Of a stretch of DNA of 64,000 bases, positions 1-64,000 are shown piece by piece. A program made the translations under genes and the position numbers. The stretch's first letter is position 1; each line of letters starts with the position of its first letter. Origin of the DNA: Candidatus Cryptobacteroides gallistercoris. GTDB lineage: Bacteria > Bacteroidota > Bacteroidia > Bacteroidales > UBA932. The notes under the pieces are model-generated. The model worked only from the letters and a program-made list of their open reading frames with translations. It had not been told where the DNA came from and made no database searches. Location: NCBI GenBank assembly GCA_017694835.1, contig JADIMJ010000047.1, forward strand, positions 1 through 64,000, written 5' to 3'.

Positions 1-266
<266 letters not shown>

Positions 267-420
267 TTGAGCGGAGGTGCGATGGAATGCGGGAGCGTAT
301 CCCGCGGGCCGGGCATCCTCCGCGCAGGACACATAATCCCGGAATGGGAAAAGACGCCGGGAAATAAGGTCAGACATTCGACTGCGGAATTCCGCGGGAT
401 TCTCTCTCATTGTGATATAC

Positions 421-532
421 TGCGGCGGCTAGAGCCGCGGGGACCCACCTCTACCCATACCGAACAGAGAAGTTAAGCCCGCGCGCGCCGATGGTACTGC
501 CCCACCAGGTGGGAGAGTAGGTCGCTGCCGCT
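421..532 (+). rRNA. 5S ribosomal RNA
   Basis: Contains the 5S core CCGAACAGAGAAGTTAAGCC and the GGGAGAGTAGGTCGC tail. The ends were set by helix I: GCGGCGGC at 422-429 pairs with GCTGCCGC at 524-531 with a single G-U pair. It is the last gene of the rRNA operon; an inverted repeat with a T-rich tail follows. Confidence 0.93.
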
Positions 533-553
533 TTTAAATGGCCAGGAATGGCC

Positions 554-599
554 GGGAGTCCCGGAGATGACGGAAGTCGTCCCCGGGACTCTTTCGTTA
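554..599 (+). terminator. Rho-independent terminator of the rRNA operon
   Basis: GAGTCCCGG pairs with CCGGGACTC (extended by G-U pairs) around an 18-nt loop, followed by TTTCGTT. It lies 22 bases after 5S. The rRNA operon faces metK, which is on the other strand. Confidence 0.7.
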
Positions 600-630
600 A
601 GTGAGAGGCTGAGGCGTGGCATCCTCATCC

Positions 631-792
631 GCGGAGGCGGTACATTTCCAGTTCCCCAGAGGCGGCACCGTCAGAATGAACCGCGGCCGTTGGAGGACAT
701 TTTATATATCCACCGGCCGCGCCTAAAGAAATGCCTCGCCTCAGCTATTACGGAATGCTCTGCCTCGGCACCAGGAAATGCCCCGCCTCCGC
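631..792. repeat. Composite hairpin repeat, copy 1 (MITE-like layout)
   Basis: At 681-723 an imperfect palindrome (CGCGGCCGTTGG / CCACCGGCCGCG) encloses an AT-rich loop. Its reverse complement matches the hairpins at 21120, 60889 and 62566 in layout: GGTGG, loop with ATAAAATG, CCTCC. It is flanked by an inverted repeat, GCGGAGGCGGTACATTTCC at 631-649 and its near reverse complement at about 774-792, with further GAGGC..CATTTC units between. All units point toward the hairpin. The block fills the gap between the rRNA operon and metK, which converge. No coding potential is supported here; the ORFs that cover it are shadows. Confidence 0.6.
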
Positions 793-797
793 CGGAA

Positions 798-2135
798 CTA
801 TTCCAGACCGAATGCCTTTTTGATGACATCGACGGAATCCAGGAGTTCCCATCCGAAGAACTGGACATTCTCGAGGGTCTTCTTGCCGTGGATGTTCATC
901 TCGACATTGGCGCGGTATGGCTTGCGGCCGACATGGCCGTAGGCTGCGGTAGGCTCGTAGATCGGTTTCTTGAGCTGGAATTTCTCAATGATCTTGGCCG
1001 GGCGAAGGTCAAAGAGCCCGCCGATTTTTTCTGCAATCATTGCATCGGTAAAGCGCTGGCCGTCCTTGCCATGTCCGGCGGTGCCGTATGTGTTGACATA
1101 GATGCTCAGGGGACGGGCGACGCCGATTGCGTATGAGAGCTGCACGAGCATTTCCCTTGCGACTCCGGCGGCGACCATGTTCTTGGCAATGTACCTGGCT
1201 GCGTACGCGGCTGACCTGTCAACCTTGGATGGGTCCTTGCCTGAGAATGCCCCGCCTCCGTGGGCGCCTTTGCCGCCGTATGTGTCCACTATTATCTTCC
1301 TTCCGGTGAGACCGGTGTCTCCATGGGGGCCGCCGATGACAAATTTCCCGGTAGGGTTGACATGGAGGATGTAGTCTCCCTTGAACAGGGCGGCAGTCTC
1401 GGCCGGAAGTTGCTCAATCATCATCGGGAGAAGTATTTCCTGTACATCTTTTTTGATTTTTGCCTGCATGGCGGCATCTACTTTCTTAGCTCCGTATTGT
1501 GCCACGGCTTCGCTGTAAGTCATTTTCCCGAGCTCTTCAGGAACGAATTCGTCGTGCTGGGTAGAAATCACGATAGTATGGATTCTGACGGGGCTGTTGT
1601 CAGTGTCGTCGTATTCTACGGTGAACTGAGACTTGGAGTCCGGCCTGAGGTAAGGCATCAGTTCGGGCGACTTCTTGCGGATTTCGGCAAGAGTCCGCAG
1701 GGCAAGATGCGACAGTGCAAGCGGCAGAGGCATATACTCATCCGTATCGCAGCATGCATAGCCGAACATCATTCCCTGGTCTCCGGCCCCCTGCTCGTCA
1801 GGGTCGGAAACGACCACGCCTCTGTTGATGTCCTGGCTCTGTTCATGCAGGGCAGACAGCACGCCGCATGAGTTTGCGTCAAACATGTAGTCGGCCTTGT
1901 TGTATCCGATGCGGCTGATTGTCTTCCTTGCTGTGGTCTGGATGTCGACATATGCATCCTCGGACCTGACTTCGCCTCCGACGACGACGAGGCCCGTGCT
2001 GCAGAATGTCTCGCAGGCTACCTTTGCCTCAGGGTCCTGCCTGAGGAATTCATCGAGGATGGCATCGGAAATCTGGTCCGCGACCTTGTCCGGATGTCCC
2101 TCTGACACTGATTCTGATGTAAAAAGATACCTCAT
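798..2135 (-). CDS. metK: S-adenosylmethionine synthase (methionine adenosyltransferase)
   Basis: Makes S-adenosylmethionine from methionine and ATP in the cytoplasm. The 445-residue product has the N-terminal ATP/Mg signature SEGHPDK (residues 11-17), [12 protein letters not shown] (about 116-127) and the glycine-rich [19 protein letters not shown] region near residue 290. It is slightly longer than the roughly 385-residue E. coli enzyme, with extra sequence in the central domain as in other Bacteroidota homologues. The ATG at 2135 starts directly at the conserved [10 protein letters not shown]. The gene stands alone and converges on the rRNA operon. No clear TANNTTTG box lies just upstream; the 550-bp upstream region holds AT-rich repeats and a minus-strand terminator, so transcription may start farther away. 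Confidence 0.97.
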
Positions 2136-2195
2136 TTCAATAATGTTTTATTATTCCTTTCTTATTATAATGTCTTGTCTATCCTGAATTTTAAT

Positions 2196-2310
2196 CCTTA
2201 TATATTCCGTTTTCAGTACTTTATTTATTCCGGAATGTCTTATGATGCCTTATATATTCCGGTTCCGATATTTTACTTATTCCCTTATATGGTTGTCCCG
2301 TATATATTCT
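2196..2310. repeat. Three degenerate ~50-bp AT-rich direct repeats upstream of metK
   Basis: CCTTATATATTCCG occurs at 2196 and again at 2248, and a third related CCCGTATATATTC begins near 2297, giving a period of about 50-52 bp. TTTATTTATTCC and TTTACTTATTCC recur in register inside the first two units. The block lies in the metK upstream region and has no coding capacity. Confidence 0.5.
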
Positions 2311-2364
2311 AAAAGTCATTATCCATCTGGCTGAATGTGAATGCGGATGAGGAAGCCTGTAAAC

Positions 2365-2502
2365 GAAAAAAGCCCCAGAAACTGGAGCAGTGCACAAATC
2401 ATAAATATTGAATGACTGTCAATAATCAAGACCTGAAAGTCAACATTTTAGCATTTTTTTGTGTGGTTGCAAGCAGCCAAATCTCTCCACATTCCGTATT
2501 TG
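2365..2502 (-). ncRNA. Candidate short transcript ending in a rho-independent terminator, upstream of metK
   Basis: On the minus strand GCTCCAG-TTT-CTGGGGC (one G-U pair) is followed by six T (2366-2388), a compact intrinsic terminator. About 120 bases upstream a TATATTTG box at 2508-2515 fits the Bacteroidota -7 element, although no good -33 element is seen. Together they would give an RNA of roughly 135 nt ending about 230 bases before metK. It could be a small RNA, an attenuated metK leader, or a remnant of a lost gene. I see no SAM-I riboswitch core. The terminator is the firm part. Confidence 0.35.
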
Positions 2503-2608
2503 CGCGGCAAATATACGCAAAATATTTTAAGGAAGTATCTTGATTCCACGAAAAGATTTACAAAAGATTTAAAAATCGGTTAAAAATCGCCGAAAATTCA
2601 TCTCTGTG

Positions 2609-2639
2609 CTTGATGCTGTGCTGAAAATCCCTATCTTTG
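2609..2639 (+). promoter_or_regulatory. Promoter of the TonB receptor operon
   Basis: CTTG at 2609-2612, a 19-base spacer and TATCTTTG at 2632-2639 fit the Bacteroidota consensus TTTG-N19-TANNTTTG. The start codon at 2687 follows by 47 bases. The ORF-track start at 2606 overlaps this element, so it cannot be the real start. Confidence 0.65.
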
Positions 2640-2686
2640 CCGCCGGAAAGAGACGACAAAGAACACTTTTTTATATATTTCCACTT

Positions 2687-5600
2687 ATGAAACAAACATT
2701 TAAATGTTTATTGCTTGCTGTTGCAGCAATGTTTGTCGGGGGAGGTATATCATTTGCACAGGTAACGACTTCAAGCCTTAACGGCCGTGTCTCCGATACG
2801 GCTGACCAGGCTGTTGTCGGAGCTGTCGTGATTGCCACACACACCCCATCCGGAACCCAGTACACGGCCGTGGTTAATGATGAAGGCCGTTATTCTATCA
2901 ACGGTATGCGTTCCGGAGGTCCTTATGAGGTAGAATTCGCCTGCCTCGGTTATCAGTCTGTAACCTATACGGATGTTACGCTCAATCTCGCCGAGACCTA
3001 CAGTCTCAATGTCTCAATGAATGAAGACAGCGAAATGTTGAGCGAGGCTCTTGTCATTGCATCGGGAGCTTCCAAGTTCGCAGGTGAAAAGACAGGAGCG
3101 GTAACCAACATTTCGACGTCTCAGATAGAGTCTCTGCCTACTGTGAGCAGAAGCATCACGGACCTCACGAGACTTTCTCCATACGGAGGAAACGGGATGA
3201 GCTTTGCCGGAGGTGACGGCCGTTCATCCAACTTCACTGTCGACGGAGCGAACTTCAACAATAACTTCGGCCTCAACGACGGTCTCCCTGGAGGCGGCAA
3301 TCCTATTTCCCTGGATGCCATCGACGAAGTTCAGGTGGTGATTTCCCCTTATGATGTCCGCCAGACAAACTTCATCGGAGGAGGACTCAATGCTGTCACC
3401 AAGTCAGGTACCAATACCTTCAAGGGATCCGCCTATGTATATCATAACAATGAATTCATGCGCGGAAATACCGTTGACGGTTCAGAACTCGGTGCAAGGG
3501 AAAGAGACCGTTCCACTACATACGGTATGACTCTCGGCGGTCCTATCATCAAGAACAAGCTCTTCTTCTTCGTGAACTTCGAGTATGAGAAGGTGCCTAC
3601 CGTAGTCAACCGCTGGAGACCGTCAGAAGACGGAGTGGCAGACTCTGACCTCTACATCTCCCGCACTACTATTGCCGACATGCAGAAAGTCAAGGACTTC
3701 CTCAGGGACAAATACGGATATGACACCGGTTCATACACAGATTTTCCTGCAAACGAGAGCAACATCAAGGCTCTTGCGCGCGTAGACTGGAACATCAACG
3801 ATGACCACCATCTTTCAGTGCGCTACAACTACACTCTCAACAGAGGATGGAACAATACCAACGGTTCTTCCAGCAACTGCGGCCAGCGTGCCACCCAGAA
3901 CCGTCTGTCACAGTATTCAATGGCGTTCGCAAACTCCATGTATTCCATGGACAACCTTGTGAACTCGTTCTCAGTCGACCTTAACAGCCGTTTCTCTGAC
4001 AATGTGTCCAACCAGTTCCTGGTGACATTCTCACAGCTGGACGATGTCCGCGGGTCAACTTCCGATCCGTTCCCGTTCATTGATATCCTCGACGGGTATT
4101 CTGTCGAGAACGGAGTGCTCACCCAGAGCTTCCTGCCTTATATGTCAGCCGGATACGAGCTCTTCACATGGAACAACGGCGTGCACAACCGTATCCTCAC
4201 AGTCAAGGATGACGTCACTATCTACAAGGGCAACCACGAGATTACCGCCGGTGTAAGCTACGAATGGCAGATGGCCGACAACTCATATATGAGAAACGGT
4301 ACAGGATACTACCGTTACCGCAGCCTTGACGACTTCCTCAGCGGGGCAATCCCTGAGACAGTGGCCATCACCTACGGATATGACGGAGAGAAGAATCCTG
4401 CCGCTCGCGTGCGCTTCAGCCAGATCGGCGTGTATGCCCAGGACGAATGGACCCCTAATGAGAAATTCACCCTGACTGCGGGTCTCCGTCTTGATGCCAT
4501 CGTCTTCAACAACAATGATGTGATGCGCAACAATGCCATCTATGAGCTTGACTACGGCGGAAGGCACATCGACACAGGCGCATGGCCTACTACCAAGATC
4601 CAGTTTTCACCTCGCGTAGGTTTCACCTGGGATATCCTCGGCGACAACAGCCTCAAGCTCCGCGGAGGTACAGGTCTCTTCGCAGGCCGTCTCCCTCTGG
4701 TGTTCTTCACCAACATGCCTACCAACTCAGGTATGGTGCAGAATGTAGTGGCCCTCACCAACACATATGAAGGAGGTGTTCCGGAGACGACTGACCCTCT
4801 TCTCCCGAATTTCGCCGGCGATATGATAACCGATGTGGATGCCCTCATTGCCAAACTCAACTCGCTTGACCCGGACAGGTTCCCTACCAGCATCTCTCCT
4901 GAGGACGGTGTGATTTCAGGAGACGTCAATGCCGTTGACCCTAAGTTCAAGATGCCTCAGGTATGGAAGACATCCCTCGCCCTTGACTATGCATTCCCTA
5001 CACCGTTCCCGATGAGCATCACTGGAGAGTTCATCTACAACAAGACTGTGACAGGAATCACAATGCAGAACTGGAATGTCAAGGACAATGCCGGCTGGAC
5101 TCAGCTCAACGGGGCGGACAACCGCTACATCTATCCGGAAAATTACACTTATACCAATACGGATGCCTTTGTCCTCACCAACACAGGACGCGGCTACGGA
5201 TATACTGCCAACGTGATGTTCAACATCCAGCCTGTCGAGCGCCTCAACATCATGGCATCCTATACCCATACGGTATCCAAGGAGCTTACAGGTCTCCCTG
5301 GCTCAAATGCAGAGTCTGCATTCACCTATACTCCGACTGTGAACGGACCGAACTTCATTCCGCTCCACAACTCGCAGTATGTGACCCCGGACCGTGTGGT
5401 TGCATCCCTCTCATATGAAGACAAGTGCAACAACCGCATAAGCCTCATCTACGAGGCATGGAGAGGCGGATACAATTACACCTACATGTATGCCGATGAC
5501 CTCAACGGCGACAACTACAACTACGATGTAATGTACATCCCTCGCGATGACTCTGAAATCAGATTCGCATCAGACGATGACAGGGTACGCTACTGGCAGT

Positions 5601-5986
5601 TCGCCGAGCAGGACAAATACCTGAGCAAGCACAAGGGCGAGTATGCAGAAGGCTACAGCGTATATTCACCATGGGTTCACAGGCTTGACGTAAGCTTCTC
5701 CCACGACTTCAAGGTGAAGACAGGCAAGTCTACCAACACCCTCCAGCTCAATGTGGACTTCAAGAATGTCCTCAATATCTTCAACAGCAGCTGGGGCGTA
5801 AGCAAGGTTATGAACCCTGCATTCAACGAAGGCCGTATCCTCAGCGTCGAGAGAATCGACCCGGACGGAGTGCCTGTATTCTCTACCATCAATGCCGTAC
5901 AGCCGGGTGTTGACACATGGTATTACAACCATGACCTCGGACAGTGCTGGTATTTCCAGGTGGGCATCAAGTACATGTTCAACTAA
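2687..5986 (+). CDS. Oar-like TonB-dependent outer membrane receptor
   Basis: A 1099-residue outer membrane receptor. A signal peptide (MKQTFKCLLLAVAAMF, cleavage near FAQ at 23-25) is followed by a carboxypeptidase-regulatory-like beta-sandwich (about 27-115), then a TonB plug with the GGDGRSSNFTVDG and DEVQVVISPYDVRQTNFIGGGLNAVTKSGTN regions, and a large barrel ending in aromatic FQVGIKYMFN. This layout matches the Oar/OmpA-related TonB receptor branch rather than SusC, and no SusD follows. ATG 2687 was chosen over 2606 because it starts the signal peptide and lies after the promoter. The gene is 17 bases from the next, a surface lipoprotein. Receptor-lipoprotein pairs of this kind usually import a nutrient or export a surface protein; the substrate cannot be read from sequence. 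Confidence 0.88.
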   Translation: MKQTFKCLLLAVAAMFVGGGISFAQVTTSSLNGRVSDTADQAVVGAVVIATHTPSGTQYTAVVNDEGRYSINGMRSGGPYEVEFACLGYQSVTYTDVTLNLAETYSLNVSMNEDSEMLSEALVIASGASKFAGEKTGAVTNISTSQIESLPTVSRSITDLTRLSPYGGNGMSFAGGDGRSSNFTVDGANFNNNFGLNDGLPGGGNPISLDAIDEVQVVISPYDVRQTNFIGGGLNAVTKSGTNTFKGSAYVYHNNEFMRGNTVDGSELGARERDRSTTYGMTLGGPIIKNKLFFFVNFEYEKVPTVVNRWRPSEDGVADSDLYISRTTIADMQKVKDFLRDKYGYDTGSYTDFPANESNIKALARVDWNINDDHHLSVRYNYTLNRGWNNTNGSSSNCGQRATQNRLSQYSMAFANSMYSMDNLVNSFSVDLNSRFSDNVSNQFLVTFSQLDDVRGSTSDPFPFIDILDGYSVENGVLTQSFLPYMSAGYELFTWNNGVHNRILTVKDDVTIYKGNHEITAGVSYEWQMADNSYMRNGTGYYRYRSLDDFLSGAIPETVAITYGYDGEKNPAARVRFSQIGVYAQDEWTPNEKFTLTAGLRLDAIVFNNNDVMRNNAIYELDYGGRHIDTGAWPTTKIQFSPRVGFTWDILGDNSLKLRGGTGLFAGRLPLVFFTNMPTNSGMVQNVVALTNTYEGGVPETTDPLLPNFAGDMITDVDALIAKLNSLDPDRFPTSISPEDGVISGDVNAVDPKFKMPQVWKTSLALDYAFPTPFPMSITGEFIYNKTVTGITMQNWNVKDNAGWTQLNGADNRYIYPENYTYTNTDAFVLTNTGRGYGYTANVMFNIQPVERLNIMASYTHTVSKELTGLPGSNAESAFTYTPTVNGPNFIPLHNSQYVTPDRVVASLSYEDKCNNRISLIYEAWRGGYNYTYMYADDLNGDNYNYDVMYIPRDDSEIRFASDDDRVRYWQFAEQDKYLSKHKGEYAEGYSVYSPWVHRLDVSFSHDFKVKTGKSTNTLQLNVDFKNVLNIFNSSWGVSKVMNPAFNEGRILSVERIDPDGVPVFSTINAVQPGVDTWYYNHDLGQCWYFQVGIKYMFN

Positions 5987-6003
5987 TTTGATGATTTGAC
6001 ATT

Positions 6004-7485
6004 ATGAAATTCAGATATTTAATAGCATCACTTCTTGCATTCGCACTTTTGGCTGTCGGATGTACTGAGGAAGAGATGAGCTCCTTGAAGAACATCAAGG
6101 TCAGCAATTCCTATATCGGGCTTCCTACTGAGGGCGGCAGCGAGTCAATCACATTGACAGCCGAGACTGACTGGACCTTCAACCAGGACCTGATGCCTGA
6201 CTGGCTTACGGTCAGCCCTATGAACGGCGGAGCAGGTGAATTCACCGTTTCATTCTCCGCAGACGAGACTTTCTCAAACAGGGAAGTCGAGCTTCAGATT
6301 AATGCGGGAGAGGAGACCCAGTATCTCATCGTTACCCAGCCCGCCGACCTCAGCGAAGTTGAATATTCAACTGTCAAGGAGGTCCTTGACGGAACAGACG
6401 GAACAATCTATTTCGTTGAAGGTACTGTTACAAACATTGAGAATACCGAATACGGCAACTGGTGGCTTCAGGACGAGACAGGTTCCCTCTATATTTATGG
6501 AACCCTCGATGCAAACGGAGCTTCAAAGAACTTCCTCAGCCTCGGAATTGCAGAAGGCGACCGCATCAAGGTCCATGGCCCGCGCACCACTTACGGTACG
6601 ACTGTGGAACTTGTGGATGTGACTGTGGATGAACTCATCAAGTCTCTCATCAAGGTTGAAGAGAACGAGTATGAGCTCGGGAAAGAAGCCGGTGAATTCA
6701 CTATCTCCGCATCAGTAAGCGGTGACGGTGTGAGCGTGTCGGCAGATGCCGAGTGGCTCAGGTTTGTCGGAGTTGCCGGCTCTGGAGAGAACACCACAAT
6801 CACTATCGCTTACGATGAGAATACCGACGCAGCTCCGCGTGAGGCTGTCCTGACTCTCTCTTCGGCTTCAGGGGAAAACACTTCAGAGGTGACAGTTTCA
6901 GTAAGGCAGACCGGAAATATGCCGGAGACCTCCACCATTGCGACAGCCGTCGCAGGTCAGGGCGAATATTTCGCAGTCGAGGGAACGGTTTCTGCACTCT
7001 GTACCCGCGGATTCGTCCTCACCGACGAGACTGCTTCTGTCCTCGTATACTTCGGAAGCAGCTATGACGGAGCCTATTCAATAGGCGACAAGCTCAAGGT
7101 GGTAGGCGAGATGGGCAGCTACAACCATGGTGCCCAGTTCGACTCTCCTGACTATGTGGAAGTAATGGAGGAAGGCGGTGATTTTGAATATCCTGCAGCA
7201 GAGGAACTCACCGGAGCAGAGATGGACGCACTTCTGGGACAGTATCCGAACAACGATGACCTCGTTGAGACCAAATATGTCAAGATTACAGGCCAGATTT
7301 CCATTTCAGGGAACTACTATAATCTGAAAGTCAGCGGAGCGTCTGAGGCTCAGGGTTCTATGTACTATCCGATAAAAGAGCTCGGGCTTGATGACATGAA
7401 CGGCCAGACCAAGACTCTCTACGGATATTTCACATCCATTTCAGGCGGAAGATTCATCAATCTGGTGGTGACATCAGTGGAATAA
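6004..7485 (+). CDS. Surface lipoprotein with two BACON and two OB-fold-like modules
   Basis: A 493-residue lipoprotein with lipobox AVGC (Cys20) and an acidic TEEE just after it, like Bacteroidota surface-export signals. I read four modules: BACON-like (about 30-115, ending LIVTQPADLS), an OB-like nucleotide/sugar-binding fold (about 120-210, GTIYFVEGTVTNIE...LQDETGSLYIYG), a second BACON (about 215-310, ending VSVRQTGN), and a second OB-like module (about 315-493, EGTVSALCTRGFVLTDETASVLVYFG). It is translated 17 bases after the TonB receptor and is very likely its partner. Role unknown; BACON domains are usually carbohydrate- or mucin-associated spacers. A strong terminator follows. Confidence 0.75.
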   Translation: MKFRYLIASLLAFALLAVGCTEEEMSSLKNIKVSNSYIGLPTEGGSESITLTAETDWTFNQDLMPDWLTVSPMNGGAGEFTVSFSADETFSNREVELQINAGEETQYLIVTQPADLSEVEYSTVKEVLDGTDGTIYFVEGTVTNIENTEYGNWWLQDETGSLYIYGTLDANGASKNFLSLGIAEGDRIKVHGPRTTYGTTVELVDVTVDELIKSLIKVEENEYELGKEAGEFTISASVSGDGVSVSADAEWLRFVGVAGSGENTTITIAYDENTDAAPREAVLTLSSASGENTSEVTVSVRQTGNMPETSTIATAVAGQGEYFAVEGTVSALCTRGFVLTDETASVLVYFGSSYDGAYSIGDKLKVVGEMGSYNHGAQFDSPDYVEVMEEGGDFEYPAAEELTGAEMDALLGQYPNNDDLVETKYVKITGQISISGNYYNLKVSGASEAQGSMYYPIKELGLDDMNGQTKTLYGYFTSISGGRFINLVVTSVE

Positions 7486-7539
7486 AGTTTCAGCAGTGAG
7501 CAGACTTCCGCTGAGAAGTCGTTCAAGCTGATATGATAT

Positions 7540-7578
7540 AAAAAGGGCGGCACGGAGTGATTTCGCGCCGCCCTTTTT
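7540..7578 (+). terminator. Bidirectional rho-independent terminator
   Basis: AAAAAGGGCGGC pairs perfectly with GCCGCCCTTTTT around a 15-nt loop. It closes the TonB receptor-lipoprotein operon and is symmetric enough to work on either strand. Confidence 0.9.
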
Positions 7579-7638
7579 ATTTTCCCGTCAGGCGGATAAT
7601 CATTTTTATTATTTTTGCACCGGATTCATAATGTTTAT

Positions 7639-7932
7639 ATGTTTGATGCCGGAAATATTTCTGATGCCGCAGGCAGAGTAAGAAAGATTTACGCAATAGG
7701 CGTGGACCTGAGGCGTGCCGCCCGTTTCGGCGAGGCTATAAATGCTTTTCGTGAGGCGGCCTGTCTGGCGGATGATTTGGCGGCCGATATTGACCATATT
7801 GAAATGGAGTCGGCCGATGAAATCCGGGACATGAAAAATGCCCTGCTGGAAATTCGCAGCAGGGCACTTGCTTCCGTTGAACTGATTCAGGAGATCAACG
7901 GTTTTGTCAATGCTGACCTGATGAATCCGTAG
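7639..7932 (+). CDS. Small hypothetical protein, helical, TPR-like
   Basis: I do not recognise this 97-residue protein. It is mostly predicted helical and acidic, with a TPR-like stretch (FGEAINAFREAACLADDL) and no signal peptide or membrane segment. A TATTTTTG promoter box ends at 7617, so the TTG at 7615 given by the ORF track overlaps the promoter; ATG 7639 is the first in-frame ATG and would leave a short leader. It sits between a terminator and two minus-strand barrel genes, so it is probably monocistronic. It is likely real, because the frame stays open from a promoter to the adjacent convergent gene, but the function is unknown. Confidence 0.55.
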   Translation: MFDAGNISDAAGRVRKIYAIGVDLRRAARFGEAINAFREAACLADDLAADIDHIEMESADEIRDMKNALLEIRSRALASVELIQEINGFVNADLMNP

Positions 7933-7965
7933 CCGGAATCTCTGTCCGGCGGCGGCATTTCAGGT

Positions 7966-8511
7966 TCAGAAACGGTATCTGGCTGAAACAGTCGGGATGA
8001 ATCCGAACAGACCGTTGTTGTAGAAACCTGTCCCGAATCCGCTCTCGGAGACATGGAATCCTATGTAAGGGCGGATGTCCACTGACAGCTGGAGCGGGAA
8101 CCAGAAGGTATATTCAAGTCCGATTTGTCCGGTCACGGACATCATGAATCCGTAGTCATGGCCTCTCCAGTTTCTGTAGGTGTTGTCTATTCCCGGATTT
8201 CCGGTCTTCCAGTGCACGATGTCCTCAACATATCCGAGCGCAAGTCCGGGACCGGCATACAGCCCCCATGTGCCCCTGTCTGTCCAGGCGGGACGGGCGA
8301 ATACGAAGTTGTACAAGGCTTCTGCCTTGAAGCCCGGGCGGCCGAGGTAGTCAAGTCCCAAGTCAGCCTCGATGAAATTGCTCCCGAGGGTGTGCTGGTA
8401 GCTGGCTTCGAATCCGCTGGCTCCGAGTCTTGCTCCGACTGCCCTTGGCTGGGCGGTGGCTGAAATGACAGCCATGACGGCAATTGCCGCTGACAATATG
8501 ATTCTTTTCAT
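7966..8511 (-). CDS. Outer membrane beta-barrel protein (paralogue of the next gene)
   Basis: 181 residues with a signal peptide (MKRIILSAAIAVMAVISATAQ) and alternating aromatic strands typical of a small 8-strand barrel, ending in ...VSARYRF with the C-terminal Phe used for BAM recognition. The motif GQIGLEYTFWFPLQLSVDIRP is shared nearly word for word with the neighbouring protein 8581-9045, so the two are tandem duplicates. This copy carries an extra loop (about residues 85-115, GYVEDIVHWKTGNPGIDNTY). Function unknown. A GC-rich hairpin (8540-8571) separates the paralogues. Confidence 0.72.
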   Translation of the reverse strand: MKRIILSAAIAVMAVISATAQPRAVGARLGASGFEASYQHTLGSNFIEADLGLDYLGRPGFKAEALYNFVFARPAWTDRGTWGLYAGPGLALGYVEDIVHWKTGNPGIDNTYRNWRGHDYGFMMSVTGQIGLEYTFWFPLQLSVDIRPYIGFHVSESGFGTGFYNNGLFGFIPTVSARYRF

Positions 8512-8539
8512 AGTGATTTCCTTTATTGTGTCAACAGTC

Positions 8540-8571
8540 GGGGCAGTCTTTCATTCGGATGCGGCTGCCCC
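8540..8571. terminator. Hairpin between the two barrel paralogues
   Basis: GGGGCAG pairs with CTGCCCC around an 18-nt loop. There is no long T-run on the minus strand, so it may be a weak terminator or a stabilising hairpin between the two co-oriented genes. Confidence 0.4.
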
Positions 8572-8580
8572 GTTTCCCTG

Positions 8581-9045
8581 TCAGAATCTGTAGCGTACGG
8601 AGAGGCAAGGAACAAATCCGTACAGTCCGCCGGTATAGAATCCTGCTCCGTTGTTGAGCCATACGCCGATTTGAGGACGCAGGTCAACCGACAGCTGGAG
8701 CGGGAACCAGAAGGTGTACTCCAGTCCTACCTGTCCTGCGACTGCGATGCTGGCGCCTCCGTTGAATCCGACTCCAACTGATGCTCCCGGACCTGCGTAG
8801 AATCCCCATTCACCCCGTGGTGTCCAGCCCGGCTGGGCAATCATGAAGTTATAGGTGGCAGTTGCGTTTGCATGGTTGAAAGTGAAGAGACCGAGGTTGG
8901 CCTCGACGAAATCCGCTCCGTTCACAGTGTGCTGGTAACTTGCTTCAAGTCCCCATCCCAGACGGCCTCCGATGGCCCTTGGCTGTGCTGCTGCAGCGAA
9001 TGCTGTTCCGAGCATCAGGGCTGCAATGATTAAGATTTTTTTCAT
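8581..9045 (-). CDS. Outer membrane beta-barrel protein (paralogue of the previous gene)
   Basis: 154 residues from ATG 9045 (MKKILIIAALMLGTAFAAAAQ signal peptide). The longer ORF-track start at 9108 lies upstream of a minus-strand TATCTTTG box (9097-9104) and is rejected. The mature part is a compact barrel with GQVGLEYTFWFPLQLSVDLRP and terminal LSVRYRF, closely matching the neighbour at 7966-8511. It is the first gene of the pair, so the second probably arose by duplication and gained a loop. Role not determined. Confidence 0.75.
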   Translation of the reverse strand: MKKILIIAALMLGTAFAAAAQPRAIGGRLGWGLEASYQHTVNGADFVEANLGLFTFNHANATATYNFMIAQPGWTPRGEWGFYAGPGASVGVGFNGGASIAVAGQVGLEYTFWFPLQLSVDLRPQIGVWLNNGAGFYTGGLYGFVPCLSVRYRF

Positions 9046-9096
9046 TTTTCTATGGTTTATGATTCTGTTTTGAGTAATGAAAAAGTGCAAACAGAA

Positions 9097-9104
9097 CAAA
9101 GATA
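9097..9104 (-). promoter_or_regulatory. -7 promoter element for the barrel gene pair
   Basis: The minus strand reads TATCTTTG, an exact TANNTTTG match, about 50 bases before the ATG at 9045. No clear TTTG was found at -33. Confidence 0.5.
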
Positions 9105-9124
9105 GCATTTCGGATTAGGAATTC

Positions 9125-10069
9125 CTAAAAAATCCTGTATGTTTTGATGTCCTGTTCCAAAGTTCTGCTGACCGGAAATTCTGAATTTGAACGGATTGCC
9201 CTGCGTAAGACCCGGACTGCATCGGGACATCCGAGTGCTGCGAGTCTGTGGCAGTTGTCAGCGCACAGGGTTTCCAGAAGCGCATGGAATCCGCGCCCGT
9301 GGTCATGATGCTCCAGATGCGCCAGCTCGTGGAGAAGGACATAGTCGCAGACTGGTTCCGGCAGCCTGACAAGATTGAGGTTAAGATTGATGTTGCCAAG
9401 CCCCGAGCAGCTGCCCCAGTTGGAGGAATTGTGCTTGACCGTGACGGCTTTGTATTCAAAGCCATGGTGTCTTGCCAGAAAAGACAGTTTGACGGGCAGA
9501 AGGGACCTGGCTTCATCGCGCAGTACCTTCGCCAATGCTTTGCCGAGCAATGCTGACAATCCGGGGGTCCCCTCGTCCGGGGTGTTGTCGGGGTAATGTA
9601 TTGTCTTGACGGAAACCGGTCTGTCGGGCGACAGCCAAAGCCTTCCGGAAACTTTGATGTCCTCTTTGATTTCTTCGGTTATGCTGAGGCTGATTTTATG
9701 TTGTCCCCCGGTATTCCTGTCTGCCCCGGCCCCGGGCTGCTTCTCCGCTTCATGTTTCCTGTCCCGTTCCCGGATAAAGCGGATTTCCGACAGCAGAGTC
9801 CGGACTGTGCTTCCGTCATGAAGGATGCCCACGGCTTTCCCGCTTTCAACCGCAGCCCTTGATTTCTCTTTCTGTCTCTCCGCTGCGGCAATTGCCCAGT
9901 CCCGTTTCTGCATGAAGAATCTCATGCCGTCCGCAAAAGTCATCATCCACGGTATGCTCACGCATGTCCCGCGTACGGGGTGTATCCGCATGCTGAACCT
10001 CCGGCTTCCCTGACTTTTCCTGAATGTCACTTCCCCAAGGACCGGGTCCGAATATTTCCTTTCTGTCAT
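9125..10069 (-). CDS. YgjP/DUF45-type zinc metallopeptidase
   Basis: A 314-residue cytoplasmic protein with the M48-like zinc motif HELAHLEHHDHGRGF (HExxH at 247-251) preceded by NSSNWGSCSGLGNINLN, the hallmark of the YgjP/SprT-like DUF45 family. ATG 10069 (MTERKYSDPVLGEVTFRKS) was chosen because the ORF-track start at 10195 would add 42 residues with no family match and cross the divergent rpsO promoter. Residues about 100-125 (RDRKHEAEKQPGAGADRNTGG) form a low-complexity insert between the N-terminal strand-rich part and the catalytic domain. The cellular substrate of this family is poorly defined. Confidence 0.82.
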   Translation of the reverse strand: MTERKYSDPVLGEVTFRKSQGSRRFSMRIHPVRGTCVSIPWMMTFADGMRFFMQKRDWAIAAAERQKEKSRAAVESGKAVGILHDGSTVRTLLSEIRFIRERDRKHEAEKQPGAGADRNTGGQHKISLSITEEIKEDIKVSGRLWLSPDRPVSVKTIHYPDNTPDEGTPGLSALLGKALAKVLRDEARSLLPVKLSFLARHHGFEYKAVTVKHNSSNWGSCSGLGNINLNLNLVRLPEPVCDYVLLHELAHLEHHDHGRGFHALLETLCADNCHRLAALGCPDAVRVLRRAIRSNSEFPVSRTLEQDIKTYRIF

Positions 10070-10115
10070 GATTCTGCCAAATAACAGATTTTCAGTTGAA
10101 AATAATTGCCGACAA

Positions 10116-10146
10116 TTTGTATAATCGGATTTTATATGTAACTTTG
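10116..10146 (+). promoter_or_regulatory. Promoter of rpsO
   Basis: TTTG at 10116-10119, exactly 19 bases, then TAACTTTG at 10139-10146: a full match to the Bacteroidota housekeeping promoter. The leader before rpsO is about 60-65 nt. Confidence 0.8.
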
Positions 10147-10215
10147 CGCCCGCTTGTTTTCCCGACAGGGCAAATATGCAATAAAATTTTATCAACTCAT
10201 TAATCTTTTTGCAAA

Positions 10216-10491
10216 ATGGCTGAATATTTACAGGCTGAAAAGAAGCAGGAGATTTTCGCGAAGTACGGAAAGTCTAATACGGACACCGGCTCTCCAGAGA
10301 GTCAAGTTGCTCTATTTTCCTACCGTATCGCTCATCTTACCGAGCATCTGAAAAGCAATAAGAAAGACCATGTCACACGTCTTTCTCTGCTCAAACTTGT
10401 CGGTAAGAGACGCCGTCTTCTTGATTACCTCAAGGAGAAGGACATCGAGAGATACAGAACTATCGTCAAGGAGCTTGGTCTCCGCAAATAA
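10216..10491 (+). CDS. rpsO: 30S ribosomal protein S15
   Basis: A 91-residue protein of the small ribosomal subunit that binds 16S rRNA early in assembly. It shows the family signature [49 protein letters not shown], and the length is normal. It has its own consensus promoter and is followed 20 bases later by an intrinsic terminator, then pnp. The rpsO-pnp order is widely conserved; in E. coli S15 autoregulates through its leader, but I see no obvious S15-binding pseudoknot here. Confidence 0.97.
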
Positions 10492-10511
10492 CCGATACTT
10501 GTGTAGGACAG

Positions 10512-10546
10512 AAGGGGGTTTCCTGTATGGATTGCCCCCTTTTTCT
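10512..10546 (+). terminator. Terminator between rpsO and pnp
   Basis: AAGGGGG pairs with CCCCCTT, followed by TTTTTCTT. Some read-through to pnp is possible. The ORF-track start of pnp (10546) is inside this terminator. Confidence 0.8.
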
Positions 10547-10674
10547 TGAAAAAGACTTTGGTCCCTGCTTACAAACGACCTGCGGCAGGACCAGAACACT
10601 ATATATTTACGAAGTACGAGGAAACAGTATTATTAATCAACTCCCATAGGGGGAGGCAGGTCGGAAAGACATTC

Positions 10675-13065
10675 ATGAACATCATCAACAAAAAAATCGA
10701 ATTGTCCGACGGTAGGACAATCGAAATCGAGACAGGCAAGCTGGCCAAGCAGGCAGACGGGTCGGTAGTCGTAAAAATGGGAGGCACAATGCTCCTCGCC
10801 TGCGTGACATGCGCAAAAGACGCCAAGGAAGATGTGGATTTTATGCCGCTTCAGGTTGACTACAAGGAGAAATTCGCTTCTGCGGGAAGATTCCCGGGCG
10901 GATTCATGAAGCGCGAAGGCAAGGCATCTGATGCTGAAATCCTTACTGCCAGACTTGTCGACAGGGCCCTCAGGCCTCTTTTCCCTGAGGATTTCCATGC
11001 GGAAGTATATGTGACAATCAATCTTATCTCGGCGGAGAAGGACATCCAGCCGGATGCCCTTGCAGGACTTGCCGCATCATCGGCCCTCGCCGTGAGCGAC
11101 ATCCCTTTCGGCGGCCCTATTTCTGAAGTGAGGGTTGCCAGAGTCGGCGGACAGCTCAGGATCAATCCGAATTTCAGCGAGATGGCTGATGCTGACATTG
11201 ACCTTATGGTAGCCGCCACATACGACAACATCATGATGGTTGAGGGCGAGATGAAGGAAGTGAGCGAGGCGGAGATGCTCGAGGCCATCAAGTTTGCCCA
11301 TGAGGAAATCAAGAAGCACTGCAAGGTGCAGATGGAACTCATGGAAGAGGCAGGAAAGACCGTGAAGAGGACTTACTGCCACGAGGAAAATGACGAAGAC
11401 CTCCGCAAGGCCGTAGAGGCATTCTGCTATGACAGGTGCTATGCCATCGCCAAGTCAGGCTCCGGCAAGCACGAGAGGTCCGATGCTTTTGACGCCCTCA
11501 AGGAAGAGTTCTACCAGACACTTCCGGAAGAGGAGCGTGAGGACAAGAAGATGATGGTCGAGAGATATTACCATGCAGTGGAAAAGGCTGCCATGAGAAA
11601 TATGATTCTGGATGAGGGCATGCGCCTTGACGGCCGCAGCACCACCCAGATCCGCCCTATCTGGTGCGAGGTCGGATATCTTCCGTGTGCGCACGGTTCA
11701 GCCATCTTCACGAGGGGAGAGACCCAGTCCCTTTCAACCGTGACCCTCGGCACCAAGCTTGACATGAAGGAGCTTGATGAAGTCCTTGTACAGGGTACTG
11801 AGCAGTTCGTGCTCCACTACAATTTCCCTCCTTTCTCCACAGGAGAGGCCAAGGCCCAGAGGGGAGTGGGACGCCGCGAGATCGGACACGGGAACCTCGC
11901 ATGGAGAGCCCTCAAGCCGATGGTTCCGCTTGCGCCGGAGAATCCGTATGCAGTAAGGGTTGTATCCGATATCCTTGAGTCGAACGGCTCTTCATCCATG
12001 GCCACCGTATGTGCCGGATGCCTTGCCCTCATGGATGCCGGAGTCAAGATAAAGAAGCCTGTAGCCGGAATCGCCATGGGCCTCATCACAGACGAGAAGA
12101 ATCCTAATGACAGATATGCCATCCTCAGCGATATCCTCGGAGACGAGGACCATCTCGGGGACATGGACTTCAAGGTGACAGGAACAAAGGACGGCATCAC
12201 AGCCACCCAGATGGACATCAAGGTGGACGGCCTTTCATACGATGTGCTTGAGAAAGCCCTTGAGCAGGCACGCCAGGGCAGGATGCACATCATGGGCGAG
12301 ATGATGAAATGCATCAGCGAGCCGCGTGAAGACTACAAGCCGTTCGTTCCGCGCATCGTCCAGATCAGAATCCCTGGAGACTTCATCGGCGCCGTCATCG
12401 GAAAGGGCGGAGAAGTCATCCAGAAGATTCAGAAGGAGACAGGCACTACAGTCACCATCACCGAGGAGAACAACAACGGCGTCAGCGAAGGAGTCGTCGA
12501 CATCTTCGGAGAGAACAAGGAGAATATGGACAAGGCTCTCGAGTGGATCAAGAACATCTGTGCAGTGCCTGAGGTCGGCCAGATATATCACGGGAAGGTC
12601 GTTTCGGTGCTTGAATTCGGAGCATTCGTCGAGATTCTCCCGGGCAAGGAAGGACTCCTCCATATCTCAGAGCTTGACTGGGGCAAGACCGACAAGGTCG
12701 AGGATGTCATCAATGTCGGCGACGAGGTGGATGTGAAGCTACTTGAAATCGACCCTAAGACCGGAAAGATGAGGCTCTCCCGCAAGGCTCTCATTGAAAA
12801 GCCGGATGGGTATGTTGAGCCGGAGCGCAGGCCTCGTCCGCAGAACGGGGACAGGGGACCGCGCCGTGAAGGCCGTCCGAACGGAAACGGCCGCCGCGAT
12901 GACAGAAAAGGTTCAGATGACCGTCGTCAGACCAGGGCTCCTCGCCGCGACAATACCCGCAGGGCTCCTCGCCATGACCAGCAGAATCAGCCGGAAAGTC
13001 AGGCCAATAATGACTTTGATGCCGGCTTTGACACTCCGGACTACAACAATTCCGAGATGTTCTGA
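10675..13065 (+). CDS. pnp: Polyribonucleotide nucleotidyltransferase (PNPase)
   Basis: Phosphorolytic 3'-5' exoribonuclease of the RNA-decay machinery. From ATG 10675 ([31 protein letters not shown]) it is 796 residues: two RNase PH cores (first with [28 protein letters not shown]; second with the [21 protein letters not shown] region), a KH domain ([25 protein letters not shown], near 560), an S1 domain ([33 protein letters not shown], near 620-690), and a long basic/polar RG-rich tail. The ORF-track start at 10546 adds 43 non-homologous residues beginning inside the rpsO terminator and is rejected. The tail ([16 protein letters not shown]...) is disordered and probably binds RNA or an RNA helicase; that is inference. 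Confidence 0.97.
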
Positions 13066-13102
13066 AACTGACCCCGGGAATTTTTCCGGGGCAGGACACA
13101 AT

Positions 13103-13146
13103 ACAAAGACAGCCCGACAAAACAATCGGGCTGTCTTTGTATTTTT
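13103..13146 (+). terminator. Terminator of pnp
   Basis: A perfect 15-bp stem (ACAAAGACAGCCCGA / TCGGGCTGTCTTTGT) with an 8-nt loop and ATTTTT after it. Its symmetry also serves the convergent MATE gene. Confidence 0.93.
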
Positions 13147-13175
13147 CCGACTCTTTGGCTCCGCCTGCCGCGATT

Positions 13176-14492
13176 TTATCGGGATGGTGTCCGTCTGCGG
13201 AATCTGATGTAATAGAATATGCCGGCAACGGTCAGGCCGATCGGGAAGCCCATCCAGATGCCGGTGATGCCCAGTCCGGCCTTGAATCCGAGCAGATATG
13301 CGGAAGGGATGGCTATCAGGTAGTAGCTTACAAAAGCCATCAGCATTATCGGCTTCACATCCTGTATGCCCCTTAGGGCATTGCAGAAGCACAGCTGCAG
13401 GCCGTCTCCGAACTGGTAGGTGAAGAGCACGATGAGAAGGGACAGGGCGATGGCAGTCACTTCCTCTGAATCCGTGAACATCCCGACAATCGGGAACCTG
13501 AAGAGCCAGATTGCGGTACAGAAAAATACTGATACCGCAAGTATCATGAAGTATCCTTTGGAGGCATAGCCCCGGACGGATTTCATGTCATTCTGTCCGT
13601 ACGCATTGCTGACAAGCACTGAAACGGCGGTCGCAAGTCCGGTCATCAGCATGAAGCATATCTGGGATATTGTGAGTGTCACCTGATGGGCAGCCAGTGT
13701 CGTCGCGCCGAGCCAGCCGGCCATTACCGCGCTCATGGTGAAGGTGGATGTCTCCATGCCCGTCTGCAGGGCAAGAGGGTATCCCAGGCTGAAGAGTCTT
13801 CTGATGCCTTTTCTTGAGACCTTTGACTGCCGGAAAGCCTGATAATACTCTTTCAGCGACTTTGAGTTCATGAGCCATGCGGCAAAGACGACCAGCATTG
13901 CAATGCGCGAGAAGAGTGTGCTGAGGCCGGCGCCGAGCAGCCCGAGTTCCGGGAATCCCAGTTTCCCGTAGATGAGTACCCAGTTGCCGAATATGTTCAG
14001 CAGGTTGCCTCCCATAAGCAGGCACATTGCCACGACCGGGCGGCAGATGCCGTCGCTGAACTGTTTCAGAGTGTTGAACCCCAGGGCGAAGATGGTGGAT
14101 ATGCCGACCACGATGAAATATGGCCTGATGATGGGCAGAAGTTCCGGTTCCTGCCCGAACCGGTCCAGGAAGGCGTAGATTATTGCGAGGACTACAAGGC
14201 CGGTGATGCCGACAGCTCCATTTACCGCAAGGCCGTTCTTCACTGCTGCCCCGATGCCGCGGCTGTCATTTTTCCCGAACAGCGAGCCCACCACCGGAGT
14301 GAGGCCGCAGGCAAATCCCAGTTCCGTGAATATGAACAGATTGATGATGCCGTTGACAAAAGAGGACGCGGCAAGGTCATCGACTCCGTACCATCCGATC
14401 ATAATGTTGTCGGCGAAGCTCAGGATGATGACACAGGCCTGCCCCAGCATTATGGGAATGCCGATCTTAAGTATTTCCCTGATTTTCTGCAT
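13176..14492 (-). CDS. MATE family multidrug/metabolite efflux transporter
   Basis: A 438-residue, 12-helix inner-membrane antiporter of the NorM/DinF type. Two homologous six-helix halves start at MLGQACVIILSFADNIMIGWYG and, at about residue 230, YPLALQTGMETSTFTMSAVMAGWLGATTLAAHQV. The ATG overlaps the stop codon of the S41 protease gene (TGATG), so the two are translationally coupled. A second, more distant MATE gene is at 25223. The substrate cannot be predicted; bile salts, drugs or dyes are typical of the family. Confidence 0.9.
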   Translation of the reverse strand: MQKIREILKIGIPIMLGQACVIILSFADNIMIGWYGVDDLAASSFVNGIINLFIFTELGFACGLTPVVGSLFGKNDSRGIGAAVKNGLAVNGAVGITGLVVLAIIYAFLDRFGQEPELLPIIRPYFIVVGISTIFALGFNTLKQFSDGICRPVVAMCLLMGGNLLNIFGNWVLIYGKLGFPELGLLGAGLSTLFSRIAMLVVFAAWLMNSKSLKEYYQAFRQSKVSRKGIRRLFSLGYPLALQTGMETSTFTMSAVMAGWLGATTLAAHQVTLTISQICFMLMTGLATAVSVLVSNAYGQNDMKSVRGYASKGYFMILAVSVFFCTAIWLFRFPIVGMFTDSEEVTAIALSLLIVLFTYQFGDGLQLCFCNALRGIQDVKPIMLMAFVSYYLIAIPSAYLLGFKAGLGITGIWMGFPIGLTVAGIFYYIRFRRRTPSR

Positions 14493-16162
14493 CAGATAGT
14501 GGGAGACACAAGGGCCTTCTTCAGCTGCTCGTCATATCTGAGGGCAATCTTTACCCCTGCTTCCTGATACCAGTACCTCACGGCTATCTCTTCTTCTATG
14601 AACGGGAGGATTTCGTCTTTTTTCAGCCGGATGAATCTTTCCTTGTCTATGTCGATGGCTTCTTCAAGTGCGTCGAGTTCCGCCTTCATCGTATCCGTCA
14701 GCCCGTCCTTCCCGAGTTCCGCCTTCATCTGGTCAAACAGGGTCTTCGCGCTGCTCCTGTAGTCAAAGTCCTGGGTTCCGGCAAAGCTTATGAAGTCTTC
14801 GAAATCAGCGTCGGTGAAATGGAAGTCGTCAACTGCGGGGATGCTGTCGTGCTCTCTGACGAATTTCAGCACATAGTTGTCGATTACTCCCGAGAGTACC
14901 AGGGAGTAGACGAGCCGGCTGTATTCCGGAGACTCAATGATGACGTCAGGCGTTATGCCGCCGCCGTCACGGACTGTCCGCCCTCCTGCCGTCTTGAATT
15001 CGTGGGTGAGGGAGTCCGGTATGTGCCCCACGCTTCCGTCCTCGTTGCGGTGGCTGTAGTCGATTGCCTGGACACATCTTCCGCTTGGGGTGTAGTATTT
15101 TGCAGTGGTGACCTTTAGCTGCCCGTTGTATACAATCGGGCGTATGGACTGCACAAGTCCCTTCCCGTATGTCCTTTCTCCCATGATTGTACCCCTGTCG
15201 AGGTCCTGTATGGCCCCGGATACGATTTCTGACGATGAGGCCGAGCCGGAGTCGACCATGACAATCAGCGGAATGAGAGTGTCTGCCGGCTCTTTGTCAG
15301 TCCTGTATTCTTTCACTGACTTGGGGCTGTTCCCCTTTGCAGTGACCACGAGCGAACCTTTCGGCACAAAAAGCGAGACGATGTCTATGGCTTCACTCAT
15401 GAGTCCTCCGCCGTTGCCCCGGAGGTCCAGCACAAGCCTCTTCATTCCAAGGCTTTTCAGCTCCGGCAGCAGGCTGCGGATTTCGTTTGAGACTTTTTCC
15501 GTGAATCCGGTCTGCCTGATGTATCCGGTAGTGTCGTCAAGCATCCCTGCATATTCGATGTCGGGTATGTGAATCCTTTCCCTGACGATTGCAACATCCA
15601 CTGTGTCGCCTCCCCGTACTTTCTTCACCTTGAAATGCACTGTGGTGCCCGGCTTGCCTTTCATCCGGTCGCTGCTCTCTGCGGCAACCAGACCCTTTGT
15701 GGGCTGTCCGTCTATTGAAATGATTTCATCTCCGCACACAAGTCCGCTCCTGTATGCCGGTGAACCGTAGTATGGCTCGTTGATGACGACATTGCTGTCG
15801 ACCTGCTTGTAAATGATGGCACCGATGCCTCCGTATGTCTTGGACAGCATCATCTCAAGGTCTTCATTCTCTTCTTCGGGAATATATATTGTGTACGGGT
15901 CAAGGCTCTCGAGCATTTCGTCGATTCCTGCCTTCATTATCCTGTCCAGAGGAAGAGAGTCCACATAGGAAAGGTTCAGTTCCTTCAGTATCGAATTCCC
16001 GATCTCCACCCACTGGCCGAGCTTGAAACTTCTTGACTGGGCTTCAGCCGGAATGCCGGCGAATCCTGATGCTGCGGCAAATACAAGTCCTGCCGCGAGT
16101 GAATATGCTGCCTTTTTCATTGCATTAGCTTTCATCGTCATAAATTTATTTCTGCCGGTCAT
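14492..16162 (-). CDS. S41 C-terminal processing peptidase (tail-specific protease), periplasmic
   Basis: A CtpA/Prc-like serine protease, up to 556 residues. An N-terminal secretion signal (MKKAAYSLAAGLVFAAASGFAG) is followed by a PDZ domain (about 95-185, YGGIGAIIYKQVDSNVVINEPYYGSPAYRSGLVCGDEIISIDG), then the peptidase S41 core with the serine region DSGSASSSEIVSGAIQDLDRG and the lysine region TYGKGLVQ, and a C-terminal helical extension. The start is uncertain: ATGs at 16162, 16141, 16135 and 16120 all precede the signal peptide; the last gives the most typical one. A TAATTTTG box (16192-16199, minus) lies just upstream. The MATE gene overlaps its stop. Confidence 0.9.
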   Translation of the reverse strand: MTGRNKFMTMKANAMKKAAYSLAAGLVFAAASGFAGIPAEAQSRSFKLGQWVEIGNSILKELNLSYVDSLPLDRIMKAGIDEMLESLDPYTIYIPEEENEDLEMMLSKTYGGIGAIIYKQVDSNVVINEPYYGSPAYRSGLVCGDEIISIDGQPTKGLVAAESSDRMKGKPGTTVHFKVKKVRGGDTVDVAIVRERIHIPDIEYAGMLDDTTGYIRQTGFTEKVSNEIRSLLPELKSLGMKRLVLDLRGNGGGLMSEAIDIVSLFVPKGSLVVTAKGNSPKSVKEYRTDKEPADTLIPLIVMVDSGSASSSEIVSGAIQDLDRGTIMGERTYGKGLVQSIRPIVYNGQLKVTTAKYYTPSGRCVQAIDYSHRNEDGSVGHIPDSLTHEFKTAGGRTVRDGGGITPDVIIESPEYSRLVYSLVLSGVIDNYVLKFVREHDSIPAVDDFHFTDADFEDFISFAGTQDFDYRSSAKTLFDQMKAELGKDGLTDTMKAELDALEEAIDIDKERFIRLKKDEILPFIEEEIAVRYWYQEAGVKIALRYDEQLKKALVSPTI

Positions 16163-16191
16163 CCCGTGCAGCCGTTTGAAAAATCAGACGA

Positions 16192-16240
16192 CAAAATTAT
16201 AAAAATTTGCATATAATTAAGAATGGATTTAATACCTTTG
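16192..16240. promoter_or_regulatory. Divergent promoters for the S41 protease (minus) and rdgB (plus)
   Basis: Minus strand: TAATTTTG at 16192-16199. Plus strand: TTTG at 16206-16209 and TACCTTTG at 16233-16240, with a 23-base spacer that is a little long. The two -7 boxes are 34 bases apart, so the promoters share one short region. Confidence 0.5.
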
Positions 16241-16278
16241 CACGGATTTTATTAAAGTGGTTAAATAGGCAGTATTTT

Positions 16279-16911
16279 ATGAAGATTGTTTTTGCAACGG
16301 GCAATGGCGGAAAACTGCGTGAAGCATCAGAGATTCTCGGCGAAGGGTTTGAGCTCGTTACCTTGGCCGAAGCCGGTATTGAAGAGGAGATACCGGAGAC
16401 GGGAAAGACATTGAGGGCCAATTCAATACTGAAGGCTGACCATGTCTGGAACAAATGTGGCGAAACATGCTTCGCCGATGATACGGGACTTGAGGTCGAT
16501 GCCTTGGGCGGAGCCCCCGGCGTCCGTACGGCAAGATATGCCGGAGAAGACAAGGATTTCGACAAGAACATTGACAAGCTCCTGTATGAGCTTTCGGTGC
16601 TTGAGACGGAGGCTTCGATGGCCGCGTCGGCTGGCCTGAAGGTAAAGAAAATCTCCCGCAGGGCAAGGTTCAGAAGCGTAGTGACTCTGATAATAGCCGG
16701 CGAGAGGCATATTTTTGAGGGCGTGCTGGAAGGCACGATAGCCAGGACCAGGTCCGGTAACGGTGGCTTCGGCTATGATCCCGTCTTCATCCCCGATGAA
16801 TTTCCGGGGCAGACTCTTGCGGATATCACTGAAGAACAGAAAAATTCAATTTCGCACAGGGGCAAGGCGCTCCGTGCCATGGCAGAATACCTGAAAGGCC
16901 TCAAGGGCTGA
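16279..16911 (+). CDS. rdgB: dITP/XTP pyrophosphatase (RdgB/HAM1 family)
   Basis: Removes non-canonical purine triphosphates (dITP, XTP) from the nucleotide pool. The 210-residue protein has the family motifs FATGNGGKLREASEIL at the N-terminus, FADDTGLEVDALGGAPGVRTARYAG in the middle, and RSGNGGFGYDPVFIP and SHRGKALRAM near the end. ATG 16279 (MKIVFATGN) starts at the conserved beta-strand; the ORF-track start at 16207 lies within the promoter. recO follows after 40 bases and is probably co-transcribed. Confidence 0.95.
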   Translation: MKIVFATGNGGKLREASEILGEGFELVTLAEAGIEEEIPETGKTLRANSILKADHVWNKCGETCFADDTGLEVDALGGAPGVRTARYAGEDKDFDKNIDKLLYELSVLETEASMAASAGLKVKKISRRARFRSVVTLIIAGERHIFEGVLEGTIARTRSGNGGFGYDPVFIPDEFPGQTLADITEEQKNSISHRGKALRAMAEYLKGLKG

Positions 16912-16951
16912 CTCGTCTTAAATCCCCGGCTGCGGGAATTCTTGTCTGATT

Positions 16952-17608
16952 ATGGAAGTCACTTCTGAACTCATAGTATTGCATGCGACGAAGTTCGGGG
17001 AGAATTCCGTTGTCGTGCATACTGTCGGGGACAGATACGGAAGGCGCAGCTTTCTCGTCAAAGGGGCTGGGAAGAAGTCGCTGATGTCCCTCTTCCTTCC
17101 GATGAATATCATTGAGGCGGATATCATCGAGTCACCGAAGTCGAAGTTATACACTGCGAGAAACCTCTCGGCAAGATATCCGCTTGCCGGTATCAGGAAC
17201 AGCCTTTACAAGAACACCATCACTCTTTTCCTGAGCGAGGTGCTGTATCGTGTCGTCAAGGACGGAACCATGGAGCAGGGGCTGTTCGAATGGTGTGAGA
17301 AGAATATACTGCTTCTGGATGCGATGGAGTCGGACTTCAGCAATTTTCACATAAGATTTCTGCTGGAGCTTACTGTGGTGCTGGGCTTCAGCCCGTCATC
17401 GGAAGACTTCCTCCCGTTCTCCGGCGCACATCAGGACCTGATGGAGAGGCTTCTCCGCTCATCGTTCAGCGAGTCCATGCTGATACCCATGTCCGGAGAA
17501 CTCCGCAATGCCCTTGCAGAGGAAATTCTCCGGTACATAGAATATCACATAGAGTCTTCGGTGAACATAAATTCACTGAAAGTGCTGCGAGAACTGTTCA
17601 GAAGCTGA
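16952..17608 (+). CDS. recO: DNA repair protein RecO
   Basis: A 218-residue RecFOR-pathway protein that loads RecA at gaps. It shows the N-terminal OB-fold (SELIVLHATKFGENSVVVHTVGDRYGRRSFLVKGAGKK) followed by a helical bundle (VLGFSPSSEDFLPFSG). The cysteine zinc-finger found in many RecO proteins is not visible, in keeping with other Bacteroidota versions as I remember them. Shorter than E. coli RecO (242). Likely in an operon with rdgB. Confidence 0.85.
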   Translation: MEVTSELIVLHATKFGENSVVVHTVGDRYGRRSFLVKGAGKKSLMSLFLPMNIIEADIIESPKSKLYTARNLSARYPLAGIRNSLYKNTITLFLSEVLYRVVKDGTMEQGLFEWCEKNILLLDAMESDFSNFHIRFLLELTVVLGFSPSSEDFLPFSGAHQDLMERLLRSSFSESMLIPMSGELRNALAEEILRYIEYHIESSVNINSLKVLRELFRS

Positions 17609-17622
17609 ATCTTTCCGGCTGT

Positions 17623-19116
17623 TCAGAAGTTGAAAATTTCAGAAGGAGTCCTGGATTCTTCCATCAGCCTGAGCATTTCTTCTGCAATGTCGGGATGTTC
17701 CGCGGCAATGTCATTTTTCTCCTGAGGGTCTTCCTTGAGATTGTAGAGCTGGATTTTCCCTCCGGCCGAGCGGTCATAGACAATGCCTTTCCAATAGTCT
17801 TTGAGGATGGCCTGGCGTCCGTTTTCCTCGTGGAATTCCCAGTAGAGCCATTCATGCTTCTCCTGCTCTCCTGTCCCCGTCAGAGTCGGGAGATATGAGA
17901 TGCCGTCCGTCACCTCCGCACTGTCTGGGCCGGCCGCGCTTGCCGTACCTGTCATTCCCGGCCCTGCTGTCCCGTATTTTTCCAGAATGTCGGCTACCGT
18001 AGGCATGAAGTCCCAGAATGCGGAGACATGGTCCGTCTTGCTGCCCGGCTCGACTTTGCCCGGCCACCGGACAATCATCGGGACTCTGATGCCGCCTTCG
18101 TAGAGGTCCCTCTTGATGCCGCGCAGGCCTCCGCTGCTGTTGAAGAAGTCCGGGTCGGCTCCGCCTTCGATATGAGGGCCGTTGTCGGAAGTGAATATTA
18201 TTATGGTATTCCCGGCGATTCCGGCCTTTTCCACGGCATCGGCGATTTCACCGACCTGCCTGTCAAGGAGACTTACCATCGCGGCGAATGCCGCATGCGG
18301 ATATTCCTGTGAACCGTAGCTGCCGAGCCTGCGTTCCTGCAGGTCGTTGCATCCGCGGTATTCCGGGTCCGGCTGGAACTTTCCCTTATATTCTTTCAGC
18401 TCTTCCTCCGGCAGCCTGAGTTCGGCGTGCGGGATGGTTGTCGTGTACATCATAAGGAAAGGCCTTCCGCTGTTCTCCCGAATGAATTCCAGCGCCTGCT
18501 CATGAATCAGGTACGGGGCGTACTGCCTTCCTTCATCAGAGGATTCCGTCCCCGAACCAGCGGCATTTGCCCGGTCTGGCGCCGTCCCTTGGTCCAGCAT
18601 GACTTTCTCCCCGTTGTGCCACAGATGGTCAGGGTAGTAGCAGTGCGCCAGCCTCTGGCAATTGTAGCCGTAGAATTCATCGACGCCCTGATTCTCGGGT
18701 GCACCTTCCGTCCCCGGGGCACCGAGTCCCCATTTCCCGAAGACTCCGGTCACATATCCGTATCCTTTTGCCATACGGAATACATTCCATGTGTCTCCCG
18801 GAATAGGGTGCTGCCCTTCGACCGGACATTCTTTGTTGCCTCTGACCGGTGTGTGTCCCGTATGCAGCCCCGTAATCAGGCTTGAGCGCGACGGAGCACT
18901 CACCGGAGCCCCGGCATAATGCCTTGTGAACATAATGCCCTGTGCTGCCAGACTGTCAATCTCCGGCGTGCTGAACCGTTCCTGTCCATAACATCCGAGA
19001 TCCCCGTATCCGAGGTCGTCGGCAAGTATAAAAATAATATTGGGGGTGGTGTCCTGGGCCTTTGAGCAAGAAAGCAGAGGCAGTGCCGCCATCCCTAAGG
19101 CAAGAAATCTGTTCAT
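17623..19116 (-). CDS. Exported sulfatase (S1 family, serine-type), lipoprotein
   Basis: Hydrolyses sulfate esters, probably from host or algal glycans. The 497-residue protein starts with a lipoprotein signal (LLSC, Cys17). The formylglycine motif is S-A-P-S-R (Ser73-Arg77) in APVSAPSRSSLITG, so maturation needs a radical-SAM anaerobic sulfatase-maturating enzyme, which is not in this window. Metal ligands are visible in IFILADDLGYGD and FTSDNGPH. Two low-complexity segments, DRANAAGSGTESSDEGRQ (near 190) and GTASAAGPDSAEVTDG (near 400), look like insertions. It stands alone rather than in a polysaccharide locus, so the substrate is open. Confidence 0.9.
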   Translation of the reverse strand: MNRFLALGMAALPLLSCSKAQDTTPNIIFILADDLGYGDLGCYGQERFSTPEIDSLAAQGIMFTRHYAGAPVSAPSRSSLITGLHTGHTPVRGNKECPVEGQHPIPGDTWNVFRMAKGYGYVTGVFGKWGLGAPGTEGAPENQGVDEFYGYNCQRLAHCYYPDHLWHNGEKVMLDQGTAPDRANAAGSGTESSDEGRQYAPYLIHEQALEFIRENSGRPFLMMYTTTIPHAELRLPEEELKEYKGKFQPDPEYRGCNDLQERRLGSYGSQEYPHAAFAAMVSLLDRQVGEIADAVEKAGIAGNTIIIFTSDNGPHIEGGADPDFFNSSGGLRGIKRDLYEGGIRVPMIVRWPGKVEPGSKTDHVSAFWDFMPTVADILEKYGTAGPGMTGTASAAGPDSAEVTDGISYLPTLTGTGEQEKHEWLYWEFHEENGRQAILKDYWKGIVYDRSAGGKIQLYNLKEDPQEKNDIAAEHPDIAEEMLRLMEESRTPSEIFNF

Positions 19117-19123
19117 ATGGTTC

Positions 19124-19188
19124 CTGTCCTGTTTGGGTTTCTGACCTTTCCAGGTTTCTGTCCTGTTTGGGTTTCTGACCTTTCCAGG
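19124..19188. repeat. 34-bp tandem duplication between rubredoxin and sulfatase genes
   Basis: A 31-base block (CTGTCCTGTTTGGGTTTCTG and following) at 19124-19154 is repeated exactly at 19158-19188. It lies between the rubredoxin stop and the sulfatase start and encodes nothing on the supported strand. Confidence 0.75.
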
Positions 19189-19194
19189 CTGACC

Positions 19195-19359
19195 TTATTC
19201 TTCCTCCGGCTTGAAATCTTCCTTGCCTACGCCGCAGAGCGGGCATACCCAATCCTCGGGAAGGTCTTCGAATGCTGTTCCTGCTGCAATTCCGTTGTCC
19301 GGATCTCCGGCTGCGGGGTCATAGACATATCCGCAGATTACGCATACATACTTTTTCAT
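19195..19359 (-). CDS. Rubredoxin
   Basis: Too short for the ORF track. The minus strand encodes 54 residues beginning [20 protein letters not shown] and ending [19 protein letters not shown]. The two CxxC knuckles (Cys6/Cys9 and Cys39/Cys42) hold one iron, and the length, GYVYDP and WVCPLCGV motifs are typical. Rubredoxins carry single electrons to rubrerythrin, superoxide reductase or similar partners in anaerobes. Its neighbour upstream on the same strand is an iron-type superoxide dismutase, so the pair looks like an oxygen-defence locus. The AT-rich gap between them has AATTGTATTGATG twice (19374, 19427). Confidence 0.95.
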
Positions 19360-19479
19360 CTTGTCCTGTATTTAATTGTATTGATGTTTTAAATCGGCTG
19401 CCTGATGTCCAGTTGTTCCAGTGTCCAATTGTATTGATGCTCAATTGTTCTGGTGCTCATCTGTTCTGATTCCGGAGGG

Positions 19480-20058
19480 TCAGTGCATCAGCCTGTCTTC
19501 CGCTTTTCCCCAGTCGGTGAGACCGAGGCATGTGCTTATGTAGTCTGCGCGCCTGTTGCGGTAGTCAATGTAATAGGCGTGCTCCCACACATCCACCGTC
19601 ATCAGCGGGTTGAGGCCGTCTGTCATAGGGTTGCCGGCATTCTGTTTCTGTATTATCGAAAGTCTGCCGTCCTTGTCTTCGGCGAGCCAGGCCCATCCGG
19701 AACCGAACAGTCCGGCCGCAGCCTTGGCAAAGGCCTCCCTGAAAGCCGATTCCGAACCGAAGTCTCTGGCAATCCTGTCAGCAAGGCGCCCTGACATGGC
19801 GGCCGGTGCAGGCGAAAGTGTCTGGAAGAAGAAAGTGTGGTTCCAAGTCTGTGCCGCATTGTTGAATATGCTTCCCTCCGATTTGAGGATAATCTCCTTC
19901 AGCGGCATATTCTCATATTGCGTTCCGGCAATGAGCTTGTTGAGATTGTCTACATATGTCTGAAGATGTTTGCCGTAATGGAATTCGAGCGTCTCCCTGC
20001 TCATCCCCGGCTCAAGGGCATCAAGTGCGTATGGGAGTTCCGGCATTGTGTGTTTCAT
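19480..20058 (-). CDS. sodB: Superoxide dismutase, Fe/Mn family
   Basis: Dismutates superoxide to peroxide and oxygen in the cytoplasm. The metal ligands are His27 (FHYGKHLQTY), His74 (AAQTWNHTFFF), Asp156 and His160 (DVWEHAYYIDY). The NNAAQTWNH context and FGSGWAWL favour an iron or cambialistic enzyme, as in other Bacteroidales. 192 residues, normal length. The rubredoxin gene follows on the same strand about 120 bases later. Confidence 0.95.
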   Translation of the reverse strand: MKHTMPELPYALDALEPGMSRETLEFHYGKHLQTYVDNLNKLIAGTQYENMPLKEIILKSEGSIFNNAAQTWNHTFFFQTLSPAPAAMSGRLADRIARDFGSESAFREAFAKAAAGLFGSGWAWLAEDKDGRLSIIQKQNAGNPMTDGLNPLMTVDVWEHAYYIDYRNRRADYISTCLGLTDWGKAEDRLMH

Positions 20059-20117
20059 GGCTGTGTGTTTGAAATGGTTGTGAAAATATTTGAATGTTTG
20101 GTGGCTAACCGGCCTTT

Positions 20118-20675
20118 TTAGGGGAGGCTAAGCCGCTTGTTATATGCCATTTCCAAATTATTAAAGATATTAAAACCTATATATGATTCTTTGTTGGGGA
20201 ATCTTGACCTATAATAGCAATTCCAATAACTAATCATTTGATTCTTAGTTCTATTAAAGAATTTTTCATTTTCTCCGATAAAACGAAGGTAGCTATCCAT
20301 ATTACACTCCAAATGCTTCTTCACATCGTATAAAATATTATCTACATATTCTCCTAATAGCTTAAAGCAAAATGGTATAGTCCAATATTCTGTGCAGGAG
20401 ATTAGGTTTTGTAGATGGCGTTGCCTTACAAAACCATTATTATGTCTTGTGAAAATACAGTCAAGAATATTTCTTTGTACTGCTGTCATATTGGACGGTG
20501 TCTGTTCTCTCATATATACCCGTTCTGGAATTGCTATATTCAAACCTCCAAGATTGACGATATAGTATCGGCTGCTTATATCATCATTTTTCATCCCAAG
20601 CATATCCAATACTCTCCGTACATCTTTTGCGAGATCCGGAGGAAATGAATTTAATATTTTATCCTTTTCATACAT
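20118..20675 (-). CDS. AT-rich orphan protein of unknown function
   Basis: I do not recognise a named domain. From ATG 20675 it is 185 residues (MYEKDKILNSFPPDLAKDVRRVLDMLGMKNDDI...), neutral to basic and rich in Asn, Tyr and Phe, with no signal peptide or membrane segment; the ORF track prefers a TTG at 20708. Its base composition is clearly AT-richer than its neighbours, and rare-looking A/T-ending codons dominate, which suggests recent transfer. I vaguely associate the N-terminal half with an uncharacterised Bacteroidales protein family, but cannot name it. Not part of any operon. A 20-bp tandem duplication lies just upstream. Confidence 0.6.
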   Translation of the reverse strand: MYEKDKILNSFPPDLAKDVRRVLDMLGMKNDDISSRYYIVNLGGLNIAIPERVYMREQTPSNMTAVQRNILDCIFTRHNNGFVRQRHLQNLISCTEYWTIPFCFKLLGEYVDNILYDVKKHLECNMDSYLRFIGENEKFFNRTKNQMISYWNCYYRSRFPNKESYIGFNIFNNLEMAYNKRLSLP

Positions 20676-20719
20676 GGCATATAACGGGTGGCGTAAATGC
20701 CTCTTCAAATGTAATTAAA

Positions 20720-20753
20720 AAAAATCAGATTTCCTAACTAAAAATCAGATTTC
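20720..20753. repeat. 20-bp direct repeat upstream of the orphan gene
   Basis: AAAAATCAGATTTC occurs at 20720-20733 and 20740-20753. It is about 45-80 bases upstream of the ATG of the minus-strand orphan gene, where an operator would lie. Confidence 0.5.
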
Positions 20754-20888
20754 ACAGCGCAGATTTTGCAGCACTTGCATCCTTTTCTTCCCTTTTCCGG
20801 TTCTGATACAATCTTTTTGGCATTCAGGTTGATTTAAAACGAATCAGTAATGAAATTTGGCAAAAGTTTAAAAATTTCATATAAAATA

Positions 20889-20919
20889 TTTGGAATATTG
20901 TTTTAATTAATTACCTTTG
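20889..20919 (+). promoter_or_regulatory. Consensus promoter of a short transcript
   Basis: TTTG at 20889-20892, a spacer of exactly 19 bases, and TACCTTTG at 20912-20919. It is one of the best matches in the window, and no protein gene follows before an intrinsic terminator. Confidence 0.7.
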
Positions 20920-20925
20920 TATCGG

Positions 20926-21013
20926 ACATATGAAAAATTTTTTTTCATGTCTATTTGTTAAGTTCGTTTTATATACAGGCCGGTTCCTTGGGGAGGGGAC
21001 CGGCTTTCTCTTG
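20926..21013 (+). ncRNA. Candidate ~88-nt RNA or leader, promoter to terminator
   Basis: A consensus promoter (20889-20919) is followed 60 bases later by a terminator, GCCGGTTCC / GGGACCGGC (20979-21004, G-U pair included) plus TTTCTC. The RNA would begin with a perfect hairpin ATGAAAAA-TTT-TTTTTCAT (20930-20948), which buries the only early ATG. The frame from that ATG runs on through the terminator and the repeats to 21334, and reads as low-complexity sequence, so I do not treat it as a gene. The unit is either a small RNA or an attenuated leader for the FHS transporter gene at 21341, which also has its own nearer promoter. Confidence 0.4.
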
Positions 21014-21032
21014 TCATTTATCGGCTTAAACA

Positions 21033-21081
21033 GCATAACGGAAAATAGGGGCATCAACGGAAAATCGCATCAACGGAAAAT
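21033..21081. repeat. Three short direct repeats (GCATMAACGGAAAAT)
   Basis: GCATAACGGAAAAT at 21033 and GCATCAACGGAAAAT at 21051 and 21067 form a tandem array with 16-18 base spacing, between the short-RNA terminator and hairpin repeat copy 2. Confidence 0.6.
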
Positions 21082-21119
21082 CCAAAGACATTTTGGCGCG
21101 GAGGCTGTTCATTTCTTGA

Positions 21120-21164
21120 GGCACGGCCGGTGGATATGTGAAATGGCCTCCCACCGGCCGCGCC
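21120..21164. repeat. Hairpin repeat, copy 2
   Basis: GGC-A-CGGCCGGTGG pairs with CCACCGGCCG-C-GCC (one A-C mismatch) around ATATGTGAAATGGCCTC. Loop and stem layout match the copies at 631, 60889 and 62566. A GCGGAGGCTGTTCATTTCTTG unit at about 21098 points toward the hairpin, as in copy 1. It lies upstream of the sugar-transporter promoter. Confidence 0.65.
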
Positions 21165-21273
21165 ATCTCCGTCATCTGCCTCTTCCTGCCTCATCTGCCT
21201 CTTCCCGGCTTTTCCTGCCCCCCTCTTCCTGGCGTCTCAGGCCTCCTCCGGAATCTGCCCGAAAGTTATTTTT

Positions 21274-21304
21274 TTTGTGCAATGGTGAAAAATTTGTAAC
21301 TTTC
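21274..21304 (+). promoter_or_regulatory. Promoter of the first FHS transporter gene
   Basis: TTTG at 21274-21277, 19 bases, then TAACTTTC at 21297-21304 (one mismatch to TANNTTTG). The leader is about 30 nt. The stretch 20676-21340 holds no protein gene. Confidence 0.55.
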
Positions 21305-21340
21305 GCAAATTTTGGAATCATAATTAATAATTAAAACATA

Positions 21341-22639
21341 ATGACAATGAGAAAAAATGGCAATCTGGTCGCAATCATCACGATGATTTTTCTCTTCGGA
21401 ATGATTTCTTTCGTGACGAATCTTGCGGCCCCTATCGGCGTAATCTGGAAACAGCAGCCGGGAATCGACGGTTCCAATGCCCTCGGAATGATGGGCAACA
21501 TGATGAACTTCCTCGCATATCTCTTCATGGGTATTCCGGCTGGCAGGCTCATCACCAGGATCGGTTATAAGAAGACGGCTCTTCTTGCTGTCGCCATCGG
21601 TTTCTTCGGCGTTCTGATTCAGTTCCTTTCAGGCATTGTCGGGACAGGCTCCACACTCGCGGGCCTTCCGGCGAACTGGTTCATCTATCTTTTCGGCGCC
21701 TTCGTTGCAGGCTTCTCCGTATGTATTCTCAATACAGTGGTGAACCCTATGCTCAATCTTCTGGGTGGCGGAGGAAAGAAGGGTAACCAGCTTGTCCAGA
21801 TAGGCGGTACATTCAATTCCCTGATGGGCACCATCACGCCTATGTTTGTCGGAGCCCTCATCGGGGCGGTTACCAAGGATACTGTCATTACTGACGTGAA
21901 TACCGTGATGTTCATAGCGATGGGGGTATTCCTGTTCACTTTCATAATCCTTGCCTTTGTTCCGATTGAGAACCCCCAGTCATCATCTGAAGGCGGTCCT
22001 GTCGAAAGCCCGTGGAAATACCGTCATTTCGTTTTCGGCGTAATCGCCATCTTCCTTTATGTGGGAGTAGAGGTGGGCATCCCGGGTACTCTCAATTTCT
22101 ATCTTTCGGATCCGAACGGAGGTGCCGGCCTTGACCCTGAGACAGCCGCTGCTACCGCAGGCTTTGTCGCCGGAACATACTGGCTTCTCATGCTCGTCGG
22201 CCGGTTCATCTCAAGCTTCATCAGCGGAGTGGTTTCCAGCCGTGTCCAGCTGAGCGTTGCTGCGGCAGTAGCTGCGGTGCTCATATTGTCCGCAATGTTT
22301 ATTCCGTCAACAGTCGTGACATCGATGCCTGTGTTCAAGGGTTCCGGCTTCGGCATAGAACAGGTTCCGCTTTCAGCCCTTCTTCTGGTGCTCTGCGGGC
22401 TCTGCACTTCTGTCATGTGGGGTACAATCTTCAACCTTGCCGTCGAGGGCCTCGGTTCCGCCACGGCTCTTGCTTCCGGAGCATTCATGATGATGGTTGT
22501 CGGCGGCGGTGTCCTTCCGCTTCTGCAGAATGCCATTGCGGATGCTGCCGGATATATGGTAAGCTATTGGGTGATAGTGGTCGCTGTCCTTTATATCTTC
22601 TGGTATGCGGCTCTCGGCTCAAAGGTAAGGACGGCCTGA
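21341..22639 (+). CDS. FHS-family (FucP/GlcP-like) sugar:proton symporter
   Basis: A 432-residue, 12-helix major facilitator. It belongs to the fucose/glucose/galactose branch: the family stretch LNTVVNPMLNLLGGGGKKGNQLVQIGGTFNSLMGTITP is clear, with N- and C-terminal six-helix bundles around a central loop (FVPIENPQSSSEGGPVESP). It probably imports a hexose or N-acetylhexosamine. It is followed by a ROK sugar kinase and a second FHS transporter (23933), so uptake and phosphorylation are encoded together. Two in-frame ATGs (21341, 21347) are possible starts. Confidence 0.9.
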   Translation: MTMRKNGNLVAIITMIFLFGMISFVTNLAAPIGVIWKQQPGIDGSNALGMMGNMMNFLAYLFMGIPAGRLITRIGYKKTALLAVAIGFFGVLIQFLSGIVGTGSTLAGLPANWFIYLFGAFVAGFSVCILNTVVNPMLNLLGGGGKKGNQLVQIGGTFNSLMGTITPMFVGALIGAVTKDTVITDVNTVMFIAMGVFLFTFIILAFVPIENPQSSSEGGPVESPWKYRHFVFGVIAIFLYVGVEVGIPGTLNFYLSDPNGGAGLDPETAAATAGFVAGTYWLLMLVGRFISSFISGVVSSRVQLSVAAAVAAVLILSAMFIPSTVVTSMPVFKGSGFGIEQVPLSALLLVLCGLCTSVMWGTIFNLAVEGLGSATALASGAFMMMVVGGGVLPLLQNAIADAAGYMVSYWVIVVAVLYIFWYAALGSKVRTA

Positions 22640-22685
22640 TGCAATATTGCAGGATTTATAAGTGCAATATTGCCGGATTAATAAT
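22640..22685. promoter_or_regulatory. Tandem 23-bp repeats with GCAATATTGC palindromes (putative operator)
   Basis: The unit TGCAATATTGCMGGATTWATAA begins at 22640 and again at 22663. Each contains the perfect 10-bp palindrome GCAATATTGC. The 23-base period is close to two helical turns, so two regulator dimers would sit on the same face of the DNA. It lies between the stop of the first transporter and the start of the ROK kinase. Confidence 0.55.
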
Positions 22686-22726
22686 GGCATGACGATATTA
22701 TAACAGCAAGATAATAGCAAGACGAC

Positions 22727-23698
22727 ATGAATACTGATATTTTAGAAAAGCCTTATGTGGTCGGCATTGACATAGGGGGCCAGACCACCAAGATGGGGAT
22801 TGTGGACATGAGAGGCCAGGTCCTCTCCCAGACAGTAATCCGCACGGACACTTATGATGACGTGAATCTGTATATTGATGAAGTCGCAGCTGCCCTTGAA
22901 AAGATTATCACGGAGTCTGCTTCCGAAGGGAAGATCCGGGGAATCGGAGTCGGGGCCCCGAACGGAAACTATTATACGGGCAACATAGAGAATGCGGTCA
23001 ATCTTGTCTGGGGAGCGGGAAAGATTCCGTTTGCCGAACTGCTTTCCAAAAGGACAGGGGGACTCAAGGTGGCCCTTACCAATGACGCCAATGCCGCCGC
23101 GGTGGGCGAAATGACCTACGGGGCAGCGAGAGGAATGAAGAATTTCATAATGATTACTCTCGGTACCGGTGTCGGAAGCGGCATCGTCATCAACGGGGAA
23201 GTCGTCTACGGACATGACGGCTATGCCGGAGAGCTCGGGCACACATGTGCCGTACGCCACAACGGCAGAGTCTGCGGATGCGGGAAGACCGGCTGTCTGG
23301 AGACATACTGTTCCGCGACCGGTGTCGCCCGTACTGCAAGGGAATGGCTGGACATGACCGACGAGCCGTCTGTATTGAGAAGCCTTGACAGCATTTCTTC
23401 AAAGGATGTGTATGAGGCAGCCAAGGACGGGGACAAGCTTGCCTTGAAGATATTTGATTTCACCGGCAAGATTCTCGGAGAGTCATTTGCGGATTTTGTG
23501 GCCTTCAGCGCTCCGGAGGCAATCGTTCTCTTCGGCGGTCTTGCAAGGGCCAAGGAATATCTGTATCAGCCGATAATGGACGCGATGAATGCCAACCTCC
23601 TTCATCTGTGGAGGAACAAGATCAAGATTGTCTTCTCGCAGCTGAAAGAATCGGATGCCGCTATCCTCGGCGCATCAGCCCTCGCATGGGAGCTGTAG
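22727..23698 (+). CDS. ROK-family sugar kinase (glucokinase-like)
   Basis: A 323-residue cytoplasmic kinase that phosphorylates an imported hexose with ATP. It has the phosphate-1 motif GIDIGGQTTKMGIVD, the catalytic TNDANAAAVGEMTYGAARG (Asp of ND), ITLGTGVGSGIVINGEVVYG, and the ROK zinc signature GELGHTCAVRHNGRVCGCGKTGCLETYCS. There is no N-terminal helix-turn-helix, so it is an enzyme rather than a ROK repressor. Flanked by two FHS transporters. Bacteroides RokA-type enzymes act on glucose, mannose and N-acetylglucosamine; which applies here is not shown. Confidence 0.92.
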   Translation: MNTDILEKPYVVGIDIGGQTTKMGIVDMRGQVLSQTVIRTDTYDDVNLYIDEVAAALEKIITESASEGKIRGIGVGAPNGNYYTGNIENAVNLVWGAGKIPFAELLSKRTGGLKVALTNDANAAAVGEMTYGAARGMKNFIMITLGTGVGSGIVINGEVVYGHDGYAGELGHTCAVRHNGRVCGCGKTGCLETYCSATGVARTAREWLDMTDEPSVLRSLDSISSKDVYEAAKDGDKLALKIFDFTGKILGESFADFVAFSAPEAIVLFGGLARAKEYLYQPIMDAMNANLLHLWRNKIKIVFSQLKESDAAILGASALAWEL

Positions 23699-23751
23699 TG
23701 CCGGACGGACATCCTTTAATATAAGACAGTCTTTAATATAAATTGAATTGG

Positions 23752-23783
23752 CAGCCGGATTCCTCTTTAACGGGATCCGGCTG
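23752..23783 (+). terminator. Hairpin after the ROK kinase gene
   Basis: CAGCCGGAT pairs with ATCCGGCTG around a 14-nt loop, followed by TAATTGT rather than a clean T-run. CTTTAATATAA is repeated just before it (23713, 23731). A partial terminator is the likely reading; the second transporter begins 150 bases on. Confidence 0.5.
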
Positions 23784-23932
23784 TAATTGTATCCGGTTCT
23801 GGCCATTTTTTGCGGGCAGGCAGTTATATTTTCATGAATTTTAAAATTAAATTTAACCGGATTCCAAAAATTTTTTAACTTTAAATGTTTTTCCGGAAAA
23901 CTTCCGGATTGTAAATGCTAAAACCTGACACA

Positions 23933-25180
23933 ATGACGAAAAAGAGTTTTTTGCCTGCGATTGCCATAATGTTTGCGCTTTTCTTCATGATTGCATTCAT
24001 TACCGGTCTCCACAATCCTTTGGGAATAATCGTAAAATTCCAGTTCGGATTTTCAAATGCAGCCTCGCAGCTCGGCAATCTCATAAATTTTCTCGCATAT
24101 GCATGCATGGGCCTTCCTGCCGGATATATTCTGAAAAAATACGGGTATAAGGTATCTTCGCTGGTGGCTGTCAGCATAGGTATCCTGGGAGTGGGGACAT
24201 TCTGGCTGTCCGGCCTCCTGTCCAATTTCTGGGTATATCTTCTCGGGGCATTCATTTCGGGCTTTGCCGCCTGTATGCTCAATGCCGTGGTCAACCCGAT
24301 GCTGAATTCCATCGGACATGGAGGGAAAAAGGGCAATCAGCTCATCCAGTACGGAAACTCACTCAATTCACTTGCGGCGACATTCGTGCCTTTCTTCATC
24401 GGATGGCTGACAGGCCAGCATGCGAGTCATTCCATTTCCGACGCCAATCCTGCATTTTTCATAGCGCTCGGCGTCTTCGCCCTGGCATTCATCATAATCA
24501 TATTCACGAAGATTCCTGAGCCTGAAATGGACAATGAACTCTTGTCTGTCCCTCACAAGGACGGCATCTACAGCTGCTTTTCATTCAGGCATTTTGTACT
24601 CGGTTCAATTGCCGTGTTCGTATATATGGGAGTGGAAATCGGAATCGCGAACACCACCAATCTGTATCTTACACATGAAATAGGCCTGATGCCTGGAAAG
24701 GCGGGAGTCATTGTCAGTCTGTTCTGGTTCTTCATGTTCATCGGCCGTCTCGTGGGAGGATATCTCGGCTCCAGGTTTGCCAGCCATGACATGCTTTCAT
24801 TCGCCACATTCGGCACGATGATTCTTGTCATCATGGCCATCTTCACTCCTTCTGACCTGCTCGTGTCCTTCGGGGAAAGGATATTCACGGATATCCCGAT
24901 TAATGCAGTCTTTCTGATCATGACCGGCTTCTTCACTTCGGTGATGTGGGGAAATATCTTCAACATGGCAGTCGAGGGCCTCGGGAAATATACTTCTTCC
25001 GCCACCGGCTTCTTCATGTTCATGGTCTGCGGCGGAGGCATCCTGCCGGCCATCCAGGGCGCCATAGCAGACCTCATCGGATATATTCCGTCGTTCTGGT
25101 TCGTGCTCCTGTGCCTGGCATACCTGCTGTTCTATGCTTCGTCAGGCTATAAGAATGTCAACAGAAAGATTCCTGTATAG
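23933..25180 (+). CDS. FHS-family (FucP/GlcP-like) sugar transporter, second copy
   Basis: 415 residues from ATG 23933 (MTKKSFLPAIAIMFALFFMIAFITGLHNPLG); ATG 23915 is an alternative. It is a 12-helix facilitator with the branch signature LNAVVNPMLNSIGHGGKKGNQLIQYGNSLNSLAATFVP, matching the copy at 21341 at this motif but diverged elsewhere, so it is an old paralogue and may differ in substrate. A weak TAACTTTA box lies at 23876. It ends the sugar locus and converges on a MATE gene. Confidence 0.9.
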   Translation: MTKKSFLPAIAIMFALFFMIAFITGLHNPLGIIVKFQFGFSNAASQLGNLINFLAYACMGLPAGYILKKYGYKVSSLVAVSIGILGVGTFWLSGLLSNFWVYLLGAFISGFAACMLNAVVNPMLNSIGHGGKKGNQLIQYGNSLNSLAATFVPFFIGWLTGQHASHSISDANPAFFIALGVFALAFIIIIFTKIPEPEMDNELLSVPHKDGIYSCFSFRHFVLGSIAVFVYMGVEIGIANTTNLYLTHEIGLMPGKAGVIVSLFWFFMFIGRLVGGYLGSRFASHDMLSFATFGTMILVIMAIFTPSDLLVSFGERIFTDIPINAVFLIMTGFFTSVMWGNIFNMAVEGLGKYTSSATGFFMFMVCGGGILPAIQGAIADLIGYIPSFWFVLLCLAYLLFYASSGYKNVNRKIPV

Positions 25181-25185
25181 GGAAA

Positions 25186-25219
25186 GCCCGTCTTTGAATG
25201 CACCATAAAGACTCCGGGC
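25186..25219. terminator. Hairpin between convergent FHS and MATE genes
   Basis: GCCCG..TCTTT pairs with AAAGA..CGGGC with a small bulge. It fills the 42-base gap between the two convergent stop codons. Confidence 0.4.
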
Positions 25220-25222
25220 GGT

Positions 25223-26560
25223 TCAGATTCTTGTCCCTTTCCAGCGGTTGCTCCAGAGGTACAGGCCGCAGATGACAAGCATCGACAGCCCGTAGGCTAT
25301 TTCTGCGAGCCAGCAGACGGCGACATCGGCCTTTGCCCAGGCAATCACTACGGTACAGAACATTACGTAGATTACCAGCGCGGACATTTCAAGCACGAAT
25401 GCCGTGCGGGTGTTTCCTGTGCCGGAGACAGCGTTGAAGCATATCAGTGCCGGGCATGTGAACAGATATGAGAAGCAGAGCACGAACAATGACGGCACCG
25501 AATCGGATATGAGGTCAGGCATGTCGGTGTATATCCGCAGCACATGTTCGGGGAATATGGCGAAGAGAACCGCCAGTATTGTCACCGGGATATATGCCAG
25601 CTTGATGACTCTTCTGATGAGGCGGGGCACAGAGTCCGTATGTCCTTCACCGATGAGGTTGCTGACCAGAGAGCTGCATGTGGATGCGAATGCAGAGACA
25701 AATACCCACAGGAAGCCGGAGATGCTTCTGATGAGATTAGAGATGGCCAGGGCGCGCTCTCCGATGTGCTCGACGAACATGAAGAAGATGAACCATGTCG
25801 ATACCGAAAAGAAATTCTGGATCATTGTCCATATCGACACTGTCAGGATGTACCTGAGTTTCTTCCAGCTGAATTTTATCCTTTTGTTCAGTCCGTATTT
25901 CGTGCAGTCTGTCATTGTCGCCGTGTAGACGATGAAGAAGATGAGGGAGACGAGTTCTGCGAGAGTCGAACCGATTGCAGCCCCTGCAATGCCGAGGGCG
26001 GGGAATCCGAGCTTTCCGAAGACGAGAATCCAGTTGAACACCACATTGGACAGGACCATCACAATGGAGTTGAGAGTAAGGGTCGCTGTCTGTGTCGTGC
26101 CGATGTAGAATGCCCTGAACATCACTGTCACAAAGGCGAATATGAGTCCGACGAGCCTCCATCGCACATAGTCCATTGCGGCAGCCGATATTTCGGGAGA
26201 TTCTATCAGAAGACCGAGCAGCCATGGGGAAAACAATTCCGACAGGAAGATGACAAGTACTGCCAGGCATATCAGGAAATAGACCCCGTGCCAGAAAATG
26301 TTGCCTGTCTCTGCATAGTTCCCTTCCCCGTTGCGCCTCGCTATGATGATCTGGGAGCCGACACCGAAGCCGAAGCCGGTGATGAAGATAGCCATGCAAT
26401 AGACCCCCGCAATGGCGGATGCGGCAAGCTCCACTTCTCCGACGCGGCCGAGGAATGCGGTGTCCGTCATCCCGAGCAGCTGTTCCATTATGAGGCTGAC
26501 CAGGATGGGCCATGCCACTTTCCAGATGTGGCTGTATGAGTAGTTCAATGTTTTTGTCAT
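25223..26560 (-). CDS. MATE family efflux transporter
   Basis: A 445-residue, 12-helix DinF/NorM-type transporter (IWKVAWPILVSLIMEQLLGMTDTAFLGRVGEVELAASAIAG at the N-terminus). The ORF track starts at a TTG (26584); I use ATG 26560 (MTKTLNYSYSHIW), 20 bases after the truB stop. It is the last gene of the gltX-small protein-rpiB-truB-MATE run on the minus strand. Substrate unknown. Confidence 0.9.
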   Translation of the reverse strand: MTKTLNYSYSHIWKVAWPILVSLIMEQLLGMTDTAFLGRVGEVELAASAIAGVYCMAIFITGFGFGVGSQIIIARRNGEGNYAETGNIFWHGVYFLICLAVLVIFLSELFSPWLLGLLIESPEISAAAMDYVRWRLVGLIFAFVTVMFRAFYIGTTQTATLTLNSIVMVLSNVVFNWILVFGKLGFPALGIAGAAIGSTLAELVSLIFFIVYTATMTDCTKYGLNKRIKFSWKKLRYILTVSIWTMIQNFFSVSTWFIFFMFVEHIGERALAISNLIRSISGFLWVFVSAFASTCSSLVSNLIGEGHTDSVPRLIRRVIKLAYIPVTILAVLFAIFPEHVLRIYTDMPDLISDSVPSLFVLCFSYLFTCPALICFNAVSGTGNTRTAFVLEMSALVIYVMFCTVVIAWAKADVAVCWLAEIAYGLSMLVICGLYLWSNRWKGTRI

Positions 26561-26580
26561 GGCTGGAATCAAATTCTTTG

Positions 26581-27600
26581 TCAAGGATTCATGCCGGTGA
26601 ACAGAGACATTGCTTCATCTATGTCCAGGGCGTCTTCAACTCTGAATTCCCCGCTGCGGCTGCGTATCAGGGAACTGAGGTGGGCTCCGGTGCCGAGGGC
26701 TTCTCCGAGGTCCCTGGCAAATGCCCTTATGTAGGTGCCTTTGCTGCAGGTGATTCTGACGAGGGCTTCCGGAAGATGCAGACTGGAGTTGTCGGTGACA
26801 TTTATCCTCAGGTTCCTCCTGTCTTCCCCGGCGTCTTCTCCTGATGTGCTCCGGCCTGCTCCGTTTAGTCCGGCGTCCGCAGCCTCTGCGGCAGGAGTTT
26901 TTCCTTCCGGATGGAATTCAAGCAGGGAGATGTCCGAGATGTTTATCCGTGCTGCACGGATGAGGTTCTCTGCGGCTGTGTCCATTGCCGCAGCAGTGCC
27001 TGCGGCAGGACTGATGCCGGCATTTCCGGGTGAGGAATGTCTTTCACGGTACAGTTTCCTCGCCATCTCGTATGCGCGGACTCCGTCCACGGATTTTGCC
27101 GAGAAAAGGGGGGCAATCTGCTCCTGTTCCCCAAGGAAATCCGGCAGAGCCTTCCTGACGGCTTCTTCCGTGACATGGCCGTATGGGTACATGCGGTCGA
27201 TTTCCTTTTCAAGGTCGTATGAAGGAGTAGTGGCGCCGAAAGTGATGCCGGCTATATATTCCTTGTCATGGCTCTGCAGCTCTTCCGCCTTCTTTGTCGC
27301 GTTCCCTATGCATACCAGAAGGACCCCGGTTGCCAGCGGGTCCAGGGTGCCGGCATGGCCGACTTTCAGATTCTTTTTTCTGAAATGGCGGGCGGCGGTG
27401 AATTTGAGCTTTCTGATCACATCCGCCGAGGTCCACCGGTAAGGCTTGTTCACCGGAACGATTATTCCTTCCGGATAATTGCCTATGTCATCAGACAAGA
27501 GGGGACAGAGACTTGCATCCTCTGTCCTCTCCGATTCTGTATCCGGCGGCATCCTCCTCAGGGATTCTGCCTCCAGGAATTTCCTGTCTGCTATGAGCAT
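26581..27600 (-). CDS. truB: tRNA pseudouridine synthase B
   Basis: Makes pseudouridine 55 in tRNA. The catalytic aspartate is Asp87 in GHAGTLDPLATGVL, and the family motifs NKPYRWTSADVI, KEYIAGITFGATT and VRITCSKGTYIRAFARDLG are present. At 339 residues it is longer than the usual 230-300: it has an extra 40-residue N-terminus before the first core strand, and a long Ala/Gly/Ser-rich insert at about 195-260 (SSPGNAGISPAAGTAAAMD...AADAGLNGAGRSTSGED). The core is intact. 30 bases after rpiB, so in the same operon. Confidence 0.93.
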   Translation of the reverse strand: MLIADRKFLEAESLRRMPPDTESERTEDASLCPLLSDDIGNYPEGIIVPVNKPYRWTSADVIRKLKFTAARHFRKKNLKVGHAGTLDPLATGVLLVCIGNATKKAEELQSHDKEYIAGITFGATTPSYDLEKEIDRMYPYGHVTEEAVRKALPDFLGEQEQIAPLFSAKSVDGVRAYEMARKLYRERHSSPGNAGISPAAGTAAAMDTAAENLIRAARINISDISLLEFHPEGKTPAAEAADAGLNGAGRSTSGEDAGEDRRNLRINVTDNSSLHLPEALVRITCSKGTYIRAFARDLGEALGTGAHLSSLIRSRSGEFRVEDALDIDEAMSLFTGMNP

Positions 27601-27630
27601 ATGTGTCTGTCCTCTTCCGGATGCGGCCGC

Positions 27631-28065
27631 TTATTTGCGCACCGGAATCTTGTCTATCCTTTTCTGGTGGCGGCCTCCTTCAAACGGCGTGTCCAGCCAT
27701 GCGGAGGTAATCACCAGGACTTCTTCAAAGGCAATGAACCTTGCCGGCATCACGAGCACATTGGCATTGTTGTGCTGCCTGACAAGTTCGCCGATTTCCC
27801 TGTTCCATGCAAGGCCGGCGCGGATGCCCTGATGCTTGTTGAGGGTCATCGCCATGCCGTTGCCTGTGCCGCACATTGCTATGCCGCAGTCTACTGTGCC
27901 GTTCTCGACGGCTTCGGCAAGAGGATGGGCCACATCAGGGTAGTCCATGCTTGCAGTGGAGTCTGTGCCGAAGTCCACTGTTTCGTATCCTTTCTGCTGC
28001 AGGGCTTCAATGAGTCGTGTCTTGTAGTCAAAGCCCGCATGGTCGCTGCAAAAGCCGATTTTCAT
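27631..28065 (-). CDS. rpiB: Ribose 5-phosphate isomerase B
   Basis: Interconverts ribose 5-phosphate and ribulose 5-phosphate in the pentose phosphate pathway. 144 residues with the RpiB/LacAB signatures SDHAGFDYK, DCGIAMCGTGNGMAMTLNKHQGIRAGLAWN and the RxHNNANVLVMPAR strand. Its ATG is embedded in the second unit of a 19-bp direct repeat, which duplicates the upstream translation-start sequence. Operon with truB downstream and a small membrane protein upstream. Confidence 0.95.
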   Translation of the reverse strand: MKIGFCSDHAGFDYKTRLIEALQQKGYETVDFGTDSTASMDYPDVAHPLAEAVENGTVDCGIAMCGTGNGMAMTLNKHQGIRAGLAWNREIGELVRQHNNANVLVMPARFIAFEEVLVITSAWLDTPFEGGRHQKRIDKIPVRK

Positions 28066-28101
28066 GATATGCTTCAGTTTTTATGATATGCTTCAGTTTT
28101 T
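28064..28101. repeat. 19-bp tandem duplication at the rpiB start
   Basis: ATGATATGCTTCAGTTTTT is present twice in tandem (28064, 28083). On the minus strand it places two copies of AAAACTGAAGCATATCAT next to the rpiB initiation region. Confidence 0.75.
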
Positions 28102-28124
28102 AGTCAAATTGTCTGTCAATGTGT

Positions 28125-28370
28125 TCAGTGTCGTCCGGAGTCTCTTTTTCTGGTCTGGAAGAACTGGACCATGTTGCTGACGGCAATGATGACGAGGACA
28201 ACCGCCATGAACCAGTCGAAATGGTCGCCGTTGCCGTCGATGATGCGGGATGTGTATATTGTCGCCACCCCGATTGCGAGCATGGCGATAATCAGCAGAG
28301 CCGCCTGCATCCAGGAGAATCTTGCCCTGTCTCTCTTTCCCGTGTTCCGGACCTTCTTTTCCTTGCTCAT
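28125..28370 (-). CDS. Small two-helix membrane protein
   Basis: 81 residues from ATG 28370 (MSKEKKVRNTGKRDRARFSW). A basic N-terminus is followed by two hydrophobic segments, MQAALLIIAMLAIGVATIY and WFMAVVLVIIAVSNMVQFF, joined by a short polar hairpin, and a basic tail. The ATG overlaps the gltX stop (ATGA), so the two are coupled. The ORF-track version starting at 28514 runs through gltX in another frame and is rejected. No named family recognised. Confidence 0.75.
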   Translation of the reverse strand: MSKEKKVRNTGKRDRARFSWMQAALLIIAMLAIGVATIYTSRIIDGNGDHFDWFMAVVLVIIAVSNMVQFFQTRKRDSGRH

Positions 28371-30022
28371 GCCCCGAGGGTGTTCTTTATGTATTCCATT
28401 CTCGATGCAAGCTCTTTCTTGCCTATGAGGGACACGATGTCTGCTATGCCGAGTCCGCTGGATGCCCCGACAAGGGCGAGCCTGAGGCAGTTCATTACCT
28501 TGCCCATCGGCCATCCGTTGCTGCGGATGAATTCCTCGAGCGGTCCTTCGAGCTGCTCTTTGGTGAATTCTGCTCCGGTCTTGTTGCCGGCATTGAAATT
28601 CTCTATGTATTCAGCCACCTTGAAGGCGAGGCTGTAGTTCTCTTCTTTCCAGAACTTCGCCGCATCTTTCTCTGCAAATGCAGCCGGGGCGACGAACAGA
28701 TATGAGGCTATGTCCCAGAAGTCTGCGACAAATGTGGCCCTTTCCTTGATGAGGGATACAATCTTCTCCACATATTCTGCGGTGAAGATGCGGTTCCTGA
28801 AGTCCGCTCCCTGAGGGGTGAGTTCGGCACCGGCGGTCAGAGCGCATTTCGGACATTCCACCACCTGTATCCCGTGGCTTTCAAGCACTGGGATGAAGAG
28901 GCCGGTGAGTTCCTTGTCGCTTTTCATCCGGAGATATTCCTTGTTGTACCATTTGGCTTTGTCCGGGTTGAAGCGGGCGCCTGACTTGATGACTCTCTCA
29001 AGGGAGAATGCCTTGGTCAGCTCGTCCATCGTGAAGAGTTCCCTGTCGTCTCCCGGATTCCATCCGAGCATGGCGAGCATGTTCACGAATGCCTCGGGGA
29101 AATATCCGTCCTCACGGTATCCGCGGGACACTTCGCCTTCCGCATTGGTCCATTTGAGCGGGAACACGGGGAAGCCGAGCCTGTCTCCGTCCCTCTTGCT
29201 GAGCTTGCCCTTGCCGTCCGGCTTGAGAAGCAGGGAGAGGTGGGCGAAGCGCGGCATGCTGTCCTGCCATCCGAAGGCTTCGTAGAGCAGATAGTGCAGA
29301 GGAAGCGACGGGAGCCATTCTTCCCCGCGGATGACCTCGGTGATTTCCATGAGGTGGTCATCCACTATGTTGGCGAGATGGTATGTCGGGAGTTCGTCCG
29401 CCCTCTTCCACAGGACCTTGTCGTCGAGGGTGTCTGTATTCACCTCGATGTGTCCGCGTATGAGGTCGTCCATCTTCACCGTGCGGTTCTCCGGCATCCT
29501 GAACCTGATGGTCCAGTCGGTGTGGGTCTCCAGCAGAGGCCTCCATTCGCTTTCCGGCATGGAGAGGGAGTTGCGCAGTGACTTCCGTGTGATATGGTTG
29601 TATATGAAAGTCTGCTTTTCCGCCTCCATTTCCGCCCTTTTGGCTGCAAGTTCCTCTGCCGTGTCGAAGGCATAGTAGGCGTAGCCCTTTTCCACGAGTT
29701 CCTCGGCATATTTCCTGTAGATGCCCCTTCTCTGGGACTGCCTGTACGGGGCGTGCGGATGCTTTTCGGAAGGAGTCTCCACTACATTCCCGTCTGCATC
29801 AATGCCCTCGTCGGGGATGATGCCGCACCAGTTCAGGGCTTCGATGATGTATTTTTCTGCTCCCGGGACGAACCTGTGGGAGTCAGTGTCTTCTATCCTT
29901 ATTATGAAATCCCCTCCATGCTGCTTGGCATAGAGATAATTGTAGAGGGCCGTCCTTACCCCTCCCATATGGAGCGGACCGGTCGGTGACGGCGCAAATC
30001 TTACTCTTGTTCTCTTTTCCAT
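28367..30022 (-). CDS. gltX: Glutamyl-tRNA synthetase
   Basis: Class I aminoacyl-tRNA synthetase that charges tRNA-Glu. 551 residues from ATG 30022 (MEKRTRVRFAPSPTGPLHMGGVRTALYNYLYAKQ, the HIGH-like motif being HMGG), with the KMSKS counterpart KLSKR (GKGKLSKRDGDRLG) and a C-terminal anticodon-binding helical domain. The ORF-track start at 30046 falls in the promoter. First gene of the gltX-rpiB-truB operon; it follows ftsZ by about 100 bases with its own promoter. Confidence 0.96.
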   Translation of the reverse strand: MEKRTRVRFAPSPTGPLHMGGVRTALYNYLYAKQHGGDFIIRIEDTDSHRFVPGAEKYIIEALNWCGIIPDEGIDADGNVVETPSEKHPHAPYRQSQRRGIYRKYAEELVEKGYAYYAFDTAEELAAKRAEMEAEKQTFIYNHITRKSLRNSLSMPESEWRPLLETHTDWTIRFRMPENRTVKMDDLIRGHIEVNTDTLDDKVLWKRADELPTYHLANIVDDHLMEITEVIRGEEWLPSLPLHYLLYEAFGWQDSMPRFAHLSLLLKPDGKGKLSKRDGDRLGFPVFPLKWTNAEGEVSRGYREDGYFPEAFVNMLAMLGWNPGDDRELFTMDELTKAFSLERVIKSGARFNPDKAKWYNKEYLRMKSDKELTGLFIPVLESHGIQVVECPKCALTAGAELTPQGADFRNRIFTAEYVEKIVSLIKERATFVADFWDIASYLFVAPAAFAEKDAAKFWKEENYSLAFKVAEYIENFNAGNKTGAEFTKEQLEGPLEEFIRSNGWPMGKVMNCLRLALVGASSGLGIADIVSLIGKKELASRMEYIKNTLGA

Positions 30023-30043
30023 GTCTGAATGCAAGTCAGGCTG

Positions 30044-30051
30044 CAAAGATA
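30044..30051 (-). promoter_or_regulatory. -7 promoter element of the gltX operon
   Basis: TATCTTTG on the minus strand, 22 bases upstream of the gltX ATG, with a GAAA/TTTC match at about 20 bases farther upstream. It allows gltX to be expressed apart from the dcw cluster. Confidence 0.55.
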
Positions 30052-30124
30052 CTCAGTTATCCTGAAAAGAGAAACTTCTCGGGGGATTTTCTATGAAGTC
30101 CGCACCCCGGATAATCCGTGGGTT

Positions 30125-31402
30125 TCAGTCCTGGCCGGAGTCTCCGCTTTCGGACATGCGCCTTATGGCCCTTGCCCTTGCCGATTCCCCTTCAAGATGG
30201 CTGAAGTTCTGTCCCGGCTCCACGATGAGCACAGGCTTCTCTTTTCCGATGAAATTGAATCTGCGGACATTTGTCGCATTTGTAGGTCCGATTTTCCTCG
30301 CGGCGACCTCCGGCAGCTCAATCTGTTCTCCCGGCAGTCTTCGGCCGTCGTAGTCATTCCTGATTACGATGATGTTGCCCTGGCTGACGTCCGTGATGTC
30401 GTTGAGCTGGCTCATCTTGAACCCGGTTGCTATTGCGGTGATGTTTATCCTGTCGCCGATTTCCGGATCTTCGTCGAATATGATGCCTCTCTTGAAGTTG
30501 TTGGCGTTGCCGGTGTATTCTTTGATTTTATTGTTGATGTCGTCAAGGCCTTTCATGGAAAGTCCCTGCTCGTTCTTGCCTATAGTGATGTTGATGAGGA
30601 CATTCTTTGCGGTCTTCAGGTCAAAGTCATTCAGCAGGGGAGATTCGAGGGCCTGCCTTATGGCGTCGTCAATCCTGTTTTCACCTGTGCCGGTCCCGCA
30701 TCCCATGAGCGCCATGCCGCTGTCTTTCATCATCGTCTTCACATCAGCGAAGTCCACATTGATGTAGCCCGGCTTCTGGATTATCTCGATTATTCCTTTC
30801 ACCGCAGTGGCCAGGATTTCGTCCGCCTTCGGGAATGCGTCGTGCACCAGCAGGTCCCCGTAGTATTCGTACAGTTTCTCATTGTTGATGATGAGCAGGC
30901 TGTCCACGCATTTCTCCAGTTCGTGGATGCCGTCTATTGCCTTTGAAAGCGATTCGTTGCCTTCGTTCTTGAACGGGAGAGTCACAATGGCTACGGTCAG
31001 TATGTTGCGCTTCTTGGCCATGTCCGCGATGACGGGGGCTGCACCTGTGCCTGTCCCTCCTCCCATCCCGGCAGTGATGAAGAGCATCTGTGTGTTGTTG
31101 TCCAATACTTTTTTGGCAATGTCATCCTGGGCCTCGATGGCTGCATTCCGGCCTTTGATAGGGTCGCATCCTGCCCCGAGTCCCGCCCCGAGCTGTATCT
31201 TGAACGGCACAGGACTTTTCTTCAGGGCCTGGGCGTCAGTATTGCAGACGATGAAGCTGCATCCGCTGATGTTCTGGCTGTACATGTAGGATACGGCATT
31301 GCATCCTCCTCCGCCCACGCCTATTACTTTGATTATCGACTTGTCTTCCTCCCAGTTCTTCGGAGTTATGCTGATATTTTCAAGAAAATCGTTGTTTTCC
31401 AT
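30125..31402 (-). CDS. ftsZ: Cell division protein FtsZ
   Basis: Tubulin-like GTPase forming the division ring. 425 residues: GTP-binding core with IKVIGVGGGGCNAV, the tubulin signature AGMGGGTGTGAAPVIA and the T7-loop region (VKTMMKDSGMALMG), then a linker and a C-terminal basic peptide ending RARAIRRMSESGDSGQD. The C-terminal tail differs from the canonical DIPxFLR peptide, as in other Bacteroidota. Last gene of the dcw cluster, 39 bases after ftsA. Confidence 0.98.
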   Translation of the reverse strand: MENNDFLENISITPKNWEEDKSIIKVIGVGGGGCNAVSYMYSQNISGCSFIVCNTDAQALKKSPVPFKIQLGAGLGAGCDPIKGRNAAIEAQDDIAKKVLDNNTQMLFITAGMGGGTGTGAAPVIADMAKKRNILTVAIVTLPFKNEGNESLSKAIDGIHELEKCVDSLLIINNEKLYEYYGDLLVHDAFPKADEILATAVKGIIEIIQKPGYINVDFADVKTMMKDSGMALMGCGTGTGENRIDDAIRQALESPLLNDFDLKTAKNVLINITIGKNEQGLSMKGLDDINNKIKEYTGNANNFKRGIIFDEDPEIGDRINITAIATGFKMSQLNDITDVSQGNIIVIRNDYDGRRLPGEQIELPEVAARKIGPTNATNVRRFNFIGKEKPVLIVEPGQNFSHLEGESARARAIRRMSESGDSGQD

Positions 31403-31441
31403 AGCTGAGAAATTTTATTGTGACTTATGTGCCCGCATTCA

Positions 31442-32938
31442 TTATGCTTCTTCATTCCCGAGGCTGTCGAACAGCCCGTTGAACAGGTCCCGGATTTTCC
31501 AGGTCGTGCGGTTTTCCTGAGTACCCTTTCCTTTCTCTCCTTTCTTTTTCTCTTCTTCCCTGGCTCTTTTCGCCGCTTCCCTTGTCTTTTTCGCCGCTTC
31601 CCTCGTCTCTTCTTCGGTTATTGGGTCGAATACGGTGCCTGATACATTGTTTCCGTCATCGCCTGCCCCGGTGTCAGCGGTGCCTGCATTTTCCTCCGGA
31701 ATCCCGGCGTCTTCATCTGGTTCCGGAGAATTCACGCCCGCAGTCTCCGGGTTTTCTTTCAGACTGTCCGGTGTGCCGGCGTCTTTTGCCGCAAGGATCA
31801 GACCTGCAGACACCGCCGCGTCCGTGTCAAAGAAGTCTTCGCAGCCTGCTGCGGAGAACAGGCTGCGTGTCCTGCCTACGCGCGTTTCGTAGCCGGAAAG
31901 TTCCTTGAACCAGTTGGCGCAGTTGAGGAGCTTTGCACCTCCGCCGGTAAGGACGACTCCGCTCCTGAGATTGTCCGCAAAGCCGCTGCACTGGATTTCG
32001 TACAGTATGGCTTCAATGATTTCTTTCATTCTTGCCGTGATTATCTCCGAGAGGAATTTGACCGGAATCTGAATGCCCGGTATTTCCGAATCGCTTGAGA
32101 TGAAAAGTGTCTTTTCGCTGAGGTTCTGCAGCTTGTCCGGCATGCAGCCTCCGAAGCCTGTCTTGATTTTTTCGGCTATGTCTTCGGAAATCATGCATTC
32201 TGTCATGATGTCGGCGGTGACGGATTTCCCGCCGAACGGGATTGATGCAAAATGCCTGAGTATGCCTTTGTAATAGACGGATACCGACGTCGCCCCGCCT
32301 CCTATGTCCACCAGAGCCACTCCGCTGTCCATCTCACCTTTTGTCAGCAAGGCCTTTCCCATGGCCTCGGGTGTGAAAAACAGCTGCTGGACTTCAAGTC
32401 CGATTCTCTTGAAGGCGACATTTATGTTGCTGAGGTATTTCTTTTTACCGACATAAAGGTTGAAGTCTCCCGAAAAGCAGTCGCAGGAAACGCCCACAAT
32501 GTCGTCTTCAGTGAGCCCTATCTCATCCCCGTTTGAAAACGACTGTGCGATGGCCCCGTAAAGTTCTTCGTTCTGGGAGTCTTTGACGGGGTATGACCTG
32601 AGGGCGTCGCTCTTCAGGTCTTCGACATTTTTCCTCGTGATGCATTCTTCCGGATTCATGACGACCTCTGCATCTCCGGCTTCTTTCCGTATGCTGTATT
32701 TCGGCATGCCCACGACAGCACTTCTGATTTTTATCTGAAGCTCTTTCTCCGCTTCCTGGACAAGTGTCCGGATTGTGTCTCCCGCCTGCTTTGAATTGAA
32801 AACATAGCTGTACCTTATCCCTTCGGAAGGTATTTTTTTGTAGAAGACAATCTCAACGTTGTTCCCGCTGATTTCGGTTACGGTGAGCGCAGTCTTGGTT
32901 GTCCCCGGATCAATTGTGACTATATGCTTTGTCTCCAT
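31442..32938 (-). CDS. ftsA: Cell division protein FtsA
   Basis: Actin-like membrane tether of FtsZ. 498 residues from ATG 32938 (METKHIVTIDPGTTKTALTV); ATG 32962 would add eight residues and overlap ftsQ. The actin fold has VALVDIGGGATSVSVY (phosphate 2) and GVVLTGGGAKL (adenosine motif). After about residue 385 comes a long non-homologous extension: an acidic Pro/Ser/Gly linker, a charged helix (REAAKKTREAAKRAREEEKKKGEKGKG) and a terminal amphipathic helix (WKIRDLFNGLFDSLG) that probably binds the membrane. Good match over the core. Confidence 0.95.
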   Translation of the reverse strand: METKHIVTIDPGTTKTALTVTEISGNNVEIVFYKKIPSEGIRYSYVFNSKQAGDTIRTLVQEAEKELQIKIRSAVVGMPKYSIRKEAGDAEVVMNPEECITRKNVEDLKSDALRSYPVKDSQNEELYGAIAQSFSNGDEIGLTEDDIVGVSCDCFSGDFNLYVGKKKYLSNINVAFKRIGLEVQQLFFTPEAMGKALLTKGEMDSGVALVDIGGGATSVSVYYKGILRHFASIPFGGKSVTADIMTECMISEDIAEKIKTGFGGCMPDKLQNLSEKTLFISSDSEIPGIQIPVKFLSEIITARMKEIIEAILYEIQCSGFADNLRSGVVLTGGGAKLLNCANWFKELSGYETRVGRTRSLFSAAGCEDFFDTDAAVSAGLILAAKDAGTPDSLKENPETAGVNSPEPDEDAGIPEENAGTADTGAGDDGNNVSGTVFDPITEEETREAAKKTREAAKRAREEEKKKGEKGKGTQENRTTWKIRDLFNGLFDSLGNEEA

Positions 32939-32949
32939 GGCTGTATTGT

Positions 32950-33732
32950 TTATTTTCTGCATATTATGCGACCGTCATATTTCAGGTTCACTGTTGAATA
33001 GAAGTCTTTTCCCTTGTCCGGAACTATGGACGTGTAGTAGAGTTCCATTTTTCTGAATTTTTCCTCTATGCTGTCCGGCTGCCCGAAGATGAATTTTTCC
33101 CTGCCTTCGTCAGGGATGAGAATCAGGTCTCCTTTTTCGTCCACATGTATCTGGACTATGTTCTTCAGCCATATGCCTCCGTCCCTCATGTAGCTGACCA
33201 GGCCGATGATCTGTCTGGTCCATTGCCTCTCCCGGCCGGTCACGGGCCTGCCCTGGAAATCTTTCCCGACATTGAGAGGAATGTTGCCGTCAATTATAGG
33301 GACATGGGCCGTATATCCGGGCTGGAGGGGGAAGAGCACCCCTTCGGCGTCTGCGTAGAGGCCGATGCTGTCTTTCTGGAACCGGAGTACGGGCGTCCTC
33401 TGGGTCAGGCTGACGTGGAGGATGCCGTCCTTTGTGACATATACTTCACTCTTCCTGACGGCGCTCAGGCTGTCCGTCGTCTTCTCTATGGCGGCGATGT
33501 CAAGTCCGGACAGCGGTCTGCCGACAGGATTCCCGTATTTCCCGGCTATGCAGCCGATGATGCGTTCTTTGCCTACAAACCCGTTTATGCTGCTGTCCAG
33601 GACGCATACTTCTATTCCGCTGCAGGCCGTTTTTTTCTTCTTCAGAGATTCCGATGTGTATGCGGCGCACAGCAGCACAACGGTGAGTCCTCCGAAGATG
33701 GCGGCAAGTATGTATCTGGTCAGTCTGTTCAT
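32950..33732 (-). CDS. ftsQ: Cell division protein FtsQ
   Basis: A 260-residue single-pass protein of the divisome core. One N-terminal membrane helix (YILAAIFGGLTVVLLCAAY), then a POTRA-like and a beta domain (ERIIGCIAGKYGNPVGRPLSGLDIAAIEKTTDSLSAVRKSEVYV...DAEGVLFPL). Divergent in sequence but in the normal position between murC and ftsA. Its ATG overlaps the murC stop by four bases. Confidence 0.9.
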   Translation of the reverse strand: MNRLTRYILAAIFGGLTVVLLCAAYTSESLKKKKTACSGIEVCVLDSSINGFVGKERIIGCIAGKYGNPVGRPLSGLDIAAIEKTTDSLSAVRKSEVYVTKDGILHVSLTQRTPVLRFQKDSIGLYADAEGVLFPLQPGYTAHVPIIDGNIPLNVGKDFQGRPVTGRERQWTRQIIGLVSYMRDGGIWLKNIVQIHVDEKGDLILIPDEGREKFIFGQPDSIEEKFRKMELYYTSIVPDKGKDFYSTVNLKYDGRIICRK

Positions 33733-35090
33733 CTTGTCCCGTATCTTTTTTCCAGCATTTCCGTCAGCGGCCCGGTCAGTCTGTCTATGTCGCCGGCCCC
33801 GAATGTGACGAGGACATCAGGATTCTCGTGCTCCATGTAGCCGAGAAGCTCCTCTTTTCTGAGAAGGACTTTTTCTCGTGCGTTGACCTTGCGGAAAATG
33901 ATTTCCGAAGTGACGCCAGGTATCGGTTCTTCCCGTGCGGGGTAGATGTCAAGGAGAATAAGCTTGTCCACATGGCTCAGGGCTTCTGCGAAGTCATCGG
34001 CAAAGTCTCTTGTCCTGGTGTACAGGTGCGGCTGGAACACGGCCGTAATCTTTCTTCCGGGAAACATGTCGCGGATCGAGCTTACGGCAGCCGCAATTTC
34101 CTTCGGATGATGGGCATAGTCATCTATGTATGTGCAGCCCGGTATGTTGATGTGGAAGTCAAATCTTCTTTTTACCCCGGCGAATGTCCCTGCGGCATGC
34201 TTCACTTTTTCGGGGTCCATCCCGTATGTGAGGGCAACAGCGGCCGCGGCAATGCTGTTTTCGACATTTACCCAGCCCGGAACTCCGCAGCGGCATCCGC
34301 GGATGATTCCTCCGGGCCAGTTGAGGTCAAAAGTGAAGTGGCCCGAAGCATCTTTGCTGAGGCTGCTTGCATAGAAATCGCATTTTTCCCTGAATGAGTA
34401 CCTGAGAATCTCCGCCCTTGTGTCCCTTCTGGTGATGTCAAGCCCGGGCTTGGTGATGATTGTCCCGCTGACCTGTGACGCGAACTCCTTGAATGCCCCG
34501 GTTACATGCCCGAGGTCGGAATAAATGTCCAGGTGGTCGGCATCCATTGCCGTGATTACTGCGATTTCAGGATGCAGCTGCAGAAATGACCTGTCGAATT
34601 CATCGGCTTCAGCAACTATCACATTGCTGTCGCTGACAAGGAGATTGGTGCCGTAGTTCTTGGAGATGCCTCCGAGGAAGGCCGAGCAGCCTTCGCCGCT
34701 TTCGGTGAACATGTGGGCGAGCAGAGTGCTCGTGGTCGTCTTGCCGTGCGTCCCTGCCACGGCAAGACATCTCTGGCCCTCTGCGATTTCTCCCAGTGCC
34801 CTTGACCTTTTGATGACTTTGTAGCCGTGTTCCATCACGAACTGCATTTCCCTGAGGTCGCGGGGGACGGCAGGAGTATATATGACCAGCGTGTCGTCCC
34901 TGTCCTGCGGAATCAGGTCCGGACGGTCTTCATAATGGATTTCCATCCCTTCGGCCTCCAGTTCATGCGTGAGTTCCGAAGGGGTGCGGTCATATCCTGA
35001 GACCTTGTGCCCCCTGTACCTGCAATATCTGGCTATGGCGCTCATGCCGATGCCGCCTATGCCAAGAAAGTATATGTTTCCGTATTTCAT
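33729..35090 (-). CDS. murC: UDP-N-acetylmuramate-L-alanine ligase
   Basis: Adds L-alanine to UDP-MurNAc. 453 residues with the Mur ligase N-domain (NIYFLGIGGIGMSAIARY), ATP loop AVAGTHGKTTTSTLL, and the central/C-domain motifs AEADEFDRSFL and YIDDYAHHPKEI. Overlaps both neighbours by four bases (murG upstream, ftsQ downstream), so the block is tightly coupled. Confidence 0.97.
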   Translation of the reverse strand: MKYGNIYFLGIGGIGMSAIARYCRYRGHKVSGYDRTPSELTHELEAEGMEIHYEDRPDLIPQDRDDTLVIYTPAVPRDLREMQFVMEHGYKVIKRSRALGEIAEGQRCLAVAGTHGKTTTSTLLAHMFTESGEGCSAFLGGISKNYGTNLLVSDSNVIVAEADEFDRSFLQLHPEIAVITAMDADHLDIYSDLGHVTGAFKEFASQVSGTIITKPGLDITRRDTRAEILRYSFREKCDFYASSLSKDASGHFTFDLNWPGGIIRGCRCGVPGWVNVENSIAAAAVALTYGMDPEKVKHAAGTFAGVKRRFDFHINIPGCTYIDDYAHHPKEIAAAVSSIRDMFPGRKITAVFQPHLYTRTRDFADDFAEALSHVDKLILLDIYPAREEPIPGVTSEIIFRKVNAREKVLLRKEELLGYMEHENPDVLVTFGAGDIDRLTGPLTEMLEKRYGTR

Positions 35091-36247
35091 TTCTTCTCTC
35101 CCGTGTTCGTTCTGTCAAGTATTGCGTAGACCTGTTCTACAATCGCCCCGGCTGCATCTGTCCGTGCCAGCTCTCCGATGTTTTTTTCCATTTTGCGGAT
35201 TGCCTCTTCATTCCTGATGAGGGAACAGGCCTCTTCCATCAGTTTTTCCGGGGCCTCCGCATCGGTCACGAGCAATGCTGCGTCTTTTCTGACAAGGGCA
35301 GCCGCATTATGTGTCTGATGGTCTTCGGCGACATTGGGCGACGGGACGAATATCACGGCCTTGTGCGCGGCGCAGAGTTCAGATACGGAGCTTGCCCCGG
35401 ACCTGGATATGACAATGTCGGCAGCCGCATATGCAAGGTCCATCCGTCTGATGAAATCGAAGTACCTTATGTCTTTCTCCAGTGTCGCGTCGGCTGCGGC
35501 GGCTTCCTTCATGAAGCTGTCGATTCCGCTCTTGTAGTATTTCCCGCACTGCCAGATTACTTCCATGCCTTCACCGCCCGGTCTGCCTGAGGAAATCCAT
35601 TTCATCATCGATTTGTTCAGAGTCCCGCTGCCGAGGCTGCCTCCCATTATGAACAGATGCTTTTTCTCCGGGTCAAGGCCATAGAATTCCAGGGCCTCTT
35701 CCTTCATCTTCCCGTCGGCCGGCACTATGTCTTTCCTTATGGGGTTGCCCGTAATCACAATCCGGTCTGCGGGGAAAAAGCGTTCCATCCCTTCGTAGGC
35801 CACGCAGATGCATCCTGCCTTTTTCCCGAGTATCCTGTTGGTCAGCCCTGCAAATCCGTTCTGTTCCTGAATCAGGGTAGGGATGCCTTCCCGTTCGGCG
35901 CACCACAGCAGGGGAGCACTGGCATAGCCTCCGACGCCTATTGCTATGTCCGGTCTGAATTCCCTGATGATTTTCCTTGCCATAGACAGGCTTTTCATCA
36001 CCTTGAAGGGAAGGGCAAGGTTGGCAGGGGACAGGTTTCTCTGAAGCCCTGCCACCGGCAGTCCCATTATCCGGTAGCCTGCGGCGGGAACCTTTTCCAT
36101 CTCCATCTTTCCTTCTGCGCCGACGAACAGTATTTCCGTGTCGGGGCAGACTTCCTTAAGCCCGTCCGCAATGGAGAGGGCAGGGAAGATATGCCCCCCT
36201 GTCCCGCCGCCGCTTATAATTGCTCTTATCGGTCTGTAGCTTCTCAT
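35087..36247 (-). CDS. murG: UDP-N-acetylglucosamine-lipid I N-acetylglucosaminyltransferase
   Basis: GT28 enzyme that turns lipid I into lipid II at the inner face of the membrane. 386 residues with ISGGGTGGHIFPALSIADGL (G-loop 1), the IGVGGYASAPLLWCAEREGIPTLIQEQNGFAG region, and the UDP-GlcNAc site ISRSGASSVSELCAAHKAVIFVPSPNVAEDHQTHNA. Overlaps ftsW and murC by four bases each. Confidence 0.97.
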   Translation of the reverse strand: MRSYRPIRAIISGGGTGGHIFPALSIADGLKEVCPDTEILFVGAEGKMEMEKVPAAGYRIMGLPVAGLQRNLSPANLALPFKVMKSLSMARKIIREFRPDIAIGVGGYASAPLLWCAEREGIPTLIQEQNGFAGLTNRILGKKAGCICVAYEGMERFFPADRIVITGNPIRKDIVPADGKMKEEALEFYGLDPEKKHLFIMGGSLGSGTLNKSMMKWISSGRPGGEGMEVIWQCGKYYKSGIDSFMKEAAAADATLEKDIRYFDFIRRMDLAYAAADIVISRSGASSVSELCAAHKAVIFVPSPNVAEDHQTHNAAALVRKDAALLVTDAEAPEKLMEEACSLIRNEEAIRKMEKNIGELARTDAAGAIVEQVYAILDRTNTGEKK

Positions 36248-37692
36248 TGCTGAATTATTTTTCCTGATTCAAAATCTTCCAGGTCCTGCAGGCCTGCCTG
36301 AGGGTCATCAGGGTCAGGCTCCATTCCGATCGGTTTCGCCTTTTCCGTCGCCTTCTGTATCTTGGCCCGGGTCATCTTGCTTATGGAAAGGATGATTCCG
36401 AAGGCAACGCAGAAGCAAAGGAACGAACTTTTGCCATGGCTTATCAGAGGCAGCGTCTGTCCTGTGAGCAATCCCATGTCAAGGTTGATGTAGATGTGCA
36501 TGAGGGCCTGTCCCGTGATGAGCATCGAGAGCCCTGCCACCGCTGTCTTGGCAAAGACATTGTCGCAGCATTTCACTATTATTGTCGCCCTGGCGAGCAG
36601 GCTGATATACAGAATGATGATGAGAATCCCTCCCCACAGTCCGTATTCCTCCACAATGAAGCTGTACATGTAGTCGCTGAAAATCAAGGCTACGGTATAT
36701 TTCTGGGTGCTGCCTCCGGGCCCTTTTCCGAAGATTCCTCCCTCGTGTATGGCGATTTTGGCGCTTTCCGGCTGCCTGATTGCGTCAACCGCCTTGTTGA
36801 ACTCTTCGCTGTCAGGATCAAGTTCCAGTATTGTCCTGTCGTTGTATGACTTGACCGAAACCACAGGTCTTCCGGTGACATTTTCCACAATTTCCGTGAG
36901 GCCTGTCCTGCTCAGCGCGGTCCCTACGCGCTTGAATGTTTTCCCGCCGGAGACTGCCCAGATGAATATGCAGACGGCAAGGGCCGCCGCCATCAGCGGA
37001 AGGAGCTTCAGTATTTCCCTGAACTTTATTCCCCCGGCCAGAATCGTCAGCACCATTATTCCTCCGATGAACAGGGCACTTGATGCGCTTCCTGCAAAAA
37101 TCAGCACGCATACGGTCAGAATCGGGATGTAAATGTATATCCAGAGTTTCCATCCGGGCTTTTCCAGGAATGCGAGCTTCGGAATCTTTTCCGCAATCCG
37201 CCCGACCATTCGGAACGAGTCGTTTCCGAATGCATGGACAGCCCAGGCGAGGTACATTATCATCGCGACTTTGGTCACTTCGTAGACATGGACGTCGAAT
37301 ACCCACAGGTCCAGGGACCTCTTGGCTTCGTTGGCCTCCACCGCCCTGATGTCCAGAACCAGACAGGTCAGCAATACCAGGGACACCGCAAACCCGTACT
37401 TGGACAGGATGCGGAACAGCTTTATGTATGGTATCTTGTAACAGACGAATATGACGATGATGCCGGTCAGGACAATCTTCAGCTGGTCAATGAAAATGTC
37501 CACGCGGCTCGTCCCGCGGTGTTCATTTGCGAGGAGGGTGGTGGAGGAGAATATGGACACGATAGAAAACAGGATGAGTATGGAAAGGATAATCCATATC
37601 ACCTTGTCTCCCTGGATTCTGTCTATGATTCCCCAGATTCCTCCCTCTTTCGGGGAAGTCCCGGCATTATTTGTTTCTTCTTTCATCTGCAT
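36244..37692 (-). CDS. ftsW: SEDS peptidoglycan glycosyltransferase FtsW
   Basis: Polymerises lipid II at the septum. 482 residues, about ten membrane helices, with a cytoplasmic N-terminal tail and an acidic C-terminal tail. SEDS landmarks: AKRSLDLWVFDVHVYEVTKVAMIMYLA and IHEGGIFGKGPGGSTQKYTVALIFSDYMYSFIVEEYG, which keeps the Asp of the conserved catalytic region. The usual LPxISYGGSS motif reads LPLISHGKSS here, with Lys in place of the second Gly. Overlaps murG by four bases. Confidence 0.93.
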   Translation of the reverse strand: MQMKEETNNAGTSPKEGGIWGIIDRIQGDKVIWIILSILILFSIVSIFSSTTLLANEHRGTSRVDIFIDQLKIVLTGIIVIFVCYKIPYIKLFRILSKYGFAVSLVLLTCLVLDIRAVEANEAKRSLDLWVFDVHVYEVTKVAMIMYLAWAVHAFGNDSFRMVGRIAEKIPKLAFLEKPGWKLWIYIYIPILTVCVLIFAGSASSALFIGGIMVLTILAGGIKFREILKLLPLMAAALAVCIFIWAVSGGKTFKRVGTALSRTGLTEIVENVTGRPVVSVKSYNDRTILELDPDSEEFNKAVDAIRQPESAKIAIHEGGIFGKGPGGSTQKYTVALIFSDYMYSFIVEEYGLWGGILIIILYISLLARATIIVKCCDNVFAKTAVAGLSMLITGQALMHIYINLDMGLLTGQTLPLISHGKSSFLCFCVAFGIILSISKMTRAKIQKATEKAKPIGMEPDPDDPQAGLQDLEDFESGKIIQQ

Positions 37693-37713
37693 ATCATATA
37701 TAGACTGTCCATC

Positions 37714-39048
37714 CTACAGATTTCTGACAGCCTCCTTGAATTTTTTTCCGCGGTCTTCGTAATTTTTGAACAGGTCAAAGCTGGCGCAGCAAGGGGAGAG
37801 CAGCACTACGTCTCCGGCCTTTGCAATGCTGTGCGCGAGCCTGACGGCCTCCGCGGCGGATGTGACATCGTGGATTTCCGGGACAATTCCTCCGAATGAT
37901 TCATGGAATTTCCTGTTGTCCAGTCCCATGCATATCATTGCCTTTACTTTTTCCTTTGCGAGGCCTGTAAGGACGGAGTAGTCGTTGCCTTTGTCTGTCC
38001 CGCCGACAATCCACACCACCGGCCTTGTCTGGCATTCAAGGGCATACCATGCGGCATCCACATTCGTTGCCTTTGAGTCGTTGATGTACAGCACGTCCCC
38101 GATGCTCAGCACTTTTTCCAGCCTGTGCTCGACCGGCTGGAAAGTCGACAGACTCGTCCGTATGACTTCATTGTCAATGTCCATGATCTTGCCTGCTATC
38201 GCCGCGGCCATCGAGTTGTAGACATTGTGCCTGCCCCCGAGTGCAAGTTCCCGTATGAACATGTCGCATTCGGCATCCTCGTACTTCACAACCATCTTCT
38301 CCCCCCTGAGGAATGCTCCCTGGCTGACTTCTGTCTTCTGGGAGAACGGAAGCATCTTTGCCTTCACTACAATCTTGTTGAGGTGGCTGACGGTAATCTC
38401 GTCATCCGAGCAGAAGATGAAGCAGTCGTCGCTGTCCATGTTTCTGGTGATGCGGAACTTTGCCTTCACGTAATTTTCCAGATTGTGGCCGTATCTGTCG
38501 AGATGGTCCGGAGTAATGTTCGTGATGACGGCTATGTCTGCCTTGAAGTCATACATGTTGTCCAGCTGGAAACTGCTTATCTCAAGCACATAGATGTCAT
38601 GATGCTCGGTGGCCACCTGATATGCGTAGCTTTTCCCGATGTTGCCCCCGAGCCCTGCATTCAGCCCGGCCTGCTGGAGCAGATAATATATCAGCGAGGT
38701 GGTGGTCGTCTTGCCGTTGCTGCCGGTGATGCAGATTTTTTTCGCCGTGTCGTATCTCCCGGCAAATTCTATTTCAGAGATGATTCTTATGCCGGCGTCA
38801 CTGATTTTCTGCACCATAGGGGCAGATGACGGTATGCCGGGGCTCTTGATTACCTCGTCGGCATTGAGAATCAGTTCTTCGGTGTGTTTCCCCTGCTCGA
38901 AAGGAATGCCCCATTCTTCAAGCACCTTCACATATTTTTCCCCGATGGTGCCCTTGTCCGAGAGAAATACGTCGAATCCCTTTGTCTTTGCGAGGACGGC
39001 GGCTCCTGTTCCGCTTTCTCCTCCTCCCAGTATTGCTATTCTGGACAT
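37714..39048 (-). CDS. murD: UDP-N-acetylmuramoyl-L-alanine-D-glutamate ligase
   Basis: Adds D-glutamate to the muropeptide precursor. 444 residues from ATG 39048 (MSRIAILGGGESGTGAAVLAKTKG), with ATP loop CITGSNGKTTTTSLIYYLL and the ITPDHLDRYG and YINDSKATNVDAAWYAL motifs. The ORF-track start at 39381 lies inside mraY and adds 111 non-homologous residues, so it is rejected. 77 bases after mraY, the longest gap inside the dcw cluster. Confidence 0.96.
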   Translation of the reverse strand: MSRIAILGGGESGTGAAVLAKTKGFDVFLSDKGTIGEKYVKVLEEWGIPFEQGKHTEELILNADEVIKSPGIPSSAPMVQKISDAGIRIISEIEFAGRYDTAKKICITGSNGKTTTTSLIYYLLQQAGLNAGLGGNIGKSYAYQVATEHHDIYVLEISSFQLDNMYDFKADIAVITNITPDHLDRYGHNLENYVKAKFRITRNMDSDDCFIFCSDDEITVSHLNKIVVKAKMLPFSQKTEVSQGAFLRGEKMVVKYEDAECDMFIRELALGGRHNVYNSMAAAIAGKIMDIDNEVIRTSLSTFQPVEHRLEKVLSIGDVLYINDSKATNVDAAWYALECQTRPVVWIVGGTDKGNDYSVLTGLAKEKVKAMICMGLDNRKFHESFGGIVPEIHDVTSAAEAVRLAHSIAKAGDVVLLSPCCASFDLFKNYEDRGKKFKEAVRNL

Positions 39049-39125
39049 TTCCTGGTCTCCTTGTCTTTGTATGTTGTTAACCTTTTGCTTCCGTCTTGTT
39101 CTTGTCCCCGTGTCCTGCCTTCCGC

Positions 39126-40424
39126 CTACCGGACTTTCAGAAGCGCTATCGTGAATACCGCAAGCAGAATCCCGACAATCCAGAACCTTACTACAATCTT
39201 GGCCTCCGGTATGGCGCGTGCCGGCCATTTTATGGCGGCGGGGATATTCTCTTTCTGAAAATGATGGTGAAGTGGTGCCATCCTGAAAATTCTTTTCCCT
39301 GTGCCGTATTTTTTCCTGGTGTATTTGAACCAGAATCTCTGCATCAGCACAGACAGGCTCTCCACCAGGAATATGCCGCACAGGACAGGCAGCAGCAGTT
39401 CCTTCCTGATGAGTATCGCGCAGACTCCGATGATGCCTCCGATTGCGAGGCTGCCGGTGTCACCCATGAATACCTGCGCAGGATATGAGTTGTGCCAGAG
39501 GAATCCTATGAGGGCTCCCACAAACGCCGCCATGAACACGGCTATCTCTCCCGTGCCCGGTATATACATGATGTTCAGATAGTCCGCATTGATTATGTTG
39601 CCTGAGAGATATGCGAATATGCCGAGTACCACGCCTACAATCGCGGATGTACCTGTCGCGAGTCCGTCCATGCCGTCTGTCAGGTTCGTGCCGTTGGAGC
39701 AGGCTGTGATGACAAGGACAATCATCGCTACATATATGGCCCATTTACAGTACCATCCCATTGCCCCCTTGAAAGGGGAGAGCCATTTGTAGTCGAATTC
39801 ATGGTCTTTGACGAACGGTATGGTCGTCTTCGTGCTTTTGACGACATCGTGTCCGGCAGGCTTTCCATCAGAGCCGGTCCCTGCCACGGCCGCTTTCCCT
39901 GCCTCAGCAACAGTCCCTGCCGCGGATGCAGTCTCTGTCCTGACTTCTTCCCTCACCACAATCTGGTCGCTGAAGCAGACTGTAAGTGCTATTGAAAGAC
40001 CGAGCATAATCTGTGCAATCAGCTTGCCTTTCTCGCTCAGCCCGTCCTTGTTGTGCCGGAATACCTTTATGTAGTCATCGGCGAATCCGAGAAGGCCGAG
40101 CCATACTGTCGAGATGAGCAGCAGTATTATATATATGTTGGTGAGGTCTGCGAAAAGCAGCACGGATATGATTACTGACAACAGTATGATTATGCCCCCC
40201 ATTGTCGGAGTGCCTTTTTTCTGGAGCTGCCCCTCAAGGCCCAGGTCCCGGATTTCTTCTCCGATCTGCCGCTTCTGAAGCCATCTTATGATTCTCTTGC
40301 CGAGAATCAGGGAAATCAGTATGGAGACGGCGCTGGCGAACATGGCCCTGAAGGACAGGTAGGTGAAAAGCCTCTGTCCCGGTATGTCGGCGTCCTTGAG
40401 GAATTCAAACAAATGGTATATCAT
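39126..40424 (-). CDS. mraY: Phospho-N-acetylmuramoyl-pentapeptide transferase
   Basis: Makes lipid I from UDP-MurNAc-pentapeptide and undecaprenyl phosphate. 432 residues, ten helices, with GTPTMGGIIIL, FADDYIKV, NGTNLTDGMDGLA and APLHHHFQ, all MraY hallmarks. A roughly 60-residue hydrophilic segment (about 155-215: EEVRTETASAAGTVAEAGKAAVAGTGSDGKPAGHDV) interrupts the periplasm-facing part after FSDQIVV; a shorter version is usual in Bacteroidota, here enriched in Ala, Gly and Thr. Four-base overlap with murE. Confidence 0.96.
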   Translation of the reverse strand: MIYHLFEFLKDADIPGQRLFTYLSFRAMFASAVSILISLILGKRIIRWLQKRQIGEEIRDLGLEGQLQKKGTPTMGGIIILLSVIISVLLFADLTNIYIILLLISTVWLGLLGFADDYIKVFRHNKDGLSEKGKLIAQIMLGLSIALTVCFSDQIVVREEVRTETASAAGTVAEAGKAAVAGTGSDGKPAGHDVVKSTKTTIPFVKDHEFDYKWLSPFKGAMGWYCKWAIYVAMIVLVITACSNGTNLTDGMDGLATGTSAIVGVVLGIFAYLSGNIINADYLNIMYIPGTGEIAVFMAAFVGALIGFLWHNSYPAQVFMGDTGSLAIGGIIGVCAILIRKELLLPVLCGIFLVESLSVLMQRFWFKYTRKKYGTGKRIFRMAPLHHHFQKENIPAAIKWPARAIPEAKIVVRFWIVGILLAVFTIALLKVR

Positions 40425-41884
40425 TGCATTATGCTTTTCAATGTGTCGGATACAATATCTTTTTCCACGAACGGTCGTTTCTCCGTGCCGGTTATCTGAT
40501 AGGTCTCATGCCCTTTGCCGGCAAGAAGGACCGTGCTCCCCGGTGGTGCCGTCAGTATTGCCGTCCGTATGGCCTGTTCCCTGTCTTCTATGAAAAGGGT
40601 CCGGCCCGATGCTTCCGGCCCGAATCCTTTCCTTATGTCGTCCATTATGCAGGAGGTCTTTTCCGTACGGCTGTTGTCGGAAGTCACTATGACCCTGTCT
40701 GCCAGCCTTCCGGCCACTTCTGCCATTTCCGGCCTTTTCGTGCGGTCCCTGTCTCCCCCGCATCCGAACACACAGATGAGCGGCCTGCGCGGAGCAATCT
40801 CCCTGAGTGTCCTGAGCACATTCTCAAGGGCGTCAGGGGTGTGGGCATAGTCTATGACGACAGACAGGTCGTGCGGCCCGCGGATTGTCTCAAGCCGTCC
40901 GGGGGCGGATGTCAGGCTGCTGATGCCGACGAGGACTTCTTCCGGGTCTGCCCCGAGGGTCACTGCGGCCGTGTAGATTGCAAGGATGTTGTATGCGTTG
41001 TGCTGGCCTATGAGCCTGCACCATGTCTCCCTGCCGTCAATTTTCAGGAGCATCCCGTCAAAGCTTTCCTCGATTATGCGGCATGTGTGGTCGGCAATCC
41101 CCCGGCAGGAATATGTCACCACTTCCGCCTTTGTGTTCTGTACCATCACCATGCCGTTCCTGTCGTCGGTGTTGGTGATTGCGAATGCATCCCGCGGAAG
41201 CATGTCGAAGAACATTTTCTTGCACCTCAGGTATTCCGCAAAAGTCTTGTGGTAGTCCAGGTGGTCATGCGTGAGATTCGAGAATATTCCGGCCCTGAAC
41301 CTGAGTCCTGTCACCCTTTCCTGTTCCATGCCGATCGAGCTCACTTCCATGAAGCAGTATTCGCATCCCTCGTCGGCCATCTTCGCAAGCAGGGAATTGA
41401 CCGTAATGGGGTCTGCCGTCGTGTTTATTGCCTCATATCTCTTTTCCCCGATATAGTTGGCAATCGTCGAGAGCAGGCCGCAGTGATATCCCAGGCCCGT
41501 GAAAAGCCTGTGCAGCAGAGTTACTGTCGTTGTCTTGCCGTTCGTGCCCGTGATTCCCACGAGAGTCAGCCTGCGGGACGGATTGCCGTAGAATGCGGCG
41601 GCAATCATTGCCAGGGCATGCCGGGAAGAGCGGACCTGAATGTACACGACTCCTTCTTCCCTGTTTCCGACGGCTTCTTCATCCTGATATACTACGGCGG
41701 CTGCCCCTTTCCCGACGGCAGTCCCGATATATTTGTGCCCGTCTGCGGCAAAGCCTTTCACTGCGATGAACAGCGCTCCCGGGCCGGCCAGCCTGGAATC
41801 GCTGCATATTGCCGTTATTTCGGGGTTGCCTGCCCCGGATACGGAGCATACTCCGCAGTCTTTTGTTATTTCGTCAAGTCTCAT
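40421..41884 (-). CDS. murE: UDP-MurNAc-tripeptide synthetase
   Basis: Adds the third stem residue, usually meso-diaminopimelate in Bacteroidota, to UDP-MurNAc-L-Ala-D-Glu. 487 residues from ATG 41884; the ORF track starts at a TTG (41908) inside a palindrome. Motifs: GITGTNGKTTTVTLLHRLF (ATP), LTHDHLDYHKTFAEY, and VVIDYAHTPDALENVL. The diaminopimelate signature DNPR appears as DNSRTEK, a change at the third-residue selectivity loop worth noting. Overlaps mraY by four bases. Confidence 0.95.
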   Translation of the reverse strand: MRLDEITKDCGVCSVSGAGNPEITAICSDSRLAGPGALFIAVKGFAADGHKYIGTAVGKGAAAVVYQDEEAVGNREEGVVYIQVRSSRHALAMIAAAFYGNPSRRLTLVGITGTNGKTTTVTLLHRLFTGLGYHCGLLSTIANYIGEKRYEAINTTADPITVNSLLAKMADEGCEYCFMEVSSIGMEQERVTGLRFRAGIFSNLTHDHLDYHKTFAEYLRCKKMFFDMLPRDAFAITNTDDRNGMVMVQNTKAEVVTYSCRGIADHTCRIIEESFDGMLLKIDGRETWCRLIGQHNAYNILAIYTAAVTLGADPEEVLVGISSLTSAPGRLETIRGPHDLSVVIDYAHTPDALENVLRTLREIAPRRPLICVFGCGGDRDRTKRPEMAEVAGRLADRVIVTSDNSRTEKTSCIMDDIRKGFGPEASGRTLFIEDREQAIRTAILTAPPGSTVLLAGKGHETYQITGTEKRPFVEKDIVSDTLKSIMQ

Positions 41885-41894
41885 TTCAACAAAT

Positions 41895-41912
41895 GCATTT
41901 GCCGGCAAATGC
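41895..41912. repeat. 18-bp perfect palindrome between ftsI and murE
   Basis: GCATTTGCCGGCAAATGC is a perfect inverted repeat placed between the ftsI stop (41921) and the murE ATG (41884). It could form a hairpin over the murE initiation region or bind a dimer. Confidence 0.55.
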
Positions 41913-41920
41913 GGCCGGCG

Positions 41921-44038
41921 TCATTTCAGGCTTATTCTGACAGTTTCTCCCCTGGCCTTGTGTGTCCCGGCTGCGGGGGTCTGGCTTACCACATGCCCGG
42001 TCCCGGTGTATGAGCAGCTGTAGCCGCAGTTTTCTATTGACCATATCGCATCCGTCAGCCCGAGTCCCATGACATCCGGGATTTCCTCCAGGTTGTCTGC
42101 CCCGGACACGACATTCCTGCCTGTCATTTCAGGTATATCTCCGTCAGCCGCCAGTTCCCGGCCCCATGTCGGGGACAGGGCATATACTTCGTCCACGATT
42201 TCCCTGAATGTGGCGGCCGGCAATGTCCCTCCGTACAAATCTTTTCTTGACAGCTTGGAGTATATTGTCACTATGGCGCTGTATTGCGGGTCATCTGCGG
42301 GGAAGAATCCGACGAATGTGCCCTGATGTTTCCTGTTTCCGTTATTGTCCTTGTACACGGTGATGAGCTTGCCGTTGATTTCCGCCGGGAACGGAATCTG
42401 TGCGGTCCCGGTCTTGCCGGCGACCTTGCATCTGGCATCCCTGAGTGCCTTGCCTGTCCCTTCTTTAACCACCAGGCTGAGGGCCTTGATGAGGGTGTCG
42501 GCGGTCTCTGTCGAGCAGATGGCCCCGTTGAGTATTTCCGGGCCGTATTCCGTGACGGTCTTTCCGTCCTTTTCCGTGCACTCGACAATATATGGCTTCA
42601 TCATCTTGCCCTTGTTGGCTATCGCATTGTAGAACATGAGGACATGCAGCGGGGTCTCAAGCACGCTGTATCCTATTGCTATAGACGGAAGGGCCGTCCC
42701 GCTCCATCTGTATGAACCGGGCATGGGAATCACAGGCTGCGCCAGCCCGGCAAGGTCAAAGTCAAACTTCTCGTTCAGTTTGTATTCATACAGTTTCCCG
42801 ATGAATCTTTTTTCTGATTCAGGGCTTCCTCCGTAATTTTCGCAGGCAAGGTATCTGAACACATGGTTTGATGAAATCTTAAGGCCGTCGGCAACCGAGA
42901 TGTATTCTCCCCTGTTCTGAAGGTAGGGGTCTCTCGGCAGCTTCTCTCCTTTCCATTCCCAGAAGCCGCGGAATGTCGGGACTTCCGTGTCCAGGGTGAC
43001 TTTCCCGTCCTCAAGGAGCGTCATGAGCGTGGTGAGCTTGAACACCGAGCCCGGGTCGCCGGCTCTCCCGATTGCATAATTGAAAGTTTCCCCGAAATTT
43101 CCATTGCCGTCACTGCGGAGATTGACCATGGCGCGGATTGCTCCCGTCTTGACGTCCATCACGACTGCACAGCCCCCCTCAATGATTTCCTTGCCGGCCA
43201 TGTTTTTCCTGAGGGCGCGGTCGGCTATGTCCTGTATGACAATGTCTACGGTAGTCCTTATGTCAAGCCCGTTCTCCGCCATGACTGAAGTGCTGTCGAA
43301 GTCCGGTATTCTTTTCCTCTTGTCGGTCAGCTTCATCCATTCGACGCCCTCTTCCCCTTTCAGGGCATAGTTGAATGAGCCTTCGATTCCGATTCTGCTC
43401 CGTCCCTCTGTCCTGTCGTCGTCGATATAGCCAAGGACTCTTCTCGCAAGCGACTCGTAAGGGTATTTCCTTTTGTCGTATCTTACTGTGATGATGCCTC
43501 CTTTGTACCGTCCTTCGTCAAAAAGGGGGAAGGTCTGGATTTCCCTGAATTTCCGGTGGTCAATCTCGTAGCCTATCCTGACATACTTTTTCCCGTTTCT
43601 TCTGCCGCTGATTATTGTATTGTAGTATTCATCCGCGGTCTTGTCCCCGTATGCTTCGGCGAGCTTTTCCGAAAGCAGCCTTGCTTTCCCGAGCCACTCC
43701 TCCTCATCTTTTCTTCCCTTCTCCCTGTCCTTGTCATTTTCATGCTCGTCCTTCAGGACGGTGCAGTCCATGTATATCTGGTATGTCGGTATTGTCGATG
43801 CGAGAAGCTTTCCGTCATAGGACAGGATCGACCCTCTCACGGGTTCGATTGTCTCCCTGATGCTCTGCGGCGTCAGCTTTTCCTCCAGTATAGGGGCCGG
43901 CCGGAAAATGAATTGTATATAAAGGAGGCGGAATATGAGGACAATGGAGAGAACAAGGCACACGAAATATATCCCGAACAGAAATTTTCCTGTCCTGTCA
44001 TTCTTTTGTATGTCCGTATTGTCTGTCCTGTCTGCCAT
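41921..44038 (-). CDS. ftsI: Penicillin-binding protein (FtsI/PBP3-type transpeptidase) with PASTA domain
   Basis: Septal class B PBP, 705 residues. Cytoplasmic tail and one helix (LFGIYFVCLVLSIVLIFRLLY), a PBP dimerisation domain (about 60-270), then the transpeptidase: catalytic serine in SVFK (331-334), SSN motif in ISSNHVFR, and KTGTAQ. A C-terminal PASTA-like domain (EIPDVMGLGLTDAIWSIENCGYSCSYTGTGHVVSQTPAAGTHKARGETVRISL) follows. Placed between ftsL and murE as usual. Confidence 0.95.
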   Translation of the reverse strand: MADRTDNTDIQKNDRTGKFLFGIYFVCLVLSIVLIFRLLYIQFIFRPAPILEEKLTPQSIRETIEPVRGSILSYDGKLLASTIPTYQIYMDCTVLKDEHENDKDREKGRKDEEEWLGKARLLSEKLAEAYGDKTADEYYNTIISGRRNGKKYVRIGYEIDHRKFREIQTFPLFDEGRYKGGIITVRYDKRKYPYESLARRVLGYIDDDRTEGRSRIGIEGSFNYALKGEEGVEWMKLTDKRKRIPDFDSTSVMAENGLDIRTTVDIVIQDIADRALRKNMAGKEIIEGGCAVVMDVKTGAIRAMVNLRSDGNGNFGETFNYAIGRAGDPGSVFKLTTLMTLLEDGKVTLDTEVPTFRGFWEWKGEKLPRDPYLQNRGEYISVADGLKISSNHVFRYLACENYGGSPESEKRFIGKLYEYKLNEKFDFDLAGLAQPVIPMPGSYRWSGTALPSIAIGYSVLETPLHVLMFYNAIANKGKMMKPYIVECTEKDGKTVTEYGPEILNGAICSTETADTLIKALSLVVKEGTGKALRDARCKVAGKTGTAQIPFPAEINGKLITVYKDNNGNRKHQGTFVGFFPADDPQYSAIVTIYSKLSRKDLYGGTLPAATFREIVDEVYALSPTWGRELAADGDIPEMTGRNVVSGADNLEEIPDVMGLGLTDAIWSIENCGYSCSYTGTGHVVSQTPAAGTHKARGETVRISLK

Positions 44039-44049
44039 ATCCTGTCATT

Positions 44050-44472
44050 CTATTCTGTTGTGCGCCGTCCGGTAAGTCTGTCGGCCGGCTTGTCGGGGAC
44101 AGTCAGGAAAGAGCCTGACCGTATCAGCATGTCCTGCACCGCACTGAGCTTGCCGAGCTCCGCCAGTTCGCTGGTTTTCTGCCTGAGGTATATCCTGTAG
44201 TCTTCCGCGGCCTGTCTGGAGACTTCCAGCCTGACCATCGTCTGCTCTATGTGAAGTTTCATCCAGATGCAGACCACTGCAAGGAAAAACAGATATATGA
44301 TATGGATGAAATATCTGTCGAATTTCATCCTCAGCAGGAATTTCCCCTGGAATATGGCCCCGATGCTGTCCTTTATGAATGCCAGTACGGCATGCATCCG
44401 GGACCGCCTTTTCCCTTCGCCTGCGGTGTTGCCGGCTGCCGGGATTTCCTGTATGTCTCTTCCTGTCTCCAT
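44050..44472 (-). CDS. ftsL: FtsL-like division protein
   Basis: 140 residues with a basic N-terminus, one membrane helix (YFIHIIYLFFLAVVCIWMKL) and a following coiled coil (EVSRQAAEDYRIYLRQKTSELAELGKL), the plan of FtsL. Sequence is little conserved, so the name rests on topology and on its place between rsmH and ftsI. One base separates its start from the rsmH stop. Confidence 0.82.
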   Translation of the reverse strand: METGRDIQEIPAAGNTAGEGKRRSRMHAVLAFIKDSIGAIFQGKFLLRMKFDRYFIHIIYLFFLAVVCIWMKLHIEQTMVRLEVSRQAAEDYRIYLRQKTSELAELGKLSAVQDMLIRSGSFLTVPDKPADRLTGRRTTE

Positions 44473-44473
44473 G

Positions 44474-45418
44474 TCATTCGTCCTCCCTGCCTGGTCTTCC
44501 GGATGCGTCCGGTCCGGTTTTCTCTGCTATTCTGAGTTTTGCGCTCCTGGCCCGCGTATTTCTGCCAATCTCCTCTTCCTCAGGGACAATCGGCTTGCGG
44601 TTGACTGCCGTAAGCGGTGTCGTGGCGTGCCCGTAGAGATCCCTGCTGTCTTTCCCGTCCACATTCCCGCAACGGATGAAGTTCTTTACCATCCTGTCCT
44701 CAAGGGAATGGTAGGTGATGACGGCAAGCCGCCCTCCATGGCGGAGGGATGCCGCCGCGCCCTGCAGGAATTTTTCAAGGGACCGCATTTCCCCGTTGAC
44801 CTCTATCCTCAGGGCCTGGTAGATTTTTGCCAGGGCCTTGTGTCTGGCGGCAGGAGGCAGGGCTCCGGCAATTGCGTTCTCAAGTTCTGATGTCGTGGTG
44901 ACCGGAGACGACTCCCTGGCCTTGCATATCAGCCTTGCTATCCTTCCGCTGTTGTCGACCTCCCCGTACATCCTGAATATTTTTTCAAGTTCCTCCATTG
45001 TCCTGCCGTTGATGATGTCCGCGGCAGTCGTCCCGGAGCCTGTGTCCATCCTCATGTCCAGTCCGGCGTCATATCTGAAGGAGAACCCTCTTTCCGGAGT
45101 GTCAAACTGGTGGGAGGATACTCCGAGGTCGGCGATGATTCCGTCGATTCCTTCGGAATATCCGAGTTCTATAAGAAAGTTGTGGATAAACCGGAAGTTG
45201 TTGTGTATCAGAGTCAGCCTGCAGTCGTCCGGCCTGTTCGCAAGAGCCTCGCTGTCTCTGTCGAATGCTATCAGCCGGCCTTCCGGCCCCAGCCTTGAAA
45301 GGATTTCACGGGAATGGCCTCCTCCTCCGAAAGTGGCGTCAGCGTAGACACCGGACGGATTCAGGACAAGGGCGGAAACGCTCTCTTCAAGCAATACGGG
45401 AATATGATATTCGGACAT
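44474..45418 (-). CDS. rsmH: 16S rRNA (cytosine(1402)-N4)-methyltransferase
   Basis: Methylates N4 of C1402 in 16S rRNA. 314 residues with HIPVLLEESVSAL, the SAM loop ADATFGGGGHSREIL, IIADLGVSSHQFDTPERGFSFRYDAGLDMRMD and the ITYHSLEDRMVKNF motif. The usual second gene of the dcw cluster. Confidence 0.97.
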   Translation of the reverse strand: MSEYHIPVLLEESVSALVLNPSGVYADATFGGGGHSREILSRLGPEGRLIAFDRDSEALANRPDDCRLTLIHNNFRFIHNFLIELGYSEGIDGIIADLGVSSHQFDTPERGFSFRYDAGLDMRMDTGSGTTAADIINGRTMEELEKIFRMYGEVDNSGRIARLICKARESSPVTTTSELENAIAGALPPAARHKALAKIYQALRIEVNGEMRSLEKFLQGAAASLRHGGRLAVITYHSLEDRMVKNFIRCGNVDGKDSRDLYGHATTPLTAVNRKPIVPEEEEIGRNTRARSAKLRIAEKTGPDASGRPGREDE

Positions 45419-45433
45419 TTCACACCTCCGGCA

Positions 45434-45880
45434 TTACAGGTTGGACACTTTTTCTGCCAGAGAAACAAATTCCTCTTCAGGAATGGCGGAGGACTCGTAT
45501 TTCTCCCTTGCCCAAAGCTCTATCTTATGGTCGTTCCCGGCAAAGATTACTTCTTTTTCAGCTCCTATGGCGTCAAGGAGCTTCTTGGGGATGGAAATTC
45601 GCCCGAGCTTGTTGTCCGGAGTCACCACGGTGTTTCCGCGCATGAATTCTCTCCAGAAGGAGGCATGCTCCTTCTTCAGGAAATTCAGCCTGGACTTGAT
45701 CTGTTCCGAGCGTTTTTCCCATTCTGAGAATGTGAGCATCTCAAGACAGTCGTCGAAAATGTCTTTTCTGACCACAAAGCGCATGTCATCGGCAGGCAGC
45801 AGACTCTTGAAGGCAGAGGGCAGGATTATCCTTCCCTTGTCATCAATTTTTGCCGAGTATTCTCCGATGAAATTCACCAT
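45434..45880 (-). CDS. mraZ: Transcriptional regulator MraZ
   Basis: 148 residues with two tandem AbrB/SpoVT-type swapped-hairpin repeats, DKGRIILPSAFKSLL (near 15) and NKLGRISIPKKLLDAIGAEKEVIFAG (near 90). MraZ forms a ring and binds spaced direct repeats upstream of its own gene, repressing the dcw cluster in the species studied. Here four 10-bp-spaced repeats lie immediately upstream of its promoter box. First gene of the cluster. Confidence 0.95.
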   Translation of the reverse strand: MVNFIGEYSAKIDDKGRIILPSAFKSLLPADDMRFVVRKDIFDDCLEMLTFSEWEKRSEQIKSRLNFLKKEHASFWREFMRGNTVVTPDNKLGRISIPKKLLDAIGAEKEVIFAGNDHKIELWAREKYESSAIPEEEFVSLAEKVSNL

Positions 45881-45905
45881 TGTTCCAGTCAGTTGTCATT
45901 CGTTG

Positions 45906-45913
45906 CAAAAGTA
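45906..45913 (-). promoter_or_regulatory. -7 promoter element of the dcw cluster
   Basis: TACTTTTG on the minus strand, an exact TANNTTTG match, giving a leader of about 20 nt before mraZ. No TTTG at -33; that region is occupied by the GTGGAAAA repeats. Confidence 0.65.
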
Positions 45914-45920
45914 CGAATTA

Positions 45921-45960
45921 TTTTCCACTTTCCTCCAATATTTTCCACTTTTTTCCACAA
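45921..45960 (-). promoter_or_regulatory. Putative MraZ operator: four 10-bp direct repeats
   Basis: Read on the minus strand, four consecutive decamers are TTGTGGAAAA, AAGTGGAAAA, TATTGGAGGA and AAGTGGAAAA. Known MraZ boxes are short TGGGN-type direct repeats with a 10-bp period. The period, number and position upstream of mraZ fit; the GTGGAAAA core is a lineage variant. The array spans -20 to -60 of the dcw promoter and also lies upstream of the divergent M23 gene promoter. Confidence 0.65.
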
Positions 45961-45974
45961 AGTGCCTGCCCGGG

Positions 45975-46006
45975 CTTGCCGGACTATATTTTTCATGCTA
46001 ACTTTG
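45975..46006 (+). promoter_or_regulatory. Promoter of the M23 peptidase gene
   Basis: CTTG at 45975-45978, 20 bases, TAACTTTG at 45999-46006. The start codon at 46073 is about 60 nt downstream of the predicted transcript start. Confidence 0.6.
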
Positions 46007-46072
46007 TCAATTCCCTGTCGGGCGCGCGGATATTTTGTCCGGCAAGGGTGGGACTGAAAGAAATTTACCTTT

Positions 46073-47353
46073 ATGTGCAGATATGTTAAAGCCGGGCTTG
46101 TCCTGCTGTGTGCCGCCATGCTTTTGTGCGGGTGCGGAAGAGACGGGGGGCAGCTTCAGGCGGGGGACGATGCCGCCTTGCCGTCCGTCGCCGCCGATTC
46201 GTCATATCTCGGATTCGATGTTTCAGAATACGGATGCCGGGAAGAAGTCGTGCGTTCAGGGGAATTCTTCTCCACAATACTTGTGAAGGCGGGAATGTCG
46301 GCGGGTGATGCCTATGCCCTTTCGGAAGAATGCGGGGAAGTCTTTGACGTGAGGACATTGAGGAAAGGCAACCCTTATCAGGTCTATTATGCCTGCGGCC
46401 CTGATTCTCTTGCGTCGTCTTCTCCTTCGTATCTGGTCTATTGGCAGGACCGCATCAACGGTTATGTCTTTGCGTGTTCGGCTCCCTTCGGGGCCCGGAA
46501 GGTGTCCAGACCTGTGTCCGTGGAGCGGAAATTTGCCGACGTGACCATTTCGGCTTCCCTCTGGAACGACATGCTGGATGCAGGGGTGTCCCCTCTGCTG
46601 ATTCTGTCCCTGTCGGACATATATGCCTGGACGGTGGACTTCTTCGGGCTGCAGAAAGGAGACCGTTTCAGAGTGTATTACGATGAAAAAATCTGTGACG
46701 GGCAGACTGTTTCCGTCGATACCATAAGGTATGCGGTGTTCACTCACGGCGGAGAGGACTTCCCTGCTGTGATGTTCAACCAGGGCGACGGAGGCAACAT
46801 ATACTGGAATGAAAAGGGGGAGAGCATGAGGAAGGCCTTCCTGAAGGCGCCGCTGCACTATTCAAGAATCAGTTCAGGGTTTTCTTATGCCCGGAGACAT
46901 CCGATAACAAGGCGGGTCCAGCCTCATACAGGCGTCGACTATGCCGCTCCAAGGGGGACTCCGGTGGTGTCCATAGGCGACGGTACGGTGACGAGCTGCC
47001 GCTATGAGGGGGCAGGCGGCAATGTGGTGCGCATAAGGCATAATTCCGTGTATTCCACGGCATATCTGCATCTTTCAAAATACGGTCCCGGAATACGGGC
47101 CGGAAAAAGGGTGAAGCAGGGTGATGTCATAGGGTATGTCGGCTCTACCGGCCGGAGTACCGGGCCTCATCTGGATTTCCGGGTGTGGAAGAACGGCTCC
47201 CCTGTCAATCCGCTGAAGATGGAGTCTCCTCCTGCCGAGCCTCTCGCCGAACATAACAGGGCTGCCTTCGGGGCTGTATGCCGGCAATACGGTGACCTGC
47301 TGGCGGCCCGCGAGGCTGTTCCTGTCGCAGAGTCCATCCTGAAGAACCTGTAG
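46073..47353 (+). CDS. M23 (LytM) peptidoglycan endopeptidase lipoprotein
   Basis: A 426-residue lipoprotein (hydrophobic signal ending LLCGC; Cys19 or Cys21) acting on the cell wall. An N-terminal half resembling the MepM/NlpD accessory region (FFSTILVKAGMSAGDAYALSE, a LysM-like opioid-growth-type fold) precedes the M23 domain: RRVQPHTGVDYAAPRGTPV (H..D zinc ligands), ISSGFSYARRHP and GPHLDFRVW (HxD/H motif). Divergent from mraZ, so wall hydrolysis and division share an upstream region. The last 40 residues are a tail. Confidence 0.9.
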   Translation: MCRYVKAGLVLLCAAMLLCGCGRDGGQLQAGDDAALPSVAADSSYLGFDVSEYGCREEVVRSGEFFSTILVKAGMSAGDAYALSEECGEVFDVRTLRKGNPYQVYYACGPDSLASSSPSYLVYWQDRINGYVFACSAPFGARKVSRPVSVERKFADVTISASLWNDMLDAGVSPLLILSLSDIYAWTVDFFGLQKGDRFRVYYDEKICDGQTVSVDTIRYAVFTHGGEDFPAVMFNQGDGGNIYWNEKGESMRKAFLKAPLHYSRISSGFSYARRHPITRRVQPHTGVDYAAPRGTPVVSIGDGTVTSCRYEGAGGNVVRIRHNSVYSTAYLHLSKYGPGIRAGKRVKQGDVIGYVGSTGRSTGPHLDFRVWKNGSPVNPLKMESPPAEPLAEHNRAAFGAVCRQYGDLLAAREAVPVAESILKNL

Positions 47354-47372
47354 AAGAGGAAGAACCCCTGAA

Positions 47373-48815
47373 CTACAGCAGAGGGGCGAAGATCTGCATT
47401 ATGTGCTGTCCGATTTTGCTGTACCAGGGACGCCGGTTCCATCGGCGCAGTGTCACTTCCCTGCATTTCTCCATATCCCTGAAGAAGATGGCCTTGTTTG
47501 CGAGGGCTATGTCCTTGCTGTATATGAAGGAGTTCACTTCATAGTTGATTTCGAGGCTTCTGAAATCCATGTTGGCGGAACCGATTACCGAAAGATAGTC
47601 GTCGGACACGATGGTCTTTGAATGTATGAATGTCCCTGTCCATTCATAGATTCTGATGCCTGCTTCAAGGCATTCCCTGTAATAGGCCCTGTTCGCCGGC
47701 CCCATGTAGATTGAGTCCGGTTTCTGCGGAAGCATCAGCCTGACGTCGGTTCCTCTCAGGGCTGCGGACTTCAGGGCCATCAGCAGGGGCTCCGGCGGAA
47801 CGAAATACGGGGTCTGTATGTAAATGTAGTCTTTTGCGTGTCCGACTGTCCATACGGTTCCCATCTGAAGTATGGGCCACTTGTCATCCGGCTGGTCGGG
47901 GACAATCTGCATGAGTATGTCATTCCCCGGCCTTTTCTCCTGTTCCGGGAAGTAGGGGGCGAGATTGTCTTCAATTTTCCCGCCGGAATCAAGGAATGTA
48001 TTGATGAAGCTGTACTGGAGACTTGCCACGGCATTGCCTGTGATTCTCATGTGGGTGTCTCTCCACCTTATGAAATAATCGTCGCTGATGTTCATCCCGC
48101 CGGTGTAGCCTATGGTACCGTCTATCACAACTATTTTCCTGTGGTTGCGGTAGTTGAGGAGGGCGCTGAGCCTGAATATCGAGAATTTCGGGTCGGTGAA
48201 GGACACTACCTCGACCCCGGCCTTGCGCATTTCCTTGAAGTATTTCGGCCGTATGTTGATGTTGGCGATGTTTTCGTAGATGAAGCGAACCTTGACGCCT
48301 TCCCTTGCCTTCTGCATCAGGAGTTTCTTGATTATCTGGCTCCCCTTGTCCTTCTTGAAGAGAAAATATTCGACATGGATATGGTGCCTCGCATTCAGTA
48401 TGTCCTGTGTGAGGGCCTCGAACTTTCTTTTTCCGGATGTGATGATTTCTATGTTGTTGTTGTCCGTGACGCTTGTCCCGTTGCTTTTCAACAGCAGCCT
48501 GATGAGGTCATGATACCGTTCCTTCACTTTCAGGGCGGCTGAATCTCCGAACAGGATGCGCTTTGTCCCCGTGTCCGCCCTGCCGTGGAAAAATTGCAGG
48601 AAGTCGCGTCTTCTTGTGTTGAATTCCCTGGCCCTGCGTATGTCAAACCCTACCATTATATACAGGATGATGCCGACGACGGGAATGAATACGATGACAA
48701 GTATCCATGAAATCTTTTTTCCGGCATCCCTTTCATCCGTGATGATTATCAGCAGCACGCCTATGATTATCAGCACGAACAGGAATGAAAGGATATGATT
48801 CAGTACGGGGGACAT
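47373..48815 (-). CDS. cls: Cardiolipin synthase, phospholipase D type
   Basis: A 480-residue membrane enzyme that joins phosphatidylglycerol molecules. Two N-terminal helices (ILSFLFVLIIIGVLLIII and WILVIVFIPVVGIILYIMVG), then two HKD domains: HRKIVVIDGTIGYTGG and HSKTIVSDDYLSVIGSANMDFRSLEINYE. Length is typical. Its start is five bases after the miaB stop, so both are in one operon; it converges on the M23 gene. Confidence 0.94.
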   Translation of the reverse strand: MSPVLNHILSFLFVLIIIGVLLIIITDERDAGKKISWILVIVFIPVVGIILYIMVGFDIRRAREFNTRRRDFLQFFHGRADTGTKRILFGDSAALKVKERYHDLIRLLLKSNGTSVTDNNNIEIITSGKRKFEALTQDILNARHHIHVEYFLFKKDKGSQIIKKLLMQKAREGVKVRFIYENIANINIRPKYFKEMRKAGVEVVSFTDPKFSIFRLSALLNYRNHRKIVVIDGTIGYTGGMNISDDYFIRWRDTHMRITGNAVASLQYSFINTFLDSGGKIEDNLAPYFPEQEKRPGNDILMQIVPDQPDDKWPILQMGTVWTVGHAKDYIYIQTPYFVPPEPLLMALKSAALRGTDVRLMLPQKPDSIYMGPANRAYYRECLEAGIRIYEWTGTFIHSKTIVSDDYLSVIGSANMDFRSLEINYEVNSFIYSKDIALANKAIFFRDMEKCREVTLRRWNRRPWYSKIGQHIMQIFAPLL

Positions 48816-48819
48816 GCGT

Positions 48820-50151
48820 CTATCGGATTAGTTCTGAAATCAGTGTGGCTGAAGTGCACGACAGGACCCTGACATGGACATATTCGCCTGTCCTGTGGCC
48901 TTCCGCCGGGAAAACGCACACTTTGTTGTTGCCGGCCCTGCCGAAGAGTTCATTCCCGTTCTTCTTGGACACGCCTTCAATCAGAATCCTGTGTGTCTTT
49001 CCGATTTCCCTGCGGTTGCTTTCCAGGCTCAGCCTGTTCTGGAGGGCTATTATTTCATTGAGCCTGGCGGTCTTGACTTCTTCCGGAACATCGTCCGGAA
49101 ATTTCCTTGCCGCAAGGGTACCCGGGCGCTCGGAATACTGGAACATGAATGCGGAGTCAAATCCGACTTCCTCCATGAGGGACAGGGTGTCCCTGTGGTC
49201 CTGTGCGGTTTCTCCGCAGAAGCCGGCTATGATGTCTGTCGTTATGCCGCAGTCGGGTATGACGCTCCTTATCTTGGCCACTCTTCCGAGATACCATTCC
49301 CTCGTATATTTCCGGCGCATCTTCTCAAGCATTGCATTGCTGCCGGACTGGACCGGAAGATGTATGTGGCTGCAGATGTTGTCGTACATGGCCATCGTGT
49401 AGATGACTTCGTCGCTGATGTCCTTGGGGTGTGAAGTCGAGAAGCGTACCCTGAGGTCCGGGCTGACCTTGGCCACTGATTCAAGCAGCTGGGCGAAATT
49501 GACATTGTCGTCCGGAGTGTCCGGGTCTTCCCAGAAATATGAGTCCACATTCTGGCCCAGGAGGCAGACTTCACGATATCCGCGGCAGAAGGCATCTTCG
49601 GCTTCCCGGATGATTGTTTTCGGGTCCCTGCTCCTTTCCGCCCCTCTTGTATACGGCACCACGCAGTAGGAGCATACATTGTTGCATCCCCTCATTATGG
49701 ATATGTAGGCGGACACGCCGTTCCTGTCCATCCTCAGCGGCGTGATGTCCGAATATGTCTCTTCGTGGGAAAGCAGCACATTTATCTGCGGATTGTCCGG
49801 CGTGACCGCCCTGAGCATCGCGGGCAGGCTCCTGTATGAGTCCGGTCCGGCCACTATGTCCACCGTATGGCTGTCAAGGAGCTTTTCCTTGAGCCTCTCT
49901 GCCATGCATCCCGTGATGCCTACAATCACGTCCCGCTTTGTCTTCTGTATGCGGAACTGCCCGATTCTGCCCCAGATGCGCTGCTCGGCATTGTCCCGGA
50001 TCGAGCATGTGTTGGCAAGAATCACATCCGCTTCTCCCATATCCTCCGTACGGACATATCCTGCGTCTTTCAGTATTGACAGTATCACTTCGCTGTCATT
50101 CACATTCATCTGGCAGCCGTATGTCTCGATATATACTTTTTTGTCCTGCAT
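48820..50151 (-). CDS. miaB: tRNA-2-methylthio-N6-dimethylallyladenosine synthase
   Basis: Radical-SAM methylthiotransferase for A37 of tRNA. 443 residues from ATG 50151 (MQDKKVYIETYGCQMNVNDSEV). The auxiliary cluster cysteines are in TYGCQMN, ANTCSIRD and GITGCMAERL; the radical-SAM motif is CNNVCSYC. A TRAM domain closes the protein. The ORF-track start 50178 is nine residues upstream and lacks family support. TATATTTG lies at 50205-50212 on the minus strand. Confidence 0.96.
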   Translation of the reverse strand: MQDKKVYIETYGCQMNVNDSEVILSILKDAGYVRTEDMGEADVILANTCSIRDNAEQRIWGRIGQFRIQKTKRDVIVGITGCMAERLKEKLLDSHTVDIVAGPDSYRSLPAMLRAVTPDNPQINVLLSHEETYSDITPLRMDRNGVSAYISIMRGCNNVCSYCVVPYTRGAERSRDPKTIIREAEDAFCRGYREVCLLGQNVDSYFWEDPDTPDDNVNFAQLLESVAKVSPDLRVRFSTSHPKDISDEVIYTMAMYDNICSHIHLPVQSGSNAMLEKMRRKYTREWYLGRVAKIRSVIPDCGITTDIIAGFCGETAQDHRDTLSLMEEVGFDSAFMFQYSERPGTLAARKFPDDVPEEVKTARLNEIIALQNRLSLESNRREIGKTHRILIEGVSKKNGNELFGRAGNNKVCVFPAEGHRTGEYVHVRVLSCTSATLISELIR

Positions 50152-50204
50152 GTCGCTGTATCTTGATTTATGTAACAATATGTGCGGCCAAGGCCATGCA
50201 GAGG

Positions 50205-50251
50205 CAAATATAAGGTTTTTAATCTGAATCTGATTTCTTTTATTATCTTTG
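50205..50251. promoter_or_regulatory. Divergent promoter region of miaB and the LEA-like gene
   Basis: Minus strand TATATTTG at 50205-50212 for miaB, plus strand TATCTTTG at 50244-50251 for the LEA-like lipoprotein. Neither has a strong -33 element. Confidence 0.5.
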
Positions 50252-50285
50252 CAAGGATGTAATTGTAGATATGGTGTATGAAATA

Positions 50286-50789
50286 ATGAAGAAACCGGCT
50301 CTTGTGCTGCTGCTTGCAGCTGTCCTCATGAGCCAGGGGTGCTCCCGGATGAAGGAAATAAGAGTCATTTCCTGCAGGCCGGAGTCCGTGTCGGTGCAGG
50401 GTCTCCGCGGCATACATGCGGAGGCGTCGGTGGAGGTGGACAATCCTGCACGGACAATATACATGTCGGACATCGAAGGGACTGTCTATGCCGGAGAGGA
50501 TGTCATCGGCCATTTCACGGCTGGGGATGTTACCCTTGAAGGCCGTACCGCCTCTGCATGTCCGGTGTCTCTGGATTTTACCCTTGACCGTTCAGTGTCG
50601 ATAATAGGCCTGCTTTCAATTGTCCGGAGCCTTGATGCGGATGACATCGTGCTTGACCTCAGTCTCAAGGCCAGGACCAAGGGGGGTGTCTCCAAGAAAG
50701 TCAGGCTGAAGAGGCTGCCTGTCTCCCATCTGGTCGGCAATGCCGGCTTTGCCGGAAATCTTGAAGATATCCGGGACATACTGTTATAA
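50286..50789 (+). CDS. LEA-type-2-like lipoprotein
   Basis: 167 residues from ATG 50286; ATG 50271 is an alternative. Lipobox SQGC (Cys19). The mature part is a single beta-sandwich (SVQGLRGIHAEASVEVDNPARTIYMSDIEGTVYAGEDVIGHFTAGDVT) resembling LEA type 2/WHy domains, common in Bacteroidota lipoproteins of unknown function. It begins an operon with a SPOR protein 10 bases on and rpoN. Confidence 0.7.
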   Translation: MKKPALVLLLAAVLMSQGCSRMKEIRVISCRPESVSVQGLRGIHAEASVEVDNPARTIYMSDIEGTVYAGEDVIGHFTAGDVTLEGRTASACPVSLDFTLDRSVSIIGLLSIVRSLDADDIVLDLSLKARTKGGVSKKVRLKRLPVSHLVGNAGFAGNLEDIRDILL

Positions 50790-50799
50790 TTTTTGAAAT

Positions 50800-51471
50800 A
50801 TGCCGAAAAAATTCCTATATGCATTTGCGGCTGTGATTTTCCTTTTGCCGCAGACACGGCAGCCTGCAATGGCGCAGCTGCCTGACGACCGCAACCTGTT
50901 TCCACAGTCATCCGGCATGAATGCGGCTGACACTTCGGATTTCGTTGTGCCCGAGGGCTTTGCGGTCCGTGATACGATAGTGTACCGTCCTGCTCCGGCG
51001 GTTGACTCCACTCTTGCCGGGAAGAATATATTTGCCGTGCTGCCGTCCAGAGTCAAGGGCAACCCGGCAGATGTCCGCGTATACCAGTCTTCCGATATCC
51101 TCAATTCCATGAATGCTCATTTTGAGGCTAACAGGGGCAGGGAAATCAGCGGCTATCGGGTGCGCATCTTCTTTGACAACAAGCAGACGGCAAGGAATGA
51201 ATCGCAGGAAGTGATGGAGAGGTTTTCCTCCGAATATCACGATGTGCCTGTGTACAGAAGCTATGTGAACCCGTACTTCAAGGTGACGGCAGGAGACTTC
51301 CGGTCAAAGTCCGAGGCAATGCAGCTTCTGCGCAGGATCAGAAGTGAATTTCCGGCGGCATTCATCGTCAGGGAAAAGTCAATCAACTACCCTGCCGTCG
51401 ACAGGAACAAGGCTATGGTGGCGGATACCGTCAGGGTCCTGTACCGTATTGCAGAAGAAACCACAATTTAG
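50800..51471 (+). CDS. SPOR-domain protein, exported
   Basis: 223 residues with a signal peptide (MPKKFLYAFAAVIFLLPQTRQPAMAQ) and a C-terminal SPOR domain (about 135-205: ISGYRVRIFFDNKQTARNESQEVMERFSSEYHDVPVYRSYVNPYFKVTAGDFRSKSEAMQLLRRI). SPOR domains bind glycan strands stripped of stem peptides, so the protein probably acts at the septal wall. rpoN begins five bases after its stop. Confidence 0.82.
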   Translation: MPKKFLYAFAAVIFLLPQTRQPAMAQLPDDRNLFPQSSGMNAADTSDFVVPEGFAVRDTIVYRPAPAVDSTLAGKNIFAVLPSRVKGNPADVRVYQSSDILNSMNAHFEANRGREISGYRVRIFFDNKQTARNESQEVMERFSSEYHDVPVYRSYVNPYFKVTAGDFRSKSEAMQLLRRIRSEFPAAFIVREKSINYPAVDRNKAMVADTVRVLYRIAEETTI

Positions 51472-51476
51472 AAGCC

Positions 51477-52889
51477 ATGCTGAAACAAGGACTAGAACTC
51501 AAGCAGACACAGAAGCTCTCACCCCTGCAGATACAGACTATCAAGCTGATAGAACTGCCTACGCAGGAGCTGGAGCAGCGTATCCGCAAGGAGTTGGAGG
51601 AAAATCCGGTCCTGGACGAGAATGTGGCTTCGGAAACAGAGGATCCGGAAGAGGCTCCACGTGAGGTCTCTCTTTCCGACTACAAGGAAGACGACTCCAT
51701 CCCGAGCTACAGGCTGCGCGTCAACAACTACGGCAAGGATGAACGCCCCCAGTACAATACTTTTTCAGTAAAGGAGAGTTTCACGCAGAATCTGATGGAC
51801 CAGCTCGGATTCAGGAACCTGACCGAGCACCAGCATGCCGTAGCGGCCTTCATAATAGGCAGCCTTGATGCCGACGGCTATCTGCGCAGGGACATTTCAA
51901 GCCTTGTCGATGACCTGGCTTTCCGTGCGGGAGTGGAGACTGATGAACAGGAAGTCCTTGACATGCTGCATGTCATCCAGGAGTTTGACCCGCCAGGGGT
52001 CGGTGCAAGGGATTTGCGCGAATGTCTGCTCCTTCAGGTAAGGCACATCAGGCATACTCCGGATGTGCAGAATGCGGAGACAATACTCCGGGATTATTTC
52101 ACGGAGTTCACCAACAAGCATTTCCAGAAAATCATGGCGAAGATGGGCATAGATGAGTCCCAGATGAAGGCGGCCATGGCCAAGATATTGAAGCTCAATC
52201 CGTCGCCTGGAGGTCAGATTGACGACTCGTACAGCGACCAGGCCCAGCAGATAGTGCCTGACTTCGTGCTTACATATGAGAACGGCGAGCCCCGCCTGAC
52301 CATGCCGCGCTTTTCCATACCGGAGCTCCGTGTCAACAGGAAATATGCCAACATACTCCTTGAGGCGGCCAATTCGTCCGAAAGAGAAAAGAAGGAGGCC
52401 GCGACATTCGTCAAGAAGAAACTGGACTCCGCCAAATGGTTCGTCGAAGCCATCAAGCAGCGGCACAACACCCTCGAAAGCACGATGAAGGCCATCCTGG
52501 AATATCAGAAGGAATATTTCAGGGACGGGGATGAGTCGCATCTGAAGCCCATGGTCCTCAAGGATATAGCTGAAAAGACAGGGTTTGACATATCCACTAT
52601 TTCCAGAGTTGTCAACAGCAAATACATCGAAACTCCGTTCGGCATCTATTCGCTCAAATATTTCTTCTCGGAAGGCCTTGAAAACCAGGATGGCGAAGAG
52701 GTTTCGACCAGAGAAATCAAAAAGGCTCTCCAGGAATGTGTCGATTCAGAGGACAAGCGCAGGCCGCTGACTGATGACCAGCTCGTGGACGAGATGAACA
52801 AGCGCGGCTATAAAGTGGCCCGCCGGACCATCGCCAAATACCGCGACCAGCTGAATATTCCGAAAGCCCGTCTGCGCAAGGAACTGTAG
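51477..52889 (+). CDS. rpoN: RNA polymerase sigma-54 factor
   Basis: 470 residues with all sigma-54 parts: the Gln-rich activator-interacting region I (MLKQGLELKQTQKLSPLQIQTIKLIELPTQELEQRIRKELEENPVLDE), an acidic linker, the core-binding region, and the DNA-binding region ending in the RpoN box (VARRTIAKYRDQLNIP). No bacterial enhancer-binding protein is encoded in this window. Translated with the SPOR gene. Confidence 0.96.
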   Translation: MLKQGLELKQTQKLSPLQIQTIKLIELPTQELEQRIRKELEENPVLDENVASETEDPEEAPREVSLSDYKEDDSIPSYRLRVNNYGKDERPQYNTFSVKESFTQNLMDQLGFRNLTEHQHAVAAFIIGSLDADGYLRRDISSLVDDLAFRAGVETDEQEVLDMLHVIQEFDPPGVGARDLRECLLLQVRHIRHTPDVQNAETILRDYFTEFTNKHFQKIMAKMGIDESQMKAAMAKILKLNPSPGGQIDDSYSDQAQQIVPDFVLTYENGEPRLTMPRFSIPELRVNRKYANILLEAANSSEREKKEAATFVKKKLDSAKWFVEAIKQRHNTLESTMKAILEYQKEYFRDGDESHLKPMVLKDIAEKTGFDISTISRVVNSKYIETPFGIYSLKYFFSEGLENQDGEEVSTREIKKALQECVDSEDKRRPLTDDQLVDEMNKRGYKVARRTIAKYRDQLNIPKARLRKEL

Positions 52890-52950
52890 ATCGGGCTCTC
52901 TTCAGGGAATATTCATTCTATCTTATTTATACCTGATTGTATCTTGTCTC

Positions 52951-53604
52951 CTATATCTTGTCGCCGTATGCGAGGTCTCCGGCGTCTCCGAGCCCCGGGA
53001 CAATATAGGAGTGCGTAGTCAGCTCCTCGTCGATGGCCGCCACCCACAGGGTGACCTTGTCTCCCGGAAGATGCTTGCGGATATAGTCGACTGCGAAGAT
53101 GCTTGACACCGGGCATACCAGATGTGTGTGTGCCGGCTCCCCGTCCTCAAGCAGCCTGTTGTAGGTCACCTCAAGGGAAGCCCCTGTCGCGAGCATTGTG
53201 TCCGCAAGAATAAGGGTCTTGCCTGTCAGGTCCGGGCTGCTCGCATATTCGATGTTGATGTGGAAGTCCTTGCCCCTGTCATATTTCCTGTAGGCGGCGA
53301 CAAATGCACTCTGGGCGTTGTCAAAGACATTCAGAATCCCCTGATGCAGAGGAAGTCCGGCCCGCAGGATCGTCGCGGCCACTATCTGGTTGTCATATGT
53401 CGCGATGTCCGCAATTCCCAGCGGTGTCTGCACTTTCTTCACGGAATAGTCCAGGACCCTGCTGATTTCATAGGCGAATATTTCCCCGACCCGCTCAAGA
53501 TTCCGGCGGAATCTCAGCATGTCTTTCTGGATGTCCTTGTCCCTGAGCTGTGCCATGAAATGGTTCAGCACGCTGTTGCTTTCTCCAAGATTGATGACTT
53601 TCAT
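52951..53604 (-). CDS. upp: Uracil phosphoribosyltransferase
   Basis: Salvages uracil to UMP. 217 residues from ATG 53604 (MKVINLGESNSVLNHFMAQLRDKD), with the PRPP-binding loop TLILADTMLATGASLEVT and the C-terminal PGLGDAGDLAYGDKI tail. The ORF-track start at 53643 lies in the promoter (TATATTTG, minus strand, 53641-53648). Single gene. Confidence 0.95.
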   Translation of the reverse strand: MKVINLGESNSVLNHFMAQLRDKDIQKDMLRFRRNLERVGEIFAYEISRVLDYSVKKVQTPLGIADIATYDNQIVAATILRAGLPLHQGILNVFDNAQSAFVAAYRKYDRGKDFHINIEYASSPDLTGKTLILADTMLATGASLEVTYNRLLEDGEPAHTHLVCPVSSIFAVDYIRKHLPGDKVTLWVAAIDEELTTHSYIVPGLGDAGDLAYGDKI

Positions 53605-53640
53605 GATTGGCGCTATTAAGTTTCCCGTCGGCAGGAAGAG

Positions 53641-53894
53641 CAAATATACAAAAACTCATCGGAAAGCTGAACAGTTTGTCCGCAAGTCATGGTTTTTCTG
53701 CCGATTTGTGACAAATTTTGATAATTCCGATTTGTAATAAATCGTAACATTAAATTTATCTCATTGTTTTGTCTGGCGGCTGGTTGCTTACAATCAGTGC
53801 TTAAATCTGAAAAATTTCGAATAAATCAATATGGAATCCGGCCGTCCCCGATGAATGCAATTTGCATTAATTTTAAAAAATATATCTACTTTTG
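53641..53894. promoter_or_regulatory. Intergenic region with divergent promoters (upp; envelope operon)
   Basis: The stretch 53605-53987 has no gene. Minus strand: TATATTTG at 53641-53648 for upp. Plus strand: TTTG at 53861-53864 and TACTTTTG at 53887-53894 for the lipoprotein at 53988, leaving a leader of about 90 nt. The rest is AT-rich with no clear repeat. Confidence 0.6.
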
Positions 53895-53987
53895 CGTTTC
53901 AAATCCACTGAATTTCATGGATATAATACCACAGTAACTGACACCTGCCCAAACTTTACATATAATTTTTAACCAATAGTTACATTT

Positions 53988-56621
53988 ATGAAAAATTCAA
54001 ATTATCTCGCCCTTTTGGCCGGCCTTGTCTTGGTCGGGGGGTGTATCGCCGGGTGTGACAACAAGGAGGACGACCTCAACAAGGTCAACCCGCAGGGAGC
54101 GTCGGTCGAACTGACAGTCAATTCATCTGATGCCAGCGGCGCCACTGTCACGGTGAAGACGGCGCACATCACTGAAGTGGCGTGGACCGTAGCCGCCGAA
54201 GAACCTGAAAACCTGAGCGCTGCCATTCTTTTTAAAGACGGGACGGTGCAGTCCTGTGAAGACGGCGAAAACACGGTGTCTGTCAGCGGGCTTGAGCCTT
54301 TGACTCACTACACATTCTACCTTGCCGCCAAAACCGACACTGACGAATACTACAGCGACGGTGAAAGTGAGATTGTCACAGCGGAATTTACAACTGCCGA
54401 CTTCACGGAGGACGTCACGATTGTCGACCGGACATACGACGGTTTTTCCGTGCATGTGAAAGTCCCGGAGAGCGTGAAGGAAGCGGGCAATGTCCTCCGC
54501 TACTCATACGGAAGTCTCGTGATGTACAATTCCAACAAATCCGGCTGGATGGCGCAGGCTGACGCACAGATGCTTGAAGTCAACGGCCAGGTCTACATCG
54601 AAGACTCCCAGACCATTGTCTACAACGAGGAGAATTCCTATTATACTGATGATGAGGGCAATGTCATAGTGCTTTATGACCCGCTTGTGCCAGGGGAGCC
54701 GGGTGTGTTCTTCGTCGGTGAATTCGCCTGGGGAGAATCTCTGTACGGCTGGGGTGAAGGCTATTACTCCGCCCTGTTCGACTTTGACGGCTGGTACAAT
54801 GACATGGAAAATGAAGATGCCTACTGGACAGGACATTTCAAGAAAATCAATGTCCGCGCACGCGAGCCGGAAGTCCTTGATGCTACAGTCGATGTTGACT
54901 GCTCGGATGTCCAGGCGGTGACCGGAACCGTTAGATTTACTCCGGATCCTGAAGTATACCAGTACTGCGTATGCGTCATGGACCACGCTGCATACCTCTC
55001 CATGCTTGAACTTCTTGACAACAACGAGGAATATCTGCAGTGGTTCACCACATCATACTATGCGTCCACGATGCTCGGAATGCAGACATTCCAGGGCAAT
55101 GTTGAAATGGACCTCACCCAATACTACTACCTTGAGGAACAGTCCCACTATCATGTGCTCGTGACTGCAATGGGTGATGCGGAAGGCACGACACAGTCAT
55201 TCAGCCACATTGAGTTTGACACTACGGAGAAGTCCATGGCTGCTCCGGAGGTCACGGTCACTGCCATACCTAATCCGTCAGGAGAAGAAGACCCGTTTGA
55301 AGTCTGGTTCAACATAAAGAATACCGGAAGCGTGGAAGTGGCATCCGCAATGTATGCCGCCAACTATGAGAGGGAATGGGCTGGGGCCCTGCAGCAGGGC
55401 ATGACCTACGCCGACATCACGGCAAGCGGCAACAGCTTCACTTCTGCAGAAGTGGCCCAGATCAACACGGCTGAAGGATATGATGTGGCATTCTCCACTC
55501 TTGACGACATGACGACAGTCCTGGCAGTGCTTGCCTACAACATAGAGGAGACTCCTAATGACCTTAATGCACAAGACTGCCCTGCAATAGCTTCGGCGAC
55601 TTCAATCCCGCAGCCTGATGCCGAAAGAGTGGATTCTGAACTCTTCTCTGCCCTTGAGGGTGAATGGACGATGACGGCTGATGTTTACAAGAATGAATAC
55701 AGCTACGAGACATACACATGGGAGACGGTGCATATGGAAGACCAGACCACGAAAGTCACAATCTATGACGGAATCGAGGACTATCCGGAAACTCTTCCTG
55801 AGGATGTCTATGACATCTATCTCGCAGCGGGCCTGTCAAGGGAGGAGGCAACTGCATATTATGAGGAATTCAAGATGGAGGCTGAGGCATTCAATGCCAA
55901 GGTACGCGGGCAGAACCGTCTTCTCTGTCTCGGCTTCGGATATGATGACCCGGACAGCTATTATGGCCCGGTATACACTCCGACCACCCCTTACGAGCTC
56001 TTCTGCAATGCGGAATACAGCTCATACGATGTTGCTTCGCTGTTCTATGACTTCGGTCCGAAGTGGTATCTGCAGGTGGATGCGGACGGCAACGTCAGCG
56101 TTCCTGTCAATTCGGAAAGGATGTATCCGCTTCAGGCATGGACGGACAATAATATCTATTATCTCGCAGGTGTCGGGGAAGACGGATATGTGTCAGTCGG
56201 AGAAGGAGGGGAGAACTTGTACTTCCCTGCCAATGTCGCTTCCGACAACAACACGGTGACAGTCAGTCCTATGACGCTCACCACAACTTCAGGGGAAGGC
56301 CTGTTCTACCCTAATGGAATATACTTGAGCTACGGCTCGGCAGTGGTGGGCGGCTATACTGTTGACTCAGAGGTCACTCTTACCAGAGGCTGGACAGGTG
56401 TCTCCGCGCAGGCTGCTGCATCCTCATCAAAGGCAGAATCTCTGAAACTGCAGCCGGCCAACGGAATGTATACTGTATCCCCTGTGCCTCAGCACAAGTC
56501 AAGGACATCATTCCTCACTGCAAAGAGCTACAAGAAAGCCGAAGGCCTCAGAATTGTGACCGGAGAAGAGTTTGAGCAGAATCTCAGGACTTTTGCCCAG
56601 GAAAGAAATTCCCGCAGATAG
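53988..56621 (+). CDS. Large lipoprotein with an Fn3-like N-terminus, unknown function
   Basis: An 877-residue secreted lipoprotein (two possible lipobox cysteines, VGGC19 and IAGC23, followed by DNKEDD, a surface-export-like acidic start). Residues 35-135 look like a fibronectin type III/BACON-like sandwich (EVAWTVAAEEPENLSAAILF...LEPLTHYTFYLAAKTD). The rest is acidic and Tyr/Trp-rich, with several beta-sandwich segments and no enzyme motif I recognise. It is the first gene of an operon with a thioredoxin-like protein, a DUF6029 barrel and an Omp28-type lipoprotein, so it may be a cargo or receptor part of that system. Confidence 0.75.
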   Translation: MKNSNYLALLAGLVLVGGCIAGCDNKEDDLNKVNPQGASVELTVNSSDASGATVTVKTAHITEVAWTVAAEEPENLSAAILFKDGTVQSCEDGENTVSVSGLEPLTHYTFYLAAKTDTDEYYSDGESEIVTAEFTTADFTEDVTIVDRTYDGFSVHVKVPESVKEAGNVLRYSYGSLVMYNSNKSGWMAQADAQMLEVNGQVYIEDSQTIVYNEENSYYTDDEGNVIVLYDPLVPGEPGVFFVGEFAWGESLYGWGEGYYSALFDFDGWYNDMENEDAYWTGHFKKINVRAREPEVLDATVDVDCSDVQAVTGTVRFTPDPEVYQYCVCVMDHAAYLSMLELLDNNEEYLQWFTTSYYASTMLGMQTFQGNVEMDLTQYYYLEEQSHYHVLVTAMGDAEGTTQSFSHIEFDTTEKSMAAPEVTVTAIPNPSGEEDPFEVWFNIKNTGSVEVASAMYAANYEREWAGALQQGMTYADITASGNSFTSAEVAQINTAEGYDVAFSTLDDMTTVLAVLAYNIEETPNDLNAQDCPAIASATSIPQPDAERVDSELFSALEGEWTMTADVYKNEYSYETYTWETVHMEDQTTKVTIYDGIEDYPETLPEDVYDIYLAAGLSREEATAYYEEFKMEAEAFNAKVRGQNRLLCLGFGYDDPDSYYGPVYTPTTPYELFCNAEYSSYDVASLFYDFGPKWYLQVDADGNVSVPVNSERMYPLQAWTDNNIYYLAGVGEDGYVSVGEGGENLYFPANVASDNNTVTVSPMTLTTTSGEGLFYPNGIYLSYGSAVVGGYTVDSEVTLTRGWTGVSAQAAASSSKAESLKLQPANGMYTVSPVPQHKSRTSFLTAKSYKKAEGLRIVTGEEFEQNLRTFAQERNSRR

Positions 56622-56631
56622 CAGACGCATC

Positions 56632-57144
56632 ATGATGAGAAATTTTTGGAAAATGCTTATTGTGGCGGCGGCATTGGCAGTCTCTGCCGTGTCCTCCGCC
56701 CAGACTCTGCCGGATGTTACAGTCGAGGATTCCCGGGGGAAAGAGATTGCGGTAAGGTCCCTGCTGACGGGCAGACCTATGATCATCTCCTATTGGTCCA
56801 TCGCCTGCAAACCCTGCATTCAGGAACTCAATGCCATCAATGATGTGATTGACGAATGGAGGGAAGAGGCAGACTTTGATGTGGTAGCTGTTTCGGTGGA
56901 TGACATCAGGCTGGTGGCCGGTGCCAGGGCCAAGGCTTCCGCACTGGGATGGGACTTCACCTGTGTCTATGACCCGAACCAGGATCTCAAGAGAGCCATG
57001 AATGTGAATCTTACTCCGCAGAGTTTTGTCGTTGACGCAGACGGGAAAATTGTATTCTCCCATACAGGGTATACGCCCGGAAGTGAGGAGCTGTTGTTTG
57101 AAAAGATTCTGGAAATCACCGAAACAGCTGATGGCAATGATTAA
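56632..57144 (+). CDS. TlpA-like periplasmic thioredoxin
   Basis: 170 residues from ATG 56632 (MMRNFWKMLIVAAALAVSAVSSAQ signal peptide). The thioredoxin fold has the redox pair Cys59-Lys-Pro-Cys62 in YWSIACKPCIQEL and a cis-proline region NLTPQSFVVDADG. It is of the TlpA/ResA type, acting on periplasmic disulfides. The ORF-track start 56572 is inside the preceding gene. It overlaps the next start by 14 bases, so the two are translationally coupled. Confidence 0.88.
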   Translation: MMRNFWKMLIVAAALAVSAVSSAQTLPDVTVEDSRGKEIAVRSLLTGRPMIISYWSIACKPCIQELNAINDVIDEWREEADFDVVAVSVDDIRLVAGARAKASALGWDFTCVYDPNQDLKRAMNVNLTPQSFVVDADGKIVFSHTGYTPGSEELLFEKILEITETADGND

Positions 57145-58735
57145 GAGATTTCTTGCGGCAGCTGCGGCTGCCGCTGCACTTTCTGTCTCTGCCGCCGGGC
57201 AGGTCAGGACAGGGGACGAGGGGCAGCTCTCGGCGAGCTTTGAGACCAACACCATATACTATGTGGACGACAAGGGTCTTGCTGGCTCCACACCGGATGA
57301 CCGTTTCGGTTCCAACAACTATCTCAAGATAGACTACAACTATAAGAAATTGTCCGCAGGCATCCAGCTGGAAGGATATTTTCCGGCCCTGTACGGATAT
57401 GAGCTCGGACAGCAGGCTGACCCGAAGAAATTCTTCCTCGGTTCGAAATACATAAGCTGGGATGATGAGAATTTCTCCGTACTTGTCGGCAATGTCTACG
57501 AGCAGTTCGGCAACGGCCTCATATTCAGAAGCTATGAAGACAGGCAGCTGGGACTGAACAATTCACTTGAAGGAGTGAGGGCCAGTTACAGTTTCTCCCG
57601 ATTCGTGGCCGTCAAGGGCATGTACGGGCGTCCGAGGCTGTATACGGATTATGCGGGCTCCTGGGTGAGGGGTCTCGACCTGAGCGTGTCTGTCGCTGAC
57701 ATCTTCAACTGGGACAATATCCTCCTGTCGGTCGAAGGCAGTTATGTCAACCGCTACGAGGCCCTGGACAAGGATGTGACCATGGACTTCTATTCCCTCG
57801 GACTGGACACACCGCAGCTCAACATGTATTCCGGAAGGGTCAATTTCGGGTGGAAAGGATTGTCTGTCAAAGGAGAATATGCTGCAAAGAGCAAGGATTT
57901 GCCTATGCCGGGCTCGTCCCGCGCAGTCAGGGGGGCAGCAATTTTCGGCGAGGCAATCTATTCATGGAAGTCTTTCAGCGTGTCCGGGACTTTCCGCATG
58001 ATTGAGAATATGGGCACTATGCTCACTCTCTACGGGTCCGGCACCGGAAATTCCCTCAATTATCTGCCGTCACTGACAAGGCAGTATACCTATATGCTTG
58101 CCAATCTCAACCCCTATCAGGTCAATGTGGCGGGAGAGACGTCCGGTCAGGTAGATGTATATTATTCCCTGAGAAACAGGAATGACAGGCACAGATACTG
58201 GAATTTCCATGCCAACTACTCCACCGCCTACACCCTCAACGGGTCACAGTCGGCGACAGGGAAAGTCCAGCTGATGTGGAGCGATGCCAATGTGGACATA
58301 GAGAGGCAGTGGAACAGGAAACTCAAGACCATCCTGCTCTATTCCCGCCAGCAGTGGAGTCCTTCTCACGGGGCGCAGGCGGAAACCTATGTCTCGAATA
58401 TCTTCGTCGGCGACGTGACCTACAAATTCGACAGGAAGAAATCCCTCAGGGCCGAAGTCCAGTATCTTCTTTCGTCAGACTATGAGGGAGACTGGGTCGC
58501 CGGGCTCGTTGAGTTCAGCTTTGCCCCCATGTGGAGCATATTCGCAAGCGATATGTACAATCTTGAAGGGACAAGGAAGAATTATTACAACGCCGGCTTC
58601 AGCTTTACCAAAGGCCGGACAAGAATCCAGCTCAGCTACGGCCGCAACAGGGCGGGCTACATCTGCTCCGGCGGAGTATGCCGCTATTCTCCTGCCTATA
58701 CCGGACTGAATCTGGCAATGACCACATCATTCTGA
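57131..58735 (+). CDS. DUF6029 family outer membrane beta-barrel protein
   Basis: 534 residues from ATG 57131 (MAMIKRFLAAAAAAAALSVSAAGQ signal peptide; ATG 57137 also possible). The mature protein is a regular array of amphipathic strands with aromatic girdles (LKIDYNYKKLSAGIQLEGYFPALYGYE, FSVLVGNVYEQFGNGLIFRSYEDRQLG), as in DUF6029 barrels. The ORF-track start 57026 lies within the thioredoxin gene and is rejected. It follows that gene by overlap and precedes an Omp28-type lipoprotein. Transported substrate unknown. Confidence 0.8.
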   Translation: MAMIKRFLAAAAAAAALSVSAAGQVRTGDEGQLSASFETNTIYYVDDKGLAGSTPDDRFGSNNYLKIDYNYKKLSAGIQLEGYFPALYGYELGQQADPKKFFLGSKYISWDDENFSVLVGNVYEQFGNGLIFRSYEDRQLGLNNSLEGVRASYSFSRFVAVKGMYGRPRLYTDYAGSWVRGLDLSVSVADIFNWDNILLSVEGSYVNRYEALDKDVTMDFYSLGLDTPQLNMYSGRVNFGWKGLSVKGEYAAKSKDLPMPGSSRAVRGAAIFGEAIYSWKSFSVSGTFRMIENMGTMLTLYGSGTGNSLNYLPSLTRQYTYMLANLNPYQVNVAGETSGQVDVYYSLRNRNDRHRYWNFHANYSTAYTLNGSQSATGKVQLMWSDANVDIERQWNRKLKTILLYSRQQWSPSHGAQAETYVSNIFVGDVTYKFDRKKSLRAEVQYLLSSDYEGDWVAGLVEFSFAPMWSIFASDMYNLEGTRKNYYNAGFSFTKGRTRIQLSYGRNRAGYICSGGVCRYSPAYTGLNLAMTTSF

Positions 58736-58801
58736 TGCAGAAGAACTTCCCTGATAAGAAAATAAACAAATCAGACAGAAAAAATCAAAAGGATAAAAAA
58801 G

Positions 58802-59956
58802 ATGAAACTTACTGAATATCTTGTCCTGCTCTGTGCAGGCTTTGCGGCATTCACTGCCTGCAGCTTGACCGGTGAAGACCCGAACGGCCCGGTCGTGCCC
58901 GGCCCTGGCCCAGGCACTTCAGACGGGGACCTCGTGCTGAAAGTCTCTCCCCAGGTCATTCAGGCCAACGGTACCGACGAGGCCCTGATTACAGTGTATC
59001 AGGACGGAGTGGCTGTCACCGAGGGTGTACAGCTCTATGACGGCAACAATTCTCCGATAGACCTCCCGGACATGAAATTCACGACGACAGAGGCCGGGAC
59101 CTATTCTTTCTGGGCTTCACTCGGGACAAAGAACACGGATGTAGTCAAAGTCACTGCAATCGATTTCCCCGTTCCGGACCTTCCTGAAGACCCGGAACCT
59201 GACAATGCCTCTTTCTCCAGAAAGGTGCTGCTGACCCAGTTTACCGGCACAGGTTGCGGATTTTGCCCGGGAATGATTACAACCCTCAGGAACATAATGT
59301 CGGATGAGGCCTGTTCATCCAAATTCCTTCTCGCAGCTGCGCATACCTACAATGGTAATGACCCTGCCTATCTTAACCCTGAATATCAGTTGGACCAGGC
59401 CATGGGGGTCAGCAACTACCCATATATAGTCGCAGACATGTATCTCGGCTTCAACAATTACAATTCGCCGGCGGCCTTGGAGATGGTGATAGACCAGGCC
59501 TACAGCTATGCTGAAGCCAAGGCCGGAATTGCCGTTTCAAGCTCCCTTGATGGAAATACCCTCGTGGTGCGGGCTCAGGTCAAGGCTGCGGAGACTTCTG
59601 AATACCGCATCGGGGCATGGCTCTTGGAAGACGGGATCAAGGGTGATCAGGCCAACAATCGGCCGAATACTTGGACAGGAGACTTCAATACTCACGACAA
59701 TTGCATACGGATTGCCGACAGCAAGGTGAATAACATTGACTTCACAGGCTATACCCTCGGCACAATTGCCGCCGGCCAGACGGCCGAACATGCATTTGTC
59801 ATGACTCTGGATGAGGAATGGGTGAAGGAGAACTGCCATCTCATACTGTTTGTCACCGTTCCTGACCGGGAGCGTAATGCCTATGTTGTGAACAACGCAG
59901 TCGCATGCTCCATCTCCGGAGACGCTCCGTATCAATACGAAAAGGCATTTGATTAG
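58802..59956 (+). CDS. Omp28-related outer membrane lipoprotein with thioredoxin-like motif
   Basis: 384 residues. Lipoprotein signal with lipobox FTAC (Cys20) and a proline/glycine-rich linker (GPVVPGPGPGTSDGD), a beta-sandwich (about 42-120), then the Omp28 domain, whose redox pair is Cys152-Gly-Phe-Cys155 in LTQFTGTGCGFCPG. The C-terminal half is another sandwich (EYRIGAWLLEDGI...). The second exported CxxC protein of this operon. Followed by a strong terminator. Confidence 0.82.
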   Translation: MKLTEYLVLLCAGFAAFTACSLTGEDPNGPVVPGPGPGTSDGDLVLKVSPQVIQANGTDEALITVYQDGVAVTEGVQLYDGNNSPIDLPDMKFTTTEAGTYSFWASLGTKNTDVVKVTAIDFPVPDLPEDPEPDNASFSRKVLLTQFTGTGCGFCPGMITTLRNIMSDEACSSKFLLAAAHTYNGNDPAYLNPEYQLDQAMGVSNYPYIVADMYLGFNNYNSPAALEMVIDQAYSYAEAKAGIAVSSSLDGNTLVVRAQVKAAETSEYRIGAWLLEDGIKGDQANNRPNTWTGDFNTHDNCIRIADSKVNNIDFTGYTLGTIAAGQTAEHAFVMTLDEEWVKENCHLILFVTVPDRERNAYVVNNAVACSISGDAPYQYEKAFD

Positions 59957-59985
59957 CAGATACAGACATTTGTCATACAGGTTTA

Positions 59986-60031
59986 GGGGCGACTCATAAT
60001 GGTGCTTACGGCCGTTTTGAGTCGCCCCCTT
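59986..60031. terminator. Bidirectional terminator between the envelope operon and radC
   Basis: GGGGCGACTCA pairs perfectly with TGAGTCGCCCC around a 21-nt loop. It ends at the stop codon of the convergent radC gene. Confidence 0.8.
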
Positions 60032-60716
60032 ATACAATAGTCATGCTTTCGTCCGAGAAGCTGTAGAAACGGTCGTCGCACAGAATAATGTGGTCGACCA
60101 GCGATATCCCGAAAGTCGACAGGGCCCTCTTCAGCTGTCCTGTGGTATTGATGTCCGTAGTGCCGGGCATCGGATTCCCCGAGGGGTGGTTATGCGTAAG
60201 GATGACTCCGCTTGCCAGCTTGTCGAGTGCATTCCTGACAATCATTTTGATGTCCACGATTGTCGCATCAAGCCCTCCCTTGCTCATCCTCTCCCTGCCG
60301 ATGACATAATTGGCACGGTTGAGGTACAGCACCCAGCATTCCTCATGCGGCAGTCCCCTGATTTCCTTCAGCATCATCCGGTATATCATTTCGGGACTTG
60401 TGATGGATGTCTTCTCCGTGTTCTCAACCTCGCAGCAGAATCTTTTTCCCAGCTCCAGTGCGGCGGCTATGGTGATGGCCTTGCTCTGTCCTATCCCGCC
60501 GATGCTCCGCATCCTGTCCGTCGACATCTGCGCAAGGGCGGACAGCCTGCCCCCTGACAACTTGAGGAGCATCTGCGCCGTCTCCACGGCATTATGGCCC
60601 CCGCTTCCCGTCCTCAGCAATATCGCCAGCAGCTCCGCATTGCTCAGGGCCTCCGCCCCTTTTGCCGCCATCTTTTCCCTCGGCCTGTCTTCCGGGCATA
60701 ATTCAAGCATCTTCAT
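60030..60716 (-). CDS. radC: RadC-family JAB domain protein
   Basis: 228 residues: an N-terminal helix-hairpin-helix part (DRPREKMAAKGAEALSNAELLAILLRTGSGGHNAVETAQ...IGGIGQSKAITI) and a JAB/MPN metalloprotease-like domain with EECWVLYLN and THNHPSGNPMPGTTDI (HxH...D zinc site at 175-177 and about 188). Despite its name the family is not established as a DNA-repair enzyme. Its leader contains three 19-bp repeats and a TAAATTTG box at 60786-60793. Confidence 0.93.
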   Translation of the reverse strand: MKMLELCPEDRPREKMAAKGAEALSNAELLAILLRTGSGGHNAVETAQMLLKLSGGRLSALAQMSTDRMRSIGGIGQSKAITIAAALELGKRFCCEVENTEKTSITSPEMIYRMMLKEIRGLPHEECWVLYLNRANYVIGRERMSKGGLDATIVDIKMIVRNALDKLASGVILTHNHPSGNPMPGTTDINTTGQLKRALSTFGISLVDHIILCDDRFYSFSDESMTIV

Positions 60717-60733
60717 ATCAACAGCACATTATT

Positions 60734-60788
60734 ATTATTGTCTCCGACAAATATTATTGTTTTCGGCAATTATCATTGTTTTCGGCAA
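60734..60788. repeat. Three 19-bp tandem repeats in the radC leader
   Basis: ATTATTGTCTCCGACAA (60734), ATTATTGTTTTCGGCAA (60753) and ATCATTGTTTTCGGCAA (60772) form an array with an exact 19-base period, ending next to the radC promoter box. Confidence 0.65.
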
Positions 60789-60888
60789 ATTTATTCTGAA
60801 AACAGGCCTCGTATCCCTCCGTGCATGGCAATTTTCTGTTTTTGAATGAAAGTTTTTCTGAATTTTGAAGTTTTATGGATTTGGATTG

Positions 60889-60931
60889 AAATCGCGCCCG
60901 GTGGGAGGTATAAATGGCCTCCACCGGGCGC
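60889..60931. repeat. Hairpin repeat, copy 3 (3' of luxR)
   Basis: GCGCCCGGTGGGAGG pairs with CCTCCACCGGGCGC with one bulged G, loop TATAAATGG. The 43-base block is identical to copy 4 at 62566 and in the same orientation. It follows the luxR stop by five bases and may end that transcript, though no T-run follows. Confidence 0.75.
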
Positions 60932-60936
60932 ACCTG

Positions 60937-61752
60937 TCATATTATCTTCAGTTCCTTTGCAATCCTGCAGGCCTCGATGGAATTCTTTACCTGCAGCTTG
61001 GCCAGGATTTCCTGCCTGTGCCGGCTGACAGTATTCTTGCTGATGCACAGAGCTTCGGCGATGCTTTTGCTCGTGAGCCCTCTGTCAATGAGGTTCAGGA
61101 CCTGCTTCTCTCTTGCTGACAATATTTTTGAAGCATTCTGTTGCGTCAGGTCTCTGGTCTGGCCGTTGACGGAATTGATTATCATGCATTTCGACGGGAA
61201 GTCAAATATCAGCGGACTATAAAGGCACAGGGCAAGCCAAAGTTTGTCTTCATGTTGGCCATGCATCCTTGTATCGGCGCGGTCCGCAAAATCTGGATTG
61301 GCGTCAGCGGCTGCCGGCGCTGAAATATAGAACATCCGGTGAAATGCTTCTATGTAGTCGCCGGACGGGGCTTTCATCCTCAGTTTGCTCGCGAGACAGT
61401 AGTCATTGCGGTTTTTCTTGGGCTGGCGTCTGATGAAATGAAAAAAGCAAAGTTCCTGCAGGTGTTTTTCGGCCAGGTCGTCCGGATGAATGAGACTGAA
61501 GATTTCCTCTTCCCAGATTGACGGCACCAGGATGTTGCCTCCGCCGCTTCCGCATGCGAGCATTCTTGAAAATCCACCGTAATATATATGGCTTGTCCTT
61601 GTCCTCAGGTCGCTCAGCACGGCAATGGCGTTTTCCATCACGGCGTAGCTGCATGCAAGGTCCTTATATTTGACGAGCATTTCCTGATACGGTTGTCCGT
61701 CGTCAAAGGCCTGGGCGGCGAATTCCTTGTCAAGTATGTCTCTTGAGTCCAT
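60937..61752 (-). CDS. LuxR-family transcriptional regulator with PAS-like N-terminus
   Basis: 271 residues. The C-terminal 60 residues are a LuxR/GerE helix-turn-helix (LSAREKQVLNLIDRGLTSKSIAEALCISKNTVSRHRQEILAKLQVKN). The N-terminal 200 residues have a PAS-like sensor feel (ILVPSIWEEEIFSLIHPDDLAEKHLQELCFFHFIRRQPKKNRNDYCLASKLRMK), as in a common Bacteroidota regulator group with an N-terminal PAS-like domain. There is no receiver domain, so it responds to a small molecule or partner rather than a kinase. It is divergent from the DUF1349 gene, which is its likely target. Confidence 0.85.
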   Translation of the reverse strand: MDSRDILDKEFAAQAFDDGQPYQEMLVKYKDLACSYAVMENAIAVLSDLRTRTSHIYYGGFSRMLACGSGGGNILVPSIWEEEIFSLIHPDDLAEKHLQELCFFHFIRRQPKKNRNDYCLASKLRMKAPSGDYIEAFHRMFYISAPAAADANPDFADRADTRMHGQHEDKLWLALCLYSPLIFDFPSKCMIINSVNGQTRDLTQQNASKILSAREKQVLNLIDRGLTSKSIAEALCISKNTVSRHRQEILAKLQVKNSIEACRIAKELKII

Positions 61753-61799
61753 CGCTGAAAATGGTTATTTATAATCATTGTGCGGTTAATGACAACATT

Positions 61800-61817
61800 T
61801 TACCTTTGCAAAGGTAA
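61800..61817. promoter_or_regulatory. 18-bp palindrome carrying a promoter box on each strand
   Basis: TTACCTTTGCAAAGGTAA is a perfect palindrome. Each half is an exact TANNTTTG box, so the plus strand (to DUF1349) and minus strand (to luxR) have -7 elements back to back. ATTG 20 bases upstream supports the plus-strand promoter. Polymerase could occupy only one direction at a time, and a symmetric regulator could bind here. Confidence 0.6.
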
Positions 61818-61825
61818 CCAAAAAT

Positions 61826-61910
61826 TATGGTTATATGAGAAGTGTAGTTATATATGGGTATGAAAACTATGGTTATATGGGTATGGAAATTTAGTTGTAT
61901 GAGTATGAAA
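61826..61910. repeat. Four degenerate ~20-bp repeats at the DUF1349 start
   Basis: Related units begin near 61826, 61846, 61869 and 61893, sharing RGTTRTATRTGRGTATGRAAA. The last unit supplies the ATG of the gene, so several upstream ATGs in similar contexts occur. Confidence 0.5.
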
Positions 61911-62558
61911 AAGTTATTGTCAAGTGTATTGCTGGCATCTGTGTCGTTTGCCGGCATGGCGCAGTCATTGGACAGAATGCAGTGGTTCAACGAGCCGGAG
62001 CAATGGGAAATCAACGGAAACACTCTGATGATGGATGTTACTCCGCAGACGGATTACTGGAGGATATCCCATTATGGATTTACCGTGGACGACGCTCCGT
62101 TCCTGTATACCTTGCGCGGCGGCGAATTTGAGGTTAAAGTCAGGATATCAGGCGATTACAGGACAAGGTTTGACCAGTCGGGCCTCATGCTGCGCATTGA
62201 CCATGAGAATTACATCAAGGCCGGGATTGAGTTCGTGGACGGGAAATACAATCTCAGCACCGTGGTGACGCATCATACAAGTGACTGGAGCATCATTCCT
62301 CTGGACGAGCCTGTGGAATATGTCTGGATAAAGGCCGTGCGCAGGCTGGATGCTGTAGAGATTTTCTATTCTTTTGATGACAAGGAATATACGATGATGC
62401 GCAATGCCTGGCTTCAGGACAACTGTCCTGTGATGGTCGGAATGATGGCGGCCTGCCCTGACGGCTCCGGCTTTACGGCCATGTTTGAGGATTTCTCAAT
62501 CAGGCATTTGCCGGACCTGCGCCGCCTGCAGTGGCTGGAGAAGAATGGCGGGAACTGA
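61905..62558 (+). CDS. Exported DUF1349 (concanavalin A-like) protein
   Basis: 217 residues from ATG 61905 (MKKLLSSVLLASVSFAGMAQS signal peptide); ATG 61899 is possible. The mature part is a single beta-sandwich of the DUF1349 family: WFNEPEQWEINGNTLMMDVTPQTDYWRISHYGFTVDDAPFLYTLRGGEFEVKVRISGDYRTRFDQSGLMLRIDHENYIKAGIEFVDGKYNLSTVVT. Homologues are often linked to carbohydrate metabolism, but no catalytic role is established. Divergent from luxR. Confidence 0.85.
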   Translation: MKKLLSSVLLASVSFAGMAQSLDRMQWFNEPEQWEINGNTLMMDVTPQTDYWRISHYGFTVDDAPFLYTLRGGEFEVKVRISGDYRTRFDQSGLMLRIDHENYIKAGIEFVDGKYNLSTVVTHHTSDWSIIPLDEPVEYVWIKAVRRLDAVEIFYSFDDKEYTMMRNAWLQDNCPVMVGMMAACPDGSGFTAMFEDFSIRHLPDLRRLQWLEKNGGN

Positions 62559-62565
62559 CGGCTGA

Positions 62566-62631
62566 AAATCGCGCCCGGTGGGAGGTATAAATGGCCTCCA
62601 CCGGGCGCGATATTAAATGTCCCGCCTCCGC
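62566..62631. repeat. Hairpin repeat, copy 4, with GCGGAGGCGGG unit
   Basis: The 43 bases at 62566-62608 are identical to copy 3; here the stem extends further (ATCGCGCCC / GGGCGCGAT). On the minus strand GCGGAGGCGGGACATTT (62615-62631) lies next to it and points toward the hairpin, as in copy 1. It fills the gap between the convergent DUF1349 and carboxyltransferase genes. Confidence 0.75.
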
Positions 62632-62665
62632 AAGAAAGGAATCTTCCTCCTCCGCGGCAGGTCTA

Positions 62666-64000
62666 TTATTTTACAAATGCGATGATTTCGCCTTTGGCTA
62701 CCATGTCGCCCTGCTTTGAGCAGATGGCCACGATGCGGCCGTCGACGGCAGGAATGACTTCCTCCATGCCGTAGTAGGTCTGGATGTAGCTCATTGCCTG
62801 GCCGGCCTTTACTTCTGTGCCGACAACAGGGGCGGTGGAGGCGTCGTCCACATCCACCTGCCAGATGAGCTGGCCTTTGACAGGAGCCTGGACAGGAGTG
62901 GCTTCAGGATACTTTTCGGCGATTTTCTCCACATCGTATTTCGGCATTTCCACTACCGGACGGGTGATGACAATCGGGGCGCCGGCCTTTTCCTTGGCGG
63001 CCTCAAGGTCTTTCTTGAAGCGCTCCTTGGCCACGCCGCTCTTGTAGTCGCGGTACTGCCTCTCGTGCATTGCGAATTCAAAGAGCTCCTCGTCGTCCTC
63101 GCCGAAGTCCCAGCCCTCGTCCTTCATCATCTGGCGGTACTTGTCGAGCTCGTTCGGGAATGCATCCTGAGGGTTGCCTGTGTAGAACTCGAGTCCTTTC
63201 TTCTTGGCAATCTCCACGATTTCAGGAGCAAGTTCCCCGGGGAGTTTGCCCATCTTGCCGAGAATCATGTTCCATGTATCCTTGTCGATGGTGGTCCATC
63301 TCGGCTGGCCCTTGAGGATGTTCATGAGGTTCATGAGCGCAGTGTTCTTCACATACTGGCTGAACGGAGTGACAAGCGGCGGATATCCGAGGCGAGGCCA
63401 TACATACTCGACTTCCTGGAACAGCATCACCATGAGGTTGTCAAGGGTGAGTTCCTGCTTGCCCTGGGCGCGGAGTGATGCATTGATTGCCCCGTGGAAG
63501 CCCTTGAGGTCTGCCATCATGGAGCCCATCATTCCGCCAGGGAGGCCGCAGCCCACAAGGAGGGAGCTCATGTGAGAGTTGTTGGGGTCAATCCAGTAGC
63601 CGAGGAATTCGTCTATGAATTTCTGGGTGAGGCGGCGCACTTCCATGTATGCGTCCATGTTGAGGTCCTTCACAAGGAAGCCGTCTGCCTTCATCATCTC
63701 GCGGATGGTGATTACGTCAGGATGTACCTTTCCCCATGAGAGCGGCTCGACGGCCACGTCAAGATAGTCGGCTCCGGCCCTTGCCACCTCAAGCATAGAG
63801 GCAGGGGAGAATCCCGGGCCGCAGTGGCCGTGGTACTGTATCTTTATGTGAGGGTATTTCTTCTTGATTGAGCGGGTGAGCTCACCGAGCATTGTCGGGC
63901 GTCCGATTCCTGCCATGTCCTTGAGGCAGATTTCATCGCAGCCGTATTCGACCACCTTGTCAACGATGCCCATATAATACTCCACGGTGTGGATGGGGGA
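62666..64000 (-). CDS. Oxaloacetate decarboxylase/pyruvate carboxylase-type carboxyltransferase subunit, N-terminus cut by the window
   Basis: The visible 444 residues run off the right edge. They carry the HMGL-like carboxyltransferase barrel (CLKDMAGIGRPTMLGELTRSIKKKYPHIKIQYHGHCGPG, with the HxH metal ligands), the conserved carboxylase domain (KVHPDVITIREMM...EVEYVWPRLGYPPLVTPFSQYV), and a C-terminal biotinyl-like fold (TEVKAGQAMSYIQTYYGMEEVIPAVDGRIVAICSKQGDMVAKGEIIAFVK). In that fold the biotinyl-lysine motif is replaced by GMEE, so this domain looks unable to carry biotin. A separate biotin carrier is expected elsewhere. Confidence 0.9.
   Translation of the reverse strand, partial: SPIHTVEYYMGIVDKVVEYGCDEICLKDMAGIGRPTMLGELTRSIKKKYPHIKIQYHGHCGPGFSPASMLEVARAGADYLDVAVEPLSWGKVHPDVITIREMMKADGFLVKDLNMDAYMEVRRLTQKFIDEFLGYWIDPNNSHMSSLLVGCGLPGGMMGSMMADLKGFHGAINASLRAQGKQELTLDNLMVMLFQEVEYVWPRLGYPPLVTPFSQYVKNTALMNLMNILKGQPRWTTIDKDTWNMILGKMGKLPGELAPEIVEIAKKKGLEFYTGNPQDAFPNELDKYRQMMKDEGWDFGEDDEELFEFAMHERQYRDYKSGVAKERFKKDLEAAKEKAGAPIVITRPVVEMPKYDVEKIAEKYPEATPVQAPVKGQLIWQVDVDDASTAPVVGTEVKAGQAMSYIQTYYGMEEVIPAVDGRIVAICSKQGDMVAKGEIIAFVK

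Follow-up and report, generated by a model that had tools for sequence, protein, structure and literature searches.

The MraZ operator of Escherichia coli, said to have been described by Eraso et al. in 2014, reportedly has a TGGG core. In Mollicutes the MraZ box is (AAAGTGKN3)3 (Fisunov et al. 2016, quoted in PMC5282649, PMC8475190). MraZ of Burkholderia cenocepacia binds a fragment in which 3-nt spacers separate four 7-nt GTG repeats, a site that was reached through a GTG motif reportedly common to B. subtilis, E. coli and mycoplasmas (PMC7761207). In Mycoplasma genitalium the sole MraZ motif is at mraZ, and loss of mraZ raises the mRNA of rsmH, MG_223 and ftsZ 4-8 fold (PMC8475190). Overexpression of MraZ in Mycoplasma gallisepticum is accompanied by raised FtsZ (PMC8475190), indicating that regulation need not have the same sign in every species. 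A search of the full-text literature, with most subscription journals outside it, yielded no account of a Bacteroidota MraZ site, and no binding, footprint or expression data were found for any Bacteroidota MraZ.

The window, the whole stretch of 64,000 nt that was analysed, contains a comparable array in the promoter region of mraZ. Four decamers in the AAAGTGGNNN register follow one another on the minus strand with an exact 10-bp period, directly upstream of the mraZ promoter (Table 1). An earlier note on this DNA had described four decamers in perfect register just upstream of the mraZ promoter box, one of them degenerate. That description holds on the minus strand, where decamer 3 is the degenerate repeat; the site it gave (45921-45960) is the right one, displaced by a single base.

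Table 1. Positions of the decamer array, promoter elements and genes in the window
Feature	Position	Strand	Description
Decamer array	45961-45922	-	four decamers; 41 nt ahead of the mraZ ATG
Decamer 1, TTTGTGGAAA	45952-45961	-	outermost putative MraZ repeat, on the M23 side
Decamer 2, AAAGTGGAAA	45942-45951	-	exact AAAGTGKN3
Decamer 3, ATATTGGAGG	45932-45941	-	degenerate; TGG kept, GTGGAAAA lost; core TTGG
Decamer 4, AAAGTGGAAA	45922-45931	-	exact AAAGTGKN3; overlaps -33 of the mraZ promoter
mraZ -7 box, TACTTTTG	45906-45913	-	Bacteroidota TAnnTTTG type; 8 nt past the array
mraZ	45434-45880	-	148 aa; two MraZ domains (PF02381, 1.7e-19); first dcw gene; ATG at 45880
rsmH/mraW	44474-45418	-	PF01795
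FtsL-like gene	44050-44472	-	PF19579
FtsI-type transpeptidase with PASTA	41921-44038	-	PF00905/PF03717/PF03793
M23-side -7 box, TAACTTTG	45999-46006	+	perfect TAnnTTTG; 44 nt from the array edge (CCAC at 45955)
M23 peptidase	46073-47353	+	PF01551 (2.4e-32), PF19425 (4.2e-8); lipoprotein-like N-terminus

The core of decamer 1 is GTGG, and all four decamers read TGGA. Two decamers are exact copies of the published Mollicutes AAAGTGKN3, so that GTGGAAAA is not the variant core it had been taken for. TGGG, which the earlier note regarded as the core of established operators, occurs in none of the four decamers; it is the form of one species and does not define the family, the part named as common being GTG (PMC7761207). 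The identification as an MraZ box was nevertheless correct. Given the AAAGTG[G/T] or GTG core, the 10-bp repeats and the cognate two-domain MraZ, the array is, as judged from its sequence, an ordinary MraZ binding site, and GTGGAAAA is not a new core.

The MraZ protein encoded next to the array matches the solved MraZ structures 1n0e and 9qlr. Both DNA-binding loops are kept (DDKGR at residues 13-17 and GR at 93-94), and K15, R17 and R94 of these loops are invariant in a 17-member sample of the order. The genes behind mraZ include a dcw FtsI-type transpeptidase with a PASTA domain at its C-terminus.

The array is conserved across the Bacteroidales. Upstream regions of mraZ were taken from two genome samples, one at genus and one at order level, and from a named collection; the genomes are mostly metagenome bins, and the close relatives were picked for their resemblance to the window. 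At least three TGG cores at a period of 10 are present in 81% of 164 distinct Bacteroidales upstreams, compared to 0.24% in shuffles, and four such cores in 39%, compared to none in shuffles. In the same test, periods of 8, 9, 11 and 12 gave 0-0.6%. About a fifth of the upstreams fall short of three strict TGG cores, TGT standing in many of them instead. Decamer 1 is the best-conserved decamer in 124 close relatives (GTGG at 96/98/100/95%), while the order-wide decamer, from 40 loci, is AAAGTGG(T/G/A)AAA. What stays constant is TGG with its exact 10-bp spacing; the flanks vary to GTGGT or GTGGG across the order. The repeats, whose absence from close relatives the earlier note had named as a result that would speak against it, are thus present upstream of mraZ in both close and distant Bacteroidales.

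Within the genome the array stands alone. The four-decamer pattern GTGGAAANNNGTGGAAANNNNTGGANNNNNGTGGAAA has one match in the window with up to three mismatches and none in 100 dinucleotide shuffles, and the chance expectation for a two-decamer pattern is 0.02. The strict patterns have no match other than the mraZ array in the 2.02-Mb assembly, which is 89% complete. A loose three-core pattern gave three overlapping matches at the array and eight two-mismatch matches elsewhere; the latter look like chance, and no further MraZ operator was found in the assembly beyond them.

Bacteroidota promoters follow a -7/-33 model, and the place of the array within this promoter is fixed. The fourth core lies 15 nt from TAnnTTTG in 109 loci and 16 nt in 12, together 121 of 124 close relatives, and the array consequently lies across the mraZ -33 region. 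Decamer 3 was also considered as the -33 box itself, which is not claimed, its TTG being several nt too far from the -7 box. The array is very probably an MraZ operator through which mraZ and the downstream dcw genes are autorepressed. We infer that an MraZ oligomer, a ring in other bacteria, would bind at one face of the DNA, on which the four TGG cores lie in phase. Since decamer 4 overlies the -33 region, bound MraZ would be expected to block RNA polymerase at the mraZ promoter, and in this way MraZ may repress its own operon together with the dcw genes that follow, namely rsmH, the ftsL-like gene, ftsI and onward. An order-wide operator at a fixed place in a TAnnTTTG promoter predicts autorepression by blocking of the -33 region.

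The gene divergent from mraZ encodes an M23 peptidase with Csd3_N2 (PF19425) and Peptidase_M23 (PF01551) domains, both over the gathering cut-offs. Its NCBIfam scores are 239.7 of 700 for ShyC, 185.2 of 341 for MepM and 172 of 700 for ShyA, all under the equivalog cut-offs. By these scores the product appears nearest to the MepM/ShyA/ShyC-like DD-endopeptidases, as a relative and not a filed equivalog. The earlier note proposed that MraZ could couple wall hydrolysis to division from a position shared by the two promoters. Part of this idea stands: where the M23 gene is divergent from mraZ, the spacing between the array and the M23 promoter looks constrained. On the other side, M23 adjoins mraZ in only part of the family, and no array accompanies relocated M23 genes.

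In this lineage, we suggest tentatively, the divergent gene for the MepM-like endopeptidase may be under the influence of this operator as well, given that its promoter stands at a fixed distance from the operator, apparently in helical phase with it. Across the wider clade, 48 distinct loci have the divergent arrangement, and in 39 of these the M23 gene has a recognisable -7 box. In 14 loci that box is separated from the array edge by 43-44 nt, even though their 5' UTRs are anywhere from 27 to 89 nt long, which suggests that the operator may also act on the M23 gene in this lineage. In 13 of the 43-44-nt loci, compared nucleotide by nucleotide, the stretch from the array to -33 has diverged to about 40% identity, versus 26% in shuffles. 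The other spacings up to 60 nt are 11-15, 24-25, 32-34, 47 and 54-55 nt; in the 8 loci with a spacing of 11-15 nt, the array and the M23 -33 region necessarily overlap. In a post hoc test, devised after the data were seen and with a 44-nt class that comes mostly from one clade, 16 quasi-independent spacings of up to 60 nt clustered at 10.5 bp (R=0.76, p<1e-4). The clustering was R=0.49 (p=0.006) when five long spacings were added, and it was not significant (p=0.10) with one value per merged distance class, both again post hoc. In control loci, -7 boxes facing neighbours other than M23 were not phased (R=0.24, p=0.35).

That the array is kept for joint control of the dcw genes and the endopeptidase would extend autorepression by MraZ, not oppose it, and we give it somewhat less than an even chance. 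The spacing and its phasing in M23 loci only are in its favor. However, M23 adjoins mraZ in only part of the genus (divergent in 13 of 57 genus loci of the first sample) and in none of the order-wide loci, whereas the array is nearly always at mraZ, with or without an adjoining M23 gene. No array was found at 36 relocated M23 orthologues, and the M23 gene was rejected on these grounds as a conserved trans member of the regulon; a three-core match at one relocated orthologue (L225) proved spurious and is not an array. The gain or loss of decamers could also produce 10-bp steps without selection. A two-way switch, with MraZ controlling both the dcw genes and a phased promoter of a MepM-like DD-endopeptidase, is conceivable in part of the Cryptobacteroides clade, with a probability of roughly one in three. 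If it exists, wall-opening activity would be tied to division-gene expression; co-regulation of the endopeptidase would give MraZ a direct target in wall growth beyond the dcw cluster.

Alternatively, the fixed distance from the array to the M23 gene could be due to a factor other than MraZ, acting through a DnaA-box-like TTATCAACA/TGTTGAWAA or through an upstream promoter element of the M23 gene. A DnaA-box-like element is found in relatives at a fixed place directly before decamer 1, on either strand (e.g. L074, L010 and L045); it ranges from -13 to -3 of the first MraZ core in the mraZ upstreams L003-L181. TGTTGAWAA at -13 of the first core is far above the controls, with 22 exact matches and 51 with at most one mismatch among 121 loci of close Cryptobacteroides relatives, whereas control offsets give 0 and 0.25. 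Order-wide loci, from other families, have TTATNAACA, most commonly at -11; 28 of 40 contain it in the last 200 nt, against an expected 0.9. Despite these numbers another factor is less likely than not to be the cause of the spacing, since the window, which has no such element at 45962-45971, and most loci with the 44-nt spacing are without it. The element has counterparts elsewhere in relatives: the paired 9-mers TTTTCAACA/TTATCAACA, or close variants, 12 bp apart, are found where an apt-like gene begins, ahead of rpsL and next to ybeY/mnmG (L335 and L338 around 1500; L336 and L337 at 1500-1521). The genes are presumably those named, as judged by reading their translations. The pairs at these loci suggest a common growth- or replication-linked factor.

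The T before GTGG in decamer 1 is kept in 80% of relatives, while the last decamer favours A. With this T, decamer 1 also reads as a relaxed DnaA box, TTTTCCACA. It is highly improbable that the repeats are a cluster of DnaA boxes (TTWTNCACA) and not MraZ sites. The plus strand of decamer 1 does fit the relaxed DnaA consensus, and the adjoining element in relatives is DnaA-box-like as well, but decamer 1 is the only one to fit where a cluster calls for several TTWTNCACA 9-mers. Moreover, TGG at exactly 10 bp is invariant while its flanks change across the order, and the array is tied to mraZ and single in the genome. That the array is a chance A-rich or low-complexity repeat without function can be dismissed almost entirely, for although the region is A/T-rich, the shuffles, the conserved register and the conserved promoter spacing rule it out.

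As a putative MraZ operator, the array resembles the Mollicutes box in its 10-bp direct repeats, its AAAGTGG core and its location upstream of mraZ. The Mollicutes box has three decamers, whereas the array has four, one degenerate, upstream of a TAnnTTTG promoter. The B. cenocepacia site is also similar, with four repeats of 7 nt and 3-nt spacers, a GTG core and a place at the dcw promoter. Unlike the array, which is upstream of the -7 box and covers -33, that site follows the -10 box and overlaps with the start site. The E. coli operator likewise consists of 10-bp direct repeats that control the first dcw promoter; it differs in having TGGG, as opposed to TGGA after GTG, and in its position relative to the promoter. 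In M. genitalium, finally, the only copy of the motif is at mraZ, the same single-target logic as seen here.
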